DNA from: Prochlorococcus sp. AG-418-M08
GTDB taxonomy: Bacteria > Cyanobacteriota > Cyanobacteriia > PCC-6307 > Cyanobiaceae
Assembly: GCA_003213955.1 (NCBI GenBank)
Contig: QCMG01000005.1
Coordinates: 62,001 to 126,000, forward strand
DNA length: 64,000 bases
Reading direction: 5' to 3'
Below the pieces are notes generated by a model that was not told where the DNA came from, ran no database searches, and saw nothing but the letters and a program-made list of their open reading frames with translations. A program made the position numbers and the translations under genes. Below are positions 1 through 64,000 of the stretch, in pieces (position 1 is the first letter of the stretch; each line of letters opens with the position of its first letter).

Positions 1-440
1 CTTGCCGTCGCAATATTAAAGCTCTCTCTAAATAAAGCGTGACGGCCAAGATTTTCAATACGATCATTTATTACAAATATATTATTTTTGAAATTAATTT
101 TTTTGATAATTTCTTGAAGTGAATCTGTTTTTTTTTTAGAAGAATCTACTAAATATATTTCTGAATTAGGATGTGTTATTGCATAGGCGAATCCCGGAAA
201 ACCACAACCTGATCCAATATCAATAAATTTTTTATTATTAAAATTTTTATTTGAATTTTCTTTAAATGTCCAGAGACTATCATAAACTTGTGAAATCCAG
301 TAATCATCTCCTTCAATTAATCTAGTTAAATTTGATTTATAATTTAATTCTTTAATCCTTATACGTAATTCTTGAAACATAATTATTTCCTCATCAGTTA
401 CTAATTTGAGAAGTTCTTTAGGAATATTTTCTTTTTTCAT
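1..440 (-). CDS. rsmG: 16S rRNA (guanine-N7) methyltransferase RsmG, partial
   Basis: Methylates N7 of a guanine in the 530 loop of 16S rRNA in the cytoplasm. The start ATG is at 440 and the C-terminus runs off the left edge. The SAM-binding glycine motif DIGSGCGFPG lies at about residues 74-83 and is diagnostic of the GidB/RsmG family; a second conserved stretch, DSSKKK, follows. The gene is divergent from the DnaJ gene, with about 90 bp between the starts. Family identification is firm; completeness cannot be judged. Confidence 0.9.
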   Translation of the reverse strand, partial: MKKENIPKELLKLVTDEEIIMFQELRIRIKELNYKSNLTRLIEGDDYWISQVYDSLWTFKENSNKNFNNKKFIDIGSGCGFPGFAYAITHPNSEIYLVDSSKKKTDSLQEIIKKINFKNNIFVINDRIENLGRHALFRESFNIATA

Positions 441-529
441 TGAGGTTAAAAAGTTTCTTCTTTGCGGTGATTAATAAAAATCAATTTTATCAAAATTGAT
501 TAGAATGTTTTTAATGATAAATAAATTTT

Positions 530-976
530 TTGAAAGGCGAGATAACTTATTATAAGATTTTAGGCGTTAATGAAAATGCCTCAAATTATGAATTAAGAAA
601 AGCTTTTTGTAAGCTTTCAATAGAATTACATCCTGATACAACCTCTTTAGAATTAGAAGATGCAAAAAATAAATTTCAAAAAGTATTAGAGGCATATGAA
701 AATCTAAATAATTCTAATTTGAGGAAACTTTATGATGAAAAATTGCGATCAAATTCTAAAAAACCAAATAAAAAAAATTTTAATATCTTAAATTCTTTAG
801 TAATTGATTCTAATAACCAGCAGTTAGTGAGTAATAGAAGACCATTTTCAAATGGAGAAATATTCTCATTATTTTTATTAATTATTATTATTTTTATAAG
901 TTTATTATTAGCTATTGTAATCGGTTATTTTAATGGTCAACAATTAGAATCTATTCCAACTTGGCTTTTTGAATAA
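530..976 (+). CDS. Membrane-anchored DnaJ-domain protein
   Basis: A 148-residue J-domain protein (type III). The J domain covers about residues 6-70, with the HPD tripeptide that stimulates Hsp70 ATPase at about 34-36. A charged linker leads to one strongly hydrophobic span near residues 112-134, so it is probably an Hsp70 co-chaperone recruiting DnaK to a membrane. There is no G/F region or zinc finger. The start used is TTG at 530; the nearby ATGs at 505 and 514 are out of frame, so the true start is uncertain. A DUF3143 gene follows 17 bp later, probably in the same transcript. Confidence 0.8.
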   Translation: MKGEITYYKILGVNENASNYELRKAFCKLSIELHPDTTSLELEDAKNKFQKVLEAYENLNNSNLRKLYDEKLRSNSKKPNKKNFNILNSLVIDSNNQQLVSNRRPFSNGEIFSLFLLIIIIFISLLLAIVIGYFNGQQLESIPTWLFE

Positions 977-993
977 TTATATAAAGAAATACT

Positions 994-1251
994 ATGATTC
1001 CACCTGATTCCCCAATTAATCAACATTCACTTCAATCATTAGAATTATGGTTAAAAGATTTAGGTGCAACTAAAGATAGTAGTAATCCATCTAAGTGGTA
1101 TTTATTAGTTTCTAATTGGAATGCAACTATTATCTTTGAGCAAGAAGATTTAAGTGTTATATGGGACAGTGGAGGTAAATTAACTAAAAGACTATTTTCT
1201 TATTGTATTAATAGACAAGATATAGAGAATGCTATTTTACAAGGACCATGA
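994..1251 (+). CDS. DUF3143 family protein
   Basis: An 85-residue soluble protein matching the cyanobacterial DUF3143 family, with an LxxWLxxLG motif near the N-terminus and W-x-L-x4-W further on. Its function is unknown. It lies directly behind the J-domain gene on the same strand, and its stop is a few bases from the convergent bioA stop. The ATG start at 994 gives the usual family length. No signal peptide or membrane span is seen. Confidence 0.75.
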   Translation: MIPPDSPINQHSLQSLELWLKDLGATKDSSNPSKWYLLVSNWNATIIFEQEDLSVIWDSGGKLTKRLFSYCINRQDIENAILQGP

Positions 1252-1260
1252 ACTTAAATT

Positions 1261-2562
1261 TCATAGATCCTTCAAAATTTCAAAAATAATTCTGTAACTT
1301 TTTTCTAATTGATTGTCAGTAATACAAAGAGGAGGTAATAAATAAATTACATTTCCGAGTGGCCTAATAAATAAACCTTTTTTAATTGATAAGGCCTTAA
1401 TCCTTTTACCAATATTATTTAGATAACCTTCATTATTACCAATTTCAATATCAAATGCTGCGATAGTTCCTGTGACTCTAATATTTTTGACTATTGGTAA
1501 TTTTTTAATTTTCTTTAGATGAGAAAAGTGCTTTTCCTCTAAAGAAAGATATTTAATTGGATCCTTTTCTAATAAGTCAAGGCTTGCATTAGCTGCGGCG
1601 CAACCTAAAGGATTTGCAGTAAAGCTATGACCATGCCAAAAAGTTTTTTTTGGGGAATCACTAATAAAAGCTTGGAAAATCTCCTCTTTAGCTAAGGTTA
1701 TTCCCATAGGTAGAAACCCACCCGTTAAACCCTTGGAAATAGAAATTAAATCAGGAATTATATTTGCCTTTTGAAATGCGAATAGACTTCCACATCTACC
1801 AAATCCAGTTAATACTTCATCCGCTATTAATAAAGAATTATTATTTTTTACTATTTCTGAAACTTTTTTAATAAATTCAGGCCTAACCATATTCATTCCA
1901 CCTGCCCCCTGTACCAATGGTTCGAGAATAACAGCTACAGTTGGCTTTTTTAGAAGGTCAGTTAATATTTGGATTGCTTTATTTTCTTTTTTTTCAATCT
2001 CTTCATCATTTACCCAAGTTGAGGGCCATGGAGCCCTTTTGACAGGAAACATTAGATTATCAAAATTCTCATTAAAAATATTTCTTTCCCCTAAAGCCAT
2101 TGCGCCAAATGTATCACCATGATAAGCCCCATCAAAAGCAATGATTTGAATTCTTGTTTCACCTTGATTTTGCCAAAATTGATAGGCAATCTTTAATGCT
2201 ACTTCTACCGCAGTAGATCCATTATCAGAAAAAAATAGTCTCTCTAATTTTGTTAAGTTACTGAGTCTCTCTGATAATATTTGAGCCTGAGGATGTAAGA
2301 AGTCGGCGAATATAACTTGTTCAAGTGTTTTGGCTTGATGATAAATTGCATTTGCTATGTAATCGTTACTATGTCCATGTAGAGTAACCCACCAACTACT
2401 TATTCCATCAATTAGTTCTTGTTTCGGATTTTTTGTGTAAATTAAAGCATTTTTCCCGTGAGTAACTTCTATTTGAGCTTTGCTATTTGCAATCTGCGTA
2501 AAAGGGGGCCATATATTAGGGTGCCAATCTTGATTACTATTTGCTAAAAATTGAGATTTCAT
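1261..2562 (-). CDS. bioA: Adenosylmethionine-8-amino-7-oxononanoate aminotransferase
   Basis: Class III PLP aminotransferase (433 aa) converting KAPA to DAPA with SAM as amino donor, the second step of biotin ring assembly. Visible features are the GST phosphate-binding loop at about 115-117, AYHGD at about 146-150, the PLP-contacting IADEV (Asp about 248) and the Schiff-base lysine in SISKGLTGG (Lys about 277). Length is normal. It is the last gene of the operon; its ATG overlaps the bioD stop as ATGA (2559-2562), indicating translational coupling. Confidence 0.95.
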   Translation of the reverse strand: MKSQFLANSNQDWHPNIWPPFTQIANSKAQIEVTHGKNALIYTKNPKQELIDGISSWWVTLHGHSNDYIANAIYHQAKTLEQVIFADFLHPQAQILSERLSNLTKLERLFFSDNGSTAVEVALKIAYQFWQNQGETRIQIIAFDGAYHGDTFGAMALGERNIFNENFDNLMFPVKRAPWPSTWVNDEEIEKKENKAIQILTDLLKKPTVAVILEPLVQGAGGMNMVRPEFIKKVSEIVKNNNSLLIADEVLTGFGRCGSLFAFQKANIIPDLISISKGLTGGFLPMGITLAKEEIFQAFISDSPKKTFWHGHSFTANPLGCAAANASLDLLEKDPIKYLSLEEKHFSHLKKIKKLPIVKNIRVTGTIAAFDIEIGNNEGYLNNIGKRIKALSIKKGLFIRPLGNVIYLLPPLCITDNQLEKSYRIIFEILKDL

Positions 2563-3227
2563 TTATTTTTATTTGAATTTAATAAGGCGATCAATTTATT
2601 TTTAATATTTAGCTCTTCCCATAGTATATCTAAATTATTGGAGTCAATTTTCTGGATATATGGAAATTCAGCAATAATAGGAAGATTACTAAATTCCTTT
2701 AGTGTTTTTGGATTATCTAAGTGTTTTTTACCGTTAATAACTATTCCTAGAATTTTTATTTTTCTTTTGTTTAATGCCTCAATACTAAGAAGAGTGTGAT
2801 TAAGAGTCCCAAGTCCACTCTTACATACAAGTATTACAGGGACATCCCATTTCTTGATCAGATCTATTTGCAAAAAATTTCTTGTAATTGGGACCATTAA
2901 TCCCCCAGCTGTTTCTATGATTAATGCCCCATCAACAGTTGGTAAATTCAATAGCTGAAAGTTTATAACTTTTTGATCTAATTCTGCCGCCCAATGAGGA
3001 GAAACAGGCTCCCTAAAAATATAAGCTTCTTTGATTATCTTTGTTTTTTTCACTTTTGAAAATCTTTCAACAGCTTGACTATCAGTCTCTGAATCAATTC
3101 CACTTTGAATAGGCTTCCAGTAAAAAGAATTTAATCCCCGTACGAAAAAAGAACTTATTAATGTCTTTCCTATATCAGTATCTGTACCACAAATAACAAA
3201 TTGGAATTGATTCTTTATTTCACTCAT
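2559..3227 (-). CDS. bioD: Dethiobiotin synthetase
   Basis: ATP-dependent carboxylase closing the ureido ring of DAPA to give dethiobiotin. The P-loop GTDTDIGKT sits at residues 14-22 and a GTLNHTLL stretch is present. An upstream in-frame ATG at 3260 exists, but the ATG at 3227 forms an exact ATGA overlap with the bioC stop and puts the P-loop at the normal distance from the N-terminus, so 3227 is preferred (222 aa). The downstream neighbour bioA is coupled in the same way. Confidence 0.93.
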   Translation of the reverse strand: MSEIKNQFQFVICGTDTDIGKTLISSFFVRGLNSFYWKPIQSGIDSETDSQAVERFSKVKKTKIIKEAYIFREPVSPHWAAELDQKVINFQLLNLPTVDGALIIETAGGLMVPITRNFLQIDLIKKWDVPVILVCKSGLGTLNHTLLSIEALNKRKIKILGIVINGKKHLDNPKTLKEFSNLPIIAEFPYIQKIDSNNLDILWEELNIKNKLIALLNSNKNK

Positions 3228-3982
3228 GATTTTTTTAATATTAGAGTAGTTATTTCCCATGTAAGGTTAACTGAATTAGTTTCTCCCTTAGGCCAAAATT
3301 TTTGTATTTCTTTTAATTCATATACTTTTTTCCGTTTACACTTAGTGGATTGAGCTCCAACATTTACCATGCTTCTGAAAAGTTTATAAACATCTGGAAA
3401 ATTTTCTACATATAAGTATTTTTTTGTAAAGAATATTTCATCAGACTTGAAACTTTTCATTATATCTTTTGAAAGAGGGAAAGTTAAGCCGCTATATTCA
3501 ATACCAGTTTTTAGACAAGTTTGCTTCCATTCCGGGAAGGAATTTATTGTGGGATATGAAATTACTAGATAACCACCAGAACTTAATTTTCTAAACCAAT
3601 CTCTTATTATTTTTTCGGGATTGTCTAACCAGTGAATACAAAAGTTAGATGTCATTAGAGAACAGTTTTTAATTGATGGAGGTAAACCATTATTTAAATC
3701 CCACAAAATCTTTTTACTAGATTCTTTATTTTGGAGAAGCATATTTCTGCTGAAATCAATTCGGGTAATTTTTTTTGTAGAAAATTCTTTTTCTATTTCA
3801 TCAGCTAATAAGCCAGTCCCTGAACCAAGATCTATCCATTCACCTTTTTGAATATTTAGTTCTTTTAATAGAGAAACAATATTTTTAGCAAAATGTCTTT
3901 GAATATTTGAATAAACTAGATAATTTGTTGAAGCATTATTAAAGTTTTTTTTAACTGTTTCATTCCAAAACTTATTTTTCAT
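3224..3982 (-). CDS. bioC: Malonyl-ACP O-methyltransferase
   Basis: SAM-dependent methyltransferase (252 aa) that methylates malonyl-ACP so it can enter fatty-acid elongation as a pimelate precursor. Motif I, DLGSGTGLL, is at about residues 51-59, followed by a class I MTase fold with FCIHWLDNPE. It overlaps the upstream esterase gene by 11 bp and the downstream bioD by 4 bp. Its place between an esterase and bioD supports BioC over other small methyltransferases. Confidence 0.9.
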   Translation of the reverse strand: MKNKFWNETVKKNFNNASTNYLVYSNIQRHFAKNIVSLLKELNIQKGEWIDLGSGTGLLADEIEKEFSTKKITRIDFSRNMLLQNKESSKKILWDLNNGLPPSIKNCSLMTSNFCIHWLDNPEKIIRDWFRKLSSGGYLVISYPTINSFPEWKQTCLKTGIEYSGLTFPLSKDIMKSFKSDEIFFTKKYLYVENFPDVYKLFRSMVNVGAQSTKCKRKKVYELKEIQKFWPKGETNSVNLTWEITTLILKKS

Positions 3983-4688
3983 ATTTTTTATCCAGAGCTC
4001 TTTTGATGATTGGGTAAAGATTTAAATTAGTTAGACAATGCCCTTGATTAGATAATTCAATTAAAGTGGGCTTTTTAGTTAATGTTTTATTTAGTAATTC
4101 AACAAAGTTATTACTTGAATCTTGGTCAAGAATTAAATCGTTTTTGGAATTTATAATAATGACATTGCAATTTTTATGAAAAGATTTGATCGAATTTTTA
4201 TAGGTATAAAGCTTTTTTAGATCATTTAATAGAAGAGTATTATTTAAACCCTTTAAGTTTTTATAAAACATATTTTGGAAATGAATAGTCATATTATTTG
4301 GCGAAAAAGATCTATGTATAAATTCTTTTAACATAACCTCCACTTCAAATGAAGTTATCTTTTTTTCCATTCTCTTAAGGGATCTATAAATTAAATCTCT
4401 TTTTTTACTGGATGGGAGAAAATTATTAAAAGAATTTATAAAGACAACGTGGGACGCCTCATCTAAAAGGTTTCCTTGAATTAAATGGAAACCTAAAGAG
4501 TGACATAAAACCATCTTGATTTGATCATTCAAATTATTTTTTATCCACTTTGATTGGGTTACATTTTTTGAAAAATAACCTCTTTCATTATCTTGCCAAT
4601 ACCACCCATTTTCTTGAAATTCATTTTTATAACTATCCCAGAAACTTTGATCTAACCCCCAACCATGCTGAGTAATAACTTGATTCAT
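3972..4688 (-). CDS. bioK: Pimeloyl-ACP methyl ester esterase, BioK-type alpha/beta hydrolase
   Basis: A 238-residue alpha/beta hydrolase in the position where BioH acts in other bacteria. It would remove the methyl group that BioC installed, giving pimeloyl-ACP for BioF. The nucleophile elbow CHSLGF puts Ser at about residue 64; Asp184 (SKNDL) and His217 (QGHCL) complete a plausible triad. Picocyanobacteria are known to use the non-orthologous esterase BioK here. The assignment rests on context, length and triad; BioG-like is the alternative. It overlaps bioF (ATGA) and bioC. Confidence 0.75.
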   Translation of the reverse strand: MNQVITQHGWGLDQSFWDSYKNEFQENGWYWQDNERGYFSKNVTQSKWIKNNLNDQIKMVLCHSLGFHLIQGNLLDEASHVVFINSFNNFLPSSKKRDLIYRSLKRMEKKITSFEVEVMLKEFIHRSFSPNNMTIHFQNMFYKNLKGLNNTLLLNDLKKLYTYKNSIKSFHKNCNVIIINSKNDLILDQDSSNNFVELLNKTLTKKPTLIELSNQGHCLTNLNLYPIIKRALDKKYEK

Positions 4689-5830
4689 TTGAAAGCTTTT
4701 AAAACAGAAGTGAATTCTTTGAGTATGCCTAAATTTAAATCTCTTCTAATTGTTAGTCTTATTCTTGATTCGTTCTCAGGAACAGTTGGGGGTCTAATAG
4801 CAATAGCTAAAAATCCGTTTTTTTCGAGATGTTTTTGTAGAAGTATTGTCTGTTCTTCTTGCCCTGTAATTATTGATAAGATTTGACAGTCCCCTCTCAC
4901 TGGGAAACTAATATTTCGTACAATTTCTTTTTTCCACTTTTTAGAAGCGCTTAATAAATTAATACCCCATGTTTTATTGCTTTTTATTATTTGAAGAGAT
5001 TTAAGCGCACCGGCAGCTAAAGCTGGAGAAAGAGCAGTGGTATATCTAAAGGCACCACTTGTTTGTATGAGATATTCTCCAATTTGTGAGTTGCAAGCTA
5101 TAAAAGCCCCTCCACTTCCAAACGACTTACCAAAGGTCCCAGTAATCATCGTTATATCATCAGATAAATCGAAACTTAGACCTTTACCATCAGGTCCTAA
5201 AATTCCAAGAGCATGAGCCTCGTCAACTAATAATTCAACATTATATTTTTTGCAAATTTCAACAATTGCTTTTAGCGGAGCAATTGAACCTTCCATACTG
5301 TAAAGTGACTCTACAATAATGAGAATCGAATTTTGAGTTACTTTGAATTTAAGAATTTTGTTTTCTAAATCTTTAAGATCATTATGTGCGAATCTTACTA
5401 GTTTTGATCCAGTAGCTTTTACTCCAACTAATAAAGAATTATGAATAAATTTATCTGCTATTACAATGCTGCTTCTATTGGCTAAACCTTGTACAGCTGC
5501 AATATTAGCTTGGAATCCACTTGGAAATAAAAGAACTTTTTCCTTCTTAAGCCAACCCTCAAGGTGTGTTTCTAATAATTTATGTATTGGTCTTGAGCCT
5601 GTTATAAATCTCGAACTACCTGAACCAAGACCCTCAGACAAACTTGTTTTATAAGAGGCTTTAATTACATCATTGTCTCGACTTAATCCAAAATAATCAT
5701 TACTGCATAAGTCAATGATTTTATTATTAATCTTATCTGAATTTATATTTTGAAGTTCATATGGTTTTTGACCTAAGGTGAATGTTTGTAATTTACGAAG
5801 CCTATTTTTTGGAATTTTTATTTTATTCAT
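4685..5830 (-). CDS. bioF: 8-amino-7-oxononanoate synthase
   Basis: PLP-dependent alpha-oxoamine synthase (381 aa) condensing pimeloyl-ACP with L-alanine to KAPA. Conserved features: GSGSSR at about 69-74, the LVDEAHALG cofactor-binding block at about 201-209 and the Schiff-base lysine in GTFGKSFGSGG (Lys235). It is the first gene of the bioF-K-C-D-A operon, so any promoter lies in the 139-bp region divergent from the helicase gene. No bioB is in the window, so the final sulfur-insertion enzyme is encoded elsewhere. Confidence 0.95.
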   Translation of the reverse strand: MNKIKIPKNRLRKLQTFTLGQKPYELQNINSDKINNKIIDLCSNDYFGLSRDNDVIKASYKTSLSEGLGSGSSRFITGSRPIHKLLETHLEGWLKKEKVLLFPSGFQANIAAVQGLANRSSIVIADKFIHNSLLVGVKATGSKLVRFAHNDLKDLENKILKFKVTQNSILIIVESLYSMEGSIAPLKAIVEICKKYNVELLVDEAHALGILGPDGKGLSFDLSDDITMITGTFGKSFGSGGAFIACNSQIGEYLIQTSGAFRYTTALSPALAAGALKSLQIIKSNKTWGINLLSASKKWKKEIVRNISFPVRGDCQILSIITGQEEQTILLQKHLEKNGFLAIAIRPPTVPENESRIRLTIRRDLNLGILKEFTSVLKAFK

Positions 5831-5969
5831 TTTAAAACAACTTCAACTTATTGATTTTTATAAAATGATATAGATTTACTATAAAAGTGTGCAAGGTGTT
5901 TATTGTTTATTAAGATCTATATAGATCATATCTTAAGAAGTTAACTCCTCCCCTCTTCAATCACAATTA

Positions 5970-8696
5970 TTGCTTAATTTAGAGGAATATTTCCCATTCC
6001 AACTAGATCCGTTCCAAATAGAGGCAATAAAAGCTATTAATAGTGGAAATTCTATTGTTTTAACTGCTCCAACCGGCGCTGGTAAAACATTAATTGGTGA
6101 ATTTGCTATTTATAGAGGTTTATCTCATGAAAGTAGAGTTTTTTATACAACGCCTCTAAAAGCTTTATCAAATCAAAAATTTAGGGATTTTATTAATCAA
6201 TTTGGAGAGGAGAAAGTAGGTCTTTTAACAGGTGACATTAGCATAAATAGAGATGCTCCAATCTTAGTTATGACTACTGAGATTTTTAGGAATATGCTCT
6301 ATGGAGAATTTGAAGAATCTAATGATCCATTGGTAAATCTAGAATCTGTCATTCTTGATGAATGTCATTATATGAATGATCCACAAAGAGGAACAGTTTG
6401 GGAAGAAACAATAATTCATTGTCCTAGTAGAACTCAGATAATAGCTTTATCAGCAACTATCTCTAATTCAGATCAACTGAAAAATTGGATAGAAAAAGTT
6501 CATGGACCTACTGTACTTGTAAGGAGTGATGAAAGACCTGTCCCATTGGATTTTATGTTTTGTAGTGCAAAGGGCCTTCATCCACTCTTGAATAATAAGG
6601 GGAACGGGATTCATCCAAACTGTAAGATTTGGAGAGCACCAAAAGGTCAAAAAAAGAAAGGAAAAGTAGGCAGAATAATACAACCAAAGTCTCCTCCAAT
6701 TAGTTTTGTCGTTTCTAAACTAGCAGAAAGAAATATGTTACCAGCTATTTATTTTATTTTTAGTAGAAGAGGATGTGATAAGGCAATTGAATATATAAAA
6801 GATTTATCTTTAGTAAGTTATTATGAAGCAAATTTGATATCTCAAAGATTAGATATCTATTTGAAAAATAATGAAGAAGGCCTCAAAGATAAATTTCATT
6901 GTGAAGCTCTTAAACGAGGAATAGCTTCCCACCATGCTGGCTTGTTACCAGCATGGAAAGAGTTAGTAGAGGAACTATTTCAGAAAGGTTTGATAAAAGT
7001 TGTTTTTGCAACTGAAACGTTAGCTGCCGGTATTAATATGCCAGCAAGAACAACAGTGATTTCTACATTATCTAAAAGAACAGAAGAAGGACATAGATTA
7101 TTATTTAGTAGTGAGTTCTTACAAATGTCAGGAAGAGCTGGAAGAAGAGGAAAGGATTTGAAGGGATATGTTGTAACATTACAAACAAGATTTGAGGGTG
7201 CAAAAGAAGCAAGTAATTTAGCAATTAGTCAACCAAATCCACTAATTAGTCAATTTACTCCAAGCTATGGAATGGTTCTAAACCTATTGCAAAATTATAA
7301 TTTAGATAAATCTCGAGAATTAATCAAAAGAAGTTTTGGAAGCTTTTTATATTTAGGAGAATCTTCAGCAGAAAAGATTAATTTAGATAATTTAGATAGA
7401 GATTTGATAGAACTAAAAAAAACAACTACAAATATTTCATGGCAAGATTTCGATATATATGAAAAGTTAAAAAGTCGTTTAAAAGAAGAAAGAAGATTAT
7501 TAAGGATATTAGAAAAACAAGCAGCTGAAAAATTATCAGAAGAAATTACTAGTGCTCTCACCTTTATTAAAGATGGCAGTTTAATTTCTATCAAAGCACC
7601 TCAAATAAATAGAAGGGTTGTTCCAGCATTGATTTGTAAAAAAATATATGAAACAAAAAAAATTCAAAGTTTGCTTTGTTTAACAATTGATAATTTATTT
7701 ATACGCATAAAACCTTCTTACATAATAAATATTTTTCCTGACTTAGAAGAGATTGAAATTCTTAAGCTCCAGACACCCGAGATGAATTTCAAAGGAGAAG
7801 TAGTGAGAGGTGATAATGAATCTCAAAAATTTGTAGATAAAATTTTGGAAGTTTCTGAAAAATATGATTTAAGAACTCCTCAATATGATCTAACAAATGA
7901 AGTTTTAGCTCAACAGAAACTAATTAATGATTTGGATGAACAAATAATTAATCAGCCTGCACATAAATTTGGTGACTCTAAAAAATTAAAAAGATATAGA
8001 AAAAGGATTATAGAGATTGAACAAGAAATAGTTATGAGAAATAACCTCCTTGAAGATAAAGAAAATCACAACTGGAAAAAATTTACTAATTTGATAAAAA
8101 TTTTGAATCATTTTGGCTGTTTAAATGATTTAGAGCTTACCGAAGTAGGACAATCAGTTAGCGCAATAAGAAGTGAAAATGAATTATGGGTAGGACTTGT
8201 TTTACTAAGTGGGTATTTGGATGAATTAGACCCACCTGATTTAGCGGCAATCATTCAAGCAATTTGTGTTGATGTAAGAAGATCAAATCTTTGGTGTAAT
8301 TTCAAGCCTTCTATGAAGGTTATAGATGTTTTTAATGAGTTAGAGAGCCTAAGAAAATTAGTCGCCTCAAAACAAAATAAATTTAATATTGATACTCCAA
8401 TTTTTTTAGAAACAGATTTAACTGGAATAATTTCAGAATGGGCAAGGGGCAAAAAATGGAAAGAACTAATTTTTAATACTTCTTTGGATGAAGGAGATGT
8501 TGTAAGGATCTTAAGAAGGTCTATAGATGTTTTATCACAAATTAAATATTGCGTTGGAGTTAGTAATAAATTAAAAAATAATGCAAAGTTAGCATTAAAA
8601 GCTATTAATAGATTTCCTGTTTCTGAGTCTAATGATTTGTTAAAAGCATCTGATAATACAAACCCTGCAACTAAAAGAATTGATAGTAATTCCTAA
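5970..8696 (+). CDS. Ski2/Mtr4-type DEAD/DEAH-box helicase
   Basis: A 908-residue superfamily 2 helicase. Walker A APTGAGKT is at about 33-40, TTPLKALSNQ (motif Ia) follows, DECH (motif II) is at about 130-133, SAT (motif III) after it, and the QMSGRAGRRG motif VI sits near residue 390. The C-terminal third resembles the DSHCT domain of Ski2/Mtr4, which points to RNA processing or decay. The start is a TTG at 5970; the frame is open back to 5937 with no ATG. Divergent from bioF. The substrate is not known in cyanobacteria. Confidence 0.85.
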   Translation: MLNLEEYFPFQLDPFQIEAIKAINSGNSIVLTAPTGAGKTLIGEFAIYRGLSHESRVFYTTPLKALSNQKFRDFINQFGEEKVGLLTGDISINRDAPILVMTTEIFRNMLYGEFEESNDPLVNLESVILDECHYMNDPQRGTVWEETIIHCPSRTQIIALSATISNSDQLKNWIEKVHGPTVLVRSDERPVPLDFMFCSAKGLHPLLNNKGNGIHPNCKIWRAPKGQKKKGKVGRIIQPKSPPISFVVSKLAERNMLPAIYFIFSRRGCDKAIEYIKDLSLVSYYEANLISQRLDIYLKNNEEGLKDKFHCEALKRGIASHHAGLLPAWKELVEELFQKGLIKVVFATETLAAGINMPARTTVISTLSKRTEEGHRLLFSSEFLQMSGRAGRRGKDLKGYVVTLQTRFEGAKEASNLAISQPNPLISQFTPSYGMVLNLLQNYNLDKSRELIKRSFGSFLYLGESSAEKINLDNLDRDLIELKKTTTNISWQDFDIYEKLKSRLKEERRLLRILEKQAAEKLSEEITSALTFIKDGSLISIKAPQINRRVVPALICKKIYETKKIQSLLCLTIDNLFIRIKPSYIINIFPDLEEIEILKLQTPEMNFKGEVVRGDNESQKFVDKILEVSEKYDLRTPQYDLTNEVLAQQKLINDLDEQIINQPAHKFGDSKKLKRYRKRIIEIEQEIVMRNNLLEDKENHNWKKFTNLIKILNHFGCLNDLELTEVGQSVSAIRSENELWVGLVLLSGYLDELDPPDLAAIIQAICVDVRRSNLWCNFKPSMKVIDVFNELESLRKLVASKQNKFNIDTPIFLETDLTGIISEWARGKKWKELIFNTSLDEGDVVRILRRSIDVLSQIKYCVGVSNKLKNNAKLALKAINRFPVSESNDLLKASDNTNPATKRIDSNS

Positions 8697-8707
8697 TAAC
8701 ATCTTAA

Positions 8708-10093
8708 TTAGATCATTTTATTAGTTTTTATGGCATTATCAAATTCATGATCACTTAAGTAACCCAATTTCTTTGTCGCCTCTTTTAAGTTAATTGATTC
8801 ATTAAAGGCAAGATTTGCAATTTCTGCTGCTTTTTCATAGCCTATTTTGGGCACCAAGGCTGTTACAAGCATTAGTGAATTTTCAAGATTTGCTTTTATA
8901 GTCTTAGGGTTGGGTTGTATCCCTTCAACTAATTTTACTCTAAAGTTGATTATGGCATTGTTAAGTAATTTTATACTTGTAAGAATGTTAAATCCAATTA
9001 GTGGTTTATATTCATTCATTTGTAAAGTACCACTGGCATTAGCTATTGATACTGCATATTCAAAACCCATCACTTGAGTGCATACCATTGATAATGCTTC
9101 ACATTGAGTGGGATTAACTTTGCCTGGCATTATTGAACTGCCTGGCTCATTCTGGGGAATTATTAATTCATAAATACCTGATCTAGGTCCTGAGGATAAT
9201 ATTTTTATATCATTAGAAATCTTAAATAATGAACTTGCTAAGATTTTAATTTGACTCATTACATGTGCTAATCGATCATGTGATGCCATTAAAGAAAAAT
9301 TATTTTTTGATTTATAGAAAGGTAGATCAGTATCCTCTGAAATTGCTTTTATAGATTCTTTAGAAAAATCTTTTGGACAATTTATACCTGTACCCACTGC
9401 AGTACCACCAAGTGGTAAGAAACGTAATTCATCAAGACTAATTAGAAGAGCATCTTTGGCATCTTTTAGCTGTTGTGACCAAGCAGAAACTTCCTGTCCT
9501 AAAGATATCGGCACTGCATCTTGAAAATGAGTTCTACCTATTTTTATAAGATCTTTCCATTCATTACTCTTTCTATCAAGAACTATAGTAAGTTCACTTA
9601 TTGATGGAATTAATTTTTTTATTATTTCAGAAACTACAGATATCTGAATAGCCGCTGGAAAAGTATCATTTGTAGATTGAGATTTATTAACATCATCGTT
9701 TGGATGAACAGGTTGATGACCTCCAAGTTCTGAATTTGTTTTTAATGCAGCAATATTAGATATGACTTCATTTATATTCATATTTGTTTGGGTCCCACTG
9801 CCTGTTTGCCATATTTTTAAAGGAAAGTGAGAATCATATTTCCCCGCTAATATTTCTTTGCAGGCTTTAATAATGATATCTTTTTTTGCTTTATCAATTA
9901 AACCTAATTTGAAATTAGCATTTGCAGCTGCTTTTTTAATAACTGTCATTGAATAAATTAATTCAATTGGTATTAATTCCTCACCAATAGAAAAATTTAT
10001 GATTGATCTCTGTGTTTGAGCTCCCCATAAAGCTTCCGCAGGCACTTTAATTTTTCCCATACTATCATTTTCAAATCTAAAGTTTTTGGTCAT
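8708..10093 (-). CDS. fumC: Fumarate hydratase class II
   Basis: Iron-independent fumarase (461 aa) hydrating fumarate to malate. The fumarase/aspartase signature GSSIMPGKVNP is present, as are the SQSTNDTFP and GRTHFQDA blocks. In picocyanobacteria, which lack a conventional complete TCA cycle, it recycles the fumarate made by purine and arginine synthesis. That fits its neighbour purB, a fumarate-producing lyase of the same superfamily, 48 bp away on the same strand. Confidence 0.95.
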   Translation of the reverse strand: MTKNFRFENDSMGKIKVPAEALWGAQTQRSIINFSIGEELIPIELIYSMTVIKKAAANANFKLGLIDKAKKDIIIKACKEILAGKYDSHFPLKIWQTGSGTQTNMNINEVISNIAALKTNSELGGHQPVHPNDDVNKSQSTNDTFPAAIQISVVSEIIKKLIPSISELTIVLDRKSNEWKDLIKIGRTHFQDAVPISLGQEVSAWSQQLKDAKDALLISLDELRFLPLGGTAVGTGINCPKDFSKESIKAISEDTDLPFYKSKNNFSLMASHDRLAHVMSQIKILASSLFKISNDIKILSSGPRSGIYELIIPQNEPGSSIMPGKVNPTQCEALSMVCTQVMGFEYAVSIANASGTLQMNEYKPLIGFNILTSIKLLNNAIINFRVKLVEGIQPNPKTIKANLENSLMLVTALVPKIGYEKAAEIANLAFNESINLKEATKKLGYLSDHEFDNAIKTNKMI

Positions 10094-10141
10094 TATTTTT
10101 AAAAAAAACTGTTGTTAAACTTCAAATAAGATTTAAGAGAT

Positions 10142-11437
10142 TTAAATACTTAACTTTTCCCATATTACATTTAAATTGCTGAGATGAATTGCTGGGTCGA
10201 AGCATGCCTTCAAATCATTCTCATTAACTAATTCCATGATCTCTTGATCTCCCTCAATATTTTGCTTGAAATTACCATTCTCATTATTCCAAGCTTGATG
10301 AGCATTTTTCTGTACTAAACTATAAGCCTTTTCCCTAGATAAACCCTTCTTAACAAGTAAAAGTAAAACTTTTTGACTAAAAATTACGCCACCATATATA
10401 TTTAAATTTTTGAGCATATTTTCTGGATAAACTTTTAAATTACTTATTATTTCAGTCATTTCTCTAAGCATAAAATGAAGGCATATTGAAACATCTGGTA
10501 ACATGACTCGTTCATTAGAGCTATGACTAATATCTCTTTCATGCCAAAGTGGCACGTTCTCAAGAGCTGTTACAACATGACTCCTTAGGATTCTAGATAA
10601 ACCGCTGACCCTTTCACTACGAATAGGATTTCTTTTGTGTGGCATAGCTGAGCTACCTTTTTGCCCTTTTGTAAATCCTTCTTCAACTTCTAAAACGTCT
10701 GTTCTTTGAAGGTTCCTTATTTCGGTTGCAAATCTATCAAGAGAAGCGCCAACAAGTGCAATTGTTTGAACATATTCCGCATGTCTATCTCTTGATATAA
10801 CCTGAGTACTTGCTGTGTCTGGTTTTAAACCTAGCAAATCACAAGTTATTTTTTCTATTTCGGGGTTTGTATTAGCGTAAGTCCCCATGGCTCCACTTAT
10901 TTGTCCTATGGAAATAGATTCTTTCAGGATTAATAATCTTTTTTTATCTCTTAATATTTCCGCCAACCATCCCGCTAATTTAAATCCAAATGAAATTGGC
11001 TCTCCGTGAATAGCATGCGATCTTCCAATCATTAATGTATTTTTATGCTTTCTCGCTAATAATCTGACTTCATTTTCTAGTTTTTCAATTTCTTTTAATA
11101 ACAATTCACAGGAATCTTTTAGCTGTAAAGATAGGCCAGTATCAAGTACATCACTGCTAGTCATCCCAACATGAATATATCTTCCAGAATCTCCAACGTT
11201 TTCATTGATATTTGTAAGAAACGCTATCACATCATGTTTTACCTCTTTCTCAATTTCTTTAATTCTTGATTCTTGAAATTTTGCATTTAAGCGAATTGAC
11301 TTTAAATCTTCTTCAGGTATTTTCCCAAGAGAGCAATTTGCCTCACACGCTGCGATTTCAACTTTAAGCCAACTCTGGAATTTTGAATATTCAGTCCAGA
11401 TTTTCCCCATTTCTGGCAATGTGTAACGTTCAATCAC
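10142..11437 (-). CDS. purB: Adenylosuccinate lyase
   Basis: Cleaves SAICAR and adenylosuccinate, releasing fumarate in purine synthesis (431 aa). The superfamily signature GSSAMPHKRNP is present with the purB-type HVGMTSSDVLDT and GRSHAIHGEP blocks. It lies upstream of fumC on the same strand, so fumarate made here can be hydrated by the next gene's product. Length is typical. Confidence 0.95.
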   Translation of the reverse strand: MIERYTLPEMGKIWTEYSKFQSWLKVEIAACEANCSLGKIPEEDLKSIRLNAKFQESRIKEIEKEVKHDVIAFLTNINENVGDSGRYIHVGMTSSDVLDTGLSLQLKDSCELLLKEIEKLENEVRLLARKHKNTLMIGRSHAIHGEPISFGFKLAGWLAEILRDKKRLLILKESISIGQISGAMGTYANTNPEIEKITCDLLGLKPDTASTQVISRDRHAEYVQTIALVGASLDRFATEIRNLQRTDVLEVEEGFTKGQKGSSAMPHKRNPIRSERVSGLSRILRSHVVTALENVPLWHERDISHSSNERVMLPDVSICLHFMLREMTEIISNLKVYPENMLKNLNIYGGVIFSQKVLLLLVKKGLSREKAYSLVQKNAHQAWNNENGNFKQNIEGDQEIMELVNENDLKACFDPAIHLSNLNVIWEKLSI

Positions 11438-11730
11438 TTTTTTAAAATATCTTCAATTTCAACTTTATAACTAAAATCTCATAATTGCTCTATACATTAA
11501 AGATGTACTTGCCATTGAACATATTTGGAAATTTGTGTTTCTTGTGTAATACCTTTTTTATTTATCAATATTGAGTTATTTTTAAATGTCTAAACATGAT
11601 ATTTAATTATCCTAGTAAATGATTAAGTATTTTATTTTTCTTTAAAATCTAAAAATTAGTATTATGTGTCAAATATATGAATGGAATTCAGTCGCTAATT
11701 ATGTGTTAAAACTTAAACTCTTTAACAGAA

Positions 11731-12543
11731 ATGATTAAAAAAACTAGATTAGATCTTTATCTTCTAAGTAAAGGTTTATGTGAAACTCGTCAGAAGGCGC
11801 AGGGTATTATTCTTGCGGGGAAAGTGAAAGATATTGCTGGGAAAATTTTCGATAAACCTGGACAACAAGTTTTAATAGGGACTAAATTTTTTATAGAATC
11901 TGAACCTAAATTTGTTTCAAGAGGAGGAGAAAAATTATTAGAAGCTTTTAAAAAACTAGACATTAATGTGAAAGATAGAGTTTGTATAGATGCTGGAATT
12001 TCAACAGGTGGATTTACTGATTGCTTGTTACAACAAGGGGCAAAAAGGGTTTATGGGATAGATGTAGGTTATGGACAAACTGCTTGGAAAATAAGAAACA
12101 ACCCAAAAGTTATACTCTTTGAAAGATCAAATATTCGAAATTTAAAGCCTTTAGATTTATTTGCTGAGGAAAAGTTATTACCAAATTTTGTTGTAGCGGA
12201 TTTGTCTTTTATTTCACTAAAGTTAGTTTTTGAGCCTATTAATAATCTATTATCAGGAAATTTTATTGAAGGAATATTTCTTATTAAACCTCAATTTGAG
12301 GTTGGGAAAGATCGAGTAAGCAAAGGGGGTGTTGTAAGAAAGGCTGAATATCATATTGAGGCAATAGAATCAGTTATTAATTCTGCAGAAGAGATGCAAT
12401 GGAAAATTAAGGGCCTAATATCCTCCCCTTTAGTCGGTCCTGCTGGGAATCATGAGTACCTCGCTTGGATGTCTAAGGCTGGAATGTCTAATCCAATAAT
12501 TAATAATAAATTTATAGAAAATTTAGTAAGAGAAACTCTATAA
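11731..12543 (+). CDS. tlyA: TlyA-family rRNA 2'-O-methyltransferase
   Basis: A 270-residue protein with an N-terminal S4 RNA-binding domain (about 1-65, RLDLYLLSKGL and AGKVKD) and a C-terminal FtsJ/RrmJ-like methyltransferase domain with DAGISTGGFTD at about 87-97 and VADLSFISL further on. Often annotated as hemolysin A, but the family methylates rRNA. Its stop abuts the convergent glnB stop (12543/12544), so the two transcripts probably overlap at their ends. The 293 bp upstream (11438-11730) hold no gene I can see. Confidence 0.88.
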   Translation: MIKKTRLDLYLLSKGLCETRQKAQGIILAGKVKDIAGKIFDKPGQQVLIGTKFFIESEPKFVSRGGEKLLEAFKKLDINVKDRVCIDAGISTGGFTDCLLQQGAKRVYGIDVGYGQTAWKIRNNPKVILFERSNIRNLKPLDLFAEEKLLPNFVVADLSFISLKLVFEPINNLLSGNFIEGIFLIKPQFEVGKDRVSKGGVVRKAEYHIEAIESVINSAEEMQWKIKGLISSPLVGPAGNHEYLAWMSKAGMSNPIINNKFIENLVRETL

Positions 12544-12885
<342 letters not shown>

Positions 12886-12914
12886 TTAATCTTGAGTACT
12901 TTAAAAGTTTAGTT

Positions 12915-13178
12915 CTATTTCTGAAAAACATCCAGCATTGAAACTCCAGAAACTAATTCTATTTTTAGCCCTGCGCTAGAGGCATCTTTAGCTAATAACT
13001 CAGAATTTTCTTTTGAAATTATTACAGCATTATTAGATAATGCTTCCCATTGATCATTTTCAAAATGGGTCTGGAGCCATAACATCCCAATAATACTAGT
13101 TGGCTTAAGACATTTATTTAAATTATTATCAATATTCAATAAACAGATGTCCATAAGTTTTTTATAAGCTAAATACAT
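12915..13178 (-). CDS. Conserved hypothetical protein (87 aa)
   Basis: An 87-residue soluble protein, 32 bp upstream of glnB on the same strand and possibly co-transcribed with it. It has a WLQTHFENDQW stretch and a C-terminal segment predicted to alternate strand and helix. No signal peptide, metal motif or known domain is visible. The ATG start is at 13178. Function unknown; proximity to glnB is the only hint. Confidence 0.6.
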   Translation of the reverse strand: MYLAYKKLMDICLLNIDNNLNKCLKPTSIIGMLWLQTHFENDQWEALSNNAVIISKENSELLAKDASSAGLKIELVSGVSMLDVFQK

Positions 13179-13331
13179 ATAAACCTTTAAAATGACATTA
13201 AGATTGTAACCGTTGATACATATTATAATTTTATATCCTTTGGCTTATTGATTTGTAATACTTAAGTTTATATTTAATTTTTGCGAATTATTAGCTTTTT
13301 ATATAGTTTTAGTAAAAATGATTTTAAAAAA

Positions 13332-13742
13332 ATGAGTACATCTAACTTAAATGATTCGACTAAAACGCCTTTATATGGAGAAAGAATAATAGAAGAATCA
13401 AAAATAATTTGCTTTGAAAATCCAAATAAAAAAAGAATTTATGAAATTTCAATTCAACTTCCAGAATTTACATGTAAATGTCCCTTTTCTGGTTATCCAG
13501 ATTTTGCAAAATTAAATATCTTTTACCAGCCGCATATGAAAGTATTTGAGTTAAAATCCTTGAAACTTTACATTAATAACTTTAGAGATCTCAAAATATC
13601 ACATGAAGAAGTTGTAAATAGAATTATGGATGATCTCTTGAATGCTGCAACGCCTCACTGGATTCATTTAAATGCAGATTTTAATCCCAGAGGAAATGTT
13701 TCTATGAAATTAGATATTTATAGTGGGAAGAAAAAAAATTAA
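13332..13742 (+). CDS. queF: NADPH-dependent 7-cyano-7-deazaguanine reductase
   Basis: Reduces preQ0 to preQ1 in queuosine biosynthesis (136 aa, the unimodular QueF type). The catalytic cysteine is in [11 protein letters not shown] (Cys about 50, Asp about 57), followed by the signature FELKSLKLY with the E/S/L residues that bind the nucleobase. An in-frame TTG at 13281 would add 17 residues with no family counterpart, so the ATG at 13332 is preferred. Its end overlaps the convergent ccs1 by 4 bp. Confidence 0.93.
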
Positions 13743-15025
13743 AAATTCTTTATCTCTTCTGATAATTTGAGAAATTCCTTTTTAAAACCTAGGAGATTTC
13801 TATTACTTAAACCACCAATAAATAATTTATTTGAATTTTTATTAAATAAAATCCATATTTGATTTGTGGGAATAAGGCTGAAAATTGTTCCAAAAATTAT
13901 TAAAGTAAAAGAAAAATATATAAATGGAATTGAAGGATCATTTTTAATTATTAAACCACTGCTTGGAATTATTTTTTTTAAAGATAGTGTTGAAGAATTT
14001 ATCTCTACCGCATCATTATTTAAATAAATTAAACTTTCAGAAAAATCTTTAACATTTGAGACTTTGAGAGGGCCATTTTCATTGTCAATGGTTAAAAGAT
14101 AATTTTTTTTATTTTCTCTACCCAATTCAATTAAAAGCCCCCATATTTGATCTCCTATCTCAGGAATAGGTTTTAGTTGGAGTTGGTAAAGAACACTATC
14201 TATTTCCATTACTATATTTGAAACTGACCAATCTGCTTGATAAATAGTTAAACCTTTGAATCTGATCGGATGATTTACTTGGGTTTTTTTTATTTCATTC
14301 AATTTTTGCTCTTCTGAAAGAAAGTTTAAATCTGAAATGAATTGCTTTGGTTTGCCATCACTTTCTCGTTCGATTTGAAATTTGTTTAATTTTATTGTTA
14401 CTTTAGAATTTTTACTCTCATTTATTAAATCTAAACTTTCTCCTAATCTTAAATATTGTTCTTTAGATTGACTACTAAAATTCCCATATGCAGAGCCAAT
14501 AAGTAATATTATGAGACCAATATGCACAATTATAGGGCCAAGTTTGCCTACTAAACCTTTTCTTGCCGATAGGCGATTTTCAAATTTCAAAATGCTCCAA
14601 CCTTTTTTTCTAAGTAAAGAATCAGCTTTTAAAATGTGATCTACATCCTTGCTTATGATGTAATTTGTTATTAGTTGAAGTTTGTAAAATCTTTTTTCAT
14701 CTTTAAATTCAGTCCATTTTATTGCAGCCTTCAAAGATGGAATTTGTCTCCGAAAGCTGCAAGTTGCAAGAGAAATACATAGAAGTATTAATGAAAATAA
14801 AAACCAATAACTTGTATAAATATGATTTAATTGGAGTCTCAGAACTTGATATCCATTAATAAATCCGAAAATTGGAGCATTATTGTAGAAGTCAATATAT
14901 TCTTGCGGATCATTTCCCTGAGGTATGAATGTTCCAATTCCACTTGAAATAGCAATGAAAATTATTAATAAAATTGAAAATCTTAAACTTGATATTTTTA
15001 AAATAAAATTCTTGATAATAAGCAT
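13739..15025 (-). CDS. ccs1: System II cytochrome c biogenesis protein Ccs1 (ResB-like)
   Basis: A 428-residue thylakoid membrane protein with three N-terminal spans (about 10-30, 70-90, 165-185), a large lumenal domain and a C-terminal span near 365-385. It delivers or holds heme with CcsA for attachment to apocytochromes f and c6. Motifs include [20 protein letters not shown] at the N-terminus and [16 protein letters not shown] in the lumenal domain. It directly abuts ccdA (15025/15026) on the same strand. Confidence 0.9.
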
Positions 15026-15682
15026 TTAAATCCAATTTGAAACTAAATTTAGAATTCCTATAGAAACTAAAAATATTCCACTTAAAGTAGGAATGATTTG
15101 ACTATATTTTCTAAATTCTAGAAATTGTTTCAAATTTTCAGTTGTTGCCCCTGCAAGGATCAATGGAGTTACTTGGCCAAGTCCAAAGAAAAACATGAAG
15201 ATTATTGAAATTGTAGGGTTTTTTGCTTGTGATACCCATGCCAGGAGTGTAGCTAGTACTGGGGTGATACAAGGAGAGGAGGCAAGGCCAAAAGTTCCAC
15301 CTATTACGAAAGGCGTTAGTAAAGAAGGCACCTTTTTTTCCATAAATTTCAAATCTGGCCCATTTGGCAATTGGAATTTTAAAATTCCTAATAAATTTAG
15401 GCCCATGATTATTGCTATGAAAGCTACTAAAGAAGTGTAGTAAGAGGGTAATTGACCATATATTTTCCCTAAAAATCCACTTAATGCTCCTAATATAATT
15501 AGCGAAAAAATAACCCCAAAAGAAAAACTTATAAGTTTAAATTTATTATTCTTAGTTCCCCCAACATATGCAATTGTGATTGGTAGTAAAGATAAAGAAC
15601 ATGGCCCGAGACTTGTTAAAAGCCCTGCGGTGAAAACTAAAAATATAGTAAATGGACCTGGATTGTAAAGTCCTTGCTCCAT
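15026..15682 (-). CDS. ccdA: CcdA-type thiol:disulfide transporter for cytochrome c assembly
   Basis: A 218-residue protein with about six membrane spans. It carries electrons across the thylakoid membrane to keep apocytochrome CXXCH cysteines reduced. The two redox cysteines are visible in GPCSLSLLPI (first span) and SSPCITPVLATLL (fourth). The ccdA-ccs1 adjacency, with no gap, is typical of System II organisms. Start ATG at 15682. Confidence 0.92.
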   Translation of the reverse strand: MEQGLYNPGPFTIFLVFTAGLLTSLGPCSLSLLPITIAYVGGTKNNKFKLISFSFGVIFSLIILGALSGFLGKIYGQLPSYYTSLVAFIAIIMGLNLLGILKFQLPNGPDLKFMEKKVPSLLTPFVIGGTFGLASSPCITPVLATLLAWVSQAKNPTISIIFMFFFGLGQVTPLILAGATTENLKQFLEFRKYSQIIPTLSGIFLVSIGILNLVSNWI

Positions 15683-15765
15683 AAGTAAATTACCCTTTTG
15701 AGCTAATTCTGAAATAACTAAATTAATAGATGTGATAACAAGTAACCAAATCTCCTAAATTCTAA

Positions 15766-16995
15766 CTAATTAAGAGACTTTCGTGCACTAAAAATGCCTA
15801 TAAATCCAGTCGATTCTAATGAACATCTCAACAACATACCAATCACAAAAAATGAGGATAATAAGGAATTCCCTCCGTAACTTACAAAAGGTAACGGTAA
15901 ACCTGTTGTAGGCATGGTTCCTGTTGCCACAGCTATATGCATTATTGATTGACCTATAAGTATGGTAAGACATCCAAAAGCGACTAACTTTGTATAGTTA
16001 TTCCTGCATTTCATTGCAATTCGTAATCCTATATGAGAAAAAAGAACTAAGAAACCCAATAATAATGTTGAACCTAAAAAACCAAATTCTTCTGCGAAAA
16101 TAGCAAAAATAAAATCTGTACTTTGAATCGGTAAATATTGTAATTTTTGTGTAGAGAGACCAAAACCTTGTCCAAATAATCCCCCTGAACCTATTGCTAA
16201 TAAACTTTGAATTAATTGATACCCATTACCTTGTTCATATTTCCAAGGATTCACAAATGATATGACTCTTAGCTTTTGATATTCATTACTCAAAATACTA
16301 ATACAACCACTTACAAATCCTAATGAAGCTACTGATAAGAGTGAACTAAATTTAACGCCCCCACATAAAGCAATTATCCAAAAAAGAATACCTGTTAATC
16401 CTGCAGTACTTAAATTAGGCTGTTTCATTATTAATAAAATTAATAATCCAAAAGTACTTAATGAAACAATTTTTTTATTATTTTTTACTAAATTCCAATG
16501 TGCAAATAAGTTTGCTGCTTCTAAAATTGAAAATGGTTTAATTAGTTCAGAGGGTTGAAGTTGAAGAGGACCCAGAATTAACCATCTCGAAGAACCGTTA
16601 ACTGTACTGCCAAAAATAATAGTTAACATTATCAGGAAAATTAAGAAGTAAAAAATAATTTTTGAAATTTTTAAAAGATCTCTAATATTTGTATTTAAAA
16701 CAAAATAAAATACAGATAATCCTGGAATAAACCAAATAACTTGTCTTTTGAGATAGTAAGCCCAATCTCCCATTTCCTTGCTGGCTACCCACCAACTTGC
16801 AGATCCAAGCACAAATAATCCTAAAATAGACCAAATACCAATCAATATAATCAGTAATTTCCCTTCATAAGGCCATATTTTCCAGGGCAAAGGTAAGAAC
16901 GTATCCCTAAAATTATTGCAGTTAATTTTGGAATCAAAACTTCTATTTCTTTTAAAAGCATGGTTATATTTTGAAGTTGTTTTACTTATCTCCAA
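15766..16995 (-). CDS. ftsW: Cell division SEDS peptidoglycan glycosyltransferase FtsW
   Basis: A 409-residue SEDS protein with about ten spans that polymerises septal glycan with its cognate class B PBP. The signature GTMPTTGLPLPFVSYGGNSLL is split over the C-terminal loop and marks FtsW/RodA; TGLPLPFVSYGG and NPWKYEQGNGYQLIQSL favour FtsW. The N-terminus has a hydrophilic tail of about 35 residues. It is divergent from the ATP synthase operon across a 267-bp region. Confidence 0.88.
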   Translation of the reverse strand: MEISKTTSKYNHAFKRNRSFDSKINCNNFRDTFLPLPWKIWPYEGKLLIILIGIWSILGLFVLGSASWWVASKEMGDWAYYLKRQVIWFIPGLSVFYFVLNTNIRDLLKISKIIFYFLIFLIMLTIIFGSTVNGSSRWLILGPLQLQPSELIKPFSILEAANLFAHWNLVKNNKKIVSLSTFGLLILLIMKQPNLSTAGLTGILFWIIALCGGVKFSSLLSVASLGFVSGCISILSNEYQKLRVISFVNPWKYEQGNGYQLIQSLLAIGSGGLFGQGFGLSTQKLQYLPIQSTDFIFAIFAEEFGFLGSTLLLGFLVLFSHIGLRIAMKCRNNYTKLVAFGCLTILIGQSIMHIAVATGTMPTTGLPLPFVSYGGNSLLSSFFVIGMLLRCSLESTGFIGIFSARKSLN

Positions 16996-17262
16996 TGTCA
17001 GGTTTATAGATATACTATTGAGACGTTAAAAAACTAATTTGCCAAGTCTTTAGGCTGAGTTTTTAAGTGAATTTAAATTAATTTGATTTAAATTAATAAA
17101 ACTAAATTCATTTTTTTTATTAGAAAAACAAATATCAAATATCACAAATCTTAAGAATTGGGGCTTTTGACAAAAAATACCTAGCTAAAAGACACCTCCC
17201 CATGATAGATTCCCTGGGTTTATGTACTTAATTAAATCCGTATAAAGGGGGCTTTCTAAATT

Positions 17263-17739
17263 ATGTTCACATCAGTGGACTCAAATAGAAAAACTATTGA
17301 ACATCTTCCTGGTAAGAATGTTCTTAATTCCCCTGCCAAGGATAATTCTTTCATTAATAGACTTAAATCTGTTATTGCAATTCAATTTCAAAAATTTTTT
17401 TCAAAAAATGATGAATATTCTAAATTGCAAATAAAAATTTTTTGTATTACTTTTATCTTTGCCATTTTACTGGCATTTATAACAGGAATTATAATTGGTA
17501 ATACTTTTGGTTTTAGTGTTTTTATAGGCGCCATTGCTGGAATTTTTTACTTACGTTTACTTGCTAAAAGCATTGGAAAGATAGGTAAAGAATCCACTCG
17601 TGTTTCTCAATTACAACTATTAGTTCCAGTTTGTCTCTTTATTTTTGCGAGCAAGCTAGGATCCTTAGATATTTTTCCAGCAATGATAGGCTTTTTTATC
17701 TATAAGCCTTCACTTATATATTATTTTTCACGTTCTTAA
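17263..17739 (+). CDS. atpI: ATP synthase protein I
   Basis: A small membrane protein (158 aa) with four hydrophobic segments in the C-terminal 100 residues, following a polar N-terminus of about 60 residues. AtpI assists c-ring assembly. It is the first gene of the ATP synthase operon, 44 bp before the subunit a gene. Sequence conservation in the family is low, so the call relies on position and topology; the N-terminal extension may be partly untranslated. Confidence 0.82.
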   Translation: MFTSVDSNRKTIEHLPGKNVLNSPAKDNSFINRLKSVIAIQFQKFFSKNDEYSKLQIKIFCITFIFAILLAFITGIIIGNTFGFSVFIGAIAGIFYLRLLAKSIGKIGKESTRVSQLQLLVPVCLFIFASKLGSLDIFPAMIGFFIYKPSLIYYFSRS

Positions 17740-17783
17740 ATAAATTTTGCTTATCAAAATTTATTATTTTTTTTTAAATCAAA

Positions 17784-18509
17784 ATGTTTTTTAACTCCTT
17801 TTCAACAAATTTTGCAGCATTAGAAGTTGGTCAACATCTTTATTGGCAAATTGGAAATATAAGACTTCATGGGCAGGTATTTTTAACATCTTGGATTTTA
17901 TTAGGAGCGTTATTAATTTTTATTTCTTTAGGAACTAAAAAAATGGAAAATGATCCTAAAGGCCTTCAAAACTTGCTTGAGTTCCTCTGGGATTACATAA
18001 GAGATCTTGCTAGGACGCAAATAGGTGAAAAAGTTTATAGAGATTGGATGCCATTTATAGGCACTTTATTTTTATTCGTCTTTGTTAGTAATTGGGGAGG
18101 AGCTTTAATTCCTTGGAGATTGATTAAGCTACCAAGTGGAGAATTAGGAGCGCCTACTGCAGATATCAATACAACTATAGCCTTGGCTTTATTAGTTTCA
18201 CTTTCTTATTTCTATGCAGGTTTAAGCAATAAGGGTTGGAGATACTTTGAATACTATGTTCACCCAACACCTATAATGCTTCCTTTTAAAATTCTAGAAG
18301 ATTTTACTAAACCTTTATCTTTATCTTTTAGGCTTTTTGGAAATATCCTTGCTGATGAACTTGTCGTTGGTGTTTTGGTTTTTCTAGTCCCGTTGGTGTT
18401 ACCAATTCCTGTAATGTTTCTAGGGTTATTCACAAGTGCAATTCAGGCATTAATTTTCGCAACTTTGGCGGCCTACTACATTGGAGAAGCTGTTGAAGAA
18501 CATCATTAG
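17784..18509 (+). CDS. atpB: ATP synthase F0 subunit a
   Basis: Proton half-channel subunit (241 aa) of the thylakoid ATP synthase. The conserved arginine that faces the c-ring is in the block [15 protein letters not shown], and the C-terminal helix ends [13 protein letters not shown]. Five or so spans. Name follows the cyanobacterial convention atpB for subunit a. The following 164-bp gap before subunit c holds two hairpins. Confidence 0.95.
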
Positions 18510-18526
18510 CTCTCTTCCAATACATT

Positions 18527-18549
18527 CAGACGCTTTTACAAAGCGTCTG
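18527..18549 (+). promoter_or_regulatory. Hairpin between subunit a and subunit c genes
   Basis: Perfect 9-bp inverted repeat CAGACGCTT/AAGCGTCTG with a 5-nt loop, just after the subunit a stop. There is no T-run after it, so it looks more like an RNA stability or processing element than a terminator. Its position suits the need for many more c subunits than a subunits. Confidence 0.55.
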
Positions 18550-18576
18550 TAATCTGGCAAAATATCTAATTGCGTA

Positions 18577-18595
18577 GGTCTGAAAATATCAGACC
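18577..18595 (+). promoter_or_regulatory. Second hairpin upstream of the subunit c gene
   Basis: Perfect 7-bp inverted repeat GGTCTGA/TCAGACC with a 5-nt A/T loop, about 80 bp before the subunit c ATG. Together with the first hairpin it could protect a processed mRNA 5' end for the c subunit. Role inferred. Confidence 0.5.
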
Positions 18596-18655
18596 CATTC
18601 TTAAAAGAAAGGATGTCCAAGCGTGTATGACAACAAAGATTATCACAAGTATTAA

Positions 18656-18919
<264 letters not shown>

Positions 18920-18924
18920 AAGTC

Positions 18925-18955
18925 AATATTGCTTCTAATCCTTATTAGCAATATT
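18925..18955 (+). promoter_or_regulatory. Hairpin after the subunit c gene
   Basis: Inverted repeat AATATTGCT/AGCAATATT (9 bp) with a 13-nt loop in the gap between subunit c and b' genes. Only A/T-rich sequence follows. A 3' stabiliser for the c-subunit message or partial attenuator is plausible; inferred. Confidence 0.45.
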
Positions 18956-18988
18956 TAAATTTAATTTTTTTAACTTCAACTAAATCAT

Positions 18989-19450
18989 ATGTTGGCCTTT
19001 AATTTTTTTGGTGCTACAGAGGGTGGATTATTTGATATAAATGCCACTTTGCCACTTATGGCGATACAAGTAGTTGCACTTACTTACATATTAAATTCTC
19101 TCTTTTTTAAGCCTGTTGGCAATGTTGTAGAAAAAAGAGAAAAGTTTGTAAGTAGTAATATTATTGAGGCCAAAAATAAACTTTCTGAAGTTAAAAAATT
19201 AGAAGCTGATTTATTAACTCAGCTTCAAACTGCTCGTACAGAAGCCCAAACAATTGTAAGCGAAGCTGAGAATGAGTCTGACAAGCTTTATAAAGAAGCA
19301 CTAGAACTTGCTAACAATGAAGCAAATGCTTCAAAAGAAAAAGCAAGACTAGAAATTGAAAGTCAGACGTCTGCTGCTCGTGATCAACTTTCTAAACAGG
19401 CTGATGATCTAAGCGAACTTATTGTTAATAGATTGATTCTAGAAAAATGA
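18989..19450 (+). CDS. atpG: ATP synthase F0 subunit b'
   Basis: One of the two different peripheral-stalk subunits of photosynthetic F0 (153 aa). One N-terminal span (about 22-42), then a long alpha-helical coiled coil rich in K, E and A. It pairs with b, encoded next with a 4-bp ATGA overlap (19447-19450). The gene name follows older cyanobacterial usage and should not be confused with the gamma subunit. Confidence 0.92.
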
Positions 19451-19959
19451 ATTTAACTCTTTTAGCTACAGAAGGTTTTGGATTGAACTTCAATTTATTC
19501 GAAACTAATATCCTAAATTGGGCTGTAGTTGTTTTCGGTCTTTATAAATTTTTGCCTGGTTTCTTAGGTAAAATGCTTCAAAAAAGGAGAGAAGGAATCC
19601 TTCTTGAATTAAAAGATGCTGAAGATCGACTCCTAAATGCAACTCAAGCTTTAGAAAAGGCAAAGAAAGATTTATCTTCAGCAGAAGAAAAAGCTTCTCA
19701 AATAAAAGCAGATTCTCTTAAAAGATCTGAATCAATCAGAATGGAAAGTGAGAAAAAAGCGATAGAGGAGATGGCACGAATTAAACAAAGTGCAATCTCT
19801 GATGAGAGCTCTGAAGCATCTAGAGCAATTTCTCAACTTCGAAAAGAAGCTGTTGAATTGGCAATTAAGAAAGCTTTAGATTCTCTTCCAAATCGACTTG
19901 ATAAAATAGCACAAGAAAATTTGGTAACTCAATCAATTAACAATATTGAGATGAACTAA
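19447..19959 (+). CDS. atpF: ATP synthase F0 subunit b
   Basis: Peripheral-stalk partner of b' (170 aa). An N-terminal membrane helix near residues 20-42 is followed by an uninterrupted amphipathic coiled coil with many K/E pairs. It overlaps b' by 4 bp, and its last base coincides with the first base of the delta gene (TAATG), so stoichiometric coupling is likely. Confidence 0.93.
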
Positions 19960-20501
19960 TGCCACTTTTAAATTCAGTTACCACACCATACGCAGAGGCA
20001 TTGCTTCAAGTTGTGAATGAAAATTCTCAAACTGAAGAGATAGTTTCTGAAGTTAAACAACTCTTGGAATTAATAAATGATTCCCCTGCATTGGAGAAGG
20101 CACTATCCTCGCCCATTTTAGAGACAGATGCTAAGAAGAAAATTATTATTGAAATTTTTTCAAATAAGGTTAATTCTTCTTTACTGAATTTCTTAAAATT
20201 ATTGGCAGATAGGCAAAGAATTGGAATCCTCACTTCAATTCTTGATAGGTTTTTAGAGATTTACCGAGAAAATAGTAATATTGCTTTGGCAACTGTTACT
20301 TCTGCAGTCGAGCTTACTGATGAACAGAAAGGTTTAATTACCAAAAAAATCATCAATATTGCTGGAACAGAAAAATTAGAACTTGTAACTAAAATTGACC
20401 CATCTCTTATTGGTGGCTTCGTCGCCAGTGTAGGATCAAAAGTAATTGATGCTTCCCTTGCTTCACAAATTAGAAAACTTGGCCTATCCCTTTCCAAGTA
20501 A
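19959..20501 (+). CDS. atpH: ATP synthase F1 subunit delta
   Basis: Soluble stalk subunit (180 aa) joining the b/b' stator to alpha-beta. The N-terminal domain is helical (PYAEALLQV) and the C-terminal part carries the family signature KIDPSLIGGFVASVGSKVID. It overlaps atpF by one base and precedes atpA by 30 bp. Known alternatively as atpD in some cyanobacterial annotations. Confidence 0.94.
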   Translation: MPLLNSVTTPYAEALLQVVNENSQTEEIVSEVKQLLELINDSPALEKALSSPILETDAKKKIIIEIFSNKVNSSLLNFLKLLADRQRIGILTSILDRFLEIYRENSNIALATVTSAVELTDEQKGLITKKIINIAGTEKLELVTKIDPSLIGGFVASVGSKVIDASLASQIRKLGLSLSK

Positions 20502-20519
20502 CTTTTAAATCAACCTTAA

Positions 20520-22049
<1,530 letters not shown>

Positions 22050-22069
22050 ATTTATATTAAGGAGTTATC

Positions 22070-23020
22070 ATGGCAAATCTTAAAGAAATTAGAGATCGAA
22101 TTGTTTCTGTTAAAAATACTAGAAAAATAACAGAAGCTATGAGATTAGTTGCTGCTGCCAAAGTAAGGAGGGCACAAGATCAAGTTCTGAAAAGTAGACC
22201 TTTCGCTGATAAACTAGCTCGTGTTTTAGAGAATATTCAATCTAGGGTGCAGTTTGAAACTGTAGACTCTCCTCTTTTATCCAAAAGAGACGTCAAAACA
22301 ATTTCTTTGGTCTGCATAACTGCTGATCGAGGGTTATGTGGTGGATATAATACCAATATAATTAAGAAGGTAGAGATTAGGTACGCAGAGTTGATCACGC
22401 AAGGTTTTCAACCTAATTTGATTTTAGTTGGCAAAAAGGCAATAGGTTACTTCCAAAATAGAAAGGATAAATATGTAATAAAAAGTACTTTTAAAGAGCT
22501 AGAACAAGTACCAACAGCCATAGATTCCGAAGGAATAACTACTGAAGTCTTAGCTGAATTTTTATCAGAGAATTCTGATAGGGTAGAGATTATTTATACT
22601 AAATTTATAACTCTTGTGAGTTGCGCACCTGTTGTACAAACGTTGTTACCATTAGACCCTCAAGGTATTGCTGAGGAAAATGATGAGATTTTTAGATTAA
22701 CCACAAAAAATAGTAAATTACTAGTCGAAAAATCAAATATTGAAAAGAATGATTCAGAGAAACTACCCTCTGATATCGTTTTTGAACAAAGTCCAGATCA
22801 GTTATTAGATTCCTTGCTACCTTTGTACTTGCAGAATCAGATTCTTAGGGCACTACAAGAGTCTGCAGCCTCCGAACTTGCATGCCGAATGACTGCCATG
22901 AATAATGCCAGTGATAATGCAAAAGAATTAGCAAGTTCTTTAAATCTTACCTACAACAAAGCAAGACAAGCTGCTATAACTCAGGAAATACTAGAAGTCG
23001 TAGGAGGTTCAGCTGTCTAG
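22070..23020 (+). CDS. atpC: ATP synthase F1 subunit gamma
   Basis: Central rotor shaft (316 aa). N-terminal IRDRIVSVKNTRKITEAM and C-terminal ASDNAKELASSLNLTYNKAR helices form the coiled coil. The length includes the cyanobacterial insertion around residues 200-235, which in chloroplasts holds redox cysteines; here no CxxxxxC pair is present in it, as usual for cyanobacteria. Last gene of this ATP synthase operon. Confidence 0.96.
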   Translation: MANLKEIRDRIVSVKNTRKITEAMRLVAAAKVRRAQDQVLKSRPFADKLARVLENIQSRVQFETVDSPLLSKRDVKTISLVCITADRGLCGGYNTNIIKKVEIRYAELITQGFQPNLILVGKKAIGYFQNRKDKYVIKSTFKELEQVPTAIDSEGITTEVLAEFLSENSDRVEIIYTKFITLVSCAPVVQTLLPLDPQGIAEENDEIFRLTTKNSKLLVEKSNIEKNDSEKLPSDIVFEQSPDQLLDSLLPLYLQNQILRALQESAASELACRMTAMNNASDNAKELASSLNLTYNKARQAAITQEILEVVGGSAV

Positions 23021-23033
23021 CTGAATCCTTGAA

Positions 23034-23360
23034 ATGTCGGAACATAATATAAAAGTTGAATTAGAAAACAAGACATATGTTTTTTTATGCCCTGAAGATC
23101 AGGATATAATATCAGCAGCTAAAACTAATGGAATTGAATTACCCAGTAGTTGTTGTTCTGGAGTATGTACTAGCTGTGCCTCAATGGTCATTTCGGGATC
23201 ACTAGAGCAAGAAAATGCAATGGGTTTAAATGATGATTTGAAGGAAAAGGGTTATGCTCTTTTATGTGTTGCTTATCCAAAGTCTGATCTACACATTTTA
23301 ATTGGGGATGAAGTTGAAGATAATCTATATAACAATCAATTTGGTCAATATCAAAAATGA
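23034..23360 (+). CDS. Plant-type [2Fe-2S] ferredoxin
   Basis: A 108-residue ferredoxin, slightly longer than PetF at its C-terminus. The cluster ligands lie in CCSGVCTSC (Cx4CxxC) and the distal cysteine in LLCVAYP. An acidic C-terminal tail follows. Probably a specialised electron carrier rather than the main photosynthetic ferredoxin, since the SSCCSGVCTSC loop differs from the PetF consensus CRAGACSTC. It is 14 bp after atpC-gamma and overlaps the next small gene by 4 bp. Confidence 0.88.
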   Translation: MSEHNIKVELENKTYVFLCPEDQDIISAAKTNGIELPSSCCSGVCTSCASMVISGSLEQENAMGLNDDLKEKGYALLCVAYPKSDLHILIGDEVEDNLYNNQFGQYQK

Positions 23361-23560
23361 AATTAAGAAAGGTTGATTTTTATTTGGATTGGCCAGTATC
23401 AATAACAATTTTTAATTTAAGGAGATTCATTATTAGCAATCTAACGAAAGAAGGGCGAGTTATAAGATGGGCTATTGTAGATATTAAATCTTCAGTAGAT
23501 TCTCCTAATAAAAAAAAAATAAGAATTAGTGCTGTTTTAGCAAATGCAACTAATTCATAA
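23357..23560 (+). CDS. Conserved hypothetical protein (67 aa)
   Basis: A small basic protein whose ATG overlaps the ferredoxin stop (ATGA at 23357-23360). It contains LDWPVSITIFNLRRFI and a mixed strand-helix pattern with no cysteines or membrane span. Translational coupling suggests it works with the ferredoxin. Family not recognised. Confidence 0.65.
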   Translation: MKLRKVDFYLDWPVSITIFNLRRFIISNLTKEGRVIRWAIVDIKSSVDSPNKKKIRISAVLANATNS

Positions 23561-23578
23561 AATAAATTAATGTAGTCA

Positions 23579-24646
23579 ATGGCACTATCACCAACAATAT
23601 TTATTATTCCAACGGGGATTGGATGTGAAATCGGTGGATTCGCTGGTGATGCTCTTCCTACTGCAAAATTGTTGGCTTCTGCAAGTGGTTGCTTAATTAC
23701 TCATCCAAATGTAATGAATGGGGGGTCTCTCTCTGAGAAAAACAAAGATATTTTTTATGTCGAAGGTTATAGCTTAGATAGATTTGTCAAAGGAGAAATT
23801 GGTCTTCAAAGTGTAAAACAGCAGAAAATTGGAATAATTTTTGATTCTAGTATCGAACATGAAATATTAATGAGGCATTTACAAGTTGCAGATGCTTGTG
23901 TCGCAACATTAGGAATAGATGTTGATTCTTATGTTTTAACAAAAAAACCTTTAGGAATAGTTATTGATTCTGAATCACAAAGCATTAGTGGAGGTATAAT
24001 TGAAAATCCCGATACTTTAATTGAAGCAGGAGAACGCTTAATAGAAAAAGGTATAACTGCAATCGCAATAGTATCTAAATTCCCTGATAGTTTGGATTTG
24101 TATGATACAAATTCATATAGGGAAGGGAGAGGAGTGGATCCTATAGCTGGAGTTGAGGCTGTTATAAGTCATTTGATAAGTAAGTTTCTTAAAGTTCCCT
24201 GTGCACATTCCCCCGCATTAAGTCCAATTGAATTGAATGAAAATTTGGATCCTCGTGCTGCTTCCGAAGAAATAGGATATACATTTTTGCCATCAGTATT
24301 GATTGGCTTAAGCAAAGCTCCAAATCTTGTAGAGTTGAATGATACAAATGCAAATATAACCTTACACCCAAGTCAAATCGAATCTATTGTTGTTCCAAGT
24401 GGTGCATTAGGCGGAGAGGGAGTACTAGCTGGTATTGAAAAAAAGTTAAATATAATCTCTGTAAAAAATGAAAATATACTTAATCTTGATAACCATAATT
24501 TTAATTATCCCAAACTCATTGAAGTGGATAATTACTTTGAGGCTGCAGGTTTAATACTTGCTATAAGAATGGGAATTAACCCTAAATCAATTCGAAGACC
24601 TTTGCAAAATATCCAAGAATTGACTTTTAAGAACAACCAAACTTAA
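23579..24646 (+). CDS. DUF3326 family protein
   Basis: A 355-residue soluble protein of a family conserved in cyanobacteria and plastid-bearing plants. Glycine-rich N-terminus IIPTGIGCEIGGFAGDALP and NVMNGGS suggest a nucleotide- or cofactor-binding fold; CAHSPALSP lies mid-protein. Function is unknown. It ends with a 4-bp overlap with the convergent nadE. Confidence 0.85.
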   Translation: MALSPTIFIIPTGIGCEIGGFAGDALPTAKLLASASGCLITHPNVMNGGSLSEKNKDIFYVEGYSLDRFVKGEIGLQSVKQQKIGIIFDSSIEHEILMRHLQVADACVATLGIDVDSYVLTKKPLGIVIDSESQSISGGIIENPDTLIEAGERLIEKGITAIAIVSKFPDSLDLYDTNSYREGRGVDPIAGVEAVISHLISKFLKVPCAHSPALSPIELNENLDPRAASEEIGYTFLPSVLIGLSKAPNLVELNDTNANITLHPSQIESIVVPSGALGGEGVLAGIEKKLNIISVKNENILNLDNHNFNYPKLIEVDNYFEAAGLILAIRMGINPKSIRRPLQNIQELTFKNNQT

Positions 24647-26340
24647 TTAAAGATTGCTATTGGAACTCTCCAGTCATTACCCAATGACTGACTACTTAAC
24701 TTTAGTATTGGAGGAGCTTGCTTTCGTTTGAATTCTGCTTTTTTAATTAGTGCGATAACTTGTGAAATTTGTTCTTTTGTATGACCATCTTGTTCAAGAA
24801 GTTGTAAATCTTTTTTTTCTTCAATAATTCCCTTTAGTATTTTATCCAATAAAGAATATGGAGGAAGTGAATCAGTATCAAGTTGATTAGGACCTAGTTC
24901 AGCACTGGGAGCCTTCTGGCGAATTGGATCTCCAATAATTTTAATTCTGGTATCTAATTTGTATGCTTTTCTACGTTCTGTTGAGTCTTCACTATCAAGC
25001 CAATTACACAATTTAAAAACATTAGTTTTATATAAATCACCTATTACAGATAACCCTCCGTTCATATCTCCATAAAGTGTGCAGTACCCAACGGCCAGTT
25101 CAGATTTATTACCTGTTGAAAGTAATAAATGCTTTTCTTGATTAGCTAAAGCCATTAAAAGGGTACCTCTTATCCTTGATTGAATGTTTTGATTTGTTAT
25201 TCCTTCTGCGTTGAAGTTTAAGCTCTTTAAAAAAGAGTCTTCAAAAGAGGTCATAATTTTCTCAATTGAGATTGTATTTAAACGAATGTTTAATCTTTCA
25301 ACTAAATCTTTTGCATCAATTTTAGAATGTTCCGAGCTCCACTTAGAGGGCATTGAGACGCATAATATATTTTTGCTTCCTAATGCAGCTGTTGCAATTA
25401 CTGAAACTAGTGCCGAATCAATTCCTCCACTTAAGCCAATCAAAGCAGATTTAAATCCACATTTTTTTGCATAGTCTTTTACTCCCAAAACTAAAGCATC
25501 AAAAACTGAAGAAATTTCAGAAGATTTCTTTTCATGTACTAAATTTAAATTTTCATTAATATCCCAACTAGAGGTATCTTCTGAAAAAGATTTTAATTGC
25601 TTAATTTTTGATCCATTTTTATTGATAATAAAACTATTACCATCAAAAATTAAATCATCATTTGCTCCTACTTGATTGATATATATTACAGGTACTTTCA
25701 GATATTGAGCAGCAAAACTTGAGATTTTATTTCTTAACTTTAATTTTTTGAACGTATATGGAGAGGCAGATAAATTTAACAAAATATCAATATTTTTACT
25801 CTTTATATCTGCAATTGGATTCTTTTTATGAACACCCCTGCCTTCTATATTTTCATTAACCCATAAATCTTCGCATATGGTTATTCCAAGTTTATAAGTT
25901 TTGTCTCTAATTTTTTTGGAAATTACAGATACTTTTTCCTGAGAGCGAAAGTATCTTTTTTCATCAAACACTTCATAAGTTGGAAGAATAATTTTACGTG
26001 CAACTGTTTTCCATTCCCCACTCTCAATAAGAACAACAGAATTATAAAGATTTGGAAAAAATGAGTCATCAATCTTTTCAGCAATTCCTACCGTAAGACT
26101 TAAATCTCCATATTTTTTGTTAATGGATGTAGATAATTTATCTAAAATGGTATATTGTTTCTCAACTAGATTTTTTTTAAGAAGTAAATCTTTAGCAGGA
26201 TAACCCCATAATGATAATTCTGGTGTGAGAACAATATCAGCAGAATTTAAATATGCTGTACCAGCTACATGAAGTATTTTTTCAGCATTCCCATCTAAAT
26301 CTCCCACAATTGGATTCAATTGAGCAAGGAAAAACTTCAT
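24643..26340 (-). CDS. nadE: Glutamine-dependent NAD+ synthetase
   Basis: Last step of NAD synthesis: amidation of deamido-NAD using glutamine (565 aa). N-terminal nitrilase-type glutaminase domain with the catalytic Glu (TPELSLWG), Lys and Cys (TICEDLWV); C-terminal synthetase domain with the ATP-pyrophosphatase motif GLSGGIDSALV and STGNKSE. It sits 4 bp after nadD, so two consecutive NAD steps are encoded together. Confidence 0.96.
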   Translation of the reverse strand: MKFFLAQLNPIVGDLDGNAEKILHVAGTAYLNSADIVLTPELSLWGYPAKDLLLKKNLVEKQYTILDKLSTSINKKYGDLSLTVGIAEKIDDSFFPNLYNSVVLIESGEWKTVARKIILPTYEVFDEKRYFRSQEKVSVISKKIRDKTYKLGITICEDLWVNENIEGRGVHKKNPIADIKSKNIDILLNLSASPYTFKKLKLRNKISSFAAQYLKVPVIYINQVGANDDLIFDGNSFIINKNGSKIKQLKSFSEDTSSWDINENLNLVHEKKSSEISSVFDALVLGVKDYAKKCGFKSALIGLSGGIDSALVSVIATAALGSKNILCVSMPSKWSSEHSKIDAKDLVERLNIRLNTISIEKIMTSFEDSFLKSLNFNAEGITNQNIQSRIRGTLLMALANQEKHLLLSTGNKSELAVGYCTLYGDMNGGLSVIGDLYKTNVFKLCNWLDSEDSTERRKAYKLDTRIKIIGDPIRQKAPSAELGPNQLDTDSLPPYSLLDKILKGIIEEKKDLQLLEQDGHTKEQISQVIALIKKAEFKRKQAPPILKLSSQSLGNDWRVPIAIFN

Positions 26341-26344
26341 TCAA

Positions 26345-26926
26345 TTACCTGAAAGATTTATATAAATTATTCTTCTTTACTATATCGATTAAAGATTTAG
26401 GTAAATTAGAATAATCATTATTTAATCTAACCATTGAGCTAGAAATATTTGGAATATTTAATAAAGAAATTTCAAATATAACTTCATTAGTTTTTAACAT
26501 CTTAAGAGTATTAAAATCAATTGGATATCCTTCCCTTTTGATTATAAGCAATTTAACTTCTTGAACTATTTTCTCAAAATTTTTCCATGAGAAAATTTCT
26601 GTTATTAAATCACTTCCTATTACAAAATCAAGTTTATTAAAACCATAAATTTTCTTACATTCTTCGATGGATTCTATTGCCCATGGGCTACTTATTGCTT
26701 GATTAAAAATGATTTTTGGATTATTTATATCTCTTATTAGTGCCTCTAAAAGAAGTTTTCGGTAGAAAATATTTTCTTTATGCTTTTTTTTTGGGTTATC
26801 ACTTGCATAAGTAATAATAATAGAATAAATGTCTGATAATTCTTCAAGTATCTTCTTGTGACCAATTGTTGGAGGATCCGCACTAGTTCCAAACAAGGCA
26901 ATTCGATTTTTAGTATCAAATTTCAA
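26345..26926 (-). CDS. nadD: Nicotinate-nucleotide adenylyltransferase
   Basis: Adenylates NaMN to deamido-NAD (193 aa). The nucleotidyltransferase motif appears as GTSADPPTIGHKKI near residues 13-26, and the C-terminal ISSSMVR block matches the ISSTxIR signature. Its ATG overlaps the GTPase stop by 4 bp and nadE follows at once. Confidence 0.92.
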   Translation of the reverse strand: MKFDTKNRIALFGTSADPPTIGHKKILEELSDIYSIIITYASDNPKKKHKENIFYRKLLLEALIRDINNPKIIFNQAISSPWAIESIEECKKIYGFNKLDFVIGSDLITEIFSWKNFEKIVQEVKLLIIKREGYPIDFNTLKMLKTNEVIFEISLLNIPNISSSMVRLNNDYSNLPKSLIDIVKKNNLYKSFR

Positions 26927-28164
26927 GGTAGAAAGATTGCTAAATTATTATCTAAATTATTACTAGATAAATAAAGTTTCGTATGGTTAAATATCTCAGG
27001 CTCTTTCATAATGATTTTTTTGATTATTTGAGAAGGTTCTAAAAGACAGCCTTTGCTTTTTCTAAATATTTCTTTAGCTGCTAATTTCCCAACAATCCTC
27101 GTGGATCTTATTGCTATTGCTGCTTGAACTATAGCAATTGGTCCGTAGGGTAGTAATGATAAACCATGAGTAAAAGGAGCAGTAGTTAAGAAAACTTTAC
27201 GTAATAAATTAAAAGATGAATTGATACCAATTTGAGTTGCCCCAAGGAAGACATTATTTAAAGAAATCTTTTTGATGATTTTTCGTGCTGATTCACCTTT
27301 AAGATCTAATCCATAAACTTTACTTAATTCACAAACTAATGCAGTATCTAATGCAAAACCTCCTGCAATATCAATTAGAATTAATGGATTTAATGCAATT
27401 CCTGATGCTTTGATTGTCGCAAATTTACCAATGATTGATTGAGCCTCCCTTTGCCTTCTTTTTAATCTTTGTTCTTTTATTTTCAAGAATAATTTATCAG
27501 CTAATTGGAAAGAGTTTAAAGTTAATAAATTTACACCATCTCTATTTATGAGATCACTTATCTGAATCTTAATATTTTTTTCTAAATTAATTATTATGGG
27601 AATATCTATATGTTGAGGAAGTTTCAATCTTATATTTTGCATAATTTTTTTTAAATCCTGCTTATTCCAAATATCTATTTTATTTAAAATAAGAATAATC
27701 TTTTTCCCATTTTTTATAAATGAATTAATTTCAGCTACCTCAGTTCTATTTATATCTCCAGCAATGGTAAATAAAATTAGATCTGAACAATTAATTTGCG
27801 AGAATATATTTTCGGGATCTTTAATATCGTAAAAATCAAATCCTGGTGAATCAATTAATTCAATAGTTTTTAGGCTTTGATGTTTTAAAAACCACTCTTT
27901 TTTTTCAATATTTTTGGTAGTTCCGTTAACAATATCAGTTTTAAATTCTTTTGTGCCTAACAATAAGTTCAATATAGAAGATTTTCCAACTCCTGCTTTC
28001 CCATAAATTCCAATTCTTATTTGTTTTTCTTTTAGTCTGAAAAGTTGTTGATTAAAAGAAATGATTTCCTTATTTAAATTACTTTTTTCATAGTTTGTAA
28101 GATCTATACTTTCCCACCACTTTTTCAAAAGTAAATAACTTTTATCAATATTAATTCGCTTCAT
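26923..28164 (-). CDS. Era-like GTPase with C-terminal DUF697 domain
   Basis: A 413-residue protein from the preferred start. GTPase motifs: GKAGVGKSS (G1, about residues 56-64), DSPG (G3) and LNKID (G4). The C-terminal half has hydrophobic segments and the AxxAxxxALNPLxLxDxAGG pattern of DUF697 proteins, so membrane association is likely. A longer start at 28182 exists, but the ATG at 28164 makes an exact ATGA overlap with the upstream stop. Role unknown; same operon as nadD-nadE. Confidence 0.8.
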   Translation of the reverse strand: MKRINIDKSYLLLKKWWESIDLTNYEKSNLNKEIISFNQQLFRLKEKQIRIGIYGKAGVGKSSILNLLLGTKEFKTDIVNGTTKNIEKKEWFLKHQSLKTIELIDSPGFDFYDIKDPENIFSQINCSDLILFTIAGDINRTEVAEINSFIKNGKKIILILNKIDIWNKQDLKKIMQNIRLKLPQHIDIPIIINLEKNIKIQISDLINRDGVNLLTLNSFQLADKLFLKIKEQRLKRRQREAQSIIGKFATIKASGIALNPLILIDIAGGFALDTALVCELSKVYGLDLKGESARKIIKKISLNNVFLGATQIGINSSFNLLRKVFLTTAPFTHGLSLLPYGPIAIVQAAIAIRSTRIVGKLAAKEIFRKSKGCLLEPSQIIKKIIMKEPEIFNHTKLYLSSNNLDNNLAIFLP

Positions 28165-29144
28165 ATTTCTTCTTGCCACCATCCGGCCAATACAGAAAGT
28201 ACTGCTTCTGATCCGATTATTCCCACAAATCCTCCGAATTCATCTACTACTACTTTCACTCCTTTATTATCCTTGTCAAATCTAGTTAACAACTTGTCTA
28301 CTTTTATCATTTCTGGGATATAGTCAACAGGATCACATAATTCAGAAAGTAATCTTTTATTTTCTCCTTTGATAAGACTTGTTAATAAATTTTCGCGTTT
28401 AGCGATACCTTGTATTTTGTCAACTTTATCGCCCAAAACAACCCACCATGGAGAATTATTTGAAATTATAAGTTTTGATATTTCATCAAGATTTGACGAC
28501 CCATCAAGACTAGGCGCTGATACTCTTGGGATCATTAAATCTTTAGCTTTTAAATCATTTAATTGGAAAACCTTAAGTATCATTGCTGCTTCATCAGCCT
28601 CTATGAATCCTTTCTGGGAGCCAATTTTCGCCATTTGTCTAATCTCTTCTTCATCAGTTGATATTTCGTTCTCTGCAGTGATAACAGGAAATAGTTGCTC
28701 TATTAAAACTAGAAATGGCCTCATTAAACTATTTAACATCCTTAAAATAGGAACAGATAATATTGCTATTTGTAATGAAAATTTTGTACCTAGTGCTTTA
28801 GGAAGTACTTCGCCAATTAGTACAACTAATACATAAAAAATAATCGAAAATATTGTTAAACCAAAACTACTTTTTATTATTAAGGCCCCATAGACCCCTA
28901 AAAGGAGACTCCCAATTATGTTAAATCCATTATTAGTTATCGTAATTACAGTTAAAGTTCTCCCAAGATGTTTTCTAAGTTTGAGTAGTTGATTAGCGGA
29001 ACTTTTAGGTTTTTGTTTTGATGCTAATTCTAGAATTCTTATAGAATTGACTGCCAAAAAAGCTGCTTCTGCTCCTGAACAACATGCTGAACCTACTAAA
29101 ATGATTATTATCAGTAAAATTAGAATGTAAACACTTGGTTCCAT
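28161..29144 (-). CDS. CNNM/CorC-type membrane protein with CBS domains
   Basis: A 327-residue protein: N-terminal DUF21 domain with about four hydrophobic segments (residues 5-160), then a tandem CBS region (about 195-320, KDLMIPRVSAPSLD and VVDEFGGFVGIIG). Such proteins are often labelled hemolysins and are linked to magnesium or cobalt efflux. There is no C-terminal CorC_HlyC domain. First gene of a coupled run that ends in nadE. Confidence 0.85.
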   Translation of the reverse strand: MEPSVYILILLIIIILVGSACCSGAEAAFLAVNSIRILELASKQKPKSSANQLLKLRKHLGRTLTVITITNNGFNIIGSLLLGVYGALIIKSSFGLTIFSIIFYVLVVLIGEVLPKALGTKFSLQIAILSVPILRMLNSLMRPFLVLIEQLFPVITAENEISTDEEEIRQMAKIGSQKGFIEADEAAMILKVFQLNDLKAKDLMIPRVSAPSLDGSSNLDEISKLIISNNSPWWVVLGDKVDKIQGIAKRENLLTSLIKGENKRLLSELCDPVDYIPEMIKVDKLLTRFDKDNKGVKVVVDEFGGFVGIIGSEAVLSVLAGWWQEEI

Positions 29145-29217
29145 TAAAATTGATTAGTTTTAAATATCTTGTAATTCATTCTTCCACTTTTTTATAAAAC
29201 ACGCCAACTGAAGATTT

Positions 29218-30543
29218 ATGTTTATACCTAATCATAAAGTTTTTGAAGAAAGAAGAGAAATTTTCTTAAATAAATTGAACGGTAGAGCTGCTATTATTCC
29301 AAGCTCTAACTTAGTTAAGCATCATGCTGATTGTGAATATCCCTTTAGACAAGATAGTAATTTCTGGTATCTGACTGGTTTTGATGAGCCTGATTCTATT
29401 GCTCTTTTCTTATCTCACAAGCCAAAAGGGGAAAGGTTTATTTTGTTTGTTAATCCTAAAGACATTATTAGTGAGGTATGGCATGGCTTTCGATGGGGTA
29501 TTGAGGGCGCCGAAAAAGAATTTAAGGCTGATAAAGCTCACTCAATTAATGATTTTAAAAATTTACTGCCTCATTACATTAGTAATTCGGAAGAGATTGT
29601 TTATTCAATAGGTAAACATTCCAAAATTGAAAAAATTGTTTTGGAAATATTCTCTCAACAACTTGAGGCTCGTTCAAGAGTAGGAATAGGAGCAAATTCT
29701 ATAAAATCTCCTGAATTGTATCTCAATGAAATGCGCTTAATTAAAAGTGATTTTGAGATTAATAGGATGAGAGAAGCTACTCAAATTTCAGCTGAAGCTC
29801 ATGAATTAGTAAGAGAGTCCATTTCATTAAAGAAAAATGAAAGACAAATTCAAGGATTAATAGAAGGATTCTTTTTAGAAAAAGGAGCAAGAGGGCCTGC
29901 TTATAATTCTATCGTCGCATCAGGAGATAATGCCTGCATTTTGCATTACACATCAAATAATTCTGACTTAAATAAAGGTGATTTATTATTAGTAGATGCA
30001 GGTTGTTCATTAATTGATTATTACAATGGAGACATAACAAGAACTATTCCTATCGGGGGAAAGTTTTCTAAAGAACAGAAACTTATATATGAAATTGTTT
30101 TAGAGGCACAGAAAAATGCAATTAAGAATTCTGTAATAGGATCTAATTCTACAAATGTGCATAATATTGCTTTAAGGATTTTGGTAGAGGGTTTAAAGGA
30201 ACTTGGACTCTTAAAAGGAGATACTGATGGAATAATTGAAAATGGATCTTATAAACATCTCTATATGCATAGAACTGGACATTGGCTTGGTTTAGATGTC
30301 CATGATGTTGGAGCTTATAGGATGGGAGACTATGATGTTCCATTGCAGAATGGAATGATTCTTACAGTCGAACCAGGCATCTATATAAGTGATAGGATTC
30401 CAGTCCCGGAAGGACAACCTTGTATTGATGAAAAATGGAAAGGTATTGGAATAAGAATTGAAGACGATGTCCTCGTAAATGAAAAAGACCCAGAAATTCT
30501 TAGCATCGCTGCTCTGAAAGAAATTTCTGATTTAGAATCTTAA
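29218..30543 (+). CDS. pepP: Xaa-Pro aminopeptidase
   Basis: M24B metallopeptidase (441 aa) removing N-terminal residues before proline. N-terminal AMP_N domain (about 1-130) followed by the pita-bread catalytic domain; metal ligands are visible in LLVDAG, NGDITRT, HRTGHWLGLDVHD, VEPGIY and GIRIEDDV. Cytoplasmic, no signal peptide. Confidence 0.94.
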   Translation: MFIPNHKVFEERREIFLNKLNGRAAIIPSSNLVKHHADCEYPFRQDSNFWYLTGFDEPDSIALFLSHKPKGERFILFVNPKDIISEVWHGFRWGIEGAEKEFKADKAHSINDFKNLLPHYISNSEEIVYSIGKHSKIEKIVLEIFSQQLEARSRVGIGANSIKSPELYLNEMRLIKSDFEINRMREATQISAEAHELVRESISLKKNERQIQGLIEGFFLEKGARGPAYNSIVASGDNACILHYTSNNSDLNKGDLLLVDAGCSLIDYYNGDITRTIPIGGKFSKEQKLIYEIVLEAQKNAIKNSVIGSNSTNVHNIALRILVEGLKELGLLKGDTDGIIENGSYKHLYMHRTGHWLGLDVHDVGAYRMGDYDVPLQNGMILTVEPGIYISDRIPVPEGQPCIDEKWKGIGIRIEDDVLVNEKDPEILSIAALKEISDLES

Positions 30544-30600
30544 ATATTTGACTAATCAAGACAATAGATTTATTTTTTTATAAGGATAAAAAATTTCAAC

Positions 30601-30759
30601 ATGGATAAAACTAATTCTTATGATTCCAAATTATCTCAAGCAAGAGGATTAGCTAGTCAACTGGGGATGTTTGCAGAAGAAAATGATATTCCTAAAGATC
30701 TTTGGGATTCTCTAGAGACAACTATTTATGAATTTTATGAGGTATCTAGTGATAGATGA
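30601..30759 (+). CDS. Small conserved hypothetical protein (52 aa)
   Basis: A 52-codon ORF starting ATG at 30601, with an AAGGA ribosome binding site about 15 bases before it. The product is acidic, soluble and helical (QARGLASQLGMFAEE...DLWDSLETTIYEFYE). It fills the gap between pepP and PSRP-3. No domain recognised. Confidence 0.6.
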   Translation: MDKTNSYDSKLSQARGLASQLGMFAEENDIPKDLWDSLETTIYEFYEVSSDR

Positions 30760-30867
30760 GATAAAGTTCTTAGTTGTTCTGAATAAATAAAAGCAAGAAT
30801 TTTGATCAAAATGATCAATAAGTGACCATAAGCTGATAAATTATTAACTAAATCAAAATTATATTGC

Positions 30868-31344
30868 ATGACACCACCAGATAAGATCAACGAAAATGCA
30901 CCGGAGCAACAAGGACAAAAAAGTGATTCTCAAAAATCAAAGAAGACTTCGCCAAATGCTGGGATGATGGGAGCAAACGCCGTTTTGGCTGCTGCCAAAA
31001 TTGATGAAGATGGAGTTCCTACAGGCTATACACCTAAACCTGATGAGGGTAGATTTATTATTAAAATTTTGTGGTTACCTGATAATGTTGCCTTAGCAGT
31101 AGATCAAATTGTAGGAGGAGGTCCAAGTCCACTTACCGCTTATTATTTTTGGCCAAGAGATGATGCTTGGGAAAAATTAAAAAGCGAACTAGAGAGTAAA
31201 AGTTGGATAACAGATAATGAAAGAGTTGAAATACTAAACAAGGCTACTGAAGTAATAAATTATTGGCAAGAGGAGGGTAAAACTAAAAGATTGGAAGAGG
31301 CAAAGCTCAAGTTTCCTGAGGTTGCTTTTTGTGGGACTGCATAA
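30868..31344 (+). CDS. Plastid-specific ribosomal protein PSRP-3/Ycf65 homologue
   Basis: A 158-residue protein. A disordered, Q/S/K-rich N-terminus of about 55 residues precedes the conserved core with [17 protein letters not shown] and [14 protein letters not shown], which is the Ycf65/PSRP-3 signature. It belongs to the small ribosomal subunit of cyanobacteria and plastids. The extended N-terminus is longer than in plastid versions. Convergent with the epsilon-subunit gene, 3 bp between stops. Confidence 0.88.
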
Positions 31345-31347
31345 AAT

Positions 31348-31752
31348 TTAGTTTTTTGATGCTTGAATTCTTGCCTCAGCTTTTGAGATTTCATCAAGAG
31401 CTTTAATTTTTTCTGGACTTTTCTCACTTTCGGAGAATTTGCTAATTGCTAACTTTGCTTCTTTAAGAGCATCCTCAGCCTTTTGGGTATTAATGTCTGA
31501 ACCAATTTCGGCGCTGTTAACTAAAACGATCACTTCATCTGATTCGATTTCAGCAAAACCACCCATTAAGGCTATGGATTTCCATTTGGAATTCATTCTT
31601 AGTCTTAAGACACCAATATCAATAGCCGTTACTAAAGATATATGTCCAGGAAGTACCCCAATTTGACCTGTTGTACTTGGGAGAATTACCTCTTCAGCTT
31701 CCCCTTCATAAACATTTTGGTTTGGGGCTAAAACCTTTAGTGAAATTGCCAT
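31348..31752 (-). CDS. atpE-epsilon: ATP synthase F1 subunit epsilon
   Basis: Regulatory rotor subunit (134 aa): N-terminal beta sandwich ([33 protein letters not shown]) and a C-terminal helical hairpin. It follows the beta gene by 48 bp in the separate two-gene operon typical of cyanobacteria. Often named atpC in these genomes; the label here is only to avoid confusion with gamma. Confidence 0.94.
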
Positions 31753-31800
31753 TGATTTAGATTTTTAGAGAGCGTAAAATTATCTATAAAAGTTAATAGT

Positions 31801-33282
<1,482 letters not shown>

Positions 33283-33348
33283 TTAGCTGATTTTAGAACA
33301 GCTCATAATGCGAAATATTACCATCCCGAGGGTATATTCGTTAACTGG

Positions 33349-33364
33349 GTTCGGCCAACCGCAC
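33349..33364 (+). promoter_or_regulatory. K-box upstream of groESL
   Basis: The 16 bases GTTCGG-CCAA-CCGCAC match exactly the K-box GTTCGG-NNAN-CCNNAC described for light- and heat-responsive cyanobacterial groE genes. It lies 118 bp before the groES start. No CIRCE repeat (TTAGCACTC-N9-GAGTGCTAA) is present in the intergenic region. The site is itself inside an imperfect hairpin bounded by TAACTG and CAGTTA. Confidence 0.7.
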
Positions 33365-33448
33365 AGTTAAAGAGTGGTTGAATTGCTGCTCAACAGATTA
33401 TGTTGTTGATCATACGGTTTGAGTAAAAACTCTTTCCAACTTTTTGAC

Positions 33449-33463
33449 GCTAAGCGTCTTATT
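33449..33463 (+). promoter_or_regulatory. Short hairpin in the groES leader
   Basis: A perfect GACGCT-A-AGCGTC type inverted repeat followed by TTATTT, about 20 bp before the groES ATG. Possible leader or attenuator element; too close to the start to be an ordinary terminator of another gene. Confidence 0.4.
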
Positions 33464-33482
33464 TATGACTATCCATTAATCT

Positions 33483-33794
33483 ATGGCAGCTGTTTCACTT
33501 ACAGTCTCTACAGTCAAACCACTGGGAGATAGAATATTTATCAAAGTTTCCGAATCTGAGGAAAAAACTGCTGGGGGCATCCTTTTGCCTGACTCAGCCA
33601 AAGAAAAACCACAGGTAGGAGAAGTCGCTCAGGTTGGACCTGGGAAGCTTAACGACGATGGTTCTCGACAAACTCCCGAGGTGAGTATTGGCGACAAAGT
33701 CTTATACAGCAAATATGCTGGAACTGACATTAAATTGGGAGGAGATGAGTACGTCTTGCTTTCAGAAAAAGATATTTTAGCTGTAGTAAGCTAA
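33483..33794 (+). CDS. groES: Co-chaperonin GroES
   Basis: Hsp10 lid of the GroEL chamber (103 aa). The family signature [11 protein letters not shown] and the mobile-loop segment [14 protein letters not shown] are intact. First gene of groES-groEL, 51 bp before groEL. The upstream region carries a K-box rather than CIRCE. Confidence 0.97.
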
Positions 33795-33818
33795 TTTATT
33801 TGTTTCAAAAATTATTAA

Positions 33819-35480
<1,662 letters not shown>

Positions 35481-35502
35481 ATATCTAAATTTATTAGTTT
35501 TG

Positions 35503-35534
35503 AGGGATTGTTTATTAACAGTCCCTTATTTTTT
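35503..35534 (+). terminator. Rho-independent terminator of groESL
   Basis: Hairpin GGGATTGTT/AACAGTCCC with a TATT loop, followed by TTATTTTTTT, 22 bp after the groEL stop. Confidence 0.75.
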
Positions 35535-35570
35535 TGAAATCTCAATATAAATTAATCTAATTTGAAGCGG

Positions 35571-35795
35571 CTAAATCCACCCAGCACTGAGAATTATTGC
35601 AAGAGACAAAAATATAATTAATATAATCCAGGTTATTTTGTTCAGTGATGCTTCAGCACTGCTAGCACTGGTAAACATTGAGCTTCCACTAGCGGCGATC
35701 CCGCCCATACCGTCCCCTTTAGGACTATGAAGCAAGACTAAAAGTATAAGAAGAATTCCGGACCCAACCCATATCCAAGTAAATATTTGACTCAT
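35571..35795 (-). CDS. secG: Protein-export membrane protein SecG
   Basis: Small subunit of the SecYEG translocon (74 aa). Two spans (about 8-24 and 52-72) flank the loop HSPKGDGMGGIAASGSSMF, which matches the SecG signature. Same strand as gpmI and 25 bp downstream of it. Confidence 0.92.
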   Translation of the reverse strand: MSQIFTWIWVGSGILLILLVLLHSPKGDGMGGIAASGSSMFTSASSAEASLNKITWIILIIFLSLAIILSAGWI

Positions 35796-35820
35796 TTTTT
35801 GAAATTACTATATATTTAAT

Positions 35821-37443
35821 TTAAACATGTTGAACGACTTTATTAAATCCTTTTAATTCAATTTCTTTAATGAGAGATTTTCCTGTCATCTCTTTCGGAA
35901 TAGGAAGATTTAGTATTTGTAATAACGTTGGAGCAATATCTGCTAAGCCAGCATTTTCTCGCAAATAAATCTCATTACCCATATTTGGTATTTTTCTTTT
36001 CTCACCCTCTATAAAAATTAAAGGCACTTTATTAATAGTGTGGGCTGTCCAAGCTTCTCCAGCAGGACCTTTCATTACTTCAGCATTGCCATGGTCTGCA
36101 GTGATAAGTATACTACCGCCCATTTCTCCAGTAGCATTAACTATTTTGCCAATACATCTATCGACTGTTTCGATAGCTTTGATAGTGGCATTCATATTAC
36201 CTGTGTGTCCAACCATATCAGGATTTGCAAAATTTATTACAACGAAGGAATACTGACCACTTTTTATCGCATTAGAGCAACTAATAGTTAATTCTTCAGC
36301 AGACATTTCTGGAGCCATGTCATAAGTTGCGACTCTGGGGGATGGAATTAGATGTCTATTTTCTCCAGGCAAAGGAATTTCTACTCCTCCATTAAAAAAA
36401 TAAGTGACGTGAGGATATTTTTCTGTCTCTGCTGTCCTGTATTGCATTAGCCCGTTCTCTGAAACTATCTGTCCGATAAAGTTATTTAGTGACTCAGGTG
36501 GGAAAGCTACTTTGACTGGTAAATTTGCTTCATATTGAGTAAAAGTGAGAATATCTAAATTAGGGACATTTTTTCTTTGGAAATTATCAAATTCTTTTTC
36601 TGAAAGAGCCTTTATTATTTGCCTAGCTCTATCTGGACGGAAATTAAAACAAATAAGAGTATCTTCATCTTTTAAGAAATTTTCTGATATTCTTATCGGA
36701 TCTAAGAATTCATCTGTTATATTTTGGCCATAGCATTCATTTAAATAATCTTCAGGAGAAATATCAGCAACCTGAATATTAGGATCTGTTAAATTTGTAA
36801 AAGCTTTTTCTGTTCTTTCCCATAATAAATTTCTATCCATTATCCAGTATCTTCCGCATATAGATGCTATTTCTCCAACTTTATATTTTTCTATGCAATC
36901 CTGTATTTTTTTTATGTAGTTAGATGCACTTTTTGCTGGAGTATCTCTTCCATCTGTAATGACATGAATAGCTACTTTTTCTAACCCAACTTCAGAAGCC
37001 CATTTTATTAATCCTAATAAATGATCAATGTGGCTATGAACTCCTCCATCTGAACATAAACCCGTAATATGTAAAGTTCCTTTTTTTTTCTTAATTGTAT
37101 TAGCTATTTCTTTTAACTCAACTACTTGATTTAAATGGTTATTTTTCACAATATTTGAAATTCTTACAAGTTCTTGTTGAATAATTCTTCCTGACCCAAT
37201 TGTCAGATGGCCGACCTCAGAATTACCCATTTGACCATTTGGTAAACCTACATCAGCTCCGCTTGCATTAATAAGAGTATGTGGATAAGCATGCCATAAA
37301 GAGTCCATAACAGGAGTATTGGCCTGTTTAATAGCATTGTCTAAAGTTTCTTCTCGATGTCCCCATCCATCAAGAATTGCAAGGACTACTGGACTCTCTG
37401 GAACTTTAATTTTATTTATATTCTTGCTGCTAATCTTTGACAT
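35821..37443 (-). CDS. gpmI: 2,3-bisphosphoglycerate-independent phosphoglycerate mutase
   Basis: Interconverts 3- and 2-phosphoglycerate (540 aa). Alkaline-phosphatase fold with the first metal site LDGWG, the phosphoserine in [19 protein letters not shown], and the second metal cluster ADHGNAE. The start ATG leaves a short Lys-rich N-terminal extension. The secG gene follows. Confidence 0.96.
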
Positions 37444-37580
37444 ACCTTAATTGAAATGCAGGGTTTAAAGAAGCAATCTTTAATTTAGCCATAAAAGCTG
37501 TTCCATACAATTTTTATGTAATTTTAGTTAGCTTTTGCTAATTTATTAAGGAAATTGAACAATATTAATTTAAATGAATT

Positions 37581-38141
37581 ATGTCCAATCCAGAAAAAAG
37601 AATCGTAATACTTACTGAAGAGGAGCTAAAGAAAACATTCTCTCGTCTAACTTTTGAAATTATTGAAAAGATCTCAGATTTAAATAATCTTCTATTGGTT
37701 GGGATCCCAACAAGAGGGGTTCACCTCGCTGAAGTATTGAGAAAAGAAATGTTTAACAAAACAAGCGTTAATGTTAAGACAGGAATAATTGATCCTACTT
37801 TTTATAGAGATGATCAAAATAGAGTTGGAATTCGTTTAATTGAAGCAACCAATATTCCTACATCTATAGAAAAAAAAGATATTGTTTTAGTTGATGATGT
37901 TATTTATACAGGGAGAACTATTCGAGCAGCTATGGATGCTCTTCTTTCATGGGGAAGACCGAAAAGTATTATGTTATTAGTAATGGTTGATAGAGGTCAT
38001 AGAGAACTACCAATTCAGCCTGATTTTTGCGGAAGAAAAGTACCAACTAGTAAAAAAGAAACTATACATTTATGTCTAAAAAAAGTTGATGGTCAAGAAG
38101 GTATATTCTTGGATAATGAAAGTTTAAAGGATATATCCTAA
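37581..38141 (+). CDS. pyrR: Pyrimidine operon regulator / uracil phosphoribosyltransferase PyrR
   Basis: A 186-residue PRTase-fold protein. The PRPP-binding motif VLVDDVIYTGRTIRAAMDAL is present in two overlapping parts, with the PyrR-type IGIPTRGVHLAE-like block as LLVGIPTRGVHLAE. It may have uracil PRTase activity, RNA-binding attenuation activity, or both. Its 3' end overlaps the convergent Hsp70-like gene by 18 bp. Confidence 0.92.
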   Translation: MSNPEKRIVILTEEELKKTFSRLTFEIIEKISDLNNLLLVGIPTRGVHLAEVLRKEMFNKTSVNVKTGIIDPTFYRDDQNRVGIRLIEATNIPTSIEKKDIVLVDDVIYTGRTIRAAMDALLSWGRPKSIMLLVMVDRGHRELPIQPDFCGRKVPTSKKETIHLCLKKVDGQEGIFLDNESLKDIS

Positions 38142-39689
38142 ATTAAATTCTCCTAACTCTTTTTCATCAATGCCTTGCCATTTTATATAAAGAGATGAAT
38201 CGTTTTCAATACGAAAATAAAGCTTTAAGCCATCTTCTCCGATTTTGCAGCCATTTTTTAAGTTTATTCTTAATGGCTTTTTATCCCACTTAATAACTTC
38301 TTCTTCATTTTGAAACTCTGATAACTTTGGTAATCCATCCTCAAAAATTATGTCAAAATTTTTTTTCTTTTTAGTTTCTCCAATAATAATTTCGAATATG
38401 TTCTGACCATCTTTACTAGCTTGAAGAATTAACTCAAATGGTTTTTCTGTAGGCCATGTTTGTCCCTTAAAAAAAATTGGATGCCAGAAATGTTTTTGTT
38501 CTCTTTTATTAAATAATTCTATAGAAACACCTTTAGTTAAAATATCTTTAATCTTAACCCCTGGAGTCATAGCCAAAGCTCCTACTGCTATTGATTCTAT
38601 TGGAGGTGGAGATTTGATTTCTATTCCTGTGATTTCATTAGTGATCCACTGTTTTATTAATGTAATTTGTGTTCCTCCTCCAACCAAAATTACAGAATTC
38701 AAATCCTCTTTTTTACAAAAATTACCTCTAGCTTCGTTTAATAAATCCTTAAGAAGGGAATTTAAGTGACTAAAAAATTTATTCTCGATCAAAATCTTTT
38801 CAAATATTTCTTTACTGATGAAAAATTCTTTTTCTTCATTTTCTGCTGTAAATAATGAGATTAGGTATCTTCTCTCAGATTTAATTCCTGGCTCACTAAA
38901 CTTAAATTTTAATTTTTCTGCTTTTGAGAGATTTCTCTCATCTTGATTTGCAGGTAAAAAATAATTAACAATCCACTGATCTATATCTTTACCTCCGATT
39001 TTTGATCCTGCTTTGCTTATTATTTCAGCACATCTTATTTTTTGTTTTGATATCGCACTCACATCTCTCCCTTGAAATTTCAAAAGTTCTGCAATGGGAG
39101 CAGCTTTTCCCTCCCCACCTTGTGTCTTAATTATACTCATATCTATTGTGCTCCCTCCAATATCGATAATCATAATTTTCGAGCCTAAGGGAACATTGAT
39201 TCCAATACCAGCAGCAGTTGGTTCATCAATAAGAGCAATCTCATTTATAGGAAAATCTTTACAGAGATTTATTAACCACTTTCTATAACCTTTATAAGTA
39301 TCAATTGGAGCAGTTAAAACTAACCTTTTAATGTCTAATTCTTGTGGCATATTTTCCCAAAGGATTTGGAAGAATTTTTCACCTGACTCCATAGGATTTA
39401 AAATTTTTTCATTCTTCCTTTCAATATTATTACCAATTAATCTTTTGAAATTTGAATGAAAATATAATTCTGAATTAGAGCAATTTTTCTTTTTCAACGC
39501 AGACACGCCAATTCTCGCCATGTTTTCATTGCCTTCGAACCATACTGCTGTTGGTACAACACCAGGAGAAGAGGTAATGCCAGGAATTTCAATTAAAACT
39601 GAATCATTGCCTTTCTCATCTTGAAAAACAATTACGGTATTAGTATTTCCTAAATCAAGAGCAAGCGTTCCTGAAAAATTTTTTTTCAT
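38124..39689 (-). CDS. Hsp70/DnaK-like ATPase
   Basis: A 521-residue actin-fold ATPase. Phosphate-1 motif LALDLGNTNTVIVF at the N-terminus, phosphate-2 IIDIGGSTIDMS near 170, and adenosine motif VILVGGGTQITLI near 345. The region after about 385 is only about 135 residues long and lacks a full canonical substrate-binding lid, unlike DnaK. Possibly a partner of a J-domain protein such as the one at the left end of the window; this is inference. Confidence 0.85.
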   Translation of the reverse strand: MKKNFSGTLALDLGNTNTVIVFQDEKGNDSVLIEIPGITSSPGVVPTAVWFEGNENMARIGVSALKKKNCSNSELYFHSNFKRLIGNNIERKNEKILNPMESGEKFFQILWENMPQELDIKRLVLTAPIDTYKGYRKWLINLCKDFPINEIALIDEPTAAGIGINVPLGSKIMIIDIGGSTIDMSIIKTQGGEGKAAPIAELLKFQGRDVSAISKQKIRCAEIISKAGSKIGGKDIDQWIVNYFLPANQDERNLSKAEKLKFKFSEPGIKSERRYLISLFTAENEEKEFFISKEIFEKILIENKFFSHLNSLLKDLLNEARGNFCKKEDLNSVILVGGGTQITLIKQWITNEITGIEIKSPPPIESIAVGALAMTPGVKIKDILTKGVSIELFNKREQKHFWHPIFFKGQTWPTEKPFELILQASKDGQNIFEIIIGETKKKKNFDIIFEDGLPKLSEFQNEEEVIKWDKKPLRINLKNGCKIGEDGLKLYFRIENDSSLYIKWQGIDEKELGEFNLGYIL

Positions 39690-39793
39690 AATAAATTACT
39701 TATTATTTTTTAAGTTCATTTTGAAATTTATAGATTTATTCACGTTAATATTGATGTAAGCTCTATTGTATAATTAAGGTAAAGTAAATTTTT

Positions 39794-40030
39794 ATGAAAT
39801 TATCAAATAATTCTAATATTGATCATAATGATCTTGCTAAAAGAGGTGAAAGTTTAATAAGAAAATCTACAAACAGGTACTTAACTACAGTAAGAATTGC
39901 TTTCAGAGCTAAACAAAGACGTTTTGATGATTTTGATGGATTATTAGACGAGTCATCGATTAAACCAGTTCAAAGATCTATTATTGAACTAAGTGATGAG
40001 CAAGATCAGCCAGATTTACTTCCTGGTTAA
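39794..40030 (+). CDS. rpoZ: RNA polymerase subunit omega
   Basis: A 78-residue cyanobacterial omega subunit assisting RNA polymerase assembly. Conserved [27 protein letters not shown]. It is followed after 2 bp by a DUF1818 gene, a pairing typical of picocyanobacteria. Confidence 0.92.
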
Positions 40031-40032
40031 TT

Positions 40033-40404
40033 TTGTTATCAGAAGAAAAAAATTGGCGATTAATAAAAGATATCAAAAAAGGTAAATATTGTTTTCTGAT
40101 TGGTGTAAATAATTGGGCTATTGAATTACAAAAACATGAATTTGAATTACTTTATAAATTACTCTTAAAACTAAATAGTCAATTTTTGGAAATAAAAGAT
40201 GAATTAATGGATGAAGAGTTTATCAATTTAGAAATAGAGCAAATGCCTTGGTATGCAGAATTGGAGGGTAAAAAAAATGAATGGAACTTAAGATTAATAT
40301 TTGAAAGCTCAGAACAAACAAGATCATTTGAAATGTATTGGCCAATACCAATAGCCGAAAGTTTATTTTATGAAATAATAAAAATGTGGGAATCAATGGA
40401 TTAA
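40033..40404 (+). CDS. DUF1818 family protein
   Basis: A 123-residue soluble protein of the cyanobacterial DUF1818 family (NNWAIELQKHEFELLYKLL; EQMPWYAELEG; FEMYWPIP). The start is a TTG two bases after the rpoZ stop, so it is probably translationally coupled. Function unknown. Confidence 0.82.
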   Translation: MLSEEKNWRLIKDIKKGKYCFLIGVNNWAIELQKHEFELLYKLLLKLNSQFLEIKDELMDEEFINLEIEQMPWYAELEGKKNEWNLRLIFESSEQTRSFEMYWPIPIAESLFYEIIKMWESMD

Positions 40405-40719
40405 AAAATTAATTAAATTGGAATTTTTAAAAAAAAATTCCACGACCTTAAAAATTTTTTTCACATCTTTTCCACAGTAAATTTATGAAAAATATTTCTG
40501 GAACACCTTCTTGTGGAAAACTTATAAGGATAAGAAAATTCTATACTATTTTTTAGCTTTGTTTAATTAAGAGGAATTTAAATTAAAAACCCCTCTCTTA
40601 CAGGGTTCTCAAAATAATACAGACTGAGACAATGATGGAGTACTAAAAGTTGACTTATTTCTTTTTTTGATAAAACATGGGTTGAATATTAATTTAATTA
40701 GTTTTCCTTATTTGAAATT
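40405..40719. other. Intergenic region with paired DnaA-box-like sites
   Basis: A 315-bp gap without an ORF. It holds TTTTCCACA at 40468-40476 and the same 9-mer inverted at 40512-40520, plus a small AACCC/GGGTT hairpin near 40586-40606. TTTTCCACA is a known cyanobacterial DnaA box. It probably contains the promoter of the downstream DUF2811 gene. Confidence 0.5.
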
Positions 40720-40971
40720 ATGCAAGAATTAAATACTGATGATAATCAAACATTAATCACCAAGAAAGAAGAAATAATTAGCTTCAAATTTGACCTTCAA
40801 GGAAATCTTCAACAAGCTATGAATAAATTTGTTGAAGATCATCCTAATTGGGATCAGTACAGAATATTACAAGCAGCAATAGCAGGATTTTTGATGCAAA
40901 AAGGATTTCAAAATAGAGATCTCACTAGACTTTATATAGGTAAAATGTTGTCAATAGATTTTGATAATTAA
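40720..40971 (+). CDS. DUF2811 family protein
   Basis: An 83-residue protein conserved in cyanobacteria. Core VEDHPNWDQYRILQAAIAGFLMQKGFQNRD, split here as VEDHPNWDQYRI and AIAGFLMQKGFQNRD, is the DUF2811 signature. Mainly helical, no membrane span. Convergent with the EVE gene. Function unknown. Confidence 0.82.
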   Translation: MQELNTDDNQTLITKKEEIISFKFDLQGNLQQAMNKFVEDHPNWDQYRILQAAIAGFLMQKGFQNRDLTRLYIGKMLSIDFDN

Positions 40972-40984
40972 TTTAAGATTAAAT

Positions 40985-41446
40985 TTATTTAATTTTTTCT
41001 AGAATCAATTTAGCGATTTTCATTTCTACAGGAATTATGGATAATCTATTTCCTTTTTTAACTAATAAGAGTTCTTTTTCATTAAATAATATTTTTAATT
41101 CAGATAAACTTAAAAATTTTTCTGCTTTAAAAAGATATTTTACTTTCACACAATCCCATCTTGGCTTTTCATGACTTGATTTAGGGTCATAGTAAACTGA
41201 TTCTTTTTTAAATTGAGTTGGATCAATAATATTCAGACCTACGACCTCCATAAAACCAACAATTCCTGGAGGTTTACAATTTGAATGGTAAAAAAAAATT
41301 TTATCACCGATATTCATCCTTCTCATGAAATTGCGTGCCTGATAATTTCGGATGCCATCCCACAAAGTAACTCCATCTTTTTTTAGGTCTTCGATACTAT
41401 AAGCATTAGGTTCACTCTTCATTAGCCAGTAGTTAGGTCCAGTCAT
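40985..41446 (-). CDS. EVE-domain protein (thymocyte nuclear protein 1 homologue)
   Basis: A 153-residue EVE domain (PUA-like fold), a family that binds modified DNA or RNA bases. Signature NYWLMKSEPNAYSIEDL at the N-terminus, DGIRNYQARNFMR, and GDKIFFYHSNCKPPGIVG. It marks the border between the conserved core and the island. Its first dozen codons recur several times in the island (near 43.37, 47.6, 49.1 and 60.55 kb), so its 5' end may be an attachment site. Confidence 0.9.
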   Translation of the reverse strand: MTGPNYWLMKSEPNAYSIEDLKKDGVTLWDGIRNYQARNFMRRMNIGDKIFFYHSNCKPPGIVGFMEVVGLNIIDPTQFKKESVYYDPKSSHEKPRWDCVKVKYLFKAEKFLSLSELKILFNEKELLLVKKGNRLSIIPVEMKIAKLILEKIK

Positions 41447-41570
41447 AGTTTATGATTTGCGGTAAAAAGGGCTGCTGGTATGGTGCTGGTATGGTATTTT
41501 GTTAACTTTTTCATAAGCCAGCCTAATCCAAAGCATTTTGTTTAGTTTATCGAAGATAGTTGATCGAAGA
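41409..41570 (-). repeat. EVE 5' end plus upstream region, parent copy of an island repeat
   Basis: The first 12 or so codons of the EVE gene and about 120 bp upstream are repeated, imperfectly, at 49077-49230. The parent copy also holds an 11-bp tandem duplication, GCTGGTATGGT twice, at 41474-41495, which the second copy lacks. Confidence 0.7.
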
Positions 41571-41894
41571 AAGTTTAGAAAAAAGATATCGATAGTTAAG
41601 GTTTAATTTTCTTTTAATATAAACAGCTAGCCCTTATCCTTTCTCTAGCAGGATTATATGGAACTGCTAGTTAAAATAGAAAATCAAGATAAAGCTGAAT
41701 AAAAATTAACAAAATTCACAAATTAAATGTTTGTTTGAGAGTATCAGACTGCACTCCTCAAAATCCTGATGCAAAGCAGTGGTTATGATGGGTGCAAATA
41801 AATTTAAGTCTTAAAATTTATATTCTTTTGACTATAAAAGATAGTTTTTTAAATCAAAACATTTAACTTCCTAGATATAAAAAGACTTTTTTAA
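41571..41894. other. Gene-poor island border
   Basis: Nothing coding that I can defend. A short open stretch near 41630-41670 reads LALILSLAGLYGTAS after an in-frame stop and may be a relic of a membrane peptide. Near 41739 GAGTATCAGACTG resembles the sequence that flanks the EVE fragments elsewhere. Confidence 0.4.
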
Positions 41895-42377
41895 ATGAGT
41901 AAAAAATTAAGGTATATTTTCATAATTTCATTATTTATTCTTATTCAGACAATTTCCAAACCAGCCTTCGCATGCGTTAAGGGTTTGTCTTGGGGTATGG
42001 AACTTTCAAAAGTTGAAAGTCATCTTGGAACGACTTTAAAGCCAATAGAGAATCAAAGAAACAACGATCTATTTGAAATTAAAGAGTATAGGATGAGTAA
42101 GCTGCCTGTTAATAGCCTTAAACTTCGCATAACAGAAGAACAAGGATTAAAGCAGCTCGTCTATGAAATAAGCTATGACAACATGATTGAAGTTTTAGCA
42201 GGCTTAAGAAATAGATATGGATCTCCCGTTGGGACCACTGCAGATATTGAAGAAGATAATCCTCATCAGCAGTGGATTTGGCATACAGGAGAAGACATTA
42301 TTACAGCAGTAAAATCACAAGACAAACCATTTATACTTTTTTATCGTCCATCCCTTTTAGATCCTACTTTTTTGTAA
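41895..42377 (+). CDS. Secreted hypothetical protein (160 aa)
   Basis: An N-terminal signal peptide (about residues 6-26, ending in KPAFA) precedes a 134-residue mature domain with a leading cysteine. Conserved-looking features are WGMELSKVESHLGT and NRYGSPVGTTADIE, with W residues near the C-terminus (HQQWIWHTGEDI). Likely periplasmic. Family not recognised. First island gene after the EVE border. Confidence 0.65.
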   Translation: MSKKLRYIFIISLFILIQTISKPAFACVKGLSWGMELSKVESHLGTTLKPIENQRNNDLFEIKEYRMSKLPVNSLKLRITEEQGLKQLVYEISYDNMIEVLAGLRNRYGSPVGTTADIEEDNPHQQWIWHTGEDIITAVKSQDKPFILFYRPSLLDPTFL

Positions 42378-42444
42378 TCCTTTATAAGGAAATAATTAAT
42401 CTGATAAATTTCAATGTTAAAGTAAGTTGTTTTATTTGTAGATT

Positions 42445-42657
42445 TTGAGAAAAATTTTCCTGTTAATTCCTTTCAGTCTTAGCTTATTGTTAAGTCTTTC
42501 TTGTTCCAAAAAACCTGTTGAAAAAGAAATAAAAATGCCAATGCTATTTGATACGAAGGAACAGGCTGAAAAAGAAGCTTTTAAGTTTGGGTGTGAAGGA
42601 GCCCATCAAATGGGAGATAAATGGATGCCGTGCAGTATGCATAAACATAACCATTAA
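42445..42657 (+). CDS. DUF3721-like lipoprotein
   Basis: A 70-residue protein with a lipoprotein signal (LLSLSCSKK, lipidated Cys about residue 20). The mature part, MPMLFDTKEQAEKEAFKF then GCEGAHQMGDKWMPCSMH, matches the DUF3721 pattern with two cysteines and several histidines, so metal binding is possible. The start is TTG at 42445; I see no in-frame ATG before the signal. Confidence 0.65.
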   Translation: MRKIFLLIPFSLSLLLSLSCSKKPVEKEIKMPMLFDTKEQAEKEAFKFGCEGAHQMGDKWMPCSMHKHNH

Positions 42658-42702
42658 AAATGATCAATAATACTTAAAGTCACATAGTCATTTATTTTGT
42701 AT

Positions 42703-42957
42703 CTATTTTGTTTTAAATGCAGGTTCATAAACAGCACCATTACATACAGCTACTGCAAGACTTTCTTTTGCTTTTTTATCCCAGCCTTTTAAATCCTTTT
42801 CCTTTTCATTAATCCAGCGAACAGTTTGATTAAGACAAAGATTCCAGTAAGCAGCTTTTCTTGAAACAGGAATCAAAGAAATAGCTATCAGAACTATTGC
42901 AGCTGTAGAAGTGATTACGCAGTATTTGATAATGTTTGGACTTTTATGAGGTGACAT
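42703..42957 (-). CDS. Small single-span membrane protein (84 aa)
   Basis: One N-terminal membrane span (about residues 11-30), then a soluble domain with CLNQTVRWINEKEKDLKGWD and a second cysteine in VAVCNGAVYEP. Probably exported or inner-membrane anchored. No family recognised; the pattern of two cysteines and W residues suggests a folded periplasmic domain. Confidence 0.6.
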   Translation of the reverse strand: MSPHKSPNIIKYCVITSTAAIVLIAISLIPVSRKAAYWNLCLNQTVRWINEKEKDLKGWDKKAKESLAVAVCNGAVYEPAFKTK

Positions 42958-43049
42958 AAATAAAGAGCTATTTCTTCTTAGTTTTGTTCGACTATCAACA
43001 AAAAAAGTTAGAACGATAATTATTAGCTATTAATAAATAAAGGATATTA

Positions 43050-43262
43050 ATGAAACTAAAAATCAATATAAATTTTTTAGAAAAATATTTAGCTTATTTA
43101 GTAAATGATTTTGAATATAAAAGGATGACAGAAAAATATAAAAAAATTGATGTTGAATATAAAAGGATTACAGAAAACTTAAAAGAATATGATTTAATGG
43201 CAGACGTTGACGATCAAAGATTTCATCATTTTAGATCGACTGTCAATCACAAATTATCATAA
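43050..43262 (+). CDS. Hypothetical protein with internal repeat (70 aa)
   Basis: A charged helical protein with a visible internal duplication: EYKRMTEKYKKID followed by EYKRITENLKEYD. Its last 11 codons read through the island leader motif (43230-43249, on the opposite strand), so the C-terminus may have been recruited from repeat DNA or the ORF truncated by it. Function unknown. Confidence 0.45.
   Translation: MKLKININFLEKYLAYLVNDFEYKRMTEKYKKIDVEYKRITENLKEYDLMADVDDQRFHHFRSTVNHKLS
43230..43249 (-). repeat. Island leader motif, copy 1
   Basis: Plus-strand TTTAGATCGACTGTCAATCA, identical to copies 2 and 6. Here no matching minus-strand gene follows (only an 11-codon ORF), and the motif lies within the 3' end of a plus-strand ORF: probably an orphan left by rearrangement. 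Confidence 0.65.
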
Positions 43263-43364
43263 ATCCTTACTTCAATGAATGCATTTATATTTATTAGTTT
43301 TGCTAGAATTTTGCTAGAATAGAATTTAAGAAATTTCAAAAAACCTAGTCATATCAAGCTGGTA

Positions 43365-43396
43365 CATGTTTCATTAGCCAGTAGTTAGGTTCGTGT
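43365..43396 (-). pseudogene. EVE gene N-terminal fragment 1
   Basis: The minus strand reads HEPNYWLMKHVPA then a stop, matching EVE residues 4-10 (PNYWLMK). The initiator ATG is lost. The stop context, TTGATATGAC, resembles that of fragment 2. A shared downstream element follows at about 43430. Confidence 0.6.
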
Positions 43397-43429
43397 TGTA
43401 GCACAGGATGTCGGAGAAAATATAGCGTT

Positions 43430-43500
43430 TGAGTAAAGTTTGGATAACTTTATTATTTAAATCAACTATCCTACAAAGTTTCTATTAAGGAAAGTTATTC
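43430..43500. repeat. Island element B, copy 1 (diverged)
   Basis: Begins with GTTTGAGTAAAGTTTGGATAA and continues through an A/T-rich stretch to TTAAGGAAAGTTAT. It has the same arrangement as the copies near 45.6, 47.65, 53.83, 60.6 and 61.5 kb, following an EVE fragment. Confidence 0.5.
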
Positions 43501-43514
43501 CTATAATTAAATTT

Positions 43515-43652
43515 CTAAGAATCCTTTGATATTTTGTTTTTCATGTCTTCAATAATATTAATTAATTTGTCTAACCATTCTGTATTGTCTTTTGGTTTTA
43601 AATATGTAATTTTTGGTTGATTAATTTCAAGAGTCTCAAAATCTCCACTCAT
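43515..43652 (-). CDS. Small hypothetical protein (45 aa)
   Basis: Starts MSGDFETLEINQPKITYL and ends in a K-rich helix with WLDKLINIIEDMKNK. An AGGGAA ribosome binding site lies just before the ATG at 43652. The region upstream (43670-43752) is one of three related promoter blocks (see the GTA-N8-TAC entries). No known domain. Confidence 0.6.
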   Translation of the reverse strand: MSGDFETLEINQPKITYLKPKDNTEWLDKLINIIEDMKNKISKDS

Positions 43653-43738
43653 ATGTTCCCTTTGTATATTTGTTTAGGTACCCCTTTGTTCTAATTGATT
43701 TGACTAAAACACTGCGTATCTAATATGTGCGGTTTGAG

Positions 43739-43752
43739 GAACATTTAGGTAC
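43739..43752 (-). promoter_or_regulatory. GTA-N8-TTC site in shared promoter block, copy C
   Basis: In gene orientation GTA-CCTAAATG-TTC, followed by CTCAAACCGCACATAT. Less symmetric than the copy before the 58736 gene. It lies 87 bp before the start at 43652. Confidence 0.45.
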
Positions 43753-43878
43753 GGGAAGAGGTATGTTTTTTTGGTCATTTAAATCTATGGCTGACCTAAA
43801 TTGGAAATATGGTTGTCATGAGTCGGTTGCGTTGATACAACTGAAATCAACCATAAACTTTAAATTGCATTTAATAAA

Positions 43879-44061
43879 ATGACTTACTACAGTTGCTTTG
43901 ATCAGAAAGGAAATATAATTGCTCGCTGTCAGACTAAAGAAGATATAAATGTTCTTAAGAAAATGGGCAGACCAATAATGGAAATAAAAGAAATGAAAAA
44001 AGAGGAATCAGTTGTTTGTTCTTTAACTGGTAGTCCATCCGATTACAACGACGATTATTAA
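43879..44061 (+). CDS. Small hypothetical protein (60 aa)
   Basis: Begins MTYYSCFDQKGNIIARC and ends CSLTGSPSDYNDDY, with a helical KKMGRPIMEIKEMKKEE between. Three cysteines. A fragment of a paralogue survives on the minus strand at 53752-53803 (SCSLTGSPSDYNEDY then stop), which supports this being a real gene. Function unknown. Confidence 0.65.
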   Translation: MTYYSCFDQKGNIIARCQTKEDINVLKKMGRPIMEIKEMKKEESVVCSLTGSPSDYNDDY

Positions 44062-44065
44062 GCTT

Positions 44066-44197
44066 ATGATTCAAAGAACGCTTCAATTAAATCAACATGG
44101 AAGATCAGTAGTTCTTTTGTTGGTTGTATTGAATAGCATTAGTACTTTCTTTTCTACTTTTGAAAAAGCATTAACTGATCGCGAAAGAGCGAGATAA
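44066..44197 (+). CDS. Small membrane-associated peptide (43 aa)
   Basis: Starts 4 bp after the previous stop. The product has a hydrophobic core SVVLLLVVLNSISTFF and a basic C-terminus RERAR. Likely co-transcribed with the 60-aa gene, with termination at the hairpin at 44250-44277. Confidence 0.45.
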   Translation: MIQRTLQLNQHGRSVVLLLVVLNSISTFFSTFEKALTDRERAR

Positions 44198-44221
44198 AAA
44201 TATTTAGTTATTTGTGGATTA

Positions 44222-44655
44222 ACAGTCAATCAATAAAATTTAAGACATAAAAAAAGACCTTATTACAGGTCTTTTTTAAATGGTGACGACAGAAAGGAAA
44301 TCTGTTTAATAATCAGATTAAGAATCTTCTTATAAATTAGTTTTGAAAGTAAAAGTGATTACACACTTCTTCATGCTTTACAAACGACTTTATTTTTAAG
44401 ATGATTCACAATTAATCCTGAAAGTTTAATTTCTGATCACTCAACTTTCTTTCCATAAAGGTTAGATAAGTTAATTTACCTTGGTGTTGCAGACCATGGA
44501 TTAGTGAAGATCTAGTTGGTCAACCTTGGGCGAGTCGATCACCAGAACTGTCGTGTAAGTAAAATAATCGGTCTCAAATATTTTGCATGAATCCTTAAGA
44601 TTGATTTAATCATGATTAATAAAATCTTTAATCCTCGGACCACAGCATCTCTTTT
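44222..44655 (-). ncRNA. Candidate long ncRNA, copy 1 (inverted repeat partner)
   Basis: About 430 bp, nearly matched by 49909-50335 on the plus strand. Conserved core includes ACAGTTCTGGTGATCGA, CCAAGGTTGACCAACTAGAT and CTTCACTAATCC. No ORF longer than a few codons is shared, while a terminator hairpin ends both copies. Differences are scattered substitutions, including many not arranged by codon position. It matches no tmRNA, RNase P, SRP or 6S consensus that I can recall. Function unknown. Confidence 0.6.
44250..44277. terminator. Bidirectional rho-independent terminator
   Basis: Perfect 11-bp stem AAAAAAGACCT/AGGTCTTTTTT with a 6-nt loop. It works in both directions: for the plus-strand small genes and as the 3' end of the minus-strand candidate ncRNA. 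The equivalent hairpin is conserved in the second copy (50289-50310). Confidence 0.85.
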
Positions 44656-44760
44656 ATCTATTTATTTATCTAGGTATTTTAATTAGACTACATCAGCTTG
44701 TATTGATCGAATTTAGTTTTTAACTTTGCTGCTTTATGTAGTAAACCTAATGTTTCCTTT

Positions 44761-44910
44761 CTACCAGTCAGGATAACTAAAATCTTCACCTATAGGCTCT
44801 TCATAAAAGTCTCCAGCTTTTATTCCAAGTTTATAGTTTTCAATTACTTTATTGTACGTGGCAACGGAAGGAATTAGATCACCAACATAAGAAGGAATAT
44901 CTTTATCCAT
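44761..44910 (-). CDS. Small hypothetical protein (49 aa)
   Basis: Starts ATG at 44910, overlapping the stop of the upstream small gene within ATGGATAA. The product is soluble and acidic: MDKDIPSYVGDLIPSV, then KLGIKAGDFYEEPIGEDF and a C-terminal YPDW. No known domain; the overlap indicates a two-gene operon. Confidence 0.55.
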   Translation of the reverse strand: MDKDIPSYVGDLIPSVATYNKVIENYKLGIKAGDFYEEPIGEDFSYPDW

Positions 44911-45028
44911 CTAATCTATCTGCATAATCTCTTAAAATTTCAGCCATCTTTTGAGGTGGTATTTCTTCTTGATATTCTCTACATAAATCAAAAAATTTAT
45001 CTAGAAAATTTTTCGTTGAGGAGGACAT
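44903..45028 (-). CDS. Small hypothetical protein (41 aa)
   Basis: Product MSSSTKNFLDKFFDLCRE then a helical PPQKMAEILRDYADRLDG. It is preceded by leader motif copy 2 (45054-45073), 26 bp upstream of the ATG, and followed in overlap by the 49-aa gene. No domain recognised. Confidence 0.55.
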   Translation of the reverse strand: MSSSTKNFLDKFFDLCREYQEEIPPQKMAEILRDYADRLDG

Positions 45029-45053
45029 AAAAAAAGGAACTTACGCCCCTTAG

Positions 45054-45073
45054 TTTAGATCGACTGTCAATCA
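45054..45073 (-). repeat. Island leader motif, copy 2
   Basis: Plus-strand TTTAGATCGACTGTCAATCA. In gene orientation it reads TGATTGACAGTCGATCTAAA and lies upstream of the 44903-45028 gene. It is also the left edge of a duplicated module of about 295 bp (see the module A entries). Confidence 0.75.
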
Positions 45074-45118
45074 GCATGTATTCTAAATTCTCAGCATCTC
45101 TTGTAAACAAGGTTTTTT

Positions 45119-45274
45119 TTAGCCAGAACAAGAGAAAGCACCTGCAAGAATATTTTTAAAAATTGATGCTTGACCTAATGCGTATAAGAAGAAAGTTGAT
45201 GATGCGAGAGTAATGGCTATTTTAGAAACCCTATTAACTTTCAAATTTGAGACTTTTGCAAATGCGGAATTCAT
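45119..45274 (-). CDS. Small membrane protein, module A family (51 aa)
   Basis: Product begins MNSAFAKVSNLKVNRVSK, has a hydrophobic segment IAITLASSTFFLYALG and ends AGAFSCSG. The paralogue at 56303-56458 differs at about 11 residues, with the framework and C-terminus kept, which supports coding. The single span and C-terminal cysteine are conserved. Confidence 0.65.
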   Translation of the reverse strand: MNSAFAKVSNLKVNRVSKIAITLASSTFFLYALGQASIFKNILAGAFSCSG

Positions 45275-45350
45275 TTATTCATTAATGTACTCAAAATATA
45301 TTAGCTGCATAAATAAAATATTCAGCATCAAAATTTACTAAAAATTAATT

Positions 45351-45554
45351 TTATTGCTGCTGTTGCTGCTCTTGTGTTTTTATATGTTCGAATTCTTTTT
45401 TAGAAACTATTCTCATTTTGAACTCTGGATATCTTGTCTTCCACCATTTATTAATTGAAATAGTTACACCCGTTAAATCTTGGGTACAAATATGGACCCA
45501 TAAAATCTTAGTTTGTTCTTCTTTATAGAATTCCCAACTCGAAGGTGAAGCCAT
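45351..45554 (-). CDS. Hypothetical protein with poly-Gln tail (67 aa)
   Basis: Product begins MASPSSWEFYKEEQTKILWV, contains INKWWKTRYPEFKMRIVSKKEFE and ends in QEQQQQQ. The Trp-rich basic core suggests a small folded domain; the Q tract is encoded by CAG/CAA repeats and may vary in length. No family recognised. Confidence 0.55.
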   Translation of the reverse strand: MASPSSWEFYKEEQTKILWVHICTQDLTGVTISINKWWKTRYPEFKMRIVSKKEFEHIKTQEQQQQQ

Positions 45555-45600
45555 TTAATCGTGAAAATATCGTTAACATTTTTTATGGGATTTTAACGAA

Positions 45601-45685
45601 TTTTAAAGCTTGAAATGAGGTTTACTCAAACTTTTTTGGTTATAAATTTATTATCCATCAAAGTCTCTAATTAGGAAAGTGATGG
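45601..45685. repeat. Island element B, copy 2
   Basis: Contains AAAGCTTGAAATGAGG, then CTTTTTTGGTTATAAATTTA, TTATCCATCAAAG and TTAGGAAAGTGATGG. Closest relative is the copy at 47641-47722. No ORF. Confidence 0.65.
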
Positions 45686-45729
45686 AACGATATGGGTTTA
45701 TTTGAATCCTTATTACTATCTCGATATGA

Positions 45730-45984
45730 TTATTTACCTTTAGATAAAAGATAATTTAAAAAGATACCTCCTGAAATTAATAGACCTCCGACGGCAATAA
45801 AAGCAAATAAATCATATATTGTTTTGTCATTATTTACTTTTAAAAAAGTTATTACAAAGGCTATTAGAGGAAATAATAAAATTATCTTAGGAATTAGTGA
45901 TTCATTCCATTTCTTTAGATCTGAATCCTCTTCCTCATTTAGTTTTTGATACATTTTTTCTAATTTTTCTCTTTCTTCTTCCAT
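45730..45984 (-). CDS. Two-span membrane protein (84 aa)
   Basis: A charged N-terminal helix (EEEREKLEKMYQKLNEEED) is followed by two spans at about residues 29-47 and 57-79. Small integral membrane protein of unknown function. Good ATG start, and no leader motif in front. Confidence 0.55.
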   Translation of the reverse strand: MEEEREKLEKMYQKLNEEEDSDLKKWNESLIPKIILLFPLIAFVITFLKVNNDKTIYDLFAFIAVGGLLISGGIFLNYLLSKGK

Positions 45985-46089
45985 AACTATTTTGGGTGTT
46001 GTTGATCTAGTTTAAAAAAACATTTTCCGTATAACTTAATTATCCTTCAAGATGGCAAGTTGGAAAAGTTCAGTATTTTCGATCAATGG

Positions 46090-46512
46090 CTAAACTTTAT
46101 TAATCCTTCCTCCATAACACCCACTACCAATTTTAAAAAAACCAGAAGTCGCTTTTAGTAAATCTTTTTCATTGGTAACCTTTGATAGTTTTGAGGACAA
46201 ACCAGAAAATAGAACTTTATTTACTTCATAGGATTTGATTTTGGTTTGATAAGGATGCCATATCTCATGACCCTTTAGGAGTATCGCTTCTCCACTAAAT
46301 TTAGTTTTTATGTTTTTAAAGCTCCAGCTTGAAGGCTTTGTTTGAGTTGGTTTATGTGTATAAAAATTACCTTTTATTTTTTTCTTATTTGAAATTATCC
46401 CCTTAAGCGCATTAGATTTTCTTTCAGATAAAACTATAGAAATAGATGGCACTTCTTCCGAAACTAAAATGCAATTTATAGGTTGTATTATTTCAGCAAG
46501 AAGAAAATACAA
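46090..46512 (-). CDS. Hypothetical protein (140 aa)
   Basis: A basic protein starting at TTG 46512; the frame is closed by a stop three codons upstream. It contains PSSWSFKNIKTKFSGEAILL and GCYGGR near the C-terminus, with mixed beta/alpha character. Leader motif copy 3 (46547-46566) lies 35 bp upstream, supporting expression. No family recognised. Confidence 0.5.
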   Translation of the reverse strand: MYFLLAEIIQPINCILVSEEVPSISIVLSERKSNALKGIISNKKKIKGNFYTHKPTQTKPSSWSFKNIKTKFSGEAILLKGHEIWHPYQTKIKSYEVNKVLFSGLSSKLSKVTNEKDLLKATSGFFKIGSGCYGGRINKV

Positions 46513-46546
46513 ATGATTTTAAAATAAAGTATTTAATAGCCTTTAG

Positions 46547-46566
46547 TTTAGATCGCTTGTCAATAA
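46547..46566 (-). repeat. Island leader motif, copy 3
   Basis: Plus-strand TTTAGATCGCTTGTCAATAA; two to three differences from copy 2. Upstream of the 46090-46512 gene. Confidence 0.65.
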
Positions 46567-46591
46567 TAATTAACTACCGTATTAAATTTTT

Positions 46592-46672
46592 TTAATGCCA
46601 AATTAGCCAAAATAAAGCACAACCATATAGAACACCTGTAAAAACAATTACTGGGAGGAGAAAGATTTTCAT
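46592..46672 (-). CDS. Very small membrane peptide (26 aa)
   Basis: ATG at 46672 overlaps the stop of the upstream gene (ATGA). The product, MKIFLLPVIVFTGVLYG then CALFWLIWH, is a single hydrophobic span. Short, but the overlap and hydrophobicity suggest a real partner peptide. Confidence 0.4.
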   Translation of the reverse strand: MKIFLLPVIVFTGVLYGCALFWLIWH

Positions 46673-46839
46673 TTGATTAAAAATTTATCTAAACCATTTT
46701 GTTGGACGTATATAAAAAACCAAAAAGCAACTGAGAGATTTAATAGCACTGTTAGTGATATAGAAATAATTAAAAATTTCTTACCAATCCCTGATTGATT
46801 GGAATTACTACCTGCTATTGAAATTGACTCAAGTTTCAT
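46669..46839 (-). CDS. Small single-span membrane protein (56 aa)
   Basis: Product begins MKLESISIAGSNSNQSGIG, with a span ISISLTVLLNLSVAFWFFIY near residues 25-45 and a short basic tail. Coupled to the 26-aa gene by a 4-bp overlap. No family recognised. Confidence 0.5.
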   Translation of the reverse strand: MKLESISIAGSNSNQSGIGKKFLIISISLTVLLNLSVAFWFFIYVQQNGLDKFLIK

Positions 46840-47112
46840 AAAAAGAAGAGTTAATTGCTAATTATTTTATACCATCTTTTAAATATTTATTTGTAGATAA
46901 AACTTTGTAATATCAAACGATTTAAAGCTCTTCAAACACAATCATGTAGTTAAAGATACTTAGAAAATTATTATTTAGATATAAATTTGTAAAAATTAAT
47001 TCAAAAGCCATTACTATATTTACAGTTTAATCATTTAATCTTTATATTTAAACTCACAATTTGTCTCTTTAATTTATAAATTTTGAACTTGAATATATGA
47101 ATAAAAATATCT
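46840..47112. other. A/T-rich gap without features
   Basis: 273 bp of A/T-rich sequence. It must contain the promoter of the PsbN-like gene, but I see no clear element or ORF. Confidence 0.4.
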
Positions 47113-47142
47113 ATGTTTATGAGAGTATTTAAATTCAAAAAC

Positions 47143-47358
47143 ATGGTAGGAGTAACTAAAGATCCAACATTATTTTTACTTTTAGGAAGTATTGGGCTGC
47201 TTCTCTTTGGCTCTATAGGATATGGAATATATACAACTGTTGGACCATCCTCTTATAAGTTAAGAGACACAATTAAAGAGCATGCAAGATTACATGAATT
47301 GGGTATCGCTCATGGACACAATAGTCACAATCATAATGAAGCAGACCATATTCATTAA
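47143..47358 (+). CDS. PsbN-like membrane protein with histidine-rich tail
   Basis: From the ATG at 47143 (the frame also has ATGs at 47113 and 47119) the product is 71 residues. A hydrophobic segment, LFLLLGSIGLLLFGSIGYG, runs into IYTTVGPSSYKLRDTIKEH, which resembles the PsbN pattern IYTAFGPPSxxLRDPFEEH. A His-rich tail ends it (HGHNSHNHNEADHIH), absent from ordinary PsbN. PsbN aids photosystem II assembly; the tail suggests metal binding. The normal psbN locus is elsewhere, so this is probably a paralogue. Confidence 0.55.
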   Translation: MVGVTKDPTLFLLLGSIGLLLFGSIGYGIYTTVGPSSYKLRDTIKEHARLHELGIAHGHNSHNHNEADHIH

Positions 47359-47372
47359 AAAAATAATTTCAA

Positions 47373-47510
47373 ATGTATTTGTTTTTTGTTGAGTCTAATT
47401 TAACGACAGAATTCTTCTTTATTTCAATTTTTTCTGGAGCTTTATTATCGTTCTTTATTTTCCTACTTTTTTGGTTATCTAATCAAAATGCGATTTTTAA
47501 AAAACAATAG
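47373..47510 (+). CDS. Small membrane protein (45 aa)
   Basis: ATG at 47373, 15 bp after the PsbN-like stop. Product begins MYLFFVESNLTTEF and has a very hydrophobic span FISIFSGALLSFFIFLLFW, then a polar tail. Probably co-transcribed with the PsbN-like gene. Confidence 0.45.
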   Translation: MYLFFVESNLTTEFFFISIFSGALLSFFIFLLFWLSNQNAIFKKQ

Positions 47511-47576
47511 TTTACTTTTTAAAAGTTTGAGTAAAGTTTGAGTAAAAAATTATGATTCCTTGAGACCCCTCTGATA

Positions 47577-47621
47577 TCAGACTGGTTCACTTTTCATTAG
47601 CCAAAACTTTTCTTTATTCAT
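47577..47621 (-). pseudogene. EVE gene N-terminal fragment 2
   Basis: A 14-codon ORF, MNKEKFWLMKSEPV then TGA. Residues 6-13 match EVE residues 6-13 (YWLMKSEP) with one change. Similarity to the EVE gene stops after the Pro codon. Preceded on the plus strand by two copies of an AGTTTGAGTAA 11-mer (47524-47545) and followed by element B. Confidence 0.7.
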
Positions 47622-47640
47622 ATCAAAGGATATCGGTGAT

Positions 47641-47722
47641 TTTTAAGGCTTGGAGGACGTGTTATCCAAACTTTTTGGTTATAAATTTATTTTCCATCAA
47701 ATAATCTATTCAGGAAATGAAG
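47641..47722. repeat. Island element B, copy 3
   Basis: TTTTAAGGCTTGGAGGACGT, then CTTTTTGGTTATAAATTTAT, TTTCCATCAAA and CAGGAAATGA. Follows EVE fragment 2 by 20 bp. Close to copy 2. Confidence 0.65.
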
Positions 47723-47746
47723 AGATGTTTGATTAGTCTTTTTTTA

Positions 47747-48265
47747 TCAGGTTAATGCTTTAAGTTTTCGTTCTATAGGATTAAACCCAAATCTCTTAAT
47801 TTGATAATTTTCCCAAACCCAATAAACAGGTGGAGTTTTTCTTGCCTTTATTAAACTTATTTGGTCTAATTTTTGTGGGATAAATTCTTTAGCTGGATCA
47901 AAAAATTTATCTCTTGTGGGTTGATTTAAAACAATACTACCTTCTTTGCTTGAGATTGATCTGTGATAAGTTCCAATAGGAATTTCTAATGCTCCCATTG
48001 ATCTATTTAAATAAATCACATGATGAGGTTCATCCCATGCAGGATTTATTAAAACAAATGTTCTTTCCCCTGTAATAACTAAGTTGTGATCAATTTGATG
48101 ATTGTGAACATAATATTGTTCATCATTAAAATCATCTGGCGGAGATATAGCTTCTTCAGAGTGAATTACCACATCGCAACCATTAGATGCCCTCAATCCT
48201 GCATCAAAGAATGTCACTTTTGGAGTCTCTCTAAAAATTGTTGTTGGCATGAATTTTAATTTCAT
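47747..48265 (-). CDS. Cupin-fold hypothetical protein
   Basis: A 172-residue protein of mostly beta character. The segment YYVHNHQIDHNLVITGERTF with HHVIYLNRS and IPIGTYHRSIS resembles cupin/RmlC-like folds, where histidines bind metal or sugar. An in-frame ATG lies 15 bp upstream, but GAGAGG sits at ribosome-binding distance from the ATG at 48265, so this start is preferred. Specific substrate unknown. Confidence 0.55.
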   Translation of the reverse strand: MKLKFMPTTIFRETPKVTFFDAGLRASNGCDVVIHSEEAISPPDDFNDEQYYVHNHQIDHNLVITGERTFVLINPAWDEPHHVIYLNRSMGALEIPIGTYHRSISSKEGSIVLNQPTRDKFFDPAKEFIPQKLDQISLIKARKTPPVYWVWENYQIKRFGFNPIERKLKALT

Positions 48266-48337
48266 AGTTAAACCTCTCATTAAAAATTTATGAATATTTT
48301 TAAAATTTATAAGCTATGAAAACCGATTAATGAATAG

Positions 48338-48484
48338 TCAGTTACAACAAACTAAACAATCTTCTTTAGTTGGATAATCTTGACATTCTCTCTTAAAAGT
48401 TTCTTGTAAAAGTTCTACTTTATTAACATAATCAAGATCTCGCAGATCTTTATTTGGAACTGTGAATTGTGTTTGAAGTTTCAT
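48338..48484 (-). CDS. Small Cys-motif protein, KDLRDLD family (48 aa)
   Basis: The start at 48484 is fixed by a perfect GGAGG before the ATG; a longer in-frame start lacks such a site. It contains NKDLRDLDY and a C-terminal ECQDYPTKEDCLVCCN. It shares both blocks with the product of 58736-58921 and the Cys block with 48686-48838. Cytosolic. Overlaps no gene; follows the 33-aa gene by 13 bp. Confidence 0.7.
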   Translation of the reverse strand: MKLQTQFTVPNKDLRDLDYVNKVELLQETFKRECQDYPTKEDCLVCCN

Positions 48485-48497
48485 TTTTCCCTCCTGA

Positions 48498-48599
48498 TTA
48501 ATACTGTTTCTTGAAGCCATCCCAAGTTCTAGAAAACCTTAATCCTAGATAAGAAACTAAAATTGCCCAAAATAGAATCTCTATAGTTAAATTAGTCAT
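48498..48599 (-). CDS. Small single-span membrane peptide (33 aa)
   Basis: Strong GGAGG before the ATG at 48599. The product MTNLTIEILFWAILVSYLGL followed by RFSRTWDGFKKQY is one span with a basic tail. Directly upstream of the Cys-motif gene and probably in the same mRNA. Confidence 0.6.
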   Translation of the reverse strand: MTNLTIEILFWAILVSYLGLRFSRTWDGFKKQY

Positions 48600-48685
48600 C
48601 TGCTTTACCTCCTTTCTATCTGACTATTGTTTAGTACGGATGATATATAAAAATCAAGCGTAAGAATACTTAAAAAGTTCGAGTA

Positions 48686-48838
48686 TTAATCGCAAAAAAT
48701 TTTGCAATGGTTATTACTAGGATGCTGTTCGCATTCTTTATTCCAGTAAGCTTCAAGTTCTTTCGCTTTAATATCGTATGAAAGATCTTTTTTATCCAAG
48801 TTGATCTCTTGGATGGTAAATGTGTCGTTAAGTGCCAT
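48686..48838 (-). CDS. Small Cys-motif protein (50 aa)
   Basis: Product begins MALNDTFTIQEINLDKKD and ends YWNKECEQHPSNNHCKIFCD. The C-terminal YWxKECxxxPSNxHC matches the 58736 gene (YWDKECYNNPSNPHC). It has the same upstream promoter block with a GTA-N8-TTC site. Likely a regulated cytosolic protein of unknown function. Confidence 0.68.
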   Translation of the reverse strand: MALNDTFTIQEINLDKKDLSYDIKAKELEAYWNKECEQHPSNNHCKIFCD

Positions 48839-48915
48839 AAGACTTACCTATTGACTACACTTATGTTCTAATTCATTTGAATAGTTAATCTCAAGTTTTA
48901 TGTGTGCGGTTAGAG

Positions 48916-48929
48916 GAACAAAATTGTAC
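48916..48929 (-). promoter_or_regulatory. GTA-N8-TTC site in shared promoter block, copy B
   Basis: In gene orientation GTA-CAATTTTG-TTC followed by CTCTAACCGCACACAT. One base from a perfect NtcA-type GTA-N8-TAC. It lies 78 bp before the 48838 start. Confidence 0.5.
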
Positions 48930-49010
48930 GGATTAAGGATCAAAAAAAATTCTCAAAGTAAAAATAATGACCAGAAAAATATCTTCAAAGGTATTAATTT
49001 TAAATTTAAA

Positions 49011-49044
49011 AAAGTTTGGATAAAGTTTGGATAAAGTTTGGATA
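49011..49044 (+). repeat. Three 11-bp tandem repeats
   Basis: AGTTTGGATAA repeated three times without spacers, directly left of EVE fragment 3. Two copies of the related AGTTTGAGTAA occupy the same position before fragment 2, and single or diverged copies occur near 43.43, 53.83 and 55.34 kb. Confidence 0.75.
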
Positions 49045-49076
49045 ATAATTACAAATCCTTGAGATTCTAGGTATGG

Positions 49077-49230
49077 TTAGACGCGCCCACTTTTAATTAG
49101 CCAGTAATTAGACTCATTCATAGTCTATGATTTGCGGGAAATAGTACTGCTGGTATGGCTTTATGTTAACTTTTTCGTAAGTCAGCCAAATCCAAAGAAT
49201 TTTATTTAGTTTATGGAAGATAATTGGGAG
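49077..49230 (-). pseudogene. EVE gene fragment 3 with upstream region
   Basis: Minus-strand ORF at 49077-49121 reads MNESNYWLIKSGRV then stop: 14 codons, like fragment 2. The following 109 bp match the upstream region of the genuine EVE gene (TTAACTTTTTC, AAGTCAGCC, ATCCAAAG, TTTAGTTTAT). This is the best-preserved duplicate of the core/island junction. Confidence 0.72.
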
Positions 49231-49241
49231 ATAATGTTTAA

Positions 49242-49340
49242 ATGACTCATATGTATGGAATAGCTATTACTTATGGTGTTGTTAGTTTGTTATTACTTGG
49301 TGGATTTGCTTATATAACTTTTAAGATGACTAAAAAATGA
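49242..49340 (+). CDS. Small single-span membrane peptide (32 aa)
   Basis: Product MTHMYGIAITYGVVSLLLLG followed by GFAYITFKMTKK: one span, basic C-terminus. Its stop overlaps the next ATG (ATGA at 49337-49340). First gene of a three-gene coupled cassette. Confidence 0.55.
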   Translation: MTHMYGIAITYGVVSLLLLGGFAYITFKMTKK

Positions 49341-49741
49341 CAGGAAAAGAGAAAAAAGAAATAATTGAAATTCCAGGAGAAAATCCTACTAATTTCAAAG
49401 AAAAAGAACAATCTCTATTTTATCTATTTGGAGGTGTTTTATTAGTTTTATTATTTCTTGCCGCTCTTTCCTCAAACGTTTATTACAGCAAAAAAAATAA
49501 AAAGAAAAGATTAAAAAATAATATAGTTAAAGCAGAAAGAATAGAAAAAGAAGAGAAAAAATATAGACAGAATTTAATGGCTGATCCTTATATAAATATT
49601 GAATCTGATAAATATTTCGGGATACATCAAAATAGACTGAGAGAACATAGAGCTTCGGCATATCAAGGAAGAATATTTTATTTAGGTAAAAAAGGCGGTC
49701 TTTATTATCGATCTTCTACAGGAACAAGAATTTATATTTAA
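49337..49741 (+). CDS. Single-span protein with a C-terminal basic GGLYY motif (134 aa)
   Basis: An acidic N-terminus, one span at about residues 28-47, a long Lys-rich helix and a C-terminal segment GKKGGLYYRSSTGTRIYI. That segment resembles the PBCV-type basic adaptor motif (GPRGGxYxxxSGxxVYV) known mainly from large viruses and phages. Overlaps the 32-aa gene and is immediately followed by a zinc-ribbon gene. Function unknown; viral ancestry possible. Confidence 0.55.
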   Translation: MTGKEKKEIIEIPGENPTNFKEKEQSLFYLFGGVLLVLLFLAALSSNVYYSKKNKKKRLKNNIVKAERIEKEEKKYRQNLMADPYINIESDKYFGIHQNRLREHRASAYQGRIFYLGKKGGLYYRSSTGTRIYI

Positions 49742-49897
49742 ATGAAAAAGTGTAATTTATGCAAAAAGGAAGGTGAAATTCATTACCGAGTAAAATCTAT
49801 AAATTACAAAAGTTGGATTTTTTGCTGTAAACAATGTTGGAATATTGTTTCAAAAGAAAGCCAATATTCTTATGGTGGAACAAGAAAAGCAAAATAA
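49742..49897 (+). CDS. Small zinc-ribbon-like protein (51 aa)
   Basis: The ATG follows the previous stop with no gap. Product begins MKKCNLCKKEGEIHYRVKS and has CCKQCWNIVSKE in its second half: two CxxC-type pairs that could bind zinc. Ends in a basic YGGTRKAK. Third gene of the cassette. Confidence 0.6.
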   Translation: MKKCNLCKKEGEIHYRVKSINYKSWIFCCKQCWNIVSKESQYSYGGTRKAK

Positions 49898-49908
49898 ATA
49901 AAAAGCTT

Positions 49909-50335
49909 AATAAGAGATGATGTAGGCCCAGGATTCAAGATTTAATTAATCATTATTAAATCAATCTTAAGGATTTATGCAAAATATTTGATCCCGATTA
50001 TTTATTAGTAAGACAGTTCTGGTGATCGATTCGGCCAAGGTTGACCAACTAGATCTTCACTAATCCGTGGTCTGCAATACCAAGGAAAATAACTTATCTA
50101 ACCTTTCTGGAAAGAAAGTTAAATGATCAGAAATTAAACTTTCGAGATTAATTCTGAACTATCTTAAAAATCAAGTAGTTTGTAAAGCCTGAAGAAGTGA
50201 GTAATCACTTTTACTCCCAAAACTAATTTCTAAGAAAATTCTTGATCTGATTATCAAATAGATCCCCTTTATTGTCTTCACCAATCAAAAAGACCTTTAA
50301 TAGGGTCTTTATTAATGTCTTAAATTTTTGATTGC
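49909..50335 (+). ncRNA. Candidate long ncRNA, copy 2 (inverted repeat partner)
   Basis: Inverted counterpart of 44222-44655. The best-kept parts are TTAAATCAATCTTAAGGATT, GACAGTTCTGGTGATCGATT, CCAACTAGATCTTCACTAAT and GGAAAGAAAGTTAAATGATC. Ends with a terminator hairpin at 50289-50310. No shared ORF. Confidence 0.6.
50289..50310 (+). terminator. Terminator of candidate ncRNA copy 2
   Basis: Stem AAAGACC/GGTCTTT with a 7-8 nt loop, then ATTAAT. Weaker than the copy 1 hairpin (7 bp against 11 bp). Confidence 0.6.
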
Positions 50336-50394
50336 ATATCAAAAATAAGTAGTATTTAGCTATTTTTTATATAACCATAAAAATACTTAATCCT

Positions 50395-50799
50395 ATGAGT
50401 TCACTTTTTTTATTGCCTTTACTATTGGGTTTTTCATTGCCTGCTATTGCGGAGTCAAAAACGTATAAAATAAATGTTTCGGCAGAAGATTACCGTAACT
50501 ATATTCTTAGTGGAACAGATAGGAACGGATCTGTAGGTGGGGAAGATCCCACAGTTACAGTGAATAAAGGAGACAAAATTATTTTTGATGTTAATGCATT
50601 TCGCCATCCGTTCTATATAAAAACTGAATTTTCTCGTGGAGTTGATAATCAGGTAATCACAGGAACAATTTCTGGAACTCCTGGAACGCAAAATGGCAAA
50701 TTATCATGGAATACGACTGGGGTATCAGTAGGCAAATACTATTACGTTTGTTCTCCGCATGCATCTTTTGGAATGGGAGGGACAATTATTGTTAAATAA
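50395..50799 (+). CDS. Exported cupredoxin-like protein
   Basis: A 134-residue protein with a signal peptide (about residues 1-19, ending AIAES). The mature domain is a plastocyanin-like beta sandwich. Copper ligands are a His in FRHPFYIKT and the C-terminal block CSPHASFGM (Cys-x2-His-x4-Met), as in plastocyanin CxPHxxxxM. It may carry electrons in the lumen or periplasm, or store copper. Gene context does not reveal its partner. Confidence 0.75.
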   Translation: MSSLFLLPLLLGFSLPAIAESKTYKINVSAEDYRNYILSGTDRNGSVGGEDPTVTVNKGDKIIFDVNAFRHPFYIKTEFSRGVDNQVITGTISGTPGTQNGKLSWNTTGVSVGKYYYVCSPHASFGMGGTIIVK

Positions 50800-50920
50800 T
50801 TATTAGAGAAAATAGGTAAAATAAACAATAGAAATGGTTTGAGTAGTAAGCGTTTCATAAAAAAACAGCTAATAAAATAGATTTTATTTAAAATGTAAAA
50901 ACAAAATTAGGTAGGATTAA

Positions 50921-51298
50921 ATGTCTATCATTACCGACAATGCAGTATTAGTGCATATTTGCAGCGGTTTAGAATCCAAAAATAAAGTAACTTTAGGTTT
51001 ATTGGTTGCCCTTACTGCAGAAAAAAACGATCATAAAGTAACTCTTTTTCTAGCAGGAGACGGAGTACAAATATTAAATTGTAAAAAAGCTGGTGAAATA
51101 GTTGGTCAAGGTACTGGAGATTTATACGAACATCTTCAAAATTTGAAGAATTCAAAAGTTACCATATATGTCTCAGGAATGTCTGCTAAATCAAGGGGTT
51201 ACGATGAGAAGCTTCTAGATGGATATAAAGCAGAGTTTGTTATGCCAGATGTTCTAGTTGAAGAATCAATTAAAGCAGATAGCGTGCTTTGCTATTAA
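50921..51298 (+). CDS. DsrE/DsrF-like family protein
   Basis: A 125-residue protein with a DsrE-like fold: alternating strands and helices, VTLFLAGDGVQILN and VTIYVSGMSAKSRGY. The cysteine in NCKK and the C-terminal cysteine (SVLCY) could act in sulfur relay, but the classic DsrE active-site context is not clear. Cytosolic. Good SD-like AGGAT before the start. Confidence 0.65.
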   Translation: MSIITDNAVLVHICSGLESKNKVTLGLLVALTAEKNDHKVTLFLAGDGVQILNCKKAGEIVGQGTGDLYEHLQNLKNSKVTIYVSGMSAKSRGYDEKLLDGYKAEFVMPDVLVEESIKADSVLCY

Positions 51299-51361
51299 AT
51301 TATTTAGTTGCTACTAGATAAATCTGCCTTATAAGTTAATTATGTATAAAAAGTTTTGATT

Positions 51362-51679
51362 ATGAAAAAACTTCTTTTAATAGTATTTTCTTTATCTTTT
51401 CTCTTCTCATGCAGTAATGATAAAGATTTTTTTCTTACCAAAGAAAATGCATTAATTAGTTGCGGTGGCAAATCTCGTATTATTGAAAATGAAAACGAAG
51501 AGATAATCAATACAGAAGTGAGGGATTTAATAGATGGGATAGGTAAGTATGTGGAATTTACAGTTGTAGAAACTGATAAGAAAGGGGGAAAATATAGAAT
51601 TATTAATTGTTTTCCAAGTGAAGAACCACAAGATTCAATAATAAAAACTATAAAAACAAATTATAAATTAAATAATTAG
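51362..51679 (+). CDS. Putative lipoprotein (105 aa)
   Basis: Lipoprotein signal MKKLLLIVFSLSFLFSC, lipidated Cys at residue 17. The mature part has LISCGGKSRIIENE and CFPSEEP with two further cysteines. An in-frame TTG at 51356 would add two residues; ATG at 51362 is preferred. No family recognised. Confidence 0.6.
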   Translation: MKKLLLIVFSLSFLFSCSNDKDFFLTKENALISCGGKSRIIENENEEIINTEVRDLIDGIGKYVEFTVVETDKKGGKYRIINCFPSEEPQDSIIKTIKTNYKLNN

Positions 51680-51961
51680 AAGATTTTTTGGTTAGATGGA
51701 CTTGCATTTTAGGAAATGAAAGAGAATATAAAAAAATATTAGTTCCAATGGAATCAATTAAAAACCAAAAAAGAATTATTAAGAAATAGCTTAAAAACGT
51801 TAATAAAGCAATTATTGAAATTGCAGAAATGTAATTTGCAAATATTGAAGAAAAAGAAAAAAAATTATATACCCTTGTGTTTTTAAAGAATCAAATGTTG
51901 AGGAAGGAGTGAAGTTATAAATTAAATAAAAAAGTAACTTATTACAAATATTTAATCTTTA
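51680..51961. other. Degenerate coding-like gap
   Basis: 282 bp. Lys-rich open stretches occur in different frames, broken by stops (for example KNVNKAIIEIAEM near 51795-51833), which suggests a decayed gene. Nothing intact. Confidence 0.35.
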
Positions 51962-52201
51962 CTATTTTGTATCAGCTACATTCTTAAAGAAATCACAATA
52001 AGTCATCAATTCTGATTCGGTTTCAATTTTGAGATTTAAATCATTAATTGCCTTCTTGGTATCAATTCTGTAGCCATACCAATCTAGACAAACTTCTCTC
52101 TGTCTTTGTGTTTCTGAAACTGAGACTTCATCTGGCATTGAAGTCTTAGAACAACTCCAAATGAAAATGATTAAAGGGATGAAGGGAATTACACGTTTCA
52201 T
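51962..52201 (-). CDS. Putative lipoprotein (79 aa)
   Basis: Signal MKRVIPFIPLIIFIWSC with Cys at residue 17. The mature domain has EVCLDWYGYRIDTKKAIND and TYCDFFKN: two cysteines that could form a disulfide. Function unknown; 21 bp downstream of the DUF3764-like gene. Confidence 0.6.
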   Translation of the reverse strand: MKRVIPFIPLIIFIWSCSKTSMPDEVSVSETQRQREVCLDWYGYRIDTKKAINDLNLKIETESELMTYCDFFKNVADTK

Positions 52202-52222
52202 TTCTTAATCTCAACAAGTTTT

Positions 52223-52510
52223 TTATGACTGTGAATAAGTCCAAGAAGACTCTTCCATAGTTGAAAGGTCAACCTTATGTGTTGCCATCCAATCACCATT
52301 AGCTTCAACAAATTTTTGAACATTACCTTCTGGAGCTTGATGAATAACAATAACTTTTTGAGGATCTTTCTTGCTTACACCTCTAAATAGGGGCTTAATA
52401 TCAAATTCAGAATGTCTTTTATCAGCTTCCGCACTATCAAATATTGCTACCCATTCATCGAAAGTACTTTCAATTTTAAAAGTAAAAATAGATGTAACTG
52501 AGCGAGACAT
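52223..52510 (-). CDS. DUF3764-like protein
   Basis: A 95-residue small alpha/beta protein: TFKIESTFDEWVAIFDSAEA, GVSKKDPQKVIVIHQAPEG and a WMATHKVD block, matching my recollection of the DUF3764 pattern in marine cyanobacteria. Leader motif copy 4 (diverged) lies 21-40 bp upstream. Function unknown; ferredoxin-like fold likely. Confidence 0.65.
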   Translation of the reverse strand: MSRSVTSIFTFKIESTFDEWVAIFDSAEADKRHSEFDIKPLFRGVSKKDPQKVIVIHQAPEGNVQKFVEANGDWMATHKVDLSTMEESSWTYSQS

Positions 52511-52530
52511 AAAAAAAAATTTATCTTTAT

Positions 52531-52550
52531 TCTAGATGTAATGTCAATTA
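52531..52550 (-). repeat. Island leader motif, copy 4 (diverged)
   Basis: Plus-strand TCTAGATGTAATGTCAATTA. Shares the AGAT and TGTCAAT ends of the motif, with a different centre. Confidence 0.5.
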
Positions 52551-52609
52551 AGACTTTATTGAGTAAGGGTTAATGTAATAAATTAGTTATTAATCTAGAG
52601 TTTAAAATA

Positions 52610-52774
52610 ATGTTTTTGGATTAAAAAAAGGCTCAAAAAAAAGATACAAAAAAAATTTCTAAAAGGAATAAAGCAATTCTTGCTTATGGATTTATTCAAC
52701 TAGGTTTATCAGTTGTTCCTGCTGCTGGATTAGTAGCTATAGCTATAAGCTTTTGTGCATTAAAAAAAGAATAA
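52610..52774 (+). pseudogene. Interrupted small membrane protein
   Basis: ATG at 52610 gives MFLD then TAA in frame. The same frame continues to 52774 with KKDTKKISKRNKAILAYG and the span LGLSVVPAAGLVAIAISF. Either the stop has disabled the gene or translation starts at a non-standard codon. Only the last third is present in the duplicate at 56536. Confidence 0.45.
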
Positions 52775-53070
52775 AATTTCTTTAATGAATGTGTTGAAGA
52801 AATAAAATTTATTGGTTAGCCAACAGCTGATTCTGTTCTTTTCTGTACTGCTGATTAATTATTTATCAGTAAGAAAAGTAATTTTTTCCTCTTCAAGTTT
52901 TTTCTTTAGTTCTTGTGGCATATAAGAAATATTTTTTTTAATTGAATCTATAGCATCCTTATTCTTTTCAGGATCAGATAAAAGCGTTTTGATTAAATTG
53001 TATTGACTTTCTATTTCTTGAGAAGAAAATCTATCCATTAAAAGGAACTAAATACTATTTATTTTAGATC
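52713..53070. repeat. Duplicated module B, copy 1
   Basis: About 355 bp, nearly identical to 56536-56893 in direct orientation. Begins in the middle of the interrupted membrane-protein frame and ends beside the leader motif. Contains the 59-aa gene. Confidence 0.85.
52859..53038 (-). CDS. Small helical protein, module B family (59 aa)
   Basis: Product begins MDRFSSQEIESQYNLIKTLL and is almost all helical and charged (PQELKKKLEEEK). The paralogue at 56682-56861 differs at only five residues. Leader motif copy 5 sits 25 bp upstream. Function unknown. Confidence 0.7.
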   Translation of the reverse strand: MDRFSSQEIESQYNLIKTLLSDPEKNKDAIDSIKKNISYMPQELKKKLEEEKITFLTDK

Positions 53071-53082
53071 GACTGTTAATAA
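53063..53082 (-). repeat. Island leader motif, copy 5
   Basis: Plus-strand TTTAGATCGACTGTTAATAA, upstream of the 59-aa gene. Confidence 0.7.
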
Positions 53083-53139
53083 TTAAAGTGTTACTTTGGA
53101 TCAAATAGTTAATAACACACTACATAGAAGTTGACTACT

Positions 53140-53274
53140 ATGATTAACTTTCAATTATTGGTAGAGGTTTTATTACTTCCTTTAATAGGATTAGGCCTTT
53201 TTGTTATTTACAAGGGATCAAAAAGAAAAAATAGGAAATTTCATGCACCACCTACCCACCAACTTCCTAGCTAA
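53140..53274 (+). CDS. Small single-span protein (44 aa)
   Basis: Product begins MINFQLLVEVLLLPLIGLG, a single span, with a basic and Pro/His-rich tail (FHAPPTHQLPS). No leader motif. Possibly coupled to the next ORF, which starts with TTG at the base after the stop. Confidence 0.5.
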   Translation: MINFQLLVEVLLLPLIGLGLFVIYKGSKRKNRKFHAPPTHQLPS

Positions 53275-53406
53275 TTGAAAAATAAAGGTTTTAATTTAAC
53301 TCAAGGAATGATTTTACTACTTTTAAAGCCTTTAGATTTGCCTGCAAACTTTGTTTTGAATTTGATTATTCACATAACAGACCCTAAAAATAATATTGGT
53401 TACTAA
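53275..53406 (+). CDS. Possible small protein with TTG start (43 aa)
   Basis: Frame from TTG 53275 gives (M)KNKGFNLTQGMILLLLKPLD then PANFVLNLIIHITDPKNN. Adjacent to the preceding stop. Alternatively it starts at the internal ATG at 53308. Weak call based on hydrophobicity and adjacency. Confidence 0.3.
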   Translation: MKNKGFNLTQGMILLLLKPLDLPANFVLNLIIHITDPKNNIGY

Positions 53407-53512
53407 TGAAGAACAACATATCAAAAGATCCTTAGTTATCACATTGGTGAACTTTTCTTGATTCAGTTATTTAAATTCTTGCTATTAATTAAGTAGAGAC
53501 TTTTTTTATTAA

Positions 53513-53608
53513 ATGACATTAGAAGTTTTTCTAATGAATATATGTTTTGTAATTCTGGGGTTGTTGGTCAGAAGAGAGAGAAACTTAAGAAAGCTATATA
53601 GATTATGA
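53513..53608 (+). CDS. Very small membrane peptide, LLVRRE family (31 aa)
   Basis: Product MTLEVFLMNICFVILGLLVR followed by a basic tail. A paralogue is at 60070-60159 (MPLDVFLMNMC then LALLVRRE). The regions just upstream also match (GCTATTAATTAA, TAGAGA, T-run), so gene and promoter were copied together. Confidence 0.6.
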   Translation: MTLEVFLMNICFVILGLLVRRERNLRKLYRL

Positions 53609-53724
53609 AGACCCAAATTTTTAAAGAGCGTTACATTCCAAATGTCTATGCTATAACTCTATTACTAATGCTACTTCTATGTTTGTGGTTGCCGTTGGCG
53701 CTGCGGTTTTTATTAATATTTTAA
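53605..53724 (+). CDS. Possible small membrane peptide (39 aa)
   Basis: ATG at 53605 overlaps the previous stop (ATGA). Product begins MKTQIFKERYIPNVYAITLL with a hydrophobic rest. An alternative frame from ATG 53679 (MFVVAVGAAVFINILKSSVK) has better codon use, so a frameshift may have occurred in one or the other. Confidence 0.35.
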   Translation: MKTQIFKERYIPNVYAITLLLMLLLCLWLPLALRFLLIF

Positions 53725-53751
53725 AATCTTCAGTTAAACAAATTAGTTAAT

Positions 53752-53803
53752 AATCTTCGTTGTAATCGGATGGACTTCCAGTTAAAGAACAGCTAATCGA
53801 TTC
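53752..53803 (-). pseudogene. C-terminal fragment of the 60-aa gene at 43879
   Basis: Minus strand reads SCSLTGSPSDYNEDY then stop, one residue different from the C-terminus of the 43879-44061 product (CSLTGSPSDYNDDY). The N-terminal part is absent. Confidence 0.7.
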
Positions 53804-53822
53804 TTTATTAAATATAGGTTTT

Positions 53823-53890
53823 TAAAAAAGTTTGGGTAACTTTTGAATATGAATTTATTATTCAACAAAGCTCTTTTTGGCAAAAGTAAT
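53823..53890. repeat. Island element B, copy 4 (diverged)
   Basis: TAAAAAAGTTTGGGTAACTT, GAATTTATTATTCAACAAAG, then GGCAAAAGTAATGG. Diverged, but with the same order as copies 2 and 3. Confidence 0.5.
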
Positions 53891-54022
53891 GGTTATATCG
53901 GATTTGACCGTACCAAATCACATATGTGACCCTACAAATTCCTATTAAGATTATCAAATTATCAGCTACTCACAGTTAAGCTTTTTATGTAACATAATAA
54001 GTTTACATAAAGTAATAATTAA

Positions 54023-54217
54023 ATGAAAAGACTTATCCCCTATATCGCCTTTGCATGTTTAACTAGCTTCACAGCTACAAGTGTTTTACCAGTTGCAGCA
54101 GGAGGTTGTAGCAGTAACATGAACAAAAAAGCAGAATTCAAATGTGCTGAAGATGATAGTGAATGTCAAACTGAAAAAGCTGCAAAGTTTGAATTAAACA
54201 AAACCATAAGGTCATAA
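54023..54217 (+). CDS. Small exported Cys-containing protein (64 aa)
   Basis: Signal peptide about residues 1-26 (MKRLIPYIAFACLTSF, ending PVAAGG). The mature peptide is about 38 residues with three cysteines (GGCSSN, FKCAEDD, SECQTE) and is otherwise charged. Function unknown. Confidence 0.6.
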   Translation: MKRLIPYIAFACLTSFTATSVLPVAAGGCSSNMNKKAEFKCAEDDSECQTEKAAKFELNKTIRS

Positions 54218-54220
54218 AAA

Positions 54221-54325
54221 TTGACTCAACTTAGTTTAATTATTAATTCTGCCCCAAGAGATTTACTAGAATTTATATTCTTTTTAACTAACGGTTATAC
54301 AGCAGGATCAATAGGATTTATTTGA
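54221..54325 (+). CDS. Possible small membrane peptide with TTG start (34 aa)
   Basis: TTG at 54221, shortly after the previous stop: (M)TQLSLIINSAPRDLLEFIF and GYTAGSIGFI. Weak evidence; kept because it fits the run of small same-strand genes. Confidence 0.3.
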   Translation: MTQLSLIINSAPRDLLEFIFFLTNGYTAGSIGFI

Positions 54326-54337
54326 TAAAAACAACAT

Positions 54338-54439
54338 ATGACAACTACATCTTTTTTTTTAATATTTTCATCCTCACTGCTAATTTACATAATGGCTTGT
54401 TTATGGAGAGATCTTATTAATCAAAAAGTAAATACATAG
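54338..54439 (+). CDS. Very small membrane peptide (33 aa)
   Basis: Product MTTTSFFLIFSSSLLIYIM followed by CLWRDLINQKVNT: single span and polar tail. Short intergenic distance from the preceding ORF. Confidence 0.4.
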   Translation: MTTTSFFLIFSSSLLIYIMACLWRDLINQKVNT

Positions 54440-54576
54440 CGATAAAATATTACATTCTTATATAAGATGCCTTTTTTAGTAAATGGCATTTACTTTTTAC
54501 AAATCAACTGAAAAAAAGGGCATAACAAGTAATAAAAGTTTTTTAATCTTGCTCTAATGATGACCTCATTGATAGC

Positions 54577-54594
54577 TTAAGTATGCTTACTTAA
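54577..54594. promoter_or_regulatory. Inverted repeat before the 54607 gene
   Basis: TTAAGTA-TGCT-TACTTAA, a perfect 7-bp inverted repeat, 12 bp before the start of the next gene. Could be an operator or a leader hairpin. Confidence 0.4.
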
Positions 54595-54606
54595 AAAAAA
54601 TGTTTT

Positions 54607-54741
54607 ATGGCTAAAAACGAAAGAAAGGAATTAGCAACAGTAAAGGTTTATCTCAATACTGGAATAATTGCTGGATTAGTTGGTGTTGGATTTGTTGCCT
54701 CTACTTTAATTTTTGGTGTATTAATTTTGGTTTTAAAATAA
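54607..54741 (+). CDS. Small membrane protein (44 aa)
   Basis: Product begins MAKNERKELATVKVYLNTG, followed by a long span (IIAGLVGVGFVASTLIFGVL). The charged N-terminus and C-terminal span recall the interrupted gene at 52610. No family recognised. Confidence 0.55.
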   Translation: MAKNERKELATVKVYLNTGIIAGLVGVGFVASTLIFGVLILVLK

Positions 54742-54767
54742 TAGATTTTAAAATTTAAGATTTTTAA

Positions 54768-54920
54768 TTAAATTTTTTTTGAATTTAATAAAGGTCTCAT
54801 TTTATTCTTTAATTCCTCAATTGGCCTCTCAATAAATTCAGGTTTTTTTAAAACTGCAAGTACAACCCATCCTGCGCTAATTGCTAGAACCATTCCTAGA
54901 TAAGCAAAACCGTAAATCAT
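54768..54920 (-). CDS. Small single-span protein (50 aa)
   Basis: Product MIYGFAYLGMVLAISAGWVV followed by a charged tail (KKPEFIERPIEELKNKMRP). One N-terminal span with a cytoplasmic or stromal tail. Lies 11 bp after the 62-aa gene on the same strand, so likely in one mRNA. Confidence 0.6.
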   Translation of the reverse strand: MIYGFAYLGMVLAISAGWVVLAVLKKPEFIERPIEELKNKMRPLLNSKKI

Positions 54921-54931
54921 TAATCTTTTAG

Positions 54932-55120
54932 TTAAGTTGATTCCAATTCTACTTCTTTTTTGACTACCTCTTTCTGTTCAAGTCCTACCTCTTTTTTAAC
55001 CTCTCCCTTTTCTATATTTTTAATTATTATTCTTTTTTCTTTTCTTCCGAAATCATCTTTACCTGAAATAAAGAATATTAGTGAGACTATAAAAAATAGT
55101 GCAAAAAGGAAAACTTCCAT
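54932..55120 (-). CDS. Single-span protein with Lys/Glu tail (62 aa)
   Basis: N-terminal span EVFLFALFFIVSLIFFIS, then a repetitive charged tail with EVKKEVGLEQKEVVKKEVE. The tail looks like a short coiled coil. Probably co-expressed with the 50-aa span protein downstream. Confidence 0.6.
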   Translation of the reverse strand: MEVFLFALFFIVSLIFFISGKDDFGRKEKRIIIKNIEKGEVKKEVGLEQKEVVKKEVELEST

Positions 55121-55214
55121 TAGCCTGCAAATTTAATTATCAATTTCAAATTAATTTAAAGATCTAGCTTTAATCAACATCAAATAATACAACCTGTTGT
55201 TAATTCAACTTCAA

Positions 55215-55331
55215 TCAATTGCCAATTGACCTATTTTTATTTTTTGTTTGAAATTGTAATGCAGCTTTTAAATGTTGAACTTCTTTTTCTAAGTTTTCAA
55301 TTCTTTTTTCTAAATCTTTGTTACTAGTCAT
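55215..55331 (-). CDS. Small coiled-coil protein (38 aa)
   Basis: Product begins MTSNKDLEKRIENLEKEV with heptad-spaced hydrophobics (LEKRIENLEKEVQHLKAAL), a clear short coiled coil, and a polar tail. Upstream is a diverged 11-bp repeat (GTTGGATAAAGTTTGG). Confidence 0.55.
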   Translation of the reverse strand: MTSNKDLEKRIENLEKEVQHLKAALQFQTKNKNRSIGN

Positions 55332-55483
55332 TTAAATCGTTGGATAAAGTTTGGGAAAAAAATTATTTTAAAGCAATCTGCGACATAATTGATTCATTAA
55401 TGTGAAGAGTAGTACAAATGATACATATATCTCTCGCATATTGTTTACAATTAGTAATAATAAGTTAGTAGTTTTTTACCTAA

Positions 55484-55600
55484 ATGAATTCAAACAAAGA
55501 CATTCTCGACAGAGCCATAGGAAGACCAGCAATGATGGCTTTCATGATTCTAGTCGGTACATATGTGACAACAGGTCAACTTATACCAGGTGTTTTTTAA
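55484..55600 (+). CDS. hli: High-light-inducible protein, short form (38 aa)
   Basis: Single-helix chlorophyll-binding protein of the HLIP family. The helix is DRAIGRPAMMAFMILVGTYV and the C-terminus TTGQLIPGVF. HLIPs bind chlorophyll and carotenoid and protect photosystem II under high light or nutrient stress. The motif has GRPAMMAFM instead of NGRxAMxGF, as in short multicopy HLIPs. Its stop overlaps the next hli start (TAATG). Multicopy hli genes are typical of Prochlorococcus islands and cyanophage. Confidence 0.85.
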   Translation: MNSNKDILDRAIGRPAMMAFMILVGTYVTTGQLIPGVF

Positions 55601-55743
55601 TGGAAAATAAAAATCAAACAAGAAACATCGATCCTCAAAAGGCGAGTGCAGAGAAATTAAATGGCAGATTCGCTATTGTTGGTGTTATCGCTTTAGTCGG
55701 AGCCTATATAAGTACAGGACAAATTGTCCCTGGGATTATTTAA
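55600..55743 (+). CDS. hli: High-light-inducible protein (47 aa)
   Basis: Second HLIP of the pair, with the canonical chlorophyll-binding motif AEKLNGRFAIVGVIALVGAY and the C-terminus STGQIVPGII. The start ATG at 55600 shares its first base with the preceding stop, so both are co-translated. Some picocyanobacterial HLIPs work as heteromers, which this arrangement would favour. Confidence 0.88.
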   Translation: MENKNQTRNIDPQKASAEKLNGRFAIVGVIALVGAYISTGQIVPGII

Positions 55744-55947
55744 GAATTGATTTAACTAATATCTTCATGAAAGTCAACTTGTGGGAGACATGCGGGCTTT
55801 CTTTAATAAAGATATTTTATTATTCTACATAATATTTATAAGCTACTAGCTAGTTTCTTTTTGAGGTAAGGGGTTCTCGAAGAAATTACAAGGTTTAAAT
55901 AAAATCTAAATAACTATAATTTTTTGTGGACTAGTTAAGTGATCACA

Positions 55948-56211
55948 TCATCCAACAAGCTCGATCGAATAGACGGTATCCTTACAATTATTTTTTTTAT
56001 CCCATTCCTTTGCAAAAGGTGATTCCATCTCTTTGCCTAATTTTTCTAAGTTAGTACAATTCATTAATAAATGAGATTTGTGGTCATTGACTTTTACAAA
56101 CTCATAATCAGTGACAAATTCTTTGCACATTTCTTCAAGAAATAAATTAGTAACATCATTTTTAAATTCCTTAAATGTACAACTAAAAGTTGAAATGATG
56201 AGTGTGTTCAT
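55948..56211 (-). CDS. Hypothetical protein (87 aa)
   Basis: Product begins MNTLIISTFSCTFKEFKND and looks like a small ferredoxin-fold domain of alternating strands and helices (KSHLLMNCTNLEKLGKEM). Four cysteines. Leader motif copy 6 is 27 bp upstream. Possibly distantly related to the 57022 gene product (MNTYLVTATFKN start, similar length), a weak resemblance. Confidence 0.55.
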   Translation of the reverse strand: MNTLIISTFSCTFKEFKNDVTNLFLEEMCKEFVTDYEFVKVNDHKSHLLMNCTNLEKLGKEMESPFAKEWDKKNNCKDTVYSIELVG

Positions 56212-56237
56212 AAAAAAAAGTCGAATTCCCCCTTTAG

Positions 56238-56257
56238 TTTAGATCGACTGTCAATCA
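56238..56257 (-). repeat. Island leader motif, copy 6
   Basis: Plus-strand TTTAGATCGACTGTCAATCA, identical to copies 1 and 2. In gene orientation a TATAAT-like sequence (ATATATAAT) lies directly in front of it, so the motif may start the transcript. Confidence 0.75.
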
Positions 56258-56302
56258 TTATATATTCTAGATTTTCAAATTCTTTTATAAAAAGTATAGT
56301 AT

Positions 56303-56458
56303 TTAGCCAGAACAAGAAAAGGCACCTACAAGAATATTTTTAAAAATTGGTGATTGACCTAATGCGTATAAGAAGAAAGTTGATGATCCGAGAGTAATAG
56401 CTATTTTGGAAATCCTGTTCATTCTCAAATTTGAGACTTTTGTAAATACGGAATTCAT
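56303..56458 (-). CDS. Small membrane protein, module A family, paralogue (51 aa)
   Basis: Product begins MNSVFTKVSNLRMNRISK, with the span IAITLGSSTFFLYALG and the end VGAFSCSG. Same length as the 45119-45274 product; changes are mostly conservative (V/A, K/R, I/V), suggesting selection on both copies. Confidence 0.65.
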   Translation of the reverse strand: MNSVFTKVSNLRMNRISKIAITLGSSTFFLYALGQSPIFKNILVGAFSCSG

Positions 56459-56535
56459 TTATTAATTTATATGGTGAAATAATATTAGCTGTATAAATAA
56501 AATATTCAGCATCAAAATTTACCAAAGATTAATTT

Positions 56536-56893
56536 TTGTTCCTGCTGCTGGATTAGTAGCTATAGCTATAAGCTTTTGTGCATTAAAAAAAGAATAAAAT
56601 TTCTTTAATGAATGTGTTGAAGAAATAAAATTTATTGGTTAGCCAACAGCTGATTCTGTTCTTTTCTGTACTGCTGATTAATTATTTATCAGTAAGAAAA
56701 GTAATTTTTTCCTCTTCAAGTTTTTTCTTTAGTTCTTGTGGCATATAAGAAATATCTTTTTTAATTGCATCTATAGCATCTTTATACTTTTCAGGATCAG
56801 ATAAAAGCGTTTTGATTAAATTGTATTGACTTTCTATTTCTTGAGAAGAAAATCTAGCCATTAAAAAAGAACTAATTACTGTTTATTTTAGAT
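56536..56893. repeat. Duplicated module B, copy 2
   Basis: Near-identical direct repeat of 52713-53070. The small number of substitutions indicates recent duplication. Confidence 0.85.
56682..56861 (-). CDS. Small helical protein, module B family, paralogue (59 aa)
   Basis: Product begins MARFSSQEIESQYNLIKTLL; otherwise as the 52859-53038 product, with changes such as N to Y, S to A and N to D. Its upstream leader motif (56887-56905) has decayed at the 3' half. Confidence 0.7.
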   Translation of the reverse strand: MARFSSQEIESQYNLIKTLLSDPEKYKDAIDAIKKDISYMPQELKKKLEEEKITFLTDK

Positions 56894-56905
56894 TACATGT
56901 CTAGG
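56887..56905 (-). repeat. Island leader motif, copy 7 (decayed)
   Basis: Plus-strand TTTAGATTACATGTCTAGG. The first seven bases and the TGTC remain. Confidence 0.5.
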
Positions 56906-57021
56906 AAAAAAAAATTTAGTAAAAGAGGTTAACATTAGTAAAACTGGTGTAACTCTTCCAAAGAAGCACCAAATAAATATTAGTTTAAAAAATGAAAAGT
57001 TAATAAACTTTATAAAAAAAA

Positions 57022-57360
57022 TTAGCCTGAGAAACCCATTTTCTGTTCTGCTGCCATTAATGAACCAACCAACTTATGCTCAGCAACTTTCTCATCGTCA
57101 GTCATAACTGGTTTGATATCAAAATCTATATCAAATTTTACTTTCCAAGGAGCAAAATGTTCTGTCATTTTTATGCCTGCTGAAGCTTGGACAATTATAT
57201 AAACATTATTAGAGTAAGAGGCATGATATCTTCCTACAACTTTGAATCCTTCAAACTCATCATTTAAAGTTCCATCTTCAATAACCTTTAAAAAAAGATC
57301 ATAAGCTGCACCCATAAGAGCAACATTTTTAAAAGTTGCAGTTACTAAATAAGTATTCAT
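57022..57360 (-). CDS. Conserved hypothetical protein (112 aa)
   Basis: A soluble protein beginning MNTYLVTATFKNVALMGAAY. It contains EGFKVVGRYHASYSNNVYII and a C-terminal helix (LVGSLMAAEQKMGFSG). The pattern suggests a dimeric alpha/beta barrel (ferredoxin-like) fold such as small monooxygenase-like DUFs. No catalytic motif recognised. Confidence 0.6.
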   Translation of the reverse strand: MNTYLVTATFKNVALMGAAYDLFLKVIEDGTLNDEFEGFKVVGRYHASYSNNVYIIVQASAGIKMTEHFAPWKVKFDIDFDIKPVMTDDEKVAEHKLVGSLMAAEQKMGFSG

Positions 57361-57714
57361 TTGATTTATTAATTTAAATTTACTTCTAGGAGATGATAAT
57401 TAAAATTGAGTTAAAAATGTTGAAATGAATACTTATTTTAAAGTTAAACACTATATCTAATAACAATATAAATTTTCCTGATTCTTTTTTATAAATTAAA
57501 TCTTAAATTAGGTAGAGAATCTTATACGTGTTTAGTTTATAGATAAGTTATGTAAATCTACTTAAGTAGTGGTTATTACCAAATAAATTCATCTATCTTT
57601 AAATGAATATTTTTGTCCTTGAAAACCGCCTAAAATCGATTTTTTCTTGAAATTAATATTGACAAGACTTTCATTAAAAAAACTTCTATAAAGCATTAAC
57701 TTCTTTTATAAATT
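57361..57714. other. Gap without recognised features
   Basis: 354 bp, A/T-rich. Contains CTACTTAAGTAGTGG-like small palindromic sequence near 57560 and the TTGACA at 57659-57664, a possible -35 element for the downstream gene. Nothing else visible. Confidence 0.35.
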
Positions 57715-58023
57715 ATGTTTTTAACAAACAAGACTCGTTTAAAAATTAAGGATATCGTTAACAGGATTGCAAAAGATGAGCAAGTTTCATTGGAAGAAAG
57801 AATTTATGTAGAAAAGTTTGCTAAACATAATTCAACAATATGGACATGGCTTAAGAAAGCTAACAGCTTAAGGCGATATGGAAAGCAAAATTCAGACGGA
57901 ATAAATGGACTTATCCAGACACTTGGGCTTGATGGTTTAGAAACTGAAAACCATTTTGATCCAAAAAATGATGATATTGCTGATTGGTTTAGTGGATCTC
58001 CTGACTGGGTAAGAAGAAGCTAA
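57715..58023 (+). CDS. Conserved hypothetical protein (102 aa)
   Basis: A soluble, largely helical protein: KIKDIVNRIAKDEQVSLEER, TIWTWLKKANSLRRYG, then SGSPDWVRRS. Looks like a small helical bundle and reads as a picocyanobacterial conserved protein. Function unknown. Confidence 0.6.
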   Translation: MFLTNKTRLKIKDIVNRIAKDEQVSLEERIYVEKFAKHNSTIWTWLKKANSLRRYGKQNSDGINGLIQTLGLDGLETENHFDPKNDDIADWFSGSPDWVRRS

Positions 58024-58119
58024 TTTCTCGTAAATATAATAACAGTATCAACTGATTTAAAGATGCATCTCTATTGACTTAATAAAACATCTCTTTGTAT
58101 TTTGTCTCAGGCTGAGTCC

Positions 58120-58194
58120 TTATTTGATAACAAATTTTTCAGCACAACTTCATAATAAAGCAATAAAAAGGGTAAATAAAAGTAATCGTTTCAT
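58120..58194 (-). pseudogene. Interrupted lipoprotein remnant
   Basis: Minus strand reads MKRLLLFTLFIALL, then a TGA, then SCAEKFVIK and a stop. The lipobox LxxC is split by the stop codon. Similar signal sequences occur in the lipoprotein genes at 51962 and 51362. Confidence 0.45.
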
Positions 58195-58289
58195 TTTTTC
58201 CTTTTAATTAATCCAAAATAACTTTTACACTTTAAGAAAAAGGTTTGATTGAATTAGATGGAACTTCTACTGATATCAATGATTCGCCG

Positions 58290-58330
58290 TAATGTGATAC
58301 GGCTGATCTCATAATTAACCAGTAAAATAA
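58290..58330 (-). pseudogene. EVE gene fragment 4 (weak)
   Basis: Minus strand reads LFYWLIMRSA, resembling EVE NYWLMKSE. Flanking sequence also recalls the other fragments (ACTGATATCAATGATTCG). Marginal alone; listed because of position in the series. Confidence 0.35.
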
Positions 58331-58610
58331 GTTAACTAAAGCTTTCTCCACGAGGATTTAGTAATTAATCTACATAAGCTTATTAGTTTTGTAATAGCAA
58401 TATACAAAACTCTTATATCAACCAACCAAAACATTTGTATTTTCATGAGCAAAACTTCCTAACAAATCTCATCTCGGAGCAGACTCAATCTTTATGAAAT
58501 TGTTCAGAATATAGCCCACTCTTAAACTTTAGCTAAATAAAAATTTAAGTGATAAACCAGTTATAGGGAGAGACTCCAAAGATTTTCTTGCTAATATTTA
58601 TCTTGCTCTA
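58331..58610. other. Gap without recognised genes
   Basis: About 280 bp with no ORF that I can support, between a weak EVE fragment and the promoter block of the 58736 gene. Confidence 0.35.
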
Positions 58611-58644
58611 ACGGGATCAGTTGATTCTTTTTGATCCTCAATCC

Positions 58645-58658
58645 GTACAATTTTGTAC
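58645..58658 (+). promoter_or_regulatory. GTA-N8-TAC palindrome in shared promoter block, copy A
   Basis: GTACAATTTTGTAC, a perfect inverted repeat and perfect GTA-N8-TAC, the consensus of the nitrogen regulator NtcA. Followed by CTGTTACCGCACACAT. It lies 78 bp before the 58736 start. Related blocks precede the 48838 and 43652 starts. No clear TAN3T -10 element at the usual distance, so NtcA control is a hypothesis. Confidence 0.55.
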
Positions 58659-58735
58659 CTGTTACCGCACACATAGGAATCGTGATTACTTAACAAAATG
58701 GATTAGAACATAATTACACATAAGCTGTTAGTGTT

Positions 58736-58921
58736 ATGCATTTAGAATCAACATCTAATATTCAAGATAAGGATTTAAGAGATCTTGATCTTGCAAAGGA
58801 ATATCCAACTATACAGGATTTAATGAGAGAGCAAGGTTTATCATCAGACTTAGCTAATTACTGGGATAAGGAATGTTATAACAATCCATCTAATCCGCAT
58901 TGCTTAATTTATGATAATTAA
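58736..58921 (+). CDS. Small Cys-motif protein, KDLRDLD family (61 aa)
   Basis: Product begins MHLESTSNIQDKDLRDLDL, has a central helix (PTIQDLMREQGLSSDLANY) and ends YWDKECYNNPSNPHCLIYDN. It shares KDLRDLD with the 48338 gene and the YWxKECxxxPSNxHC ending with the 48686 gene, so it links all three. Preceded by the GTA-N8-TAC block. Confidence 0.68.
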   Translation: MHLESTSNIQDKDLRDLDLAKEYPTIQDLMREQGLSSDLANYWDKECYNNPSNPHCLIYDN

Positions 58922-59333
58922 AGTTTAACTTTTTTTAATTTTTTTATTTTCTTCACGTTCCATAAACCTTATTAGACTTTTATTTAATTTTATCAAGCTT
59001 ATTTAAAAGTTCTTATATAACTTTAGTTTTCTATTCTTTAAATACAGTTAATATTACTTGTTCATTTTTATTCCAAACTGATAATAAATAAGGTTAGCTA
59101 TAAAAATAAGTTCAAGAATATTGCTTAAATCACTTAAAACTATCTTTTTTGAGAATAAGTCAATTACAAAGTTAATAAGATCTGGATTATTTAAGCATAT
59201 TCATTGTTTGTTTATTATTTTGATTTTTATTAAAGCTTAATGATAGCAATAGATTCAGTATAATTGCCCATTGATAATAATAAATTTAAAGGGTTATATT
59301 TGTATTCGAAATTTGTAAAAGGTTTACTATTTG
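58922..59333. other. A/T-rich gap without features
   Basis: 412 bp, strongly A/T-rich, stops in all frames. Nothing recognised. Confidence 0.4.
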
Positions 59334-59417
59334 ATGATTAGATTCCTCAAACTACTTAAAAGAAGAATTGATATTTATGTAGCAGAGACTGAATTGAAAT
59401 TGATTTTAGAAAATTAA
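59334..59417 (+). CDS. Possible very small protein (27 aa)
   Basis: ATG at 59334: MIRFLKLLKRRIDIYVAETE followed by LKLILEN. Amphipathic and basic. No paralogue in the window; weak. Downstream lies a C8-T7 homopolymer run at about 59460-59474. Confidence 0.3.
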   Translation: MIRFLKLLKRRIDIYVAETELKLILEN

Positions 59418-59615
59418 GAATAGGATTTCCAAATTGCCCTATTTGCATCGATTTTTCATCCCCCCCCTTTTTTTGTTTAGTTATTACTCCTAGCAATATG
59501 TTCTTTTTTTGGAACTTTGTAAGAAGAGAATTTAAAATTGAATTTTAGGATTATTTATACTTAAAAGTTGACAACTAAGTATAAATACTTTATAAATAAA
59601 GTGTAGCTAATGCTA

Positions 59616-59702
59616 CTAAATCGTCCGATCTACAATTTGATAGACCGCAGTACGACTCAAGCCAAAGGACGGGGACTTGAGCAAGCCCTGGAGCTGCATC
59701 AT
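59616..59702 (-). pseudogene. Helix-turn-helix fragment, possibly from a recombinase
   Basis: Minus strand from ATG 59702 gives MMQLQGLLKSPSFGLSRTAV followed by YQIVDRTI and a stop. FGLSRTAVYQIV fits the recognition helix of a resolvase- or transposase-type HTH. The stretch has about 50% GC, clearly above its surroundings, which indicates different ancestry. Only this C-terminal piece remains. Confidence 0.45.
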
Positions 59703-59709
59703 GGTAAAC

Positions 59710-59802
59710 ATGTATTTCAATGGAAAGTCATTTGTATATTGCAAGAGACAAGAAGAGAAGAAAATAAAGCTTACTTATAGAGGATCTAATTATTCAAGAT
59801 AA
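59710..59802 (+). CDS. Possible DUF4278-like fragment (30 aa)
   Basis: ATG at 59710: MYFNGKSFVYCKRQEEKKIK then LTYRGSNYSR. The KLTYRGxxY element is the hallmark of DUF4278 proteins, normally at their N-terminus, so this may be a fusion or relic. Confidence 0.35.
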   Translation: MYFNGKSFVYCKRQEEKKIKLTYRGSNYSR

Positions 59803-59852
59803 AATACCTCATGTTAATGTTGGAATTTAATAAGTAATGATTTAAGAGTTAC

Positions 59853-59975
59853 TTGAAATTTTATAACTCTGCTTTTGCTCCATTCGACAAGATTATAAAT
59901 GCATTAGATTATCAAAATAGAAATCTTATAAATAAGGATTCTTGGAAGAGAGAAGAGAAAATCAACCTAGTTTGA
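59853..59975 (+). pseudogene. Open frame without a good start (40 aa)
   Basis: From TTG 59853: LKFYNSAFAPFDKIINALDY then QNRNLINKDSWKREEK. Coding-like composition, preceded in frame by FKSY and a stop. Probably a gene remnant. Confidence 0.3.
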
Positions 59976-60069
59976 ATAAGCCTAAATAATTGGTCAATTG
60001 AGATCAGTGGATCTTTATAAATTGGCACACTAATATAATTGCTATTAATTAATTAGAGATTTTTTACTT

Positions 60070-60159
60070 ATGCCATTAGACGTATTTCTGATGAATATGT
60101 GTGTTGTTGTTTTAGCCTTATTGGTCAGAAGGGAAATTAAACTTAAAAAAGCTAGGTAA
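60070..60159 (+). CDS. Very small membrane peptide, LLVRRE family, paralogue (29 aa)
   Basis: Product MPLDVFLMNMCVVVLALLVR followed by a basic tail REIKLKKAR. Paralogue of 53513-53608, with a matching upstream region (TTGCTATTAATTAA, TTAGAGATTTTTT). Confidence 0.6.
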   Translation: MPLDVFLMNMCVVVLALLVRREIKLKKAR

Positions 60160-60375
60160 AATTCATTATTTATCAAAGTTCATTCTTAAGAAAGTATGGG
60201 TGATATTGGGGTACTTTAATAATTTCAGATAAATTATTATCTTTAAAAGATTTATTTTTTATTTAATTCTCTTTTAATTTAATGACTTTAAAATATAGAA
60301 GTCTTTTATATTTATGTCTTGAATATTGAAGCCCTTTGTTTTTTTTGCTATTAAAAAATATAACTTCATAAAAAT

Positions 60376-60465
60376 ATGGCTTTAAATACTTTTTTACTTG
60401 TCTTATTAGTCATCGCAAATTTTACAAATTTATATCTGACCCATTTTAAGAAAAATAGAAGGTAG
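60376..60465 (+). CDS. Very small membrane peptide (29 aa)
   Basis: Product MALNTFLLVLLVIANFTNLY followed by LTHFKKNRR. One span and a basic tail, the same architecture as the LLVRRE peptides but not clearly homologous. Confidence 0.4.
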   Translation: MALNTFLLVLLVIANFTNLYLTHFKKNRR

Positions 60466-60534
60466 TATTGATTAACATATGAAAAAGTTGGGAGAAAAAA
60501 ATTATGATTTCAAGTGATTTTATCTGAGAATTGA

Positions 60535-60575
60535 GTGGAATTACTTTTTATTAGCAAATAGTTAGGTTATTTCAT
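60535..60575 (-). pseudogene. EVE gene N-terminal fragment 5
   Basis: Minus strand reads PNYLLIKSNST, matching EVE PNYWLMKSEP. An ATG-AAA-TAA lies just before, so the start region is broken. Followed by element B at 60601. Confidence 0.55.
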
Positions 60576-60600
60576 ATTAATTGTTTTCAAGAGAATTATA

Positions 60601-60682
60601 AATTTTGGATAAGTCTTGAATAAAATCATCAAAGGTTTGCTTTCATAAATTTATTATTATTTAAAGCTTGAAATTAGGAAAG
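60601..60682. repeat. Island element B, copy 5
   Basis: ATTTTGGATAAGTCTTG, then CATAAATTTATTATTATTTA, AAGCTTGAAATTAGGAAAGT. Elements are in a slightly different order from copy 2, with AAGCTTGAAAT at the end. Confidence 0.5.
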
Positions 60683-60703
60683 TAAATCTAATTAGATAAA
60701 CAT

Positions 60704-61417
60704 CTATCTAGGATGATTCTTTAAATGAGGCTGCAAATTATCATGCAAGATTATTTTGCTTTGAAGAATCTTAAAAGCTAAAGAATCATTTTTACAAATT
60801 TTTGTTTTAATCATCAAAGAAAAAACGCTTTGATCATGTCTATTTCCAATAAATTTCTTATGATTTAAAGTCTTGGAATCTTCATCTCTACAAATCTCTC
60901 TATTTTCTAGTAAAAAATTTAACCATTCATTTAAGAAGTTTAGTGATCTTATATTTTTTCTCCAAGCATGAAAAGTTGCTGCAAATTGTCCAGTTTTTAT
61001 TAATTCGGAATTTAAATCTAGATTAAAAGCAGAAATGATATCTCCATTTGTCCAACTCATCTCTTTGTGTATCATTTGCCAACATGCAATATCAAATTTA
61101 TTTTCAAGTATAAAATTATCTAGCCACTTTATTGGCTTGCCAGTTCTCCTTAAGCCAGATCTGCCGTCAAGATATAAAAGAATATCGTTTTCATTTAATG
61201 TGCATAATGCCTCTTTAATGATGTATGGTTTCCAGATCCAATATCCGTATCCTTTACCATAAAGTTTTGCATAGTTATTTATCTCATCAGGAAGATCTTT
61301 GGGTTTGAAGACTTTAGTTTTGCATTTGGAATAGAGATTGTTTACTGATTGAACAGTTTTTTCTGCTAATTTTATATATTCATTATTACTACCAAAACTA
61401 ATTATTGTTAATTTCAT
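60704..61417 (-). CDS. Putative glycosyltransferase (237 aa)
   Basis: N-terminal strand and helix TIISFGSNNEYIKLAEKTVQ, a GYGYWIWKPYII block and LLYLDGRSGL, which resembles the strand ending in the metal-binding acidic motif of GT-A sugar transferases; later HDQSVFSLM matches the DQ element seen in such families. Cytosolic, no signal peptide. Probably acts on cell-surface polysaccharide, typical cargo of Prochlorococcus islands. The exact family is not certain. Confidence 0.6.
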   Translation of the reverse strand: MKLTIISFGSNNEYIKLAEKTVQSVNNLYSKCKTKVFKPKDLPDEINNYAKLYGKGYGYWIWKPYIIKEALCTLNENDILLYLDGRSGLRRTGKPIKWLDNFILENKFDIACWQMIHKEMSWTNGDIISAFNLDLNSELIKTGQFAATFHAWRKNIRSLNFLNEWLNFLLENREICRDEDSKTLNHKKFIGNRHDQSVFSLMIKTKICKNDSLAFKILQSKIILHDNLQPHLKNHPR

Positions 61418-61952
61418 AATCGTAAATTTAAAAAAAGTAGGGCAATCTTTTTTGGTACAAATTTATTTCATTTATAAAAATTGATTCTTAGGCAACAATA
61501 ATTGCGAACATAATATTATTCGATTTGGTTTTATAAATTTATTATCCATCAAAACTTTTTTAATAGTAAATATATACTCAATTATGACTAGTTTAACTTG
61601 AAAATTAGCTTTTAAATATTTAATTTATTTGTGGTTTTTTTTAATTAATTCTACTTGCAAGAATTACTACACTTTTTTTAAACAAAATAGAATTTTAATT
61701 TTTTAAAGATATTTCTATTTTCTTAGCAGCATATATTCTTGAATCATATAGAATTCAATACTAAATATTTTTTAAGTTCGTTCCTATTAAAGTTAGACAA
61801 GTTACCTAGTTTAATATTAGTTTTTGGATCCTATTTATCAGTCTCATGATAGATAAGACTATGTTTTTTATGGTGAAATTTCATGTGTGTGTCTCTAAGT
61901 TTTTAAGAACATATCTGTTATTCTTGATAAATCAGGCAAAATTTAATTTTAA
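61418..61952. other. Gap with one element B relic
   Basis: 535 bp. GGTTTTATAAATTTATTATC then CATCAAAAC at 61526-61555 is a clear piece of element B (copy 6). A 31-codon frame (MFFMVKFHVCVSKFLRTYLL) runs into the next gene's start, but I do not trust it. Nothing else seen. Confidence 0.4.
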
Positions 61953-63227
61953 ATGAAATTTAATGCAATAAAAGGAACAATAAAATATTTATCCATACTT
62001 TTTTCAATGACATTACTTATGCTTTTAGGCTTTGAATATTTATTTAGAGCAGCCTTATTAATAAAAAAAAGCTTTAAAGAAGAAGATAGTAGAAATGTGG
62101 AAAAGGTTATGCAAGATCTAATAATTGCTTTTGATGGCAAATATAGTAAGGATATAATTAACGAGATAACTCCATTGGTTCAAGCTAGATTGCAATATGA
62201 TTCATGGATAGGATTGTCTAACGCAGACCATCAAAATAAATATTCTGAAGCAAAAGATGGAAGAAGACGTACTCTTAAATCATCTCTTAAATGTAATAAA
62301 CCCAAGGAAGTATGGTTTTTTGGTAGTTCTACAACCTACGGAATAGGAGTACCTTGGTTCTCTACTATCCCTTCTAAATTTGCTGAGGTTTCAGATAAAG
62401 CTGGGTTGTGTTTAAACGTTTCTAACTTTGGCGTCCCATACCATTATTCTTTTCAGGAAGTGACTTATTTGACCTCTGAACTTGCTAAAGGAAACATCAA
62501 GAAACCTGATGTCGCTATTTTTGTAGATGGTACAAATGACTTTCTTTTTGAAGGGCCATCAATAAGGAAAGATTTTGTTTTTGCTAAATCATTAAGGGGA
62601 ATTATTAAAGACACCTCAGATCCTCTAAATGATATAAATCAATTATTTATGGCTACCAGTTTAGGAGAAATTTACAAGTTTCCCATTGACTTTAATTCTA
62701 GATTAATTAACTATATTAGGTATAAAATATCTTCTAATAATAGTCCAAAATTAGATCTTAAATCTAATCAAATTAGTTTTAATTATTCTGGAATAGATAT
62801 CTCGAACTATACAGATGAACAACTTAAAGATGTCCCTATAGAAATAAAGGCAAAAGCGGTAGCTCATAACATGAAAAATACTCGTAAATTCTTATCAAGG
62901 GTTTGCAAAGTCTATTCAATAAAATGCTATCAATTTCTTCAACCCATACCTATGGTAGATTATGAACCACTTTTGAATGAAACACTTACTGATAGTAGAT
63001 TTACAAAATATCCAATAAAACAAATCGTTGTGGAGGGATATAAAATTGTAAGAGATGATTTTAGAAATGAGAGCTACCAATATCTATCTACATATGATTT
63101 AAGTCCTTTATTTCTTAACTATAAAGGAGGTATCCCATATGTTGATGCAACACATTATTCGCCTAGAGGAAGCAGCTTAATATCTGAAAATATCTTTAAA
63201 CTAATAGAGAAAGATATTAGTAAATAA
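61953..63227 (+). CDS. Membrane-anchored SGNH-like hydrolase or acyltransferase-associated protein
   Basis: A 424-residue protein with one N-terminal span (about residues 10-33). SGNH-type blocks are visible: FFGSSTTYG (Ser nucleophile, block I), VSNFGVP (Gly, block II), VDGTNDF (Asn, block III) and VDATHYSPRG (Asp/His, block V). The long spacing between blocks III and V fits the larger surface-polysaccharide-modifying members. Probably acts on the outside of the cell. Together with the glycosyltransferase it suggests cell-surface diversification. Confidence 0.7.
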   Translation: MKFNAIKGTIKYLSILFSMTLLMLLGFEYLFRAALLIKKSFKEEDSRNVEKVMQDLIIAFDGKYSKDIINEITPLVQARLQYDSWIGLSNADHQNKYSEAKDGRRRTLKSSLKCNKPKEVWFFGSSTTYGIGVPWFSTIPSKFAEVSDKAGLCLNVSNFGVPYHYSFQEVTYLTSELAKGNIKKPDVAIFVDGTNDFLFEGPSIRKDFVFAKSLRGIIKDTSDPLNDINQLFMATSLGEIYKFPIDFNSRLINYIRYKISSNNSPKLDLKSNQISFNYSGIDISNYTDEQLKDVPIEIKAKAVAHNMKNTRKFLSRVCKVYSIKCYQFLQPIPMVDYEPLLNETLTDSRFTKYPIKQIVVEGYKIVRDDFRNESYQYLSTYDLSPLFLNYKGGIPYVDATHYSPRGSSLISENIFKLIEKDISK

Positions 63228-63480
63228 TCTGTTTATAAAAAATCAAGTTAACCAGTAATTAAAAGTTGAAGACTGGAATATATTGAATATGGAAGAAAGG
63301 AATATAATATATAATAAGAACTAGATTGGAAGTAAACATCTAAATATAAAAGCTGTTTTAAAAAAACTTTTAAAAAATTTTTTGCACCTAAAGATCTTCT
63401 TTTTATGTTGAATTTGATGCTAAATCATTCTCACTAATAAAATAGGAAAAAGTTAGTTTTTTCTGGAGTAAAGACAATAA

Positions 63481-63524
63481 AAAGAGATTGAATCCCGCCT
63501 TTAAGAAACAATCTCTTTAACTTA
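63481..63524 (-). terminator. Rho-independent terminator
   Basis: Stem AAAGAGATTG/CAATCTCTTT, loop of about 19 nt; on the minus strand it is followed by a short T-run (CTTTTTATTG). It lies directly behind the frameshifted small gene at 63532-63634. Confidence 0.6.
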
Positions 63525-63531
63525 GTTATGC

Positions 63532-63634
63532 TTAGGAATAAATTAACAACTTTCGTAAATTATTGATAGTTGCTTTTAATTTAGTTGGCTGCTTAGACCA
63601 ATTTAGAAAACTTCTCTGGTGGACTATCGATCAT
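63532..63634 (-). pseudogene. Frameshifted small gene
   Basis: ATG at 63634 preceded by a strong GGAGGGG. The first frame gives MIDSPPEKFSKLV and stops after 13 residues (63593). The other frame continues coherently as WSKQPTKLKATINNLRKLLI to a stop at 63532. A single-base change would give a protein of about 33 residues; a programmed shift is the less likely alternative. Confidence 0.45.
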
Positions 63635-63715
63635 TTCTAACCCCTCCCTATCTTAAAAGGAAATTAGTACAAATAAATTTTTTTGTATATACGTAAAAAT
63701 ACTGATTTTTTAAAA

Positions 63716-64000
63716 TTATTCTTCTGCAGGAATTAGAATGGGAACATTTTTTGCTCCTATTGCTGCAAACCAAACTATTGCTTTGTCACTCTCGGCATTG
63801 CCCATTGTATGTTTGGGTGTCTTTGGGCCAACTATAAAAGAATCCCCGGCTTTATATGTAATATCATTCATCCCTTCTCTTTTTACAATAATCATACCCT
63901 GCTCAACATTACCTAATAATGGAATTGGATGAGAGTGAAGCGGTACTATTCCTCCTTCAGCTAATTCGACTCTTTGCAACCTTATTTCGGCTTTTCCTTT
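63716..64000 (-). CDS. Cupin-domain protein, partial
   Basis: A small single-domain cupin, open to the right edge, so its N-terminus is missing; a TTG at 63979 is only an internal codon. Motif 1 is GGIVPLHSHPIPLLGNVEQG (His-x-His and distal Glu) and motif 2 AGDSFIVGPKTPKHTMGN (His). The metal ligands are therefore present. Substrate unknown. Confidence 0.75.
   Translation of the reverse strand, partial: KGKAEIRLQRVELAEGGIVPLHSHPIPLLGNVEQGMIIVKREGMNDITYKAGDSFIVGPKTPKHTMGNAESDKAIVWFAAIGAKNVPILIPAEE

What the first reader, a model, noticed from the sequence alone, without database searches (positions are those of the whole stretch)
47143..47510. PsbN-like protein with a histidine-rich tail in the island
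The product has the PsbN-like span plus IYTTVGPSSYKLRDTIKEH, then a tail with five or more His (HGHNSHNHNEADHIH). Ordinary PsbN lacks this. A photosystem II assembly paralogue with a metal-binding tail, paired with another small membrane protein 15 bp downstream, would be a new variation on PSII biogenesis.
Basis: partly seen in the sequence, partly recalled or inferred. Interest (0 to 1): 0.52.

Follow-up and report, generated by a model that had tools for sequence, protein, structure and literature searches.

The report
Histidine-tailed PsbN of Prochlorococcus and phages
A small photosynthesis-related membrane protein of the ocean's commonest photosynthetic bacterium exists in a second form with a conserved four-histidine tail; one group of strains seems to have kept only this form, and viruses of these bacteria carry one form or the other.

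Summary
The gene is real: 47143-47358, 71 aa, PsbN core plus a histidine tail, followed 14 nt later by a 45-aa membrane protein. It is a paralogue; the genome's ordinary PsbN lies elsewhere without a tail. The most constrained feature is a four-His helix before the poly-His end, E-H-A-[RK]-[LM]-H-[EK]-L-G-I-A-H-x-H, shared by several Prochlorococcus genera and many cyanophages. A tree of the core alone separates this form from canonical PsbN (96/94). In one genus (41 genomes, LLI-like by inference) no canonical psbN was found, and the psbH-psbI interval lacks it in seven of seven genomes inspected; the His form is the only PsbN found there (32 of 41; frame damaged in 2 of 16 read). Phage gene T4-GC163 joins one leader to either ending; no record showed both. 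Best reading: an alternative PsbN in early photosystem II assembly, with a metal-binding cytoplasmic helix (metal inferred). Main rival: nickel handling, because in that genus and two others the gene lies just upstream of sodT, the proposed nickel transporter for Ni-superoxide dismutase. No functional data exist here.

The parts
47143..47358 (+). His-tailed PsbN paralogue, 71 aa
   Evidence: PF02468 25.8 bits; relatives; dN/dS 0.12 in 19 HL-type copies
47164..47241 (+). predicted membrane helix, residues 8-33
   Evidence: AlphaFold2 helix 8-33, block pLDDT 86-87 over residues 11-30
47179..47283 (+). PsbN-profile part, residues 13-47
   Evidence: Pfam alignment
47278..47319 (+). conserved four-His motif EHARLHELGIAHGH, residues 46-59
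   Evidence: four His in 57-58 of 60 distinct host rows and 56 of 56 phage rows read without using the His as anchor; dN/dS 0.04 over residues 47-60; predicted helix of low confidence
47320..47355 (+). variable poly-His end, residues 60-71
   Evidence: present in HL-type copies, absent or different in other clades; dN/dS 0.26 over residues 61-71
47373..47510 (+). 45-aa hydrophobic, probably single-helix membrane protein, downstream partner in many HL-type relatives
   Evidence: tblastn hits in 54 of 97 loci, some partial or broken and some loci overlapping; dN/dS 0.12 in 15 copies; no Pfam or NCBIfam match above a cut-off

Best explanation
The gene encodes an alternative form of PsbN: the PsbN membrane helix and core, extended by a conserved helix with four histidines (H-x3-H-x5-H-x-H). 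Shown: it belongs to the PsbN family, groups with a set of phage proteins apart from canonical PsbN, is the only PsbN found in one Prochlorococcus genus, and replaces the canonical ending in one of two kinds of phage PsbN. Inferred: it does PsbN's work in forming or repairing the D1/D2 reaction centre at the cytoplasmic face, and the four histidines hold a transition metal there, perhaps the iron destined for the four-His non-heme iron site, or nickel or zinc. In the window's strain it would be an accessory copy beside the canonical PsbN.
For: PF02468 above cut-off, also for three of three other host copies tested. Core-only tree: 27 His-form host plus 7 His-form phage rows split from 27 canonical plus 4 canonical-type phage rows, 96/94. 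Replacement: 0 of 41 genomes of genus g56 have a canonical hit while 32 of 41 have the His form; G003 and G060 (g4) and G027 likewise show only the His form; no psbN between psbH and psbI in 7 of 7 g56 genomes inspected, G003 and G027, but present in the window genome. dN/dS 0.024 in 11 g56 copies against 0.12 in HL copies. Phages carry one ending or the other on a common leader. Four His in 57-58 of 60 distinct host rows. In plants PsbN exposes its C-terminus to the stroma and acts in RC assembly; PsbN is found in Synechocystis RCII; the non-heme iron is held by four His and is probably inserted when the heterodimer forms (PMC4823308; PMC11449106; passages read).
Against: No expression, binding or mutant data. 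PsbN's role in cyanobacteria is itself unproven: a Synechocystis psbH psbN double mutant looked like psbH alone, so loss of canonical psbN could be neutral. Of 16 g56 copies read, 2 (L135 of G110, L138 of G146) have a frame broken near the 5' end, and 2 of 17 g56 genomes at least 90% complete (G224, G248) show no PsbN at all; some strains may lack any intact PsbN, unless these are sequencing or assembly faults. In g56, g4 and g27 the gene is linked to sodT, which points to nickel. In the window's genus it is patchy, 19 of 68 listed genomes; 3 of 58 fetched loci have broken frames, one more is cut by a contig end, and a copy in G365 has lost most of the His motif. Phage copies score below the Pfam cut-off in 3 of 3 tested (19.8-24.5 bits). 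The His helix is predicted at low confidence (block pLDDT 59-75, pTM 0.29 and 0.33).
Confidence: 0.45

Rival explanations
1. A PsbN-derived nickel-handling protein: the cytoplasmic His helix takes nickel from the SodT transporter (or senses it) for Ni-superoxide dismutase, and has left photosystem II.
For: sodT starts 130-201 nt after the gene's stop in 16 of 16 g56 loci read, and 252-275 nt after it in the two g4 loci and the one g27 locus. In g4 loci L102 and L104 sodN is also within 2 kb, with a sodX-like gene between in L102 (named by eye). SodT is of the UreH type, whose members have a His-rich cytoplasmic segment, and is proposed to feed SodN (PMC4284471, passage). Poly-His ends are common in nickel chaperones (recalled).
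Against: In the LLII/III-like, HL and HNLC genomes searched sodT is not adjacent (for example about 123 kb away in G078). 3 of 3 LLIV-like genomes have the His form but gave no sodT match at E 1e-10; this may be a diverged transporter, since sodT is called core in Prochlorococcus (PMC10119275, passage). It does not explain why phages alternate it with the canonical PsbN ending, nor why canonical psbN is absent where it is common.
Confidence: 0.27
2. A PsbN variant for PSII in which the conserved helix is only a docking surface for a partner protein and binds no metal; the poly-His end is incidental.
For: Non-His residues of the motif (L, G, I, A) are as invariant as the histidines; the models show helices and no fold that would form a site (low confidence); the poly-His end varies and is absent in several clades.
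Against: Four histidines kept in nearly all host rows and all phage rows, and separate HxH endings in HL, LLIV-like and phage forms, are hard to explain without a metal or proton role.
Confidence: 0.22
3. Chance resemblance among short membrane proteins.
For: The Pfam score is barely above the cut-off, and some members fall below it.
Against: Members of the form score up to 38.9 bits (G027); core residues align with PsbN; tree and phage fusion data.
Confidence: 0.03

Closest known systems
PsbN (PF02468), photosystem II assembly factor
   Same: One N-terminal membrane helix, GYGIY...GP.S..L.D...EH core; profile match above the Pfam cut-off.
   Different: Extra conserved four-His helix and tail; separate clade; not next to psbH; well below the NCBIfam equivalog cut-off.
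Cyanophage T4-GC163, 'possible PsbN' (Sullivan et al. 2010, PMC3037559, passages read)
   Same: In P-SSM2, P-SSM7, P-TIM68 (read) and, by tblastn, P-SSM5 and many environmental phages the C-terminal half carries the same four-His motif.
   Different: These phage forms carry an extra leader of about 30-40 residues (MIFLSxPxVYxLPGTW...); in P-HM1, P-HM2, P-SSM4, P-RSM4 and others the ending is canonical instead.
SodT / UreH-type nickel transporter locus (PMC4284471, passage read)
   Same: Neighbour of the His form in g56, g4 and g27; also His-rich.
   Different: A transporter of about 222 aa, not homologous; not adjacent in the window's genome.

Membership tests
PsbN (PF02468) | Profile score over the curated Pfam cut-off | tested here: met
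   25.8 bits against 25
PsbN (PF02468) | NCBIfam PsbN equivalog cut-off (70 bits) | tested here: not met
   24.6 bits
PsbN (PF02468) | Single N-terminal membrane helix followed by a hydrophilic C-terminus | tested here: met
   predicted helix 8-33, then a hydrophilic region; orientation in the membrane not tested
PsbN (PF02468) | About 43-50 aa, ending just after the conserved [ED]H | tested here: not met
   71 aa with 24 residues after the EH; canonical forms end 2 residues after it
PsbN (PF02468) | Orthologue of canonical psbN, divergent from psbH | tested here: not met
   canonical psbN lies at psbH on another contig; the His form groups apart from it
PsbN (PF02468) | Needed for PSII reaction-centre assembly | not testable with these tools
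   needs mutants
T4-GC163 phage PsbN | Phage leader MIFLSxPxVYxLPGTW | tested here: not met
   absent from the window protein and the 12 other host forms aligned
Nickel-handling His-rich protein | Genomic link to nickel genes | tested here: inconclusive
   next to sodT in g56, g4, g27 but not in the other clades tested
Nickel-handling His-rich protein | Binds nickel | not testable with these tools
   needs biochemistry

The most novel reading that the evidence does not exclude
A metal-loaded PsbN that replaced the canonical assembly factor in a whole Prochlorococcus lineage: its four-His cytoplasmic helix delivers or checks the metal (for instance the non-heme iron) as D1 and D2 join, and cyanophages carry either the plain or the metal-binding version on a common phage leader. 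It would be one of the few candidates for the unidentified non-heme-iron step of PSII assembly.
Probability: 0.2. Interest if true: 0.8.

Novelty: new variant of a known kind. Interest (0 to 1): 0.6.

Why it matters
PsbN is an assembly factor of unknown mechanism. A lineage that seems to have swapped it for a four-His form, and phages that carry one version or the other, make a natural experiment: what does the His helix add, and is PsbN's partner the same? It offers a testable candidate for metal handling during reaction-centre assembly, or a link between photosynthesis and nickel-dependent oxidative defence. It also means that 'psbN' counts in viral metagenomes (for example PMC8940887, passages) may mix two different proteins.

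Tried and rejected
Rejected: chance resemblance. Rejected: the poly-His end as the key feature; it varies most. Tested and dropped: a link between phage His-type PsbN and lack of psbD. P-SSM2, P-SSM7 and AG-345-L05 (149 kb record, possibly incomplete) have one Photo_RC gene and P-HM1, P-HM2, P-SSM4 two, but P-TIM68 (His type) has two and P-RSM6 (canonical type) one. Homology of the 45-aa partner with the 57-64-aa protein of LLII/III-like loci: not established (tblastn E 0.003 at best; hhalign probability 11%, E 0.0027 over 27 columns). PDB: no clear relative; profile best E 0.55, canonical PsbN no match up to E 1. Rfam psbNH motif found only in the LLIV-like locus among 8, so no test of psbN loss, since loci that keep psbN lack it too. 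Structure search not run: both models are low-confidence.

Literature, open-licence library only: PsbN with Prochlorococcus 23 papers (passages of six read, two more), PsbN with NATL2A 2, with cyanophage 8, 'PsbN-like' 0, PsbN with histidine-rich 1, seen in the listing only. In these I saw no description of the two forms or of psbN loss, but most were seen as listings only.

Change made on checking: counting frames in g56 brought two damaged copies to light; confidence lowered from a drafted 0.5 to 0.45, rivals raised slightly.

Full report
Observation. Pfam puts residues 13-47 in PsbN (25.8 bits, cut-off 25). The NCBIfam PsbN equivalog is matched at only 24.6 bits against 70. The same genome has an ordinary PsbN, 59.9 bits, ending ...LTDPWDDHDD without a tail, beside psbH on another contig. 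So the window gene is a second, divergent PsbN-family gene. A 45-aa membrane protein starts 14 nt after its stop.

Clade names. HNLC and many HL loci are named in their records, though clade names such as HLII are mine. The names psbH, psbI, sodX (in L102), ctaC and ctaD rest on reading by eye.

Distribution. In 400 genomes drawn from the family strong relatives occur in the window's genus (19 of the 68 genomes of that genus that are listed, so patchy), and in g56, g4, g27, g11, g39, g34, g17, g33 and g5. Among annotated phages 17 records matched the window protein and 33 matched the P-SSM2 protein, some of them by the leader only.

The conserved element. The alignment of 19 diverse members shows G-x-Y, L-x-D-x-I-x-E-H, the second His, G-I-A-H and the last His invariant. 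A count anchored only on the core, not on histidines, gives the four His in 58, 57, 57 and 58 of 60 distinct host rows and in 56 of 56 distinct phage rows. For the phages the scan patterns included the first or second His, so only the third and fourth are unbiased there. The poly-His end is an HL feature; other clades have other ends, and HxH recurs near the end in HL, LLIV-like and many phage forms. dN/dS in 19 HL copies is 0.04 in the motif and 0.26 in the end; over the whole gene it is 0.12 in HL and 0.024 in 11 intact g56 copies; the 45-aa partner has 0.12 in 15 copies.

Phylogeny. A tree of the core only (47 columns, tail excluded, 65 rows) splits 27 canonical and 4 phage rows from 27 His-form host and 7 His-form phage rows with support 96/94. 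The host His forms as a group of their own have only 70/38. The program warns of few columns and of long branches that meet, so finer forks are not used.

Loss of canonical psbN. Of 19 genomes searched by handle, 15 show a canonical hit of 59-78 bits and 4 (G130, G056, G173 in g56; G003 in g4) show only the His form; two of the 15 (G017, G095) were taken as genomes without the His form. In all 41 g56 genomes held, none has a canonical hit and 32 have the His form; of the 17 at least 90% complete, 15 have it, and G224 and G248 show neither (the 32 agree). Of 16 g56 copies read, 14 have an intact frame; L135 (G110) and L138 (G146) are shifted near the 5' end. In a further set G060 (g4) and G027 show only the His form; G094 too, but it is 65% complete and its genus-mates G016 and G066 have the canonical; both HNLC genomes, G104 and G033 have both. 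Between psbH and psbI there is a psbN frame in the window genome and none in seven g56 genomes, G003 or G027. LLII/III-like, LLIV-like, HL and HNLC genomes with the His form tested keep the canonical form as well, G094 apart.

Phages. Sullivan et al. 2010 (PMC3037559; passages read) reported T4-GC163 as a possible PsbN universal and exclusive to Prochlorococcus T4-like phages in their set. Reading the proteins shows two kinds: a canonical-type ending (P-HM1, P-HM2, P-SSM4, P-RSM6, P-TIM40, metaG-MbCM1, S-SSM4, P-RSM1, and P-RSM4 with a shortened leader) and the four-His ending (P-SSM2, P-SSM7, P-TIM68, AG-345-L05), on one leader. P-SSM5 and other AG-345 and AG-341 viruses match the His kind, and P-RSM3, P-SSM3, MED4-213, S-SSM6b and S-TIM4 the canonical kind, by tblastn only. 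Each listed record shows one place per search; S-SSM7 and S-SSM6a match the leader at one place and, weakly (E 0.4), another place, and were not resolved. Canonical-type forms also match in phages isolated on Synechococcus, S-SSM4, S-SSM6b and S-TIM4. The stretch EAYEMSGKL after the motif is shared by g56 hosts and the P-SSM2 kind, a sign of exchange.

Neighbours. In many HL relatives the 45-aa protein follows (tblastn hits in 54 of 97 loci, some overlapping; spacing mostly 9-14 nt), but not in all (for example L064 and L065). In 8 LLII/III-like loci a 57-64-aa membrane protein follows at -4 to +6 nt; L112 shows only a 34-aa frame further on. Homology of the two proteins is not established. 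In 6 LLIV-like loci an AlpA-type regulator follows at 41 nt (Pfam tested for one). In 16 of 16 g56 loci, two g4 loci and one g27 locus a His-rich membrane protein follows. I identify it as SodT: its relative in the window genome lies beside Ni-superoxide dismutase (Sod_Ni, 167 bits) and a signal-peptidase-like gene, as described for sodN-sodX-sodT (PMC4284471, passage; PMC10119275, passages). Direct Pfam matches of SodT are absent or weak. In the LLII/III-like, HL and HNLC genomes searched sodT is not adjacent to the His form, and 3 of 3 LLIV-like genomes gave no match.

Mechanism. Shown: family membership, conserved His motif, two versions in phages, only-PsbN status in g56. Inferred: cytoplasmic side, from PsbN topology in plants (PMC4823308, passages); a role in reaction-centre assembly, from PsbN in tobacco and its presence in Synechocystis RCII (PMC11449106, passages); metal binding, from four conserved His. 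Which metal is open. Iron would fit the four-His non-heme iron site, whose insertion probably occurs when D1 and D2 join and whose delivery factor is not proven. Nickel would fit the sodT linkage. AlphaFold2 gives a membrane helix and a second helix through the motif, but the second at low confidence.

Verdict. Function unproven. New variant of a known kind.

Noticed in passing
L263-L267, L269, L270 (psbH loci of genus g56), L268 (g27) and L273 (g4): Canonical psbN is missing from the psbH-psbI interval in these genomes.
   Followed up: yes
L135 (G110) and L138 (G146): The His form, the only PsbN found in these nearly complete genomes, is frame-shifted near its 5' end; real loss or sequencing fault is not known.
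   Followed up: partly
L040:6001-6213 and 10495-10701; L039:6460-6576: Second full or partial copies of the His-tailed gene a few hundred bases to 4.5 kb away, with a second copy of the divergent 56-aa gene in L040.
   Followed up: no
L069, L121 (HL genomes): A second type of His-tailed PsbN with a longer Lys-rich end, a few kb from genes I read as cytochrome-oxidase subunits ctaC and ctaD (named by eye).
   Followed up: no
L110, L111, L114, L115, L116, L118 (LLIV-like loci): The gene is followed 41 nt later by an AlpA-type regulator (PF05930, 63 bits, tested for L110).
   Followed up: partly
window 47747-48280, minus strand: Protein matching phage family phrog_9052 (173.7 bits); a relative lies near a degraded copy of the His-tailed gene in L121 too (by eye).
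   Followed up: no
window 50395-50799, plus strand: Plastocyanin-like copper protein (PF00127, 33.8 bits) in the same stretch of short genes.
   Followed up: no
window 46669-46839, minus strand: Conserved 56-aa, probably single-helix membrane protein divergent from the His-tailed gene; hits in 31 of 97 loci.
   Followed up: no
L226:1501-1668 (phage S-SSM7): A leader like that of T4-GC163 joined to a short membrane helix with a basic end and no PsbN part (T4-GC646).
   Followed up: no
L289 (phage S-SSM4): The canonical-type phage psbN sits directly upstream of the plastoquinol terminal oxidase gene.
   Followed up: no
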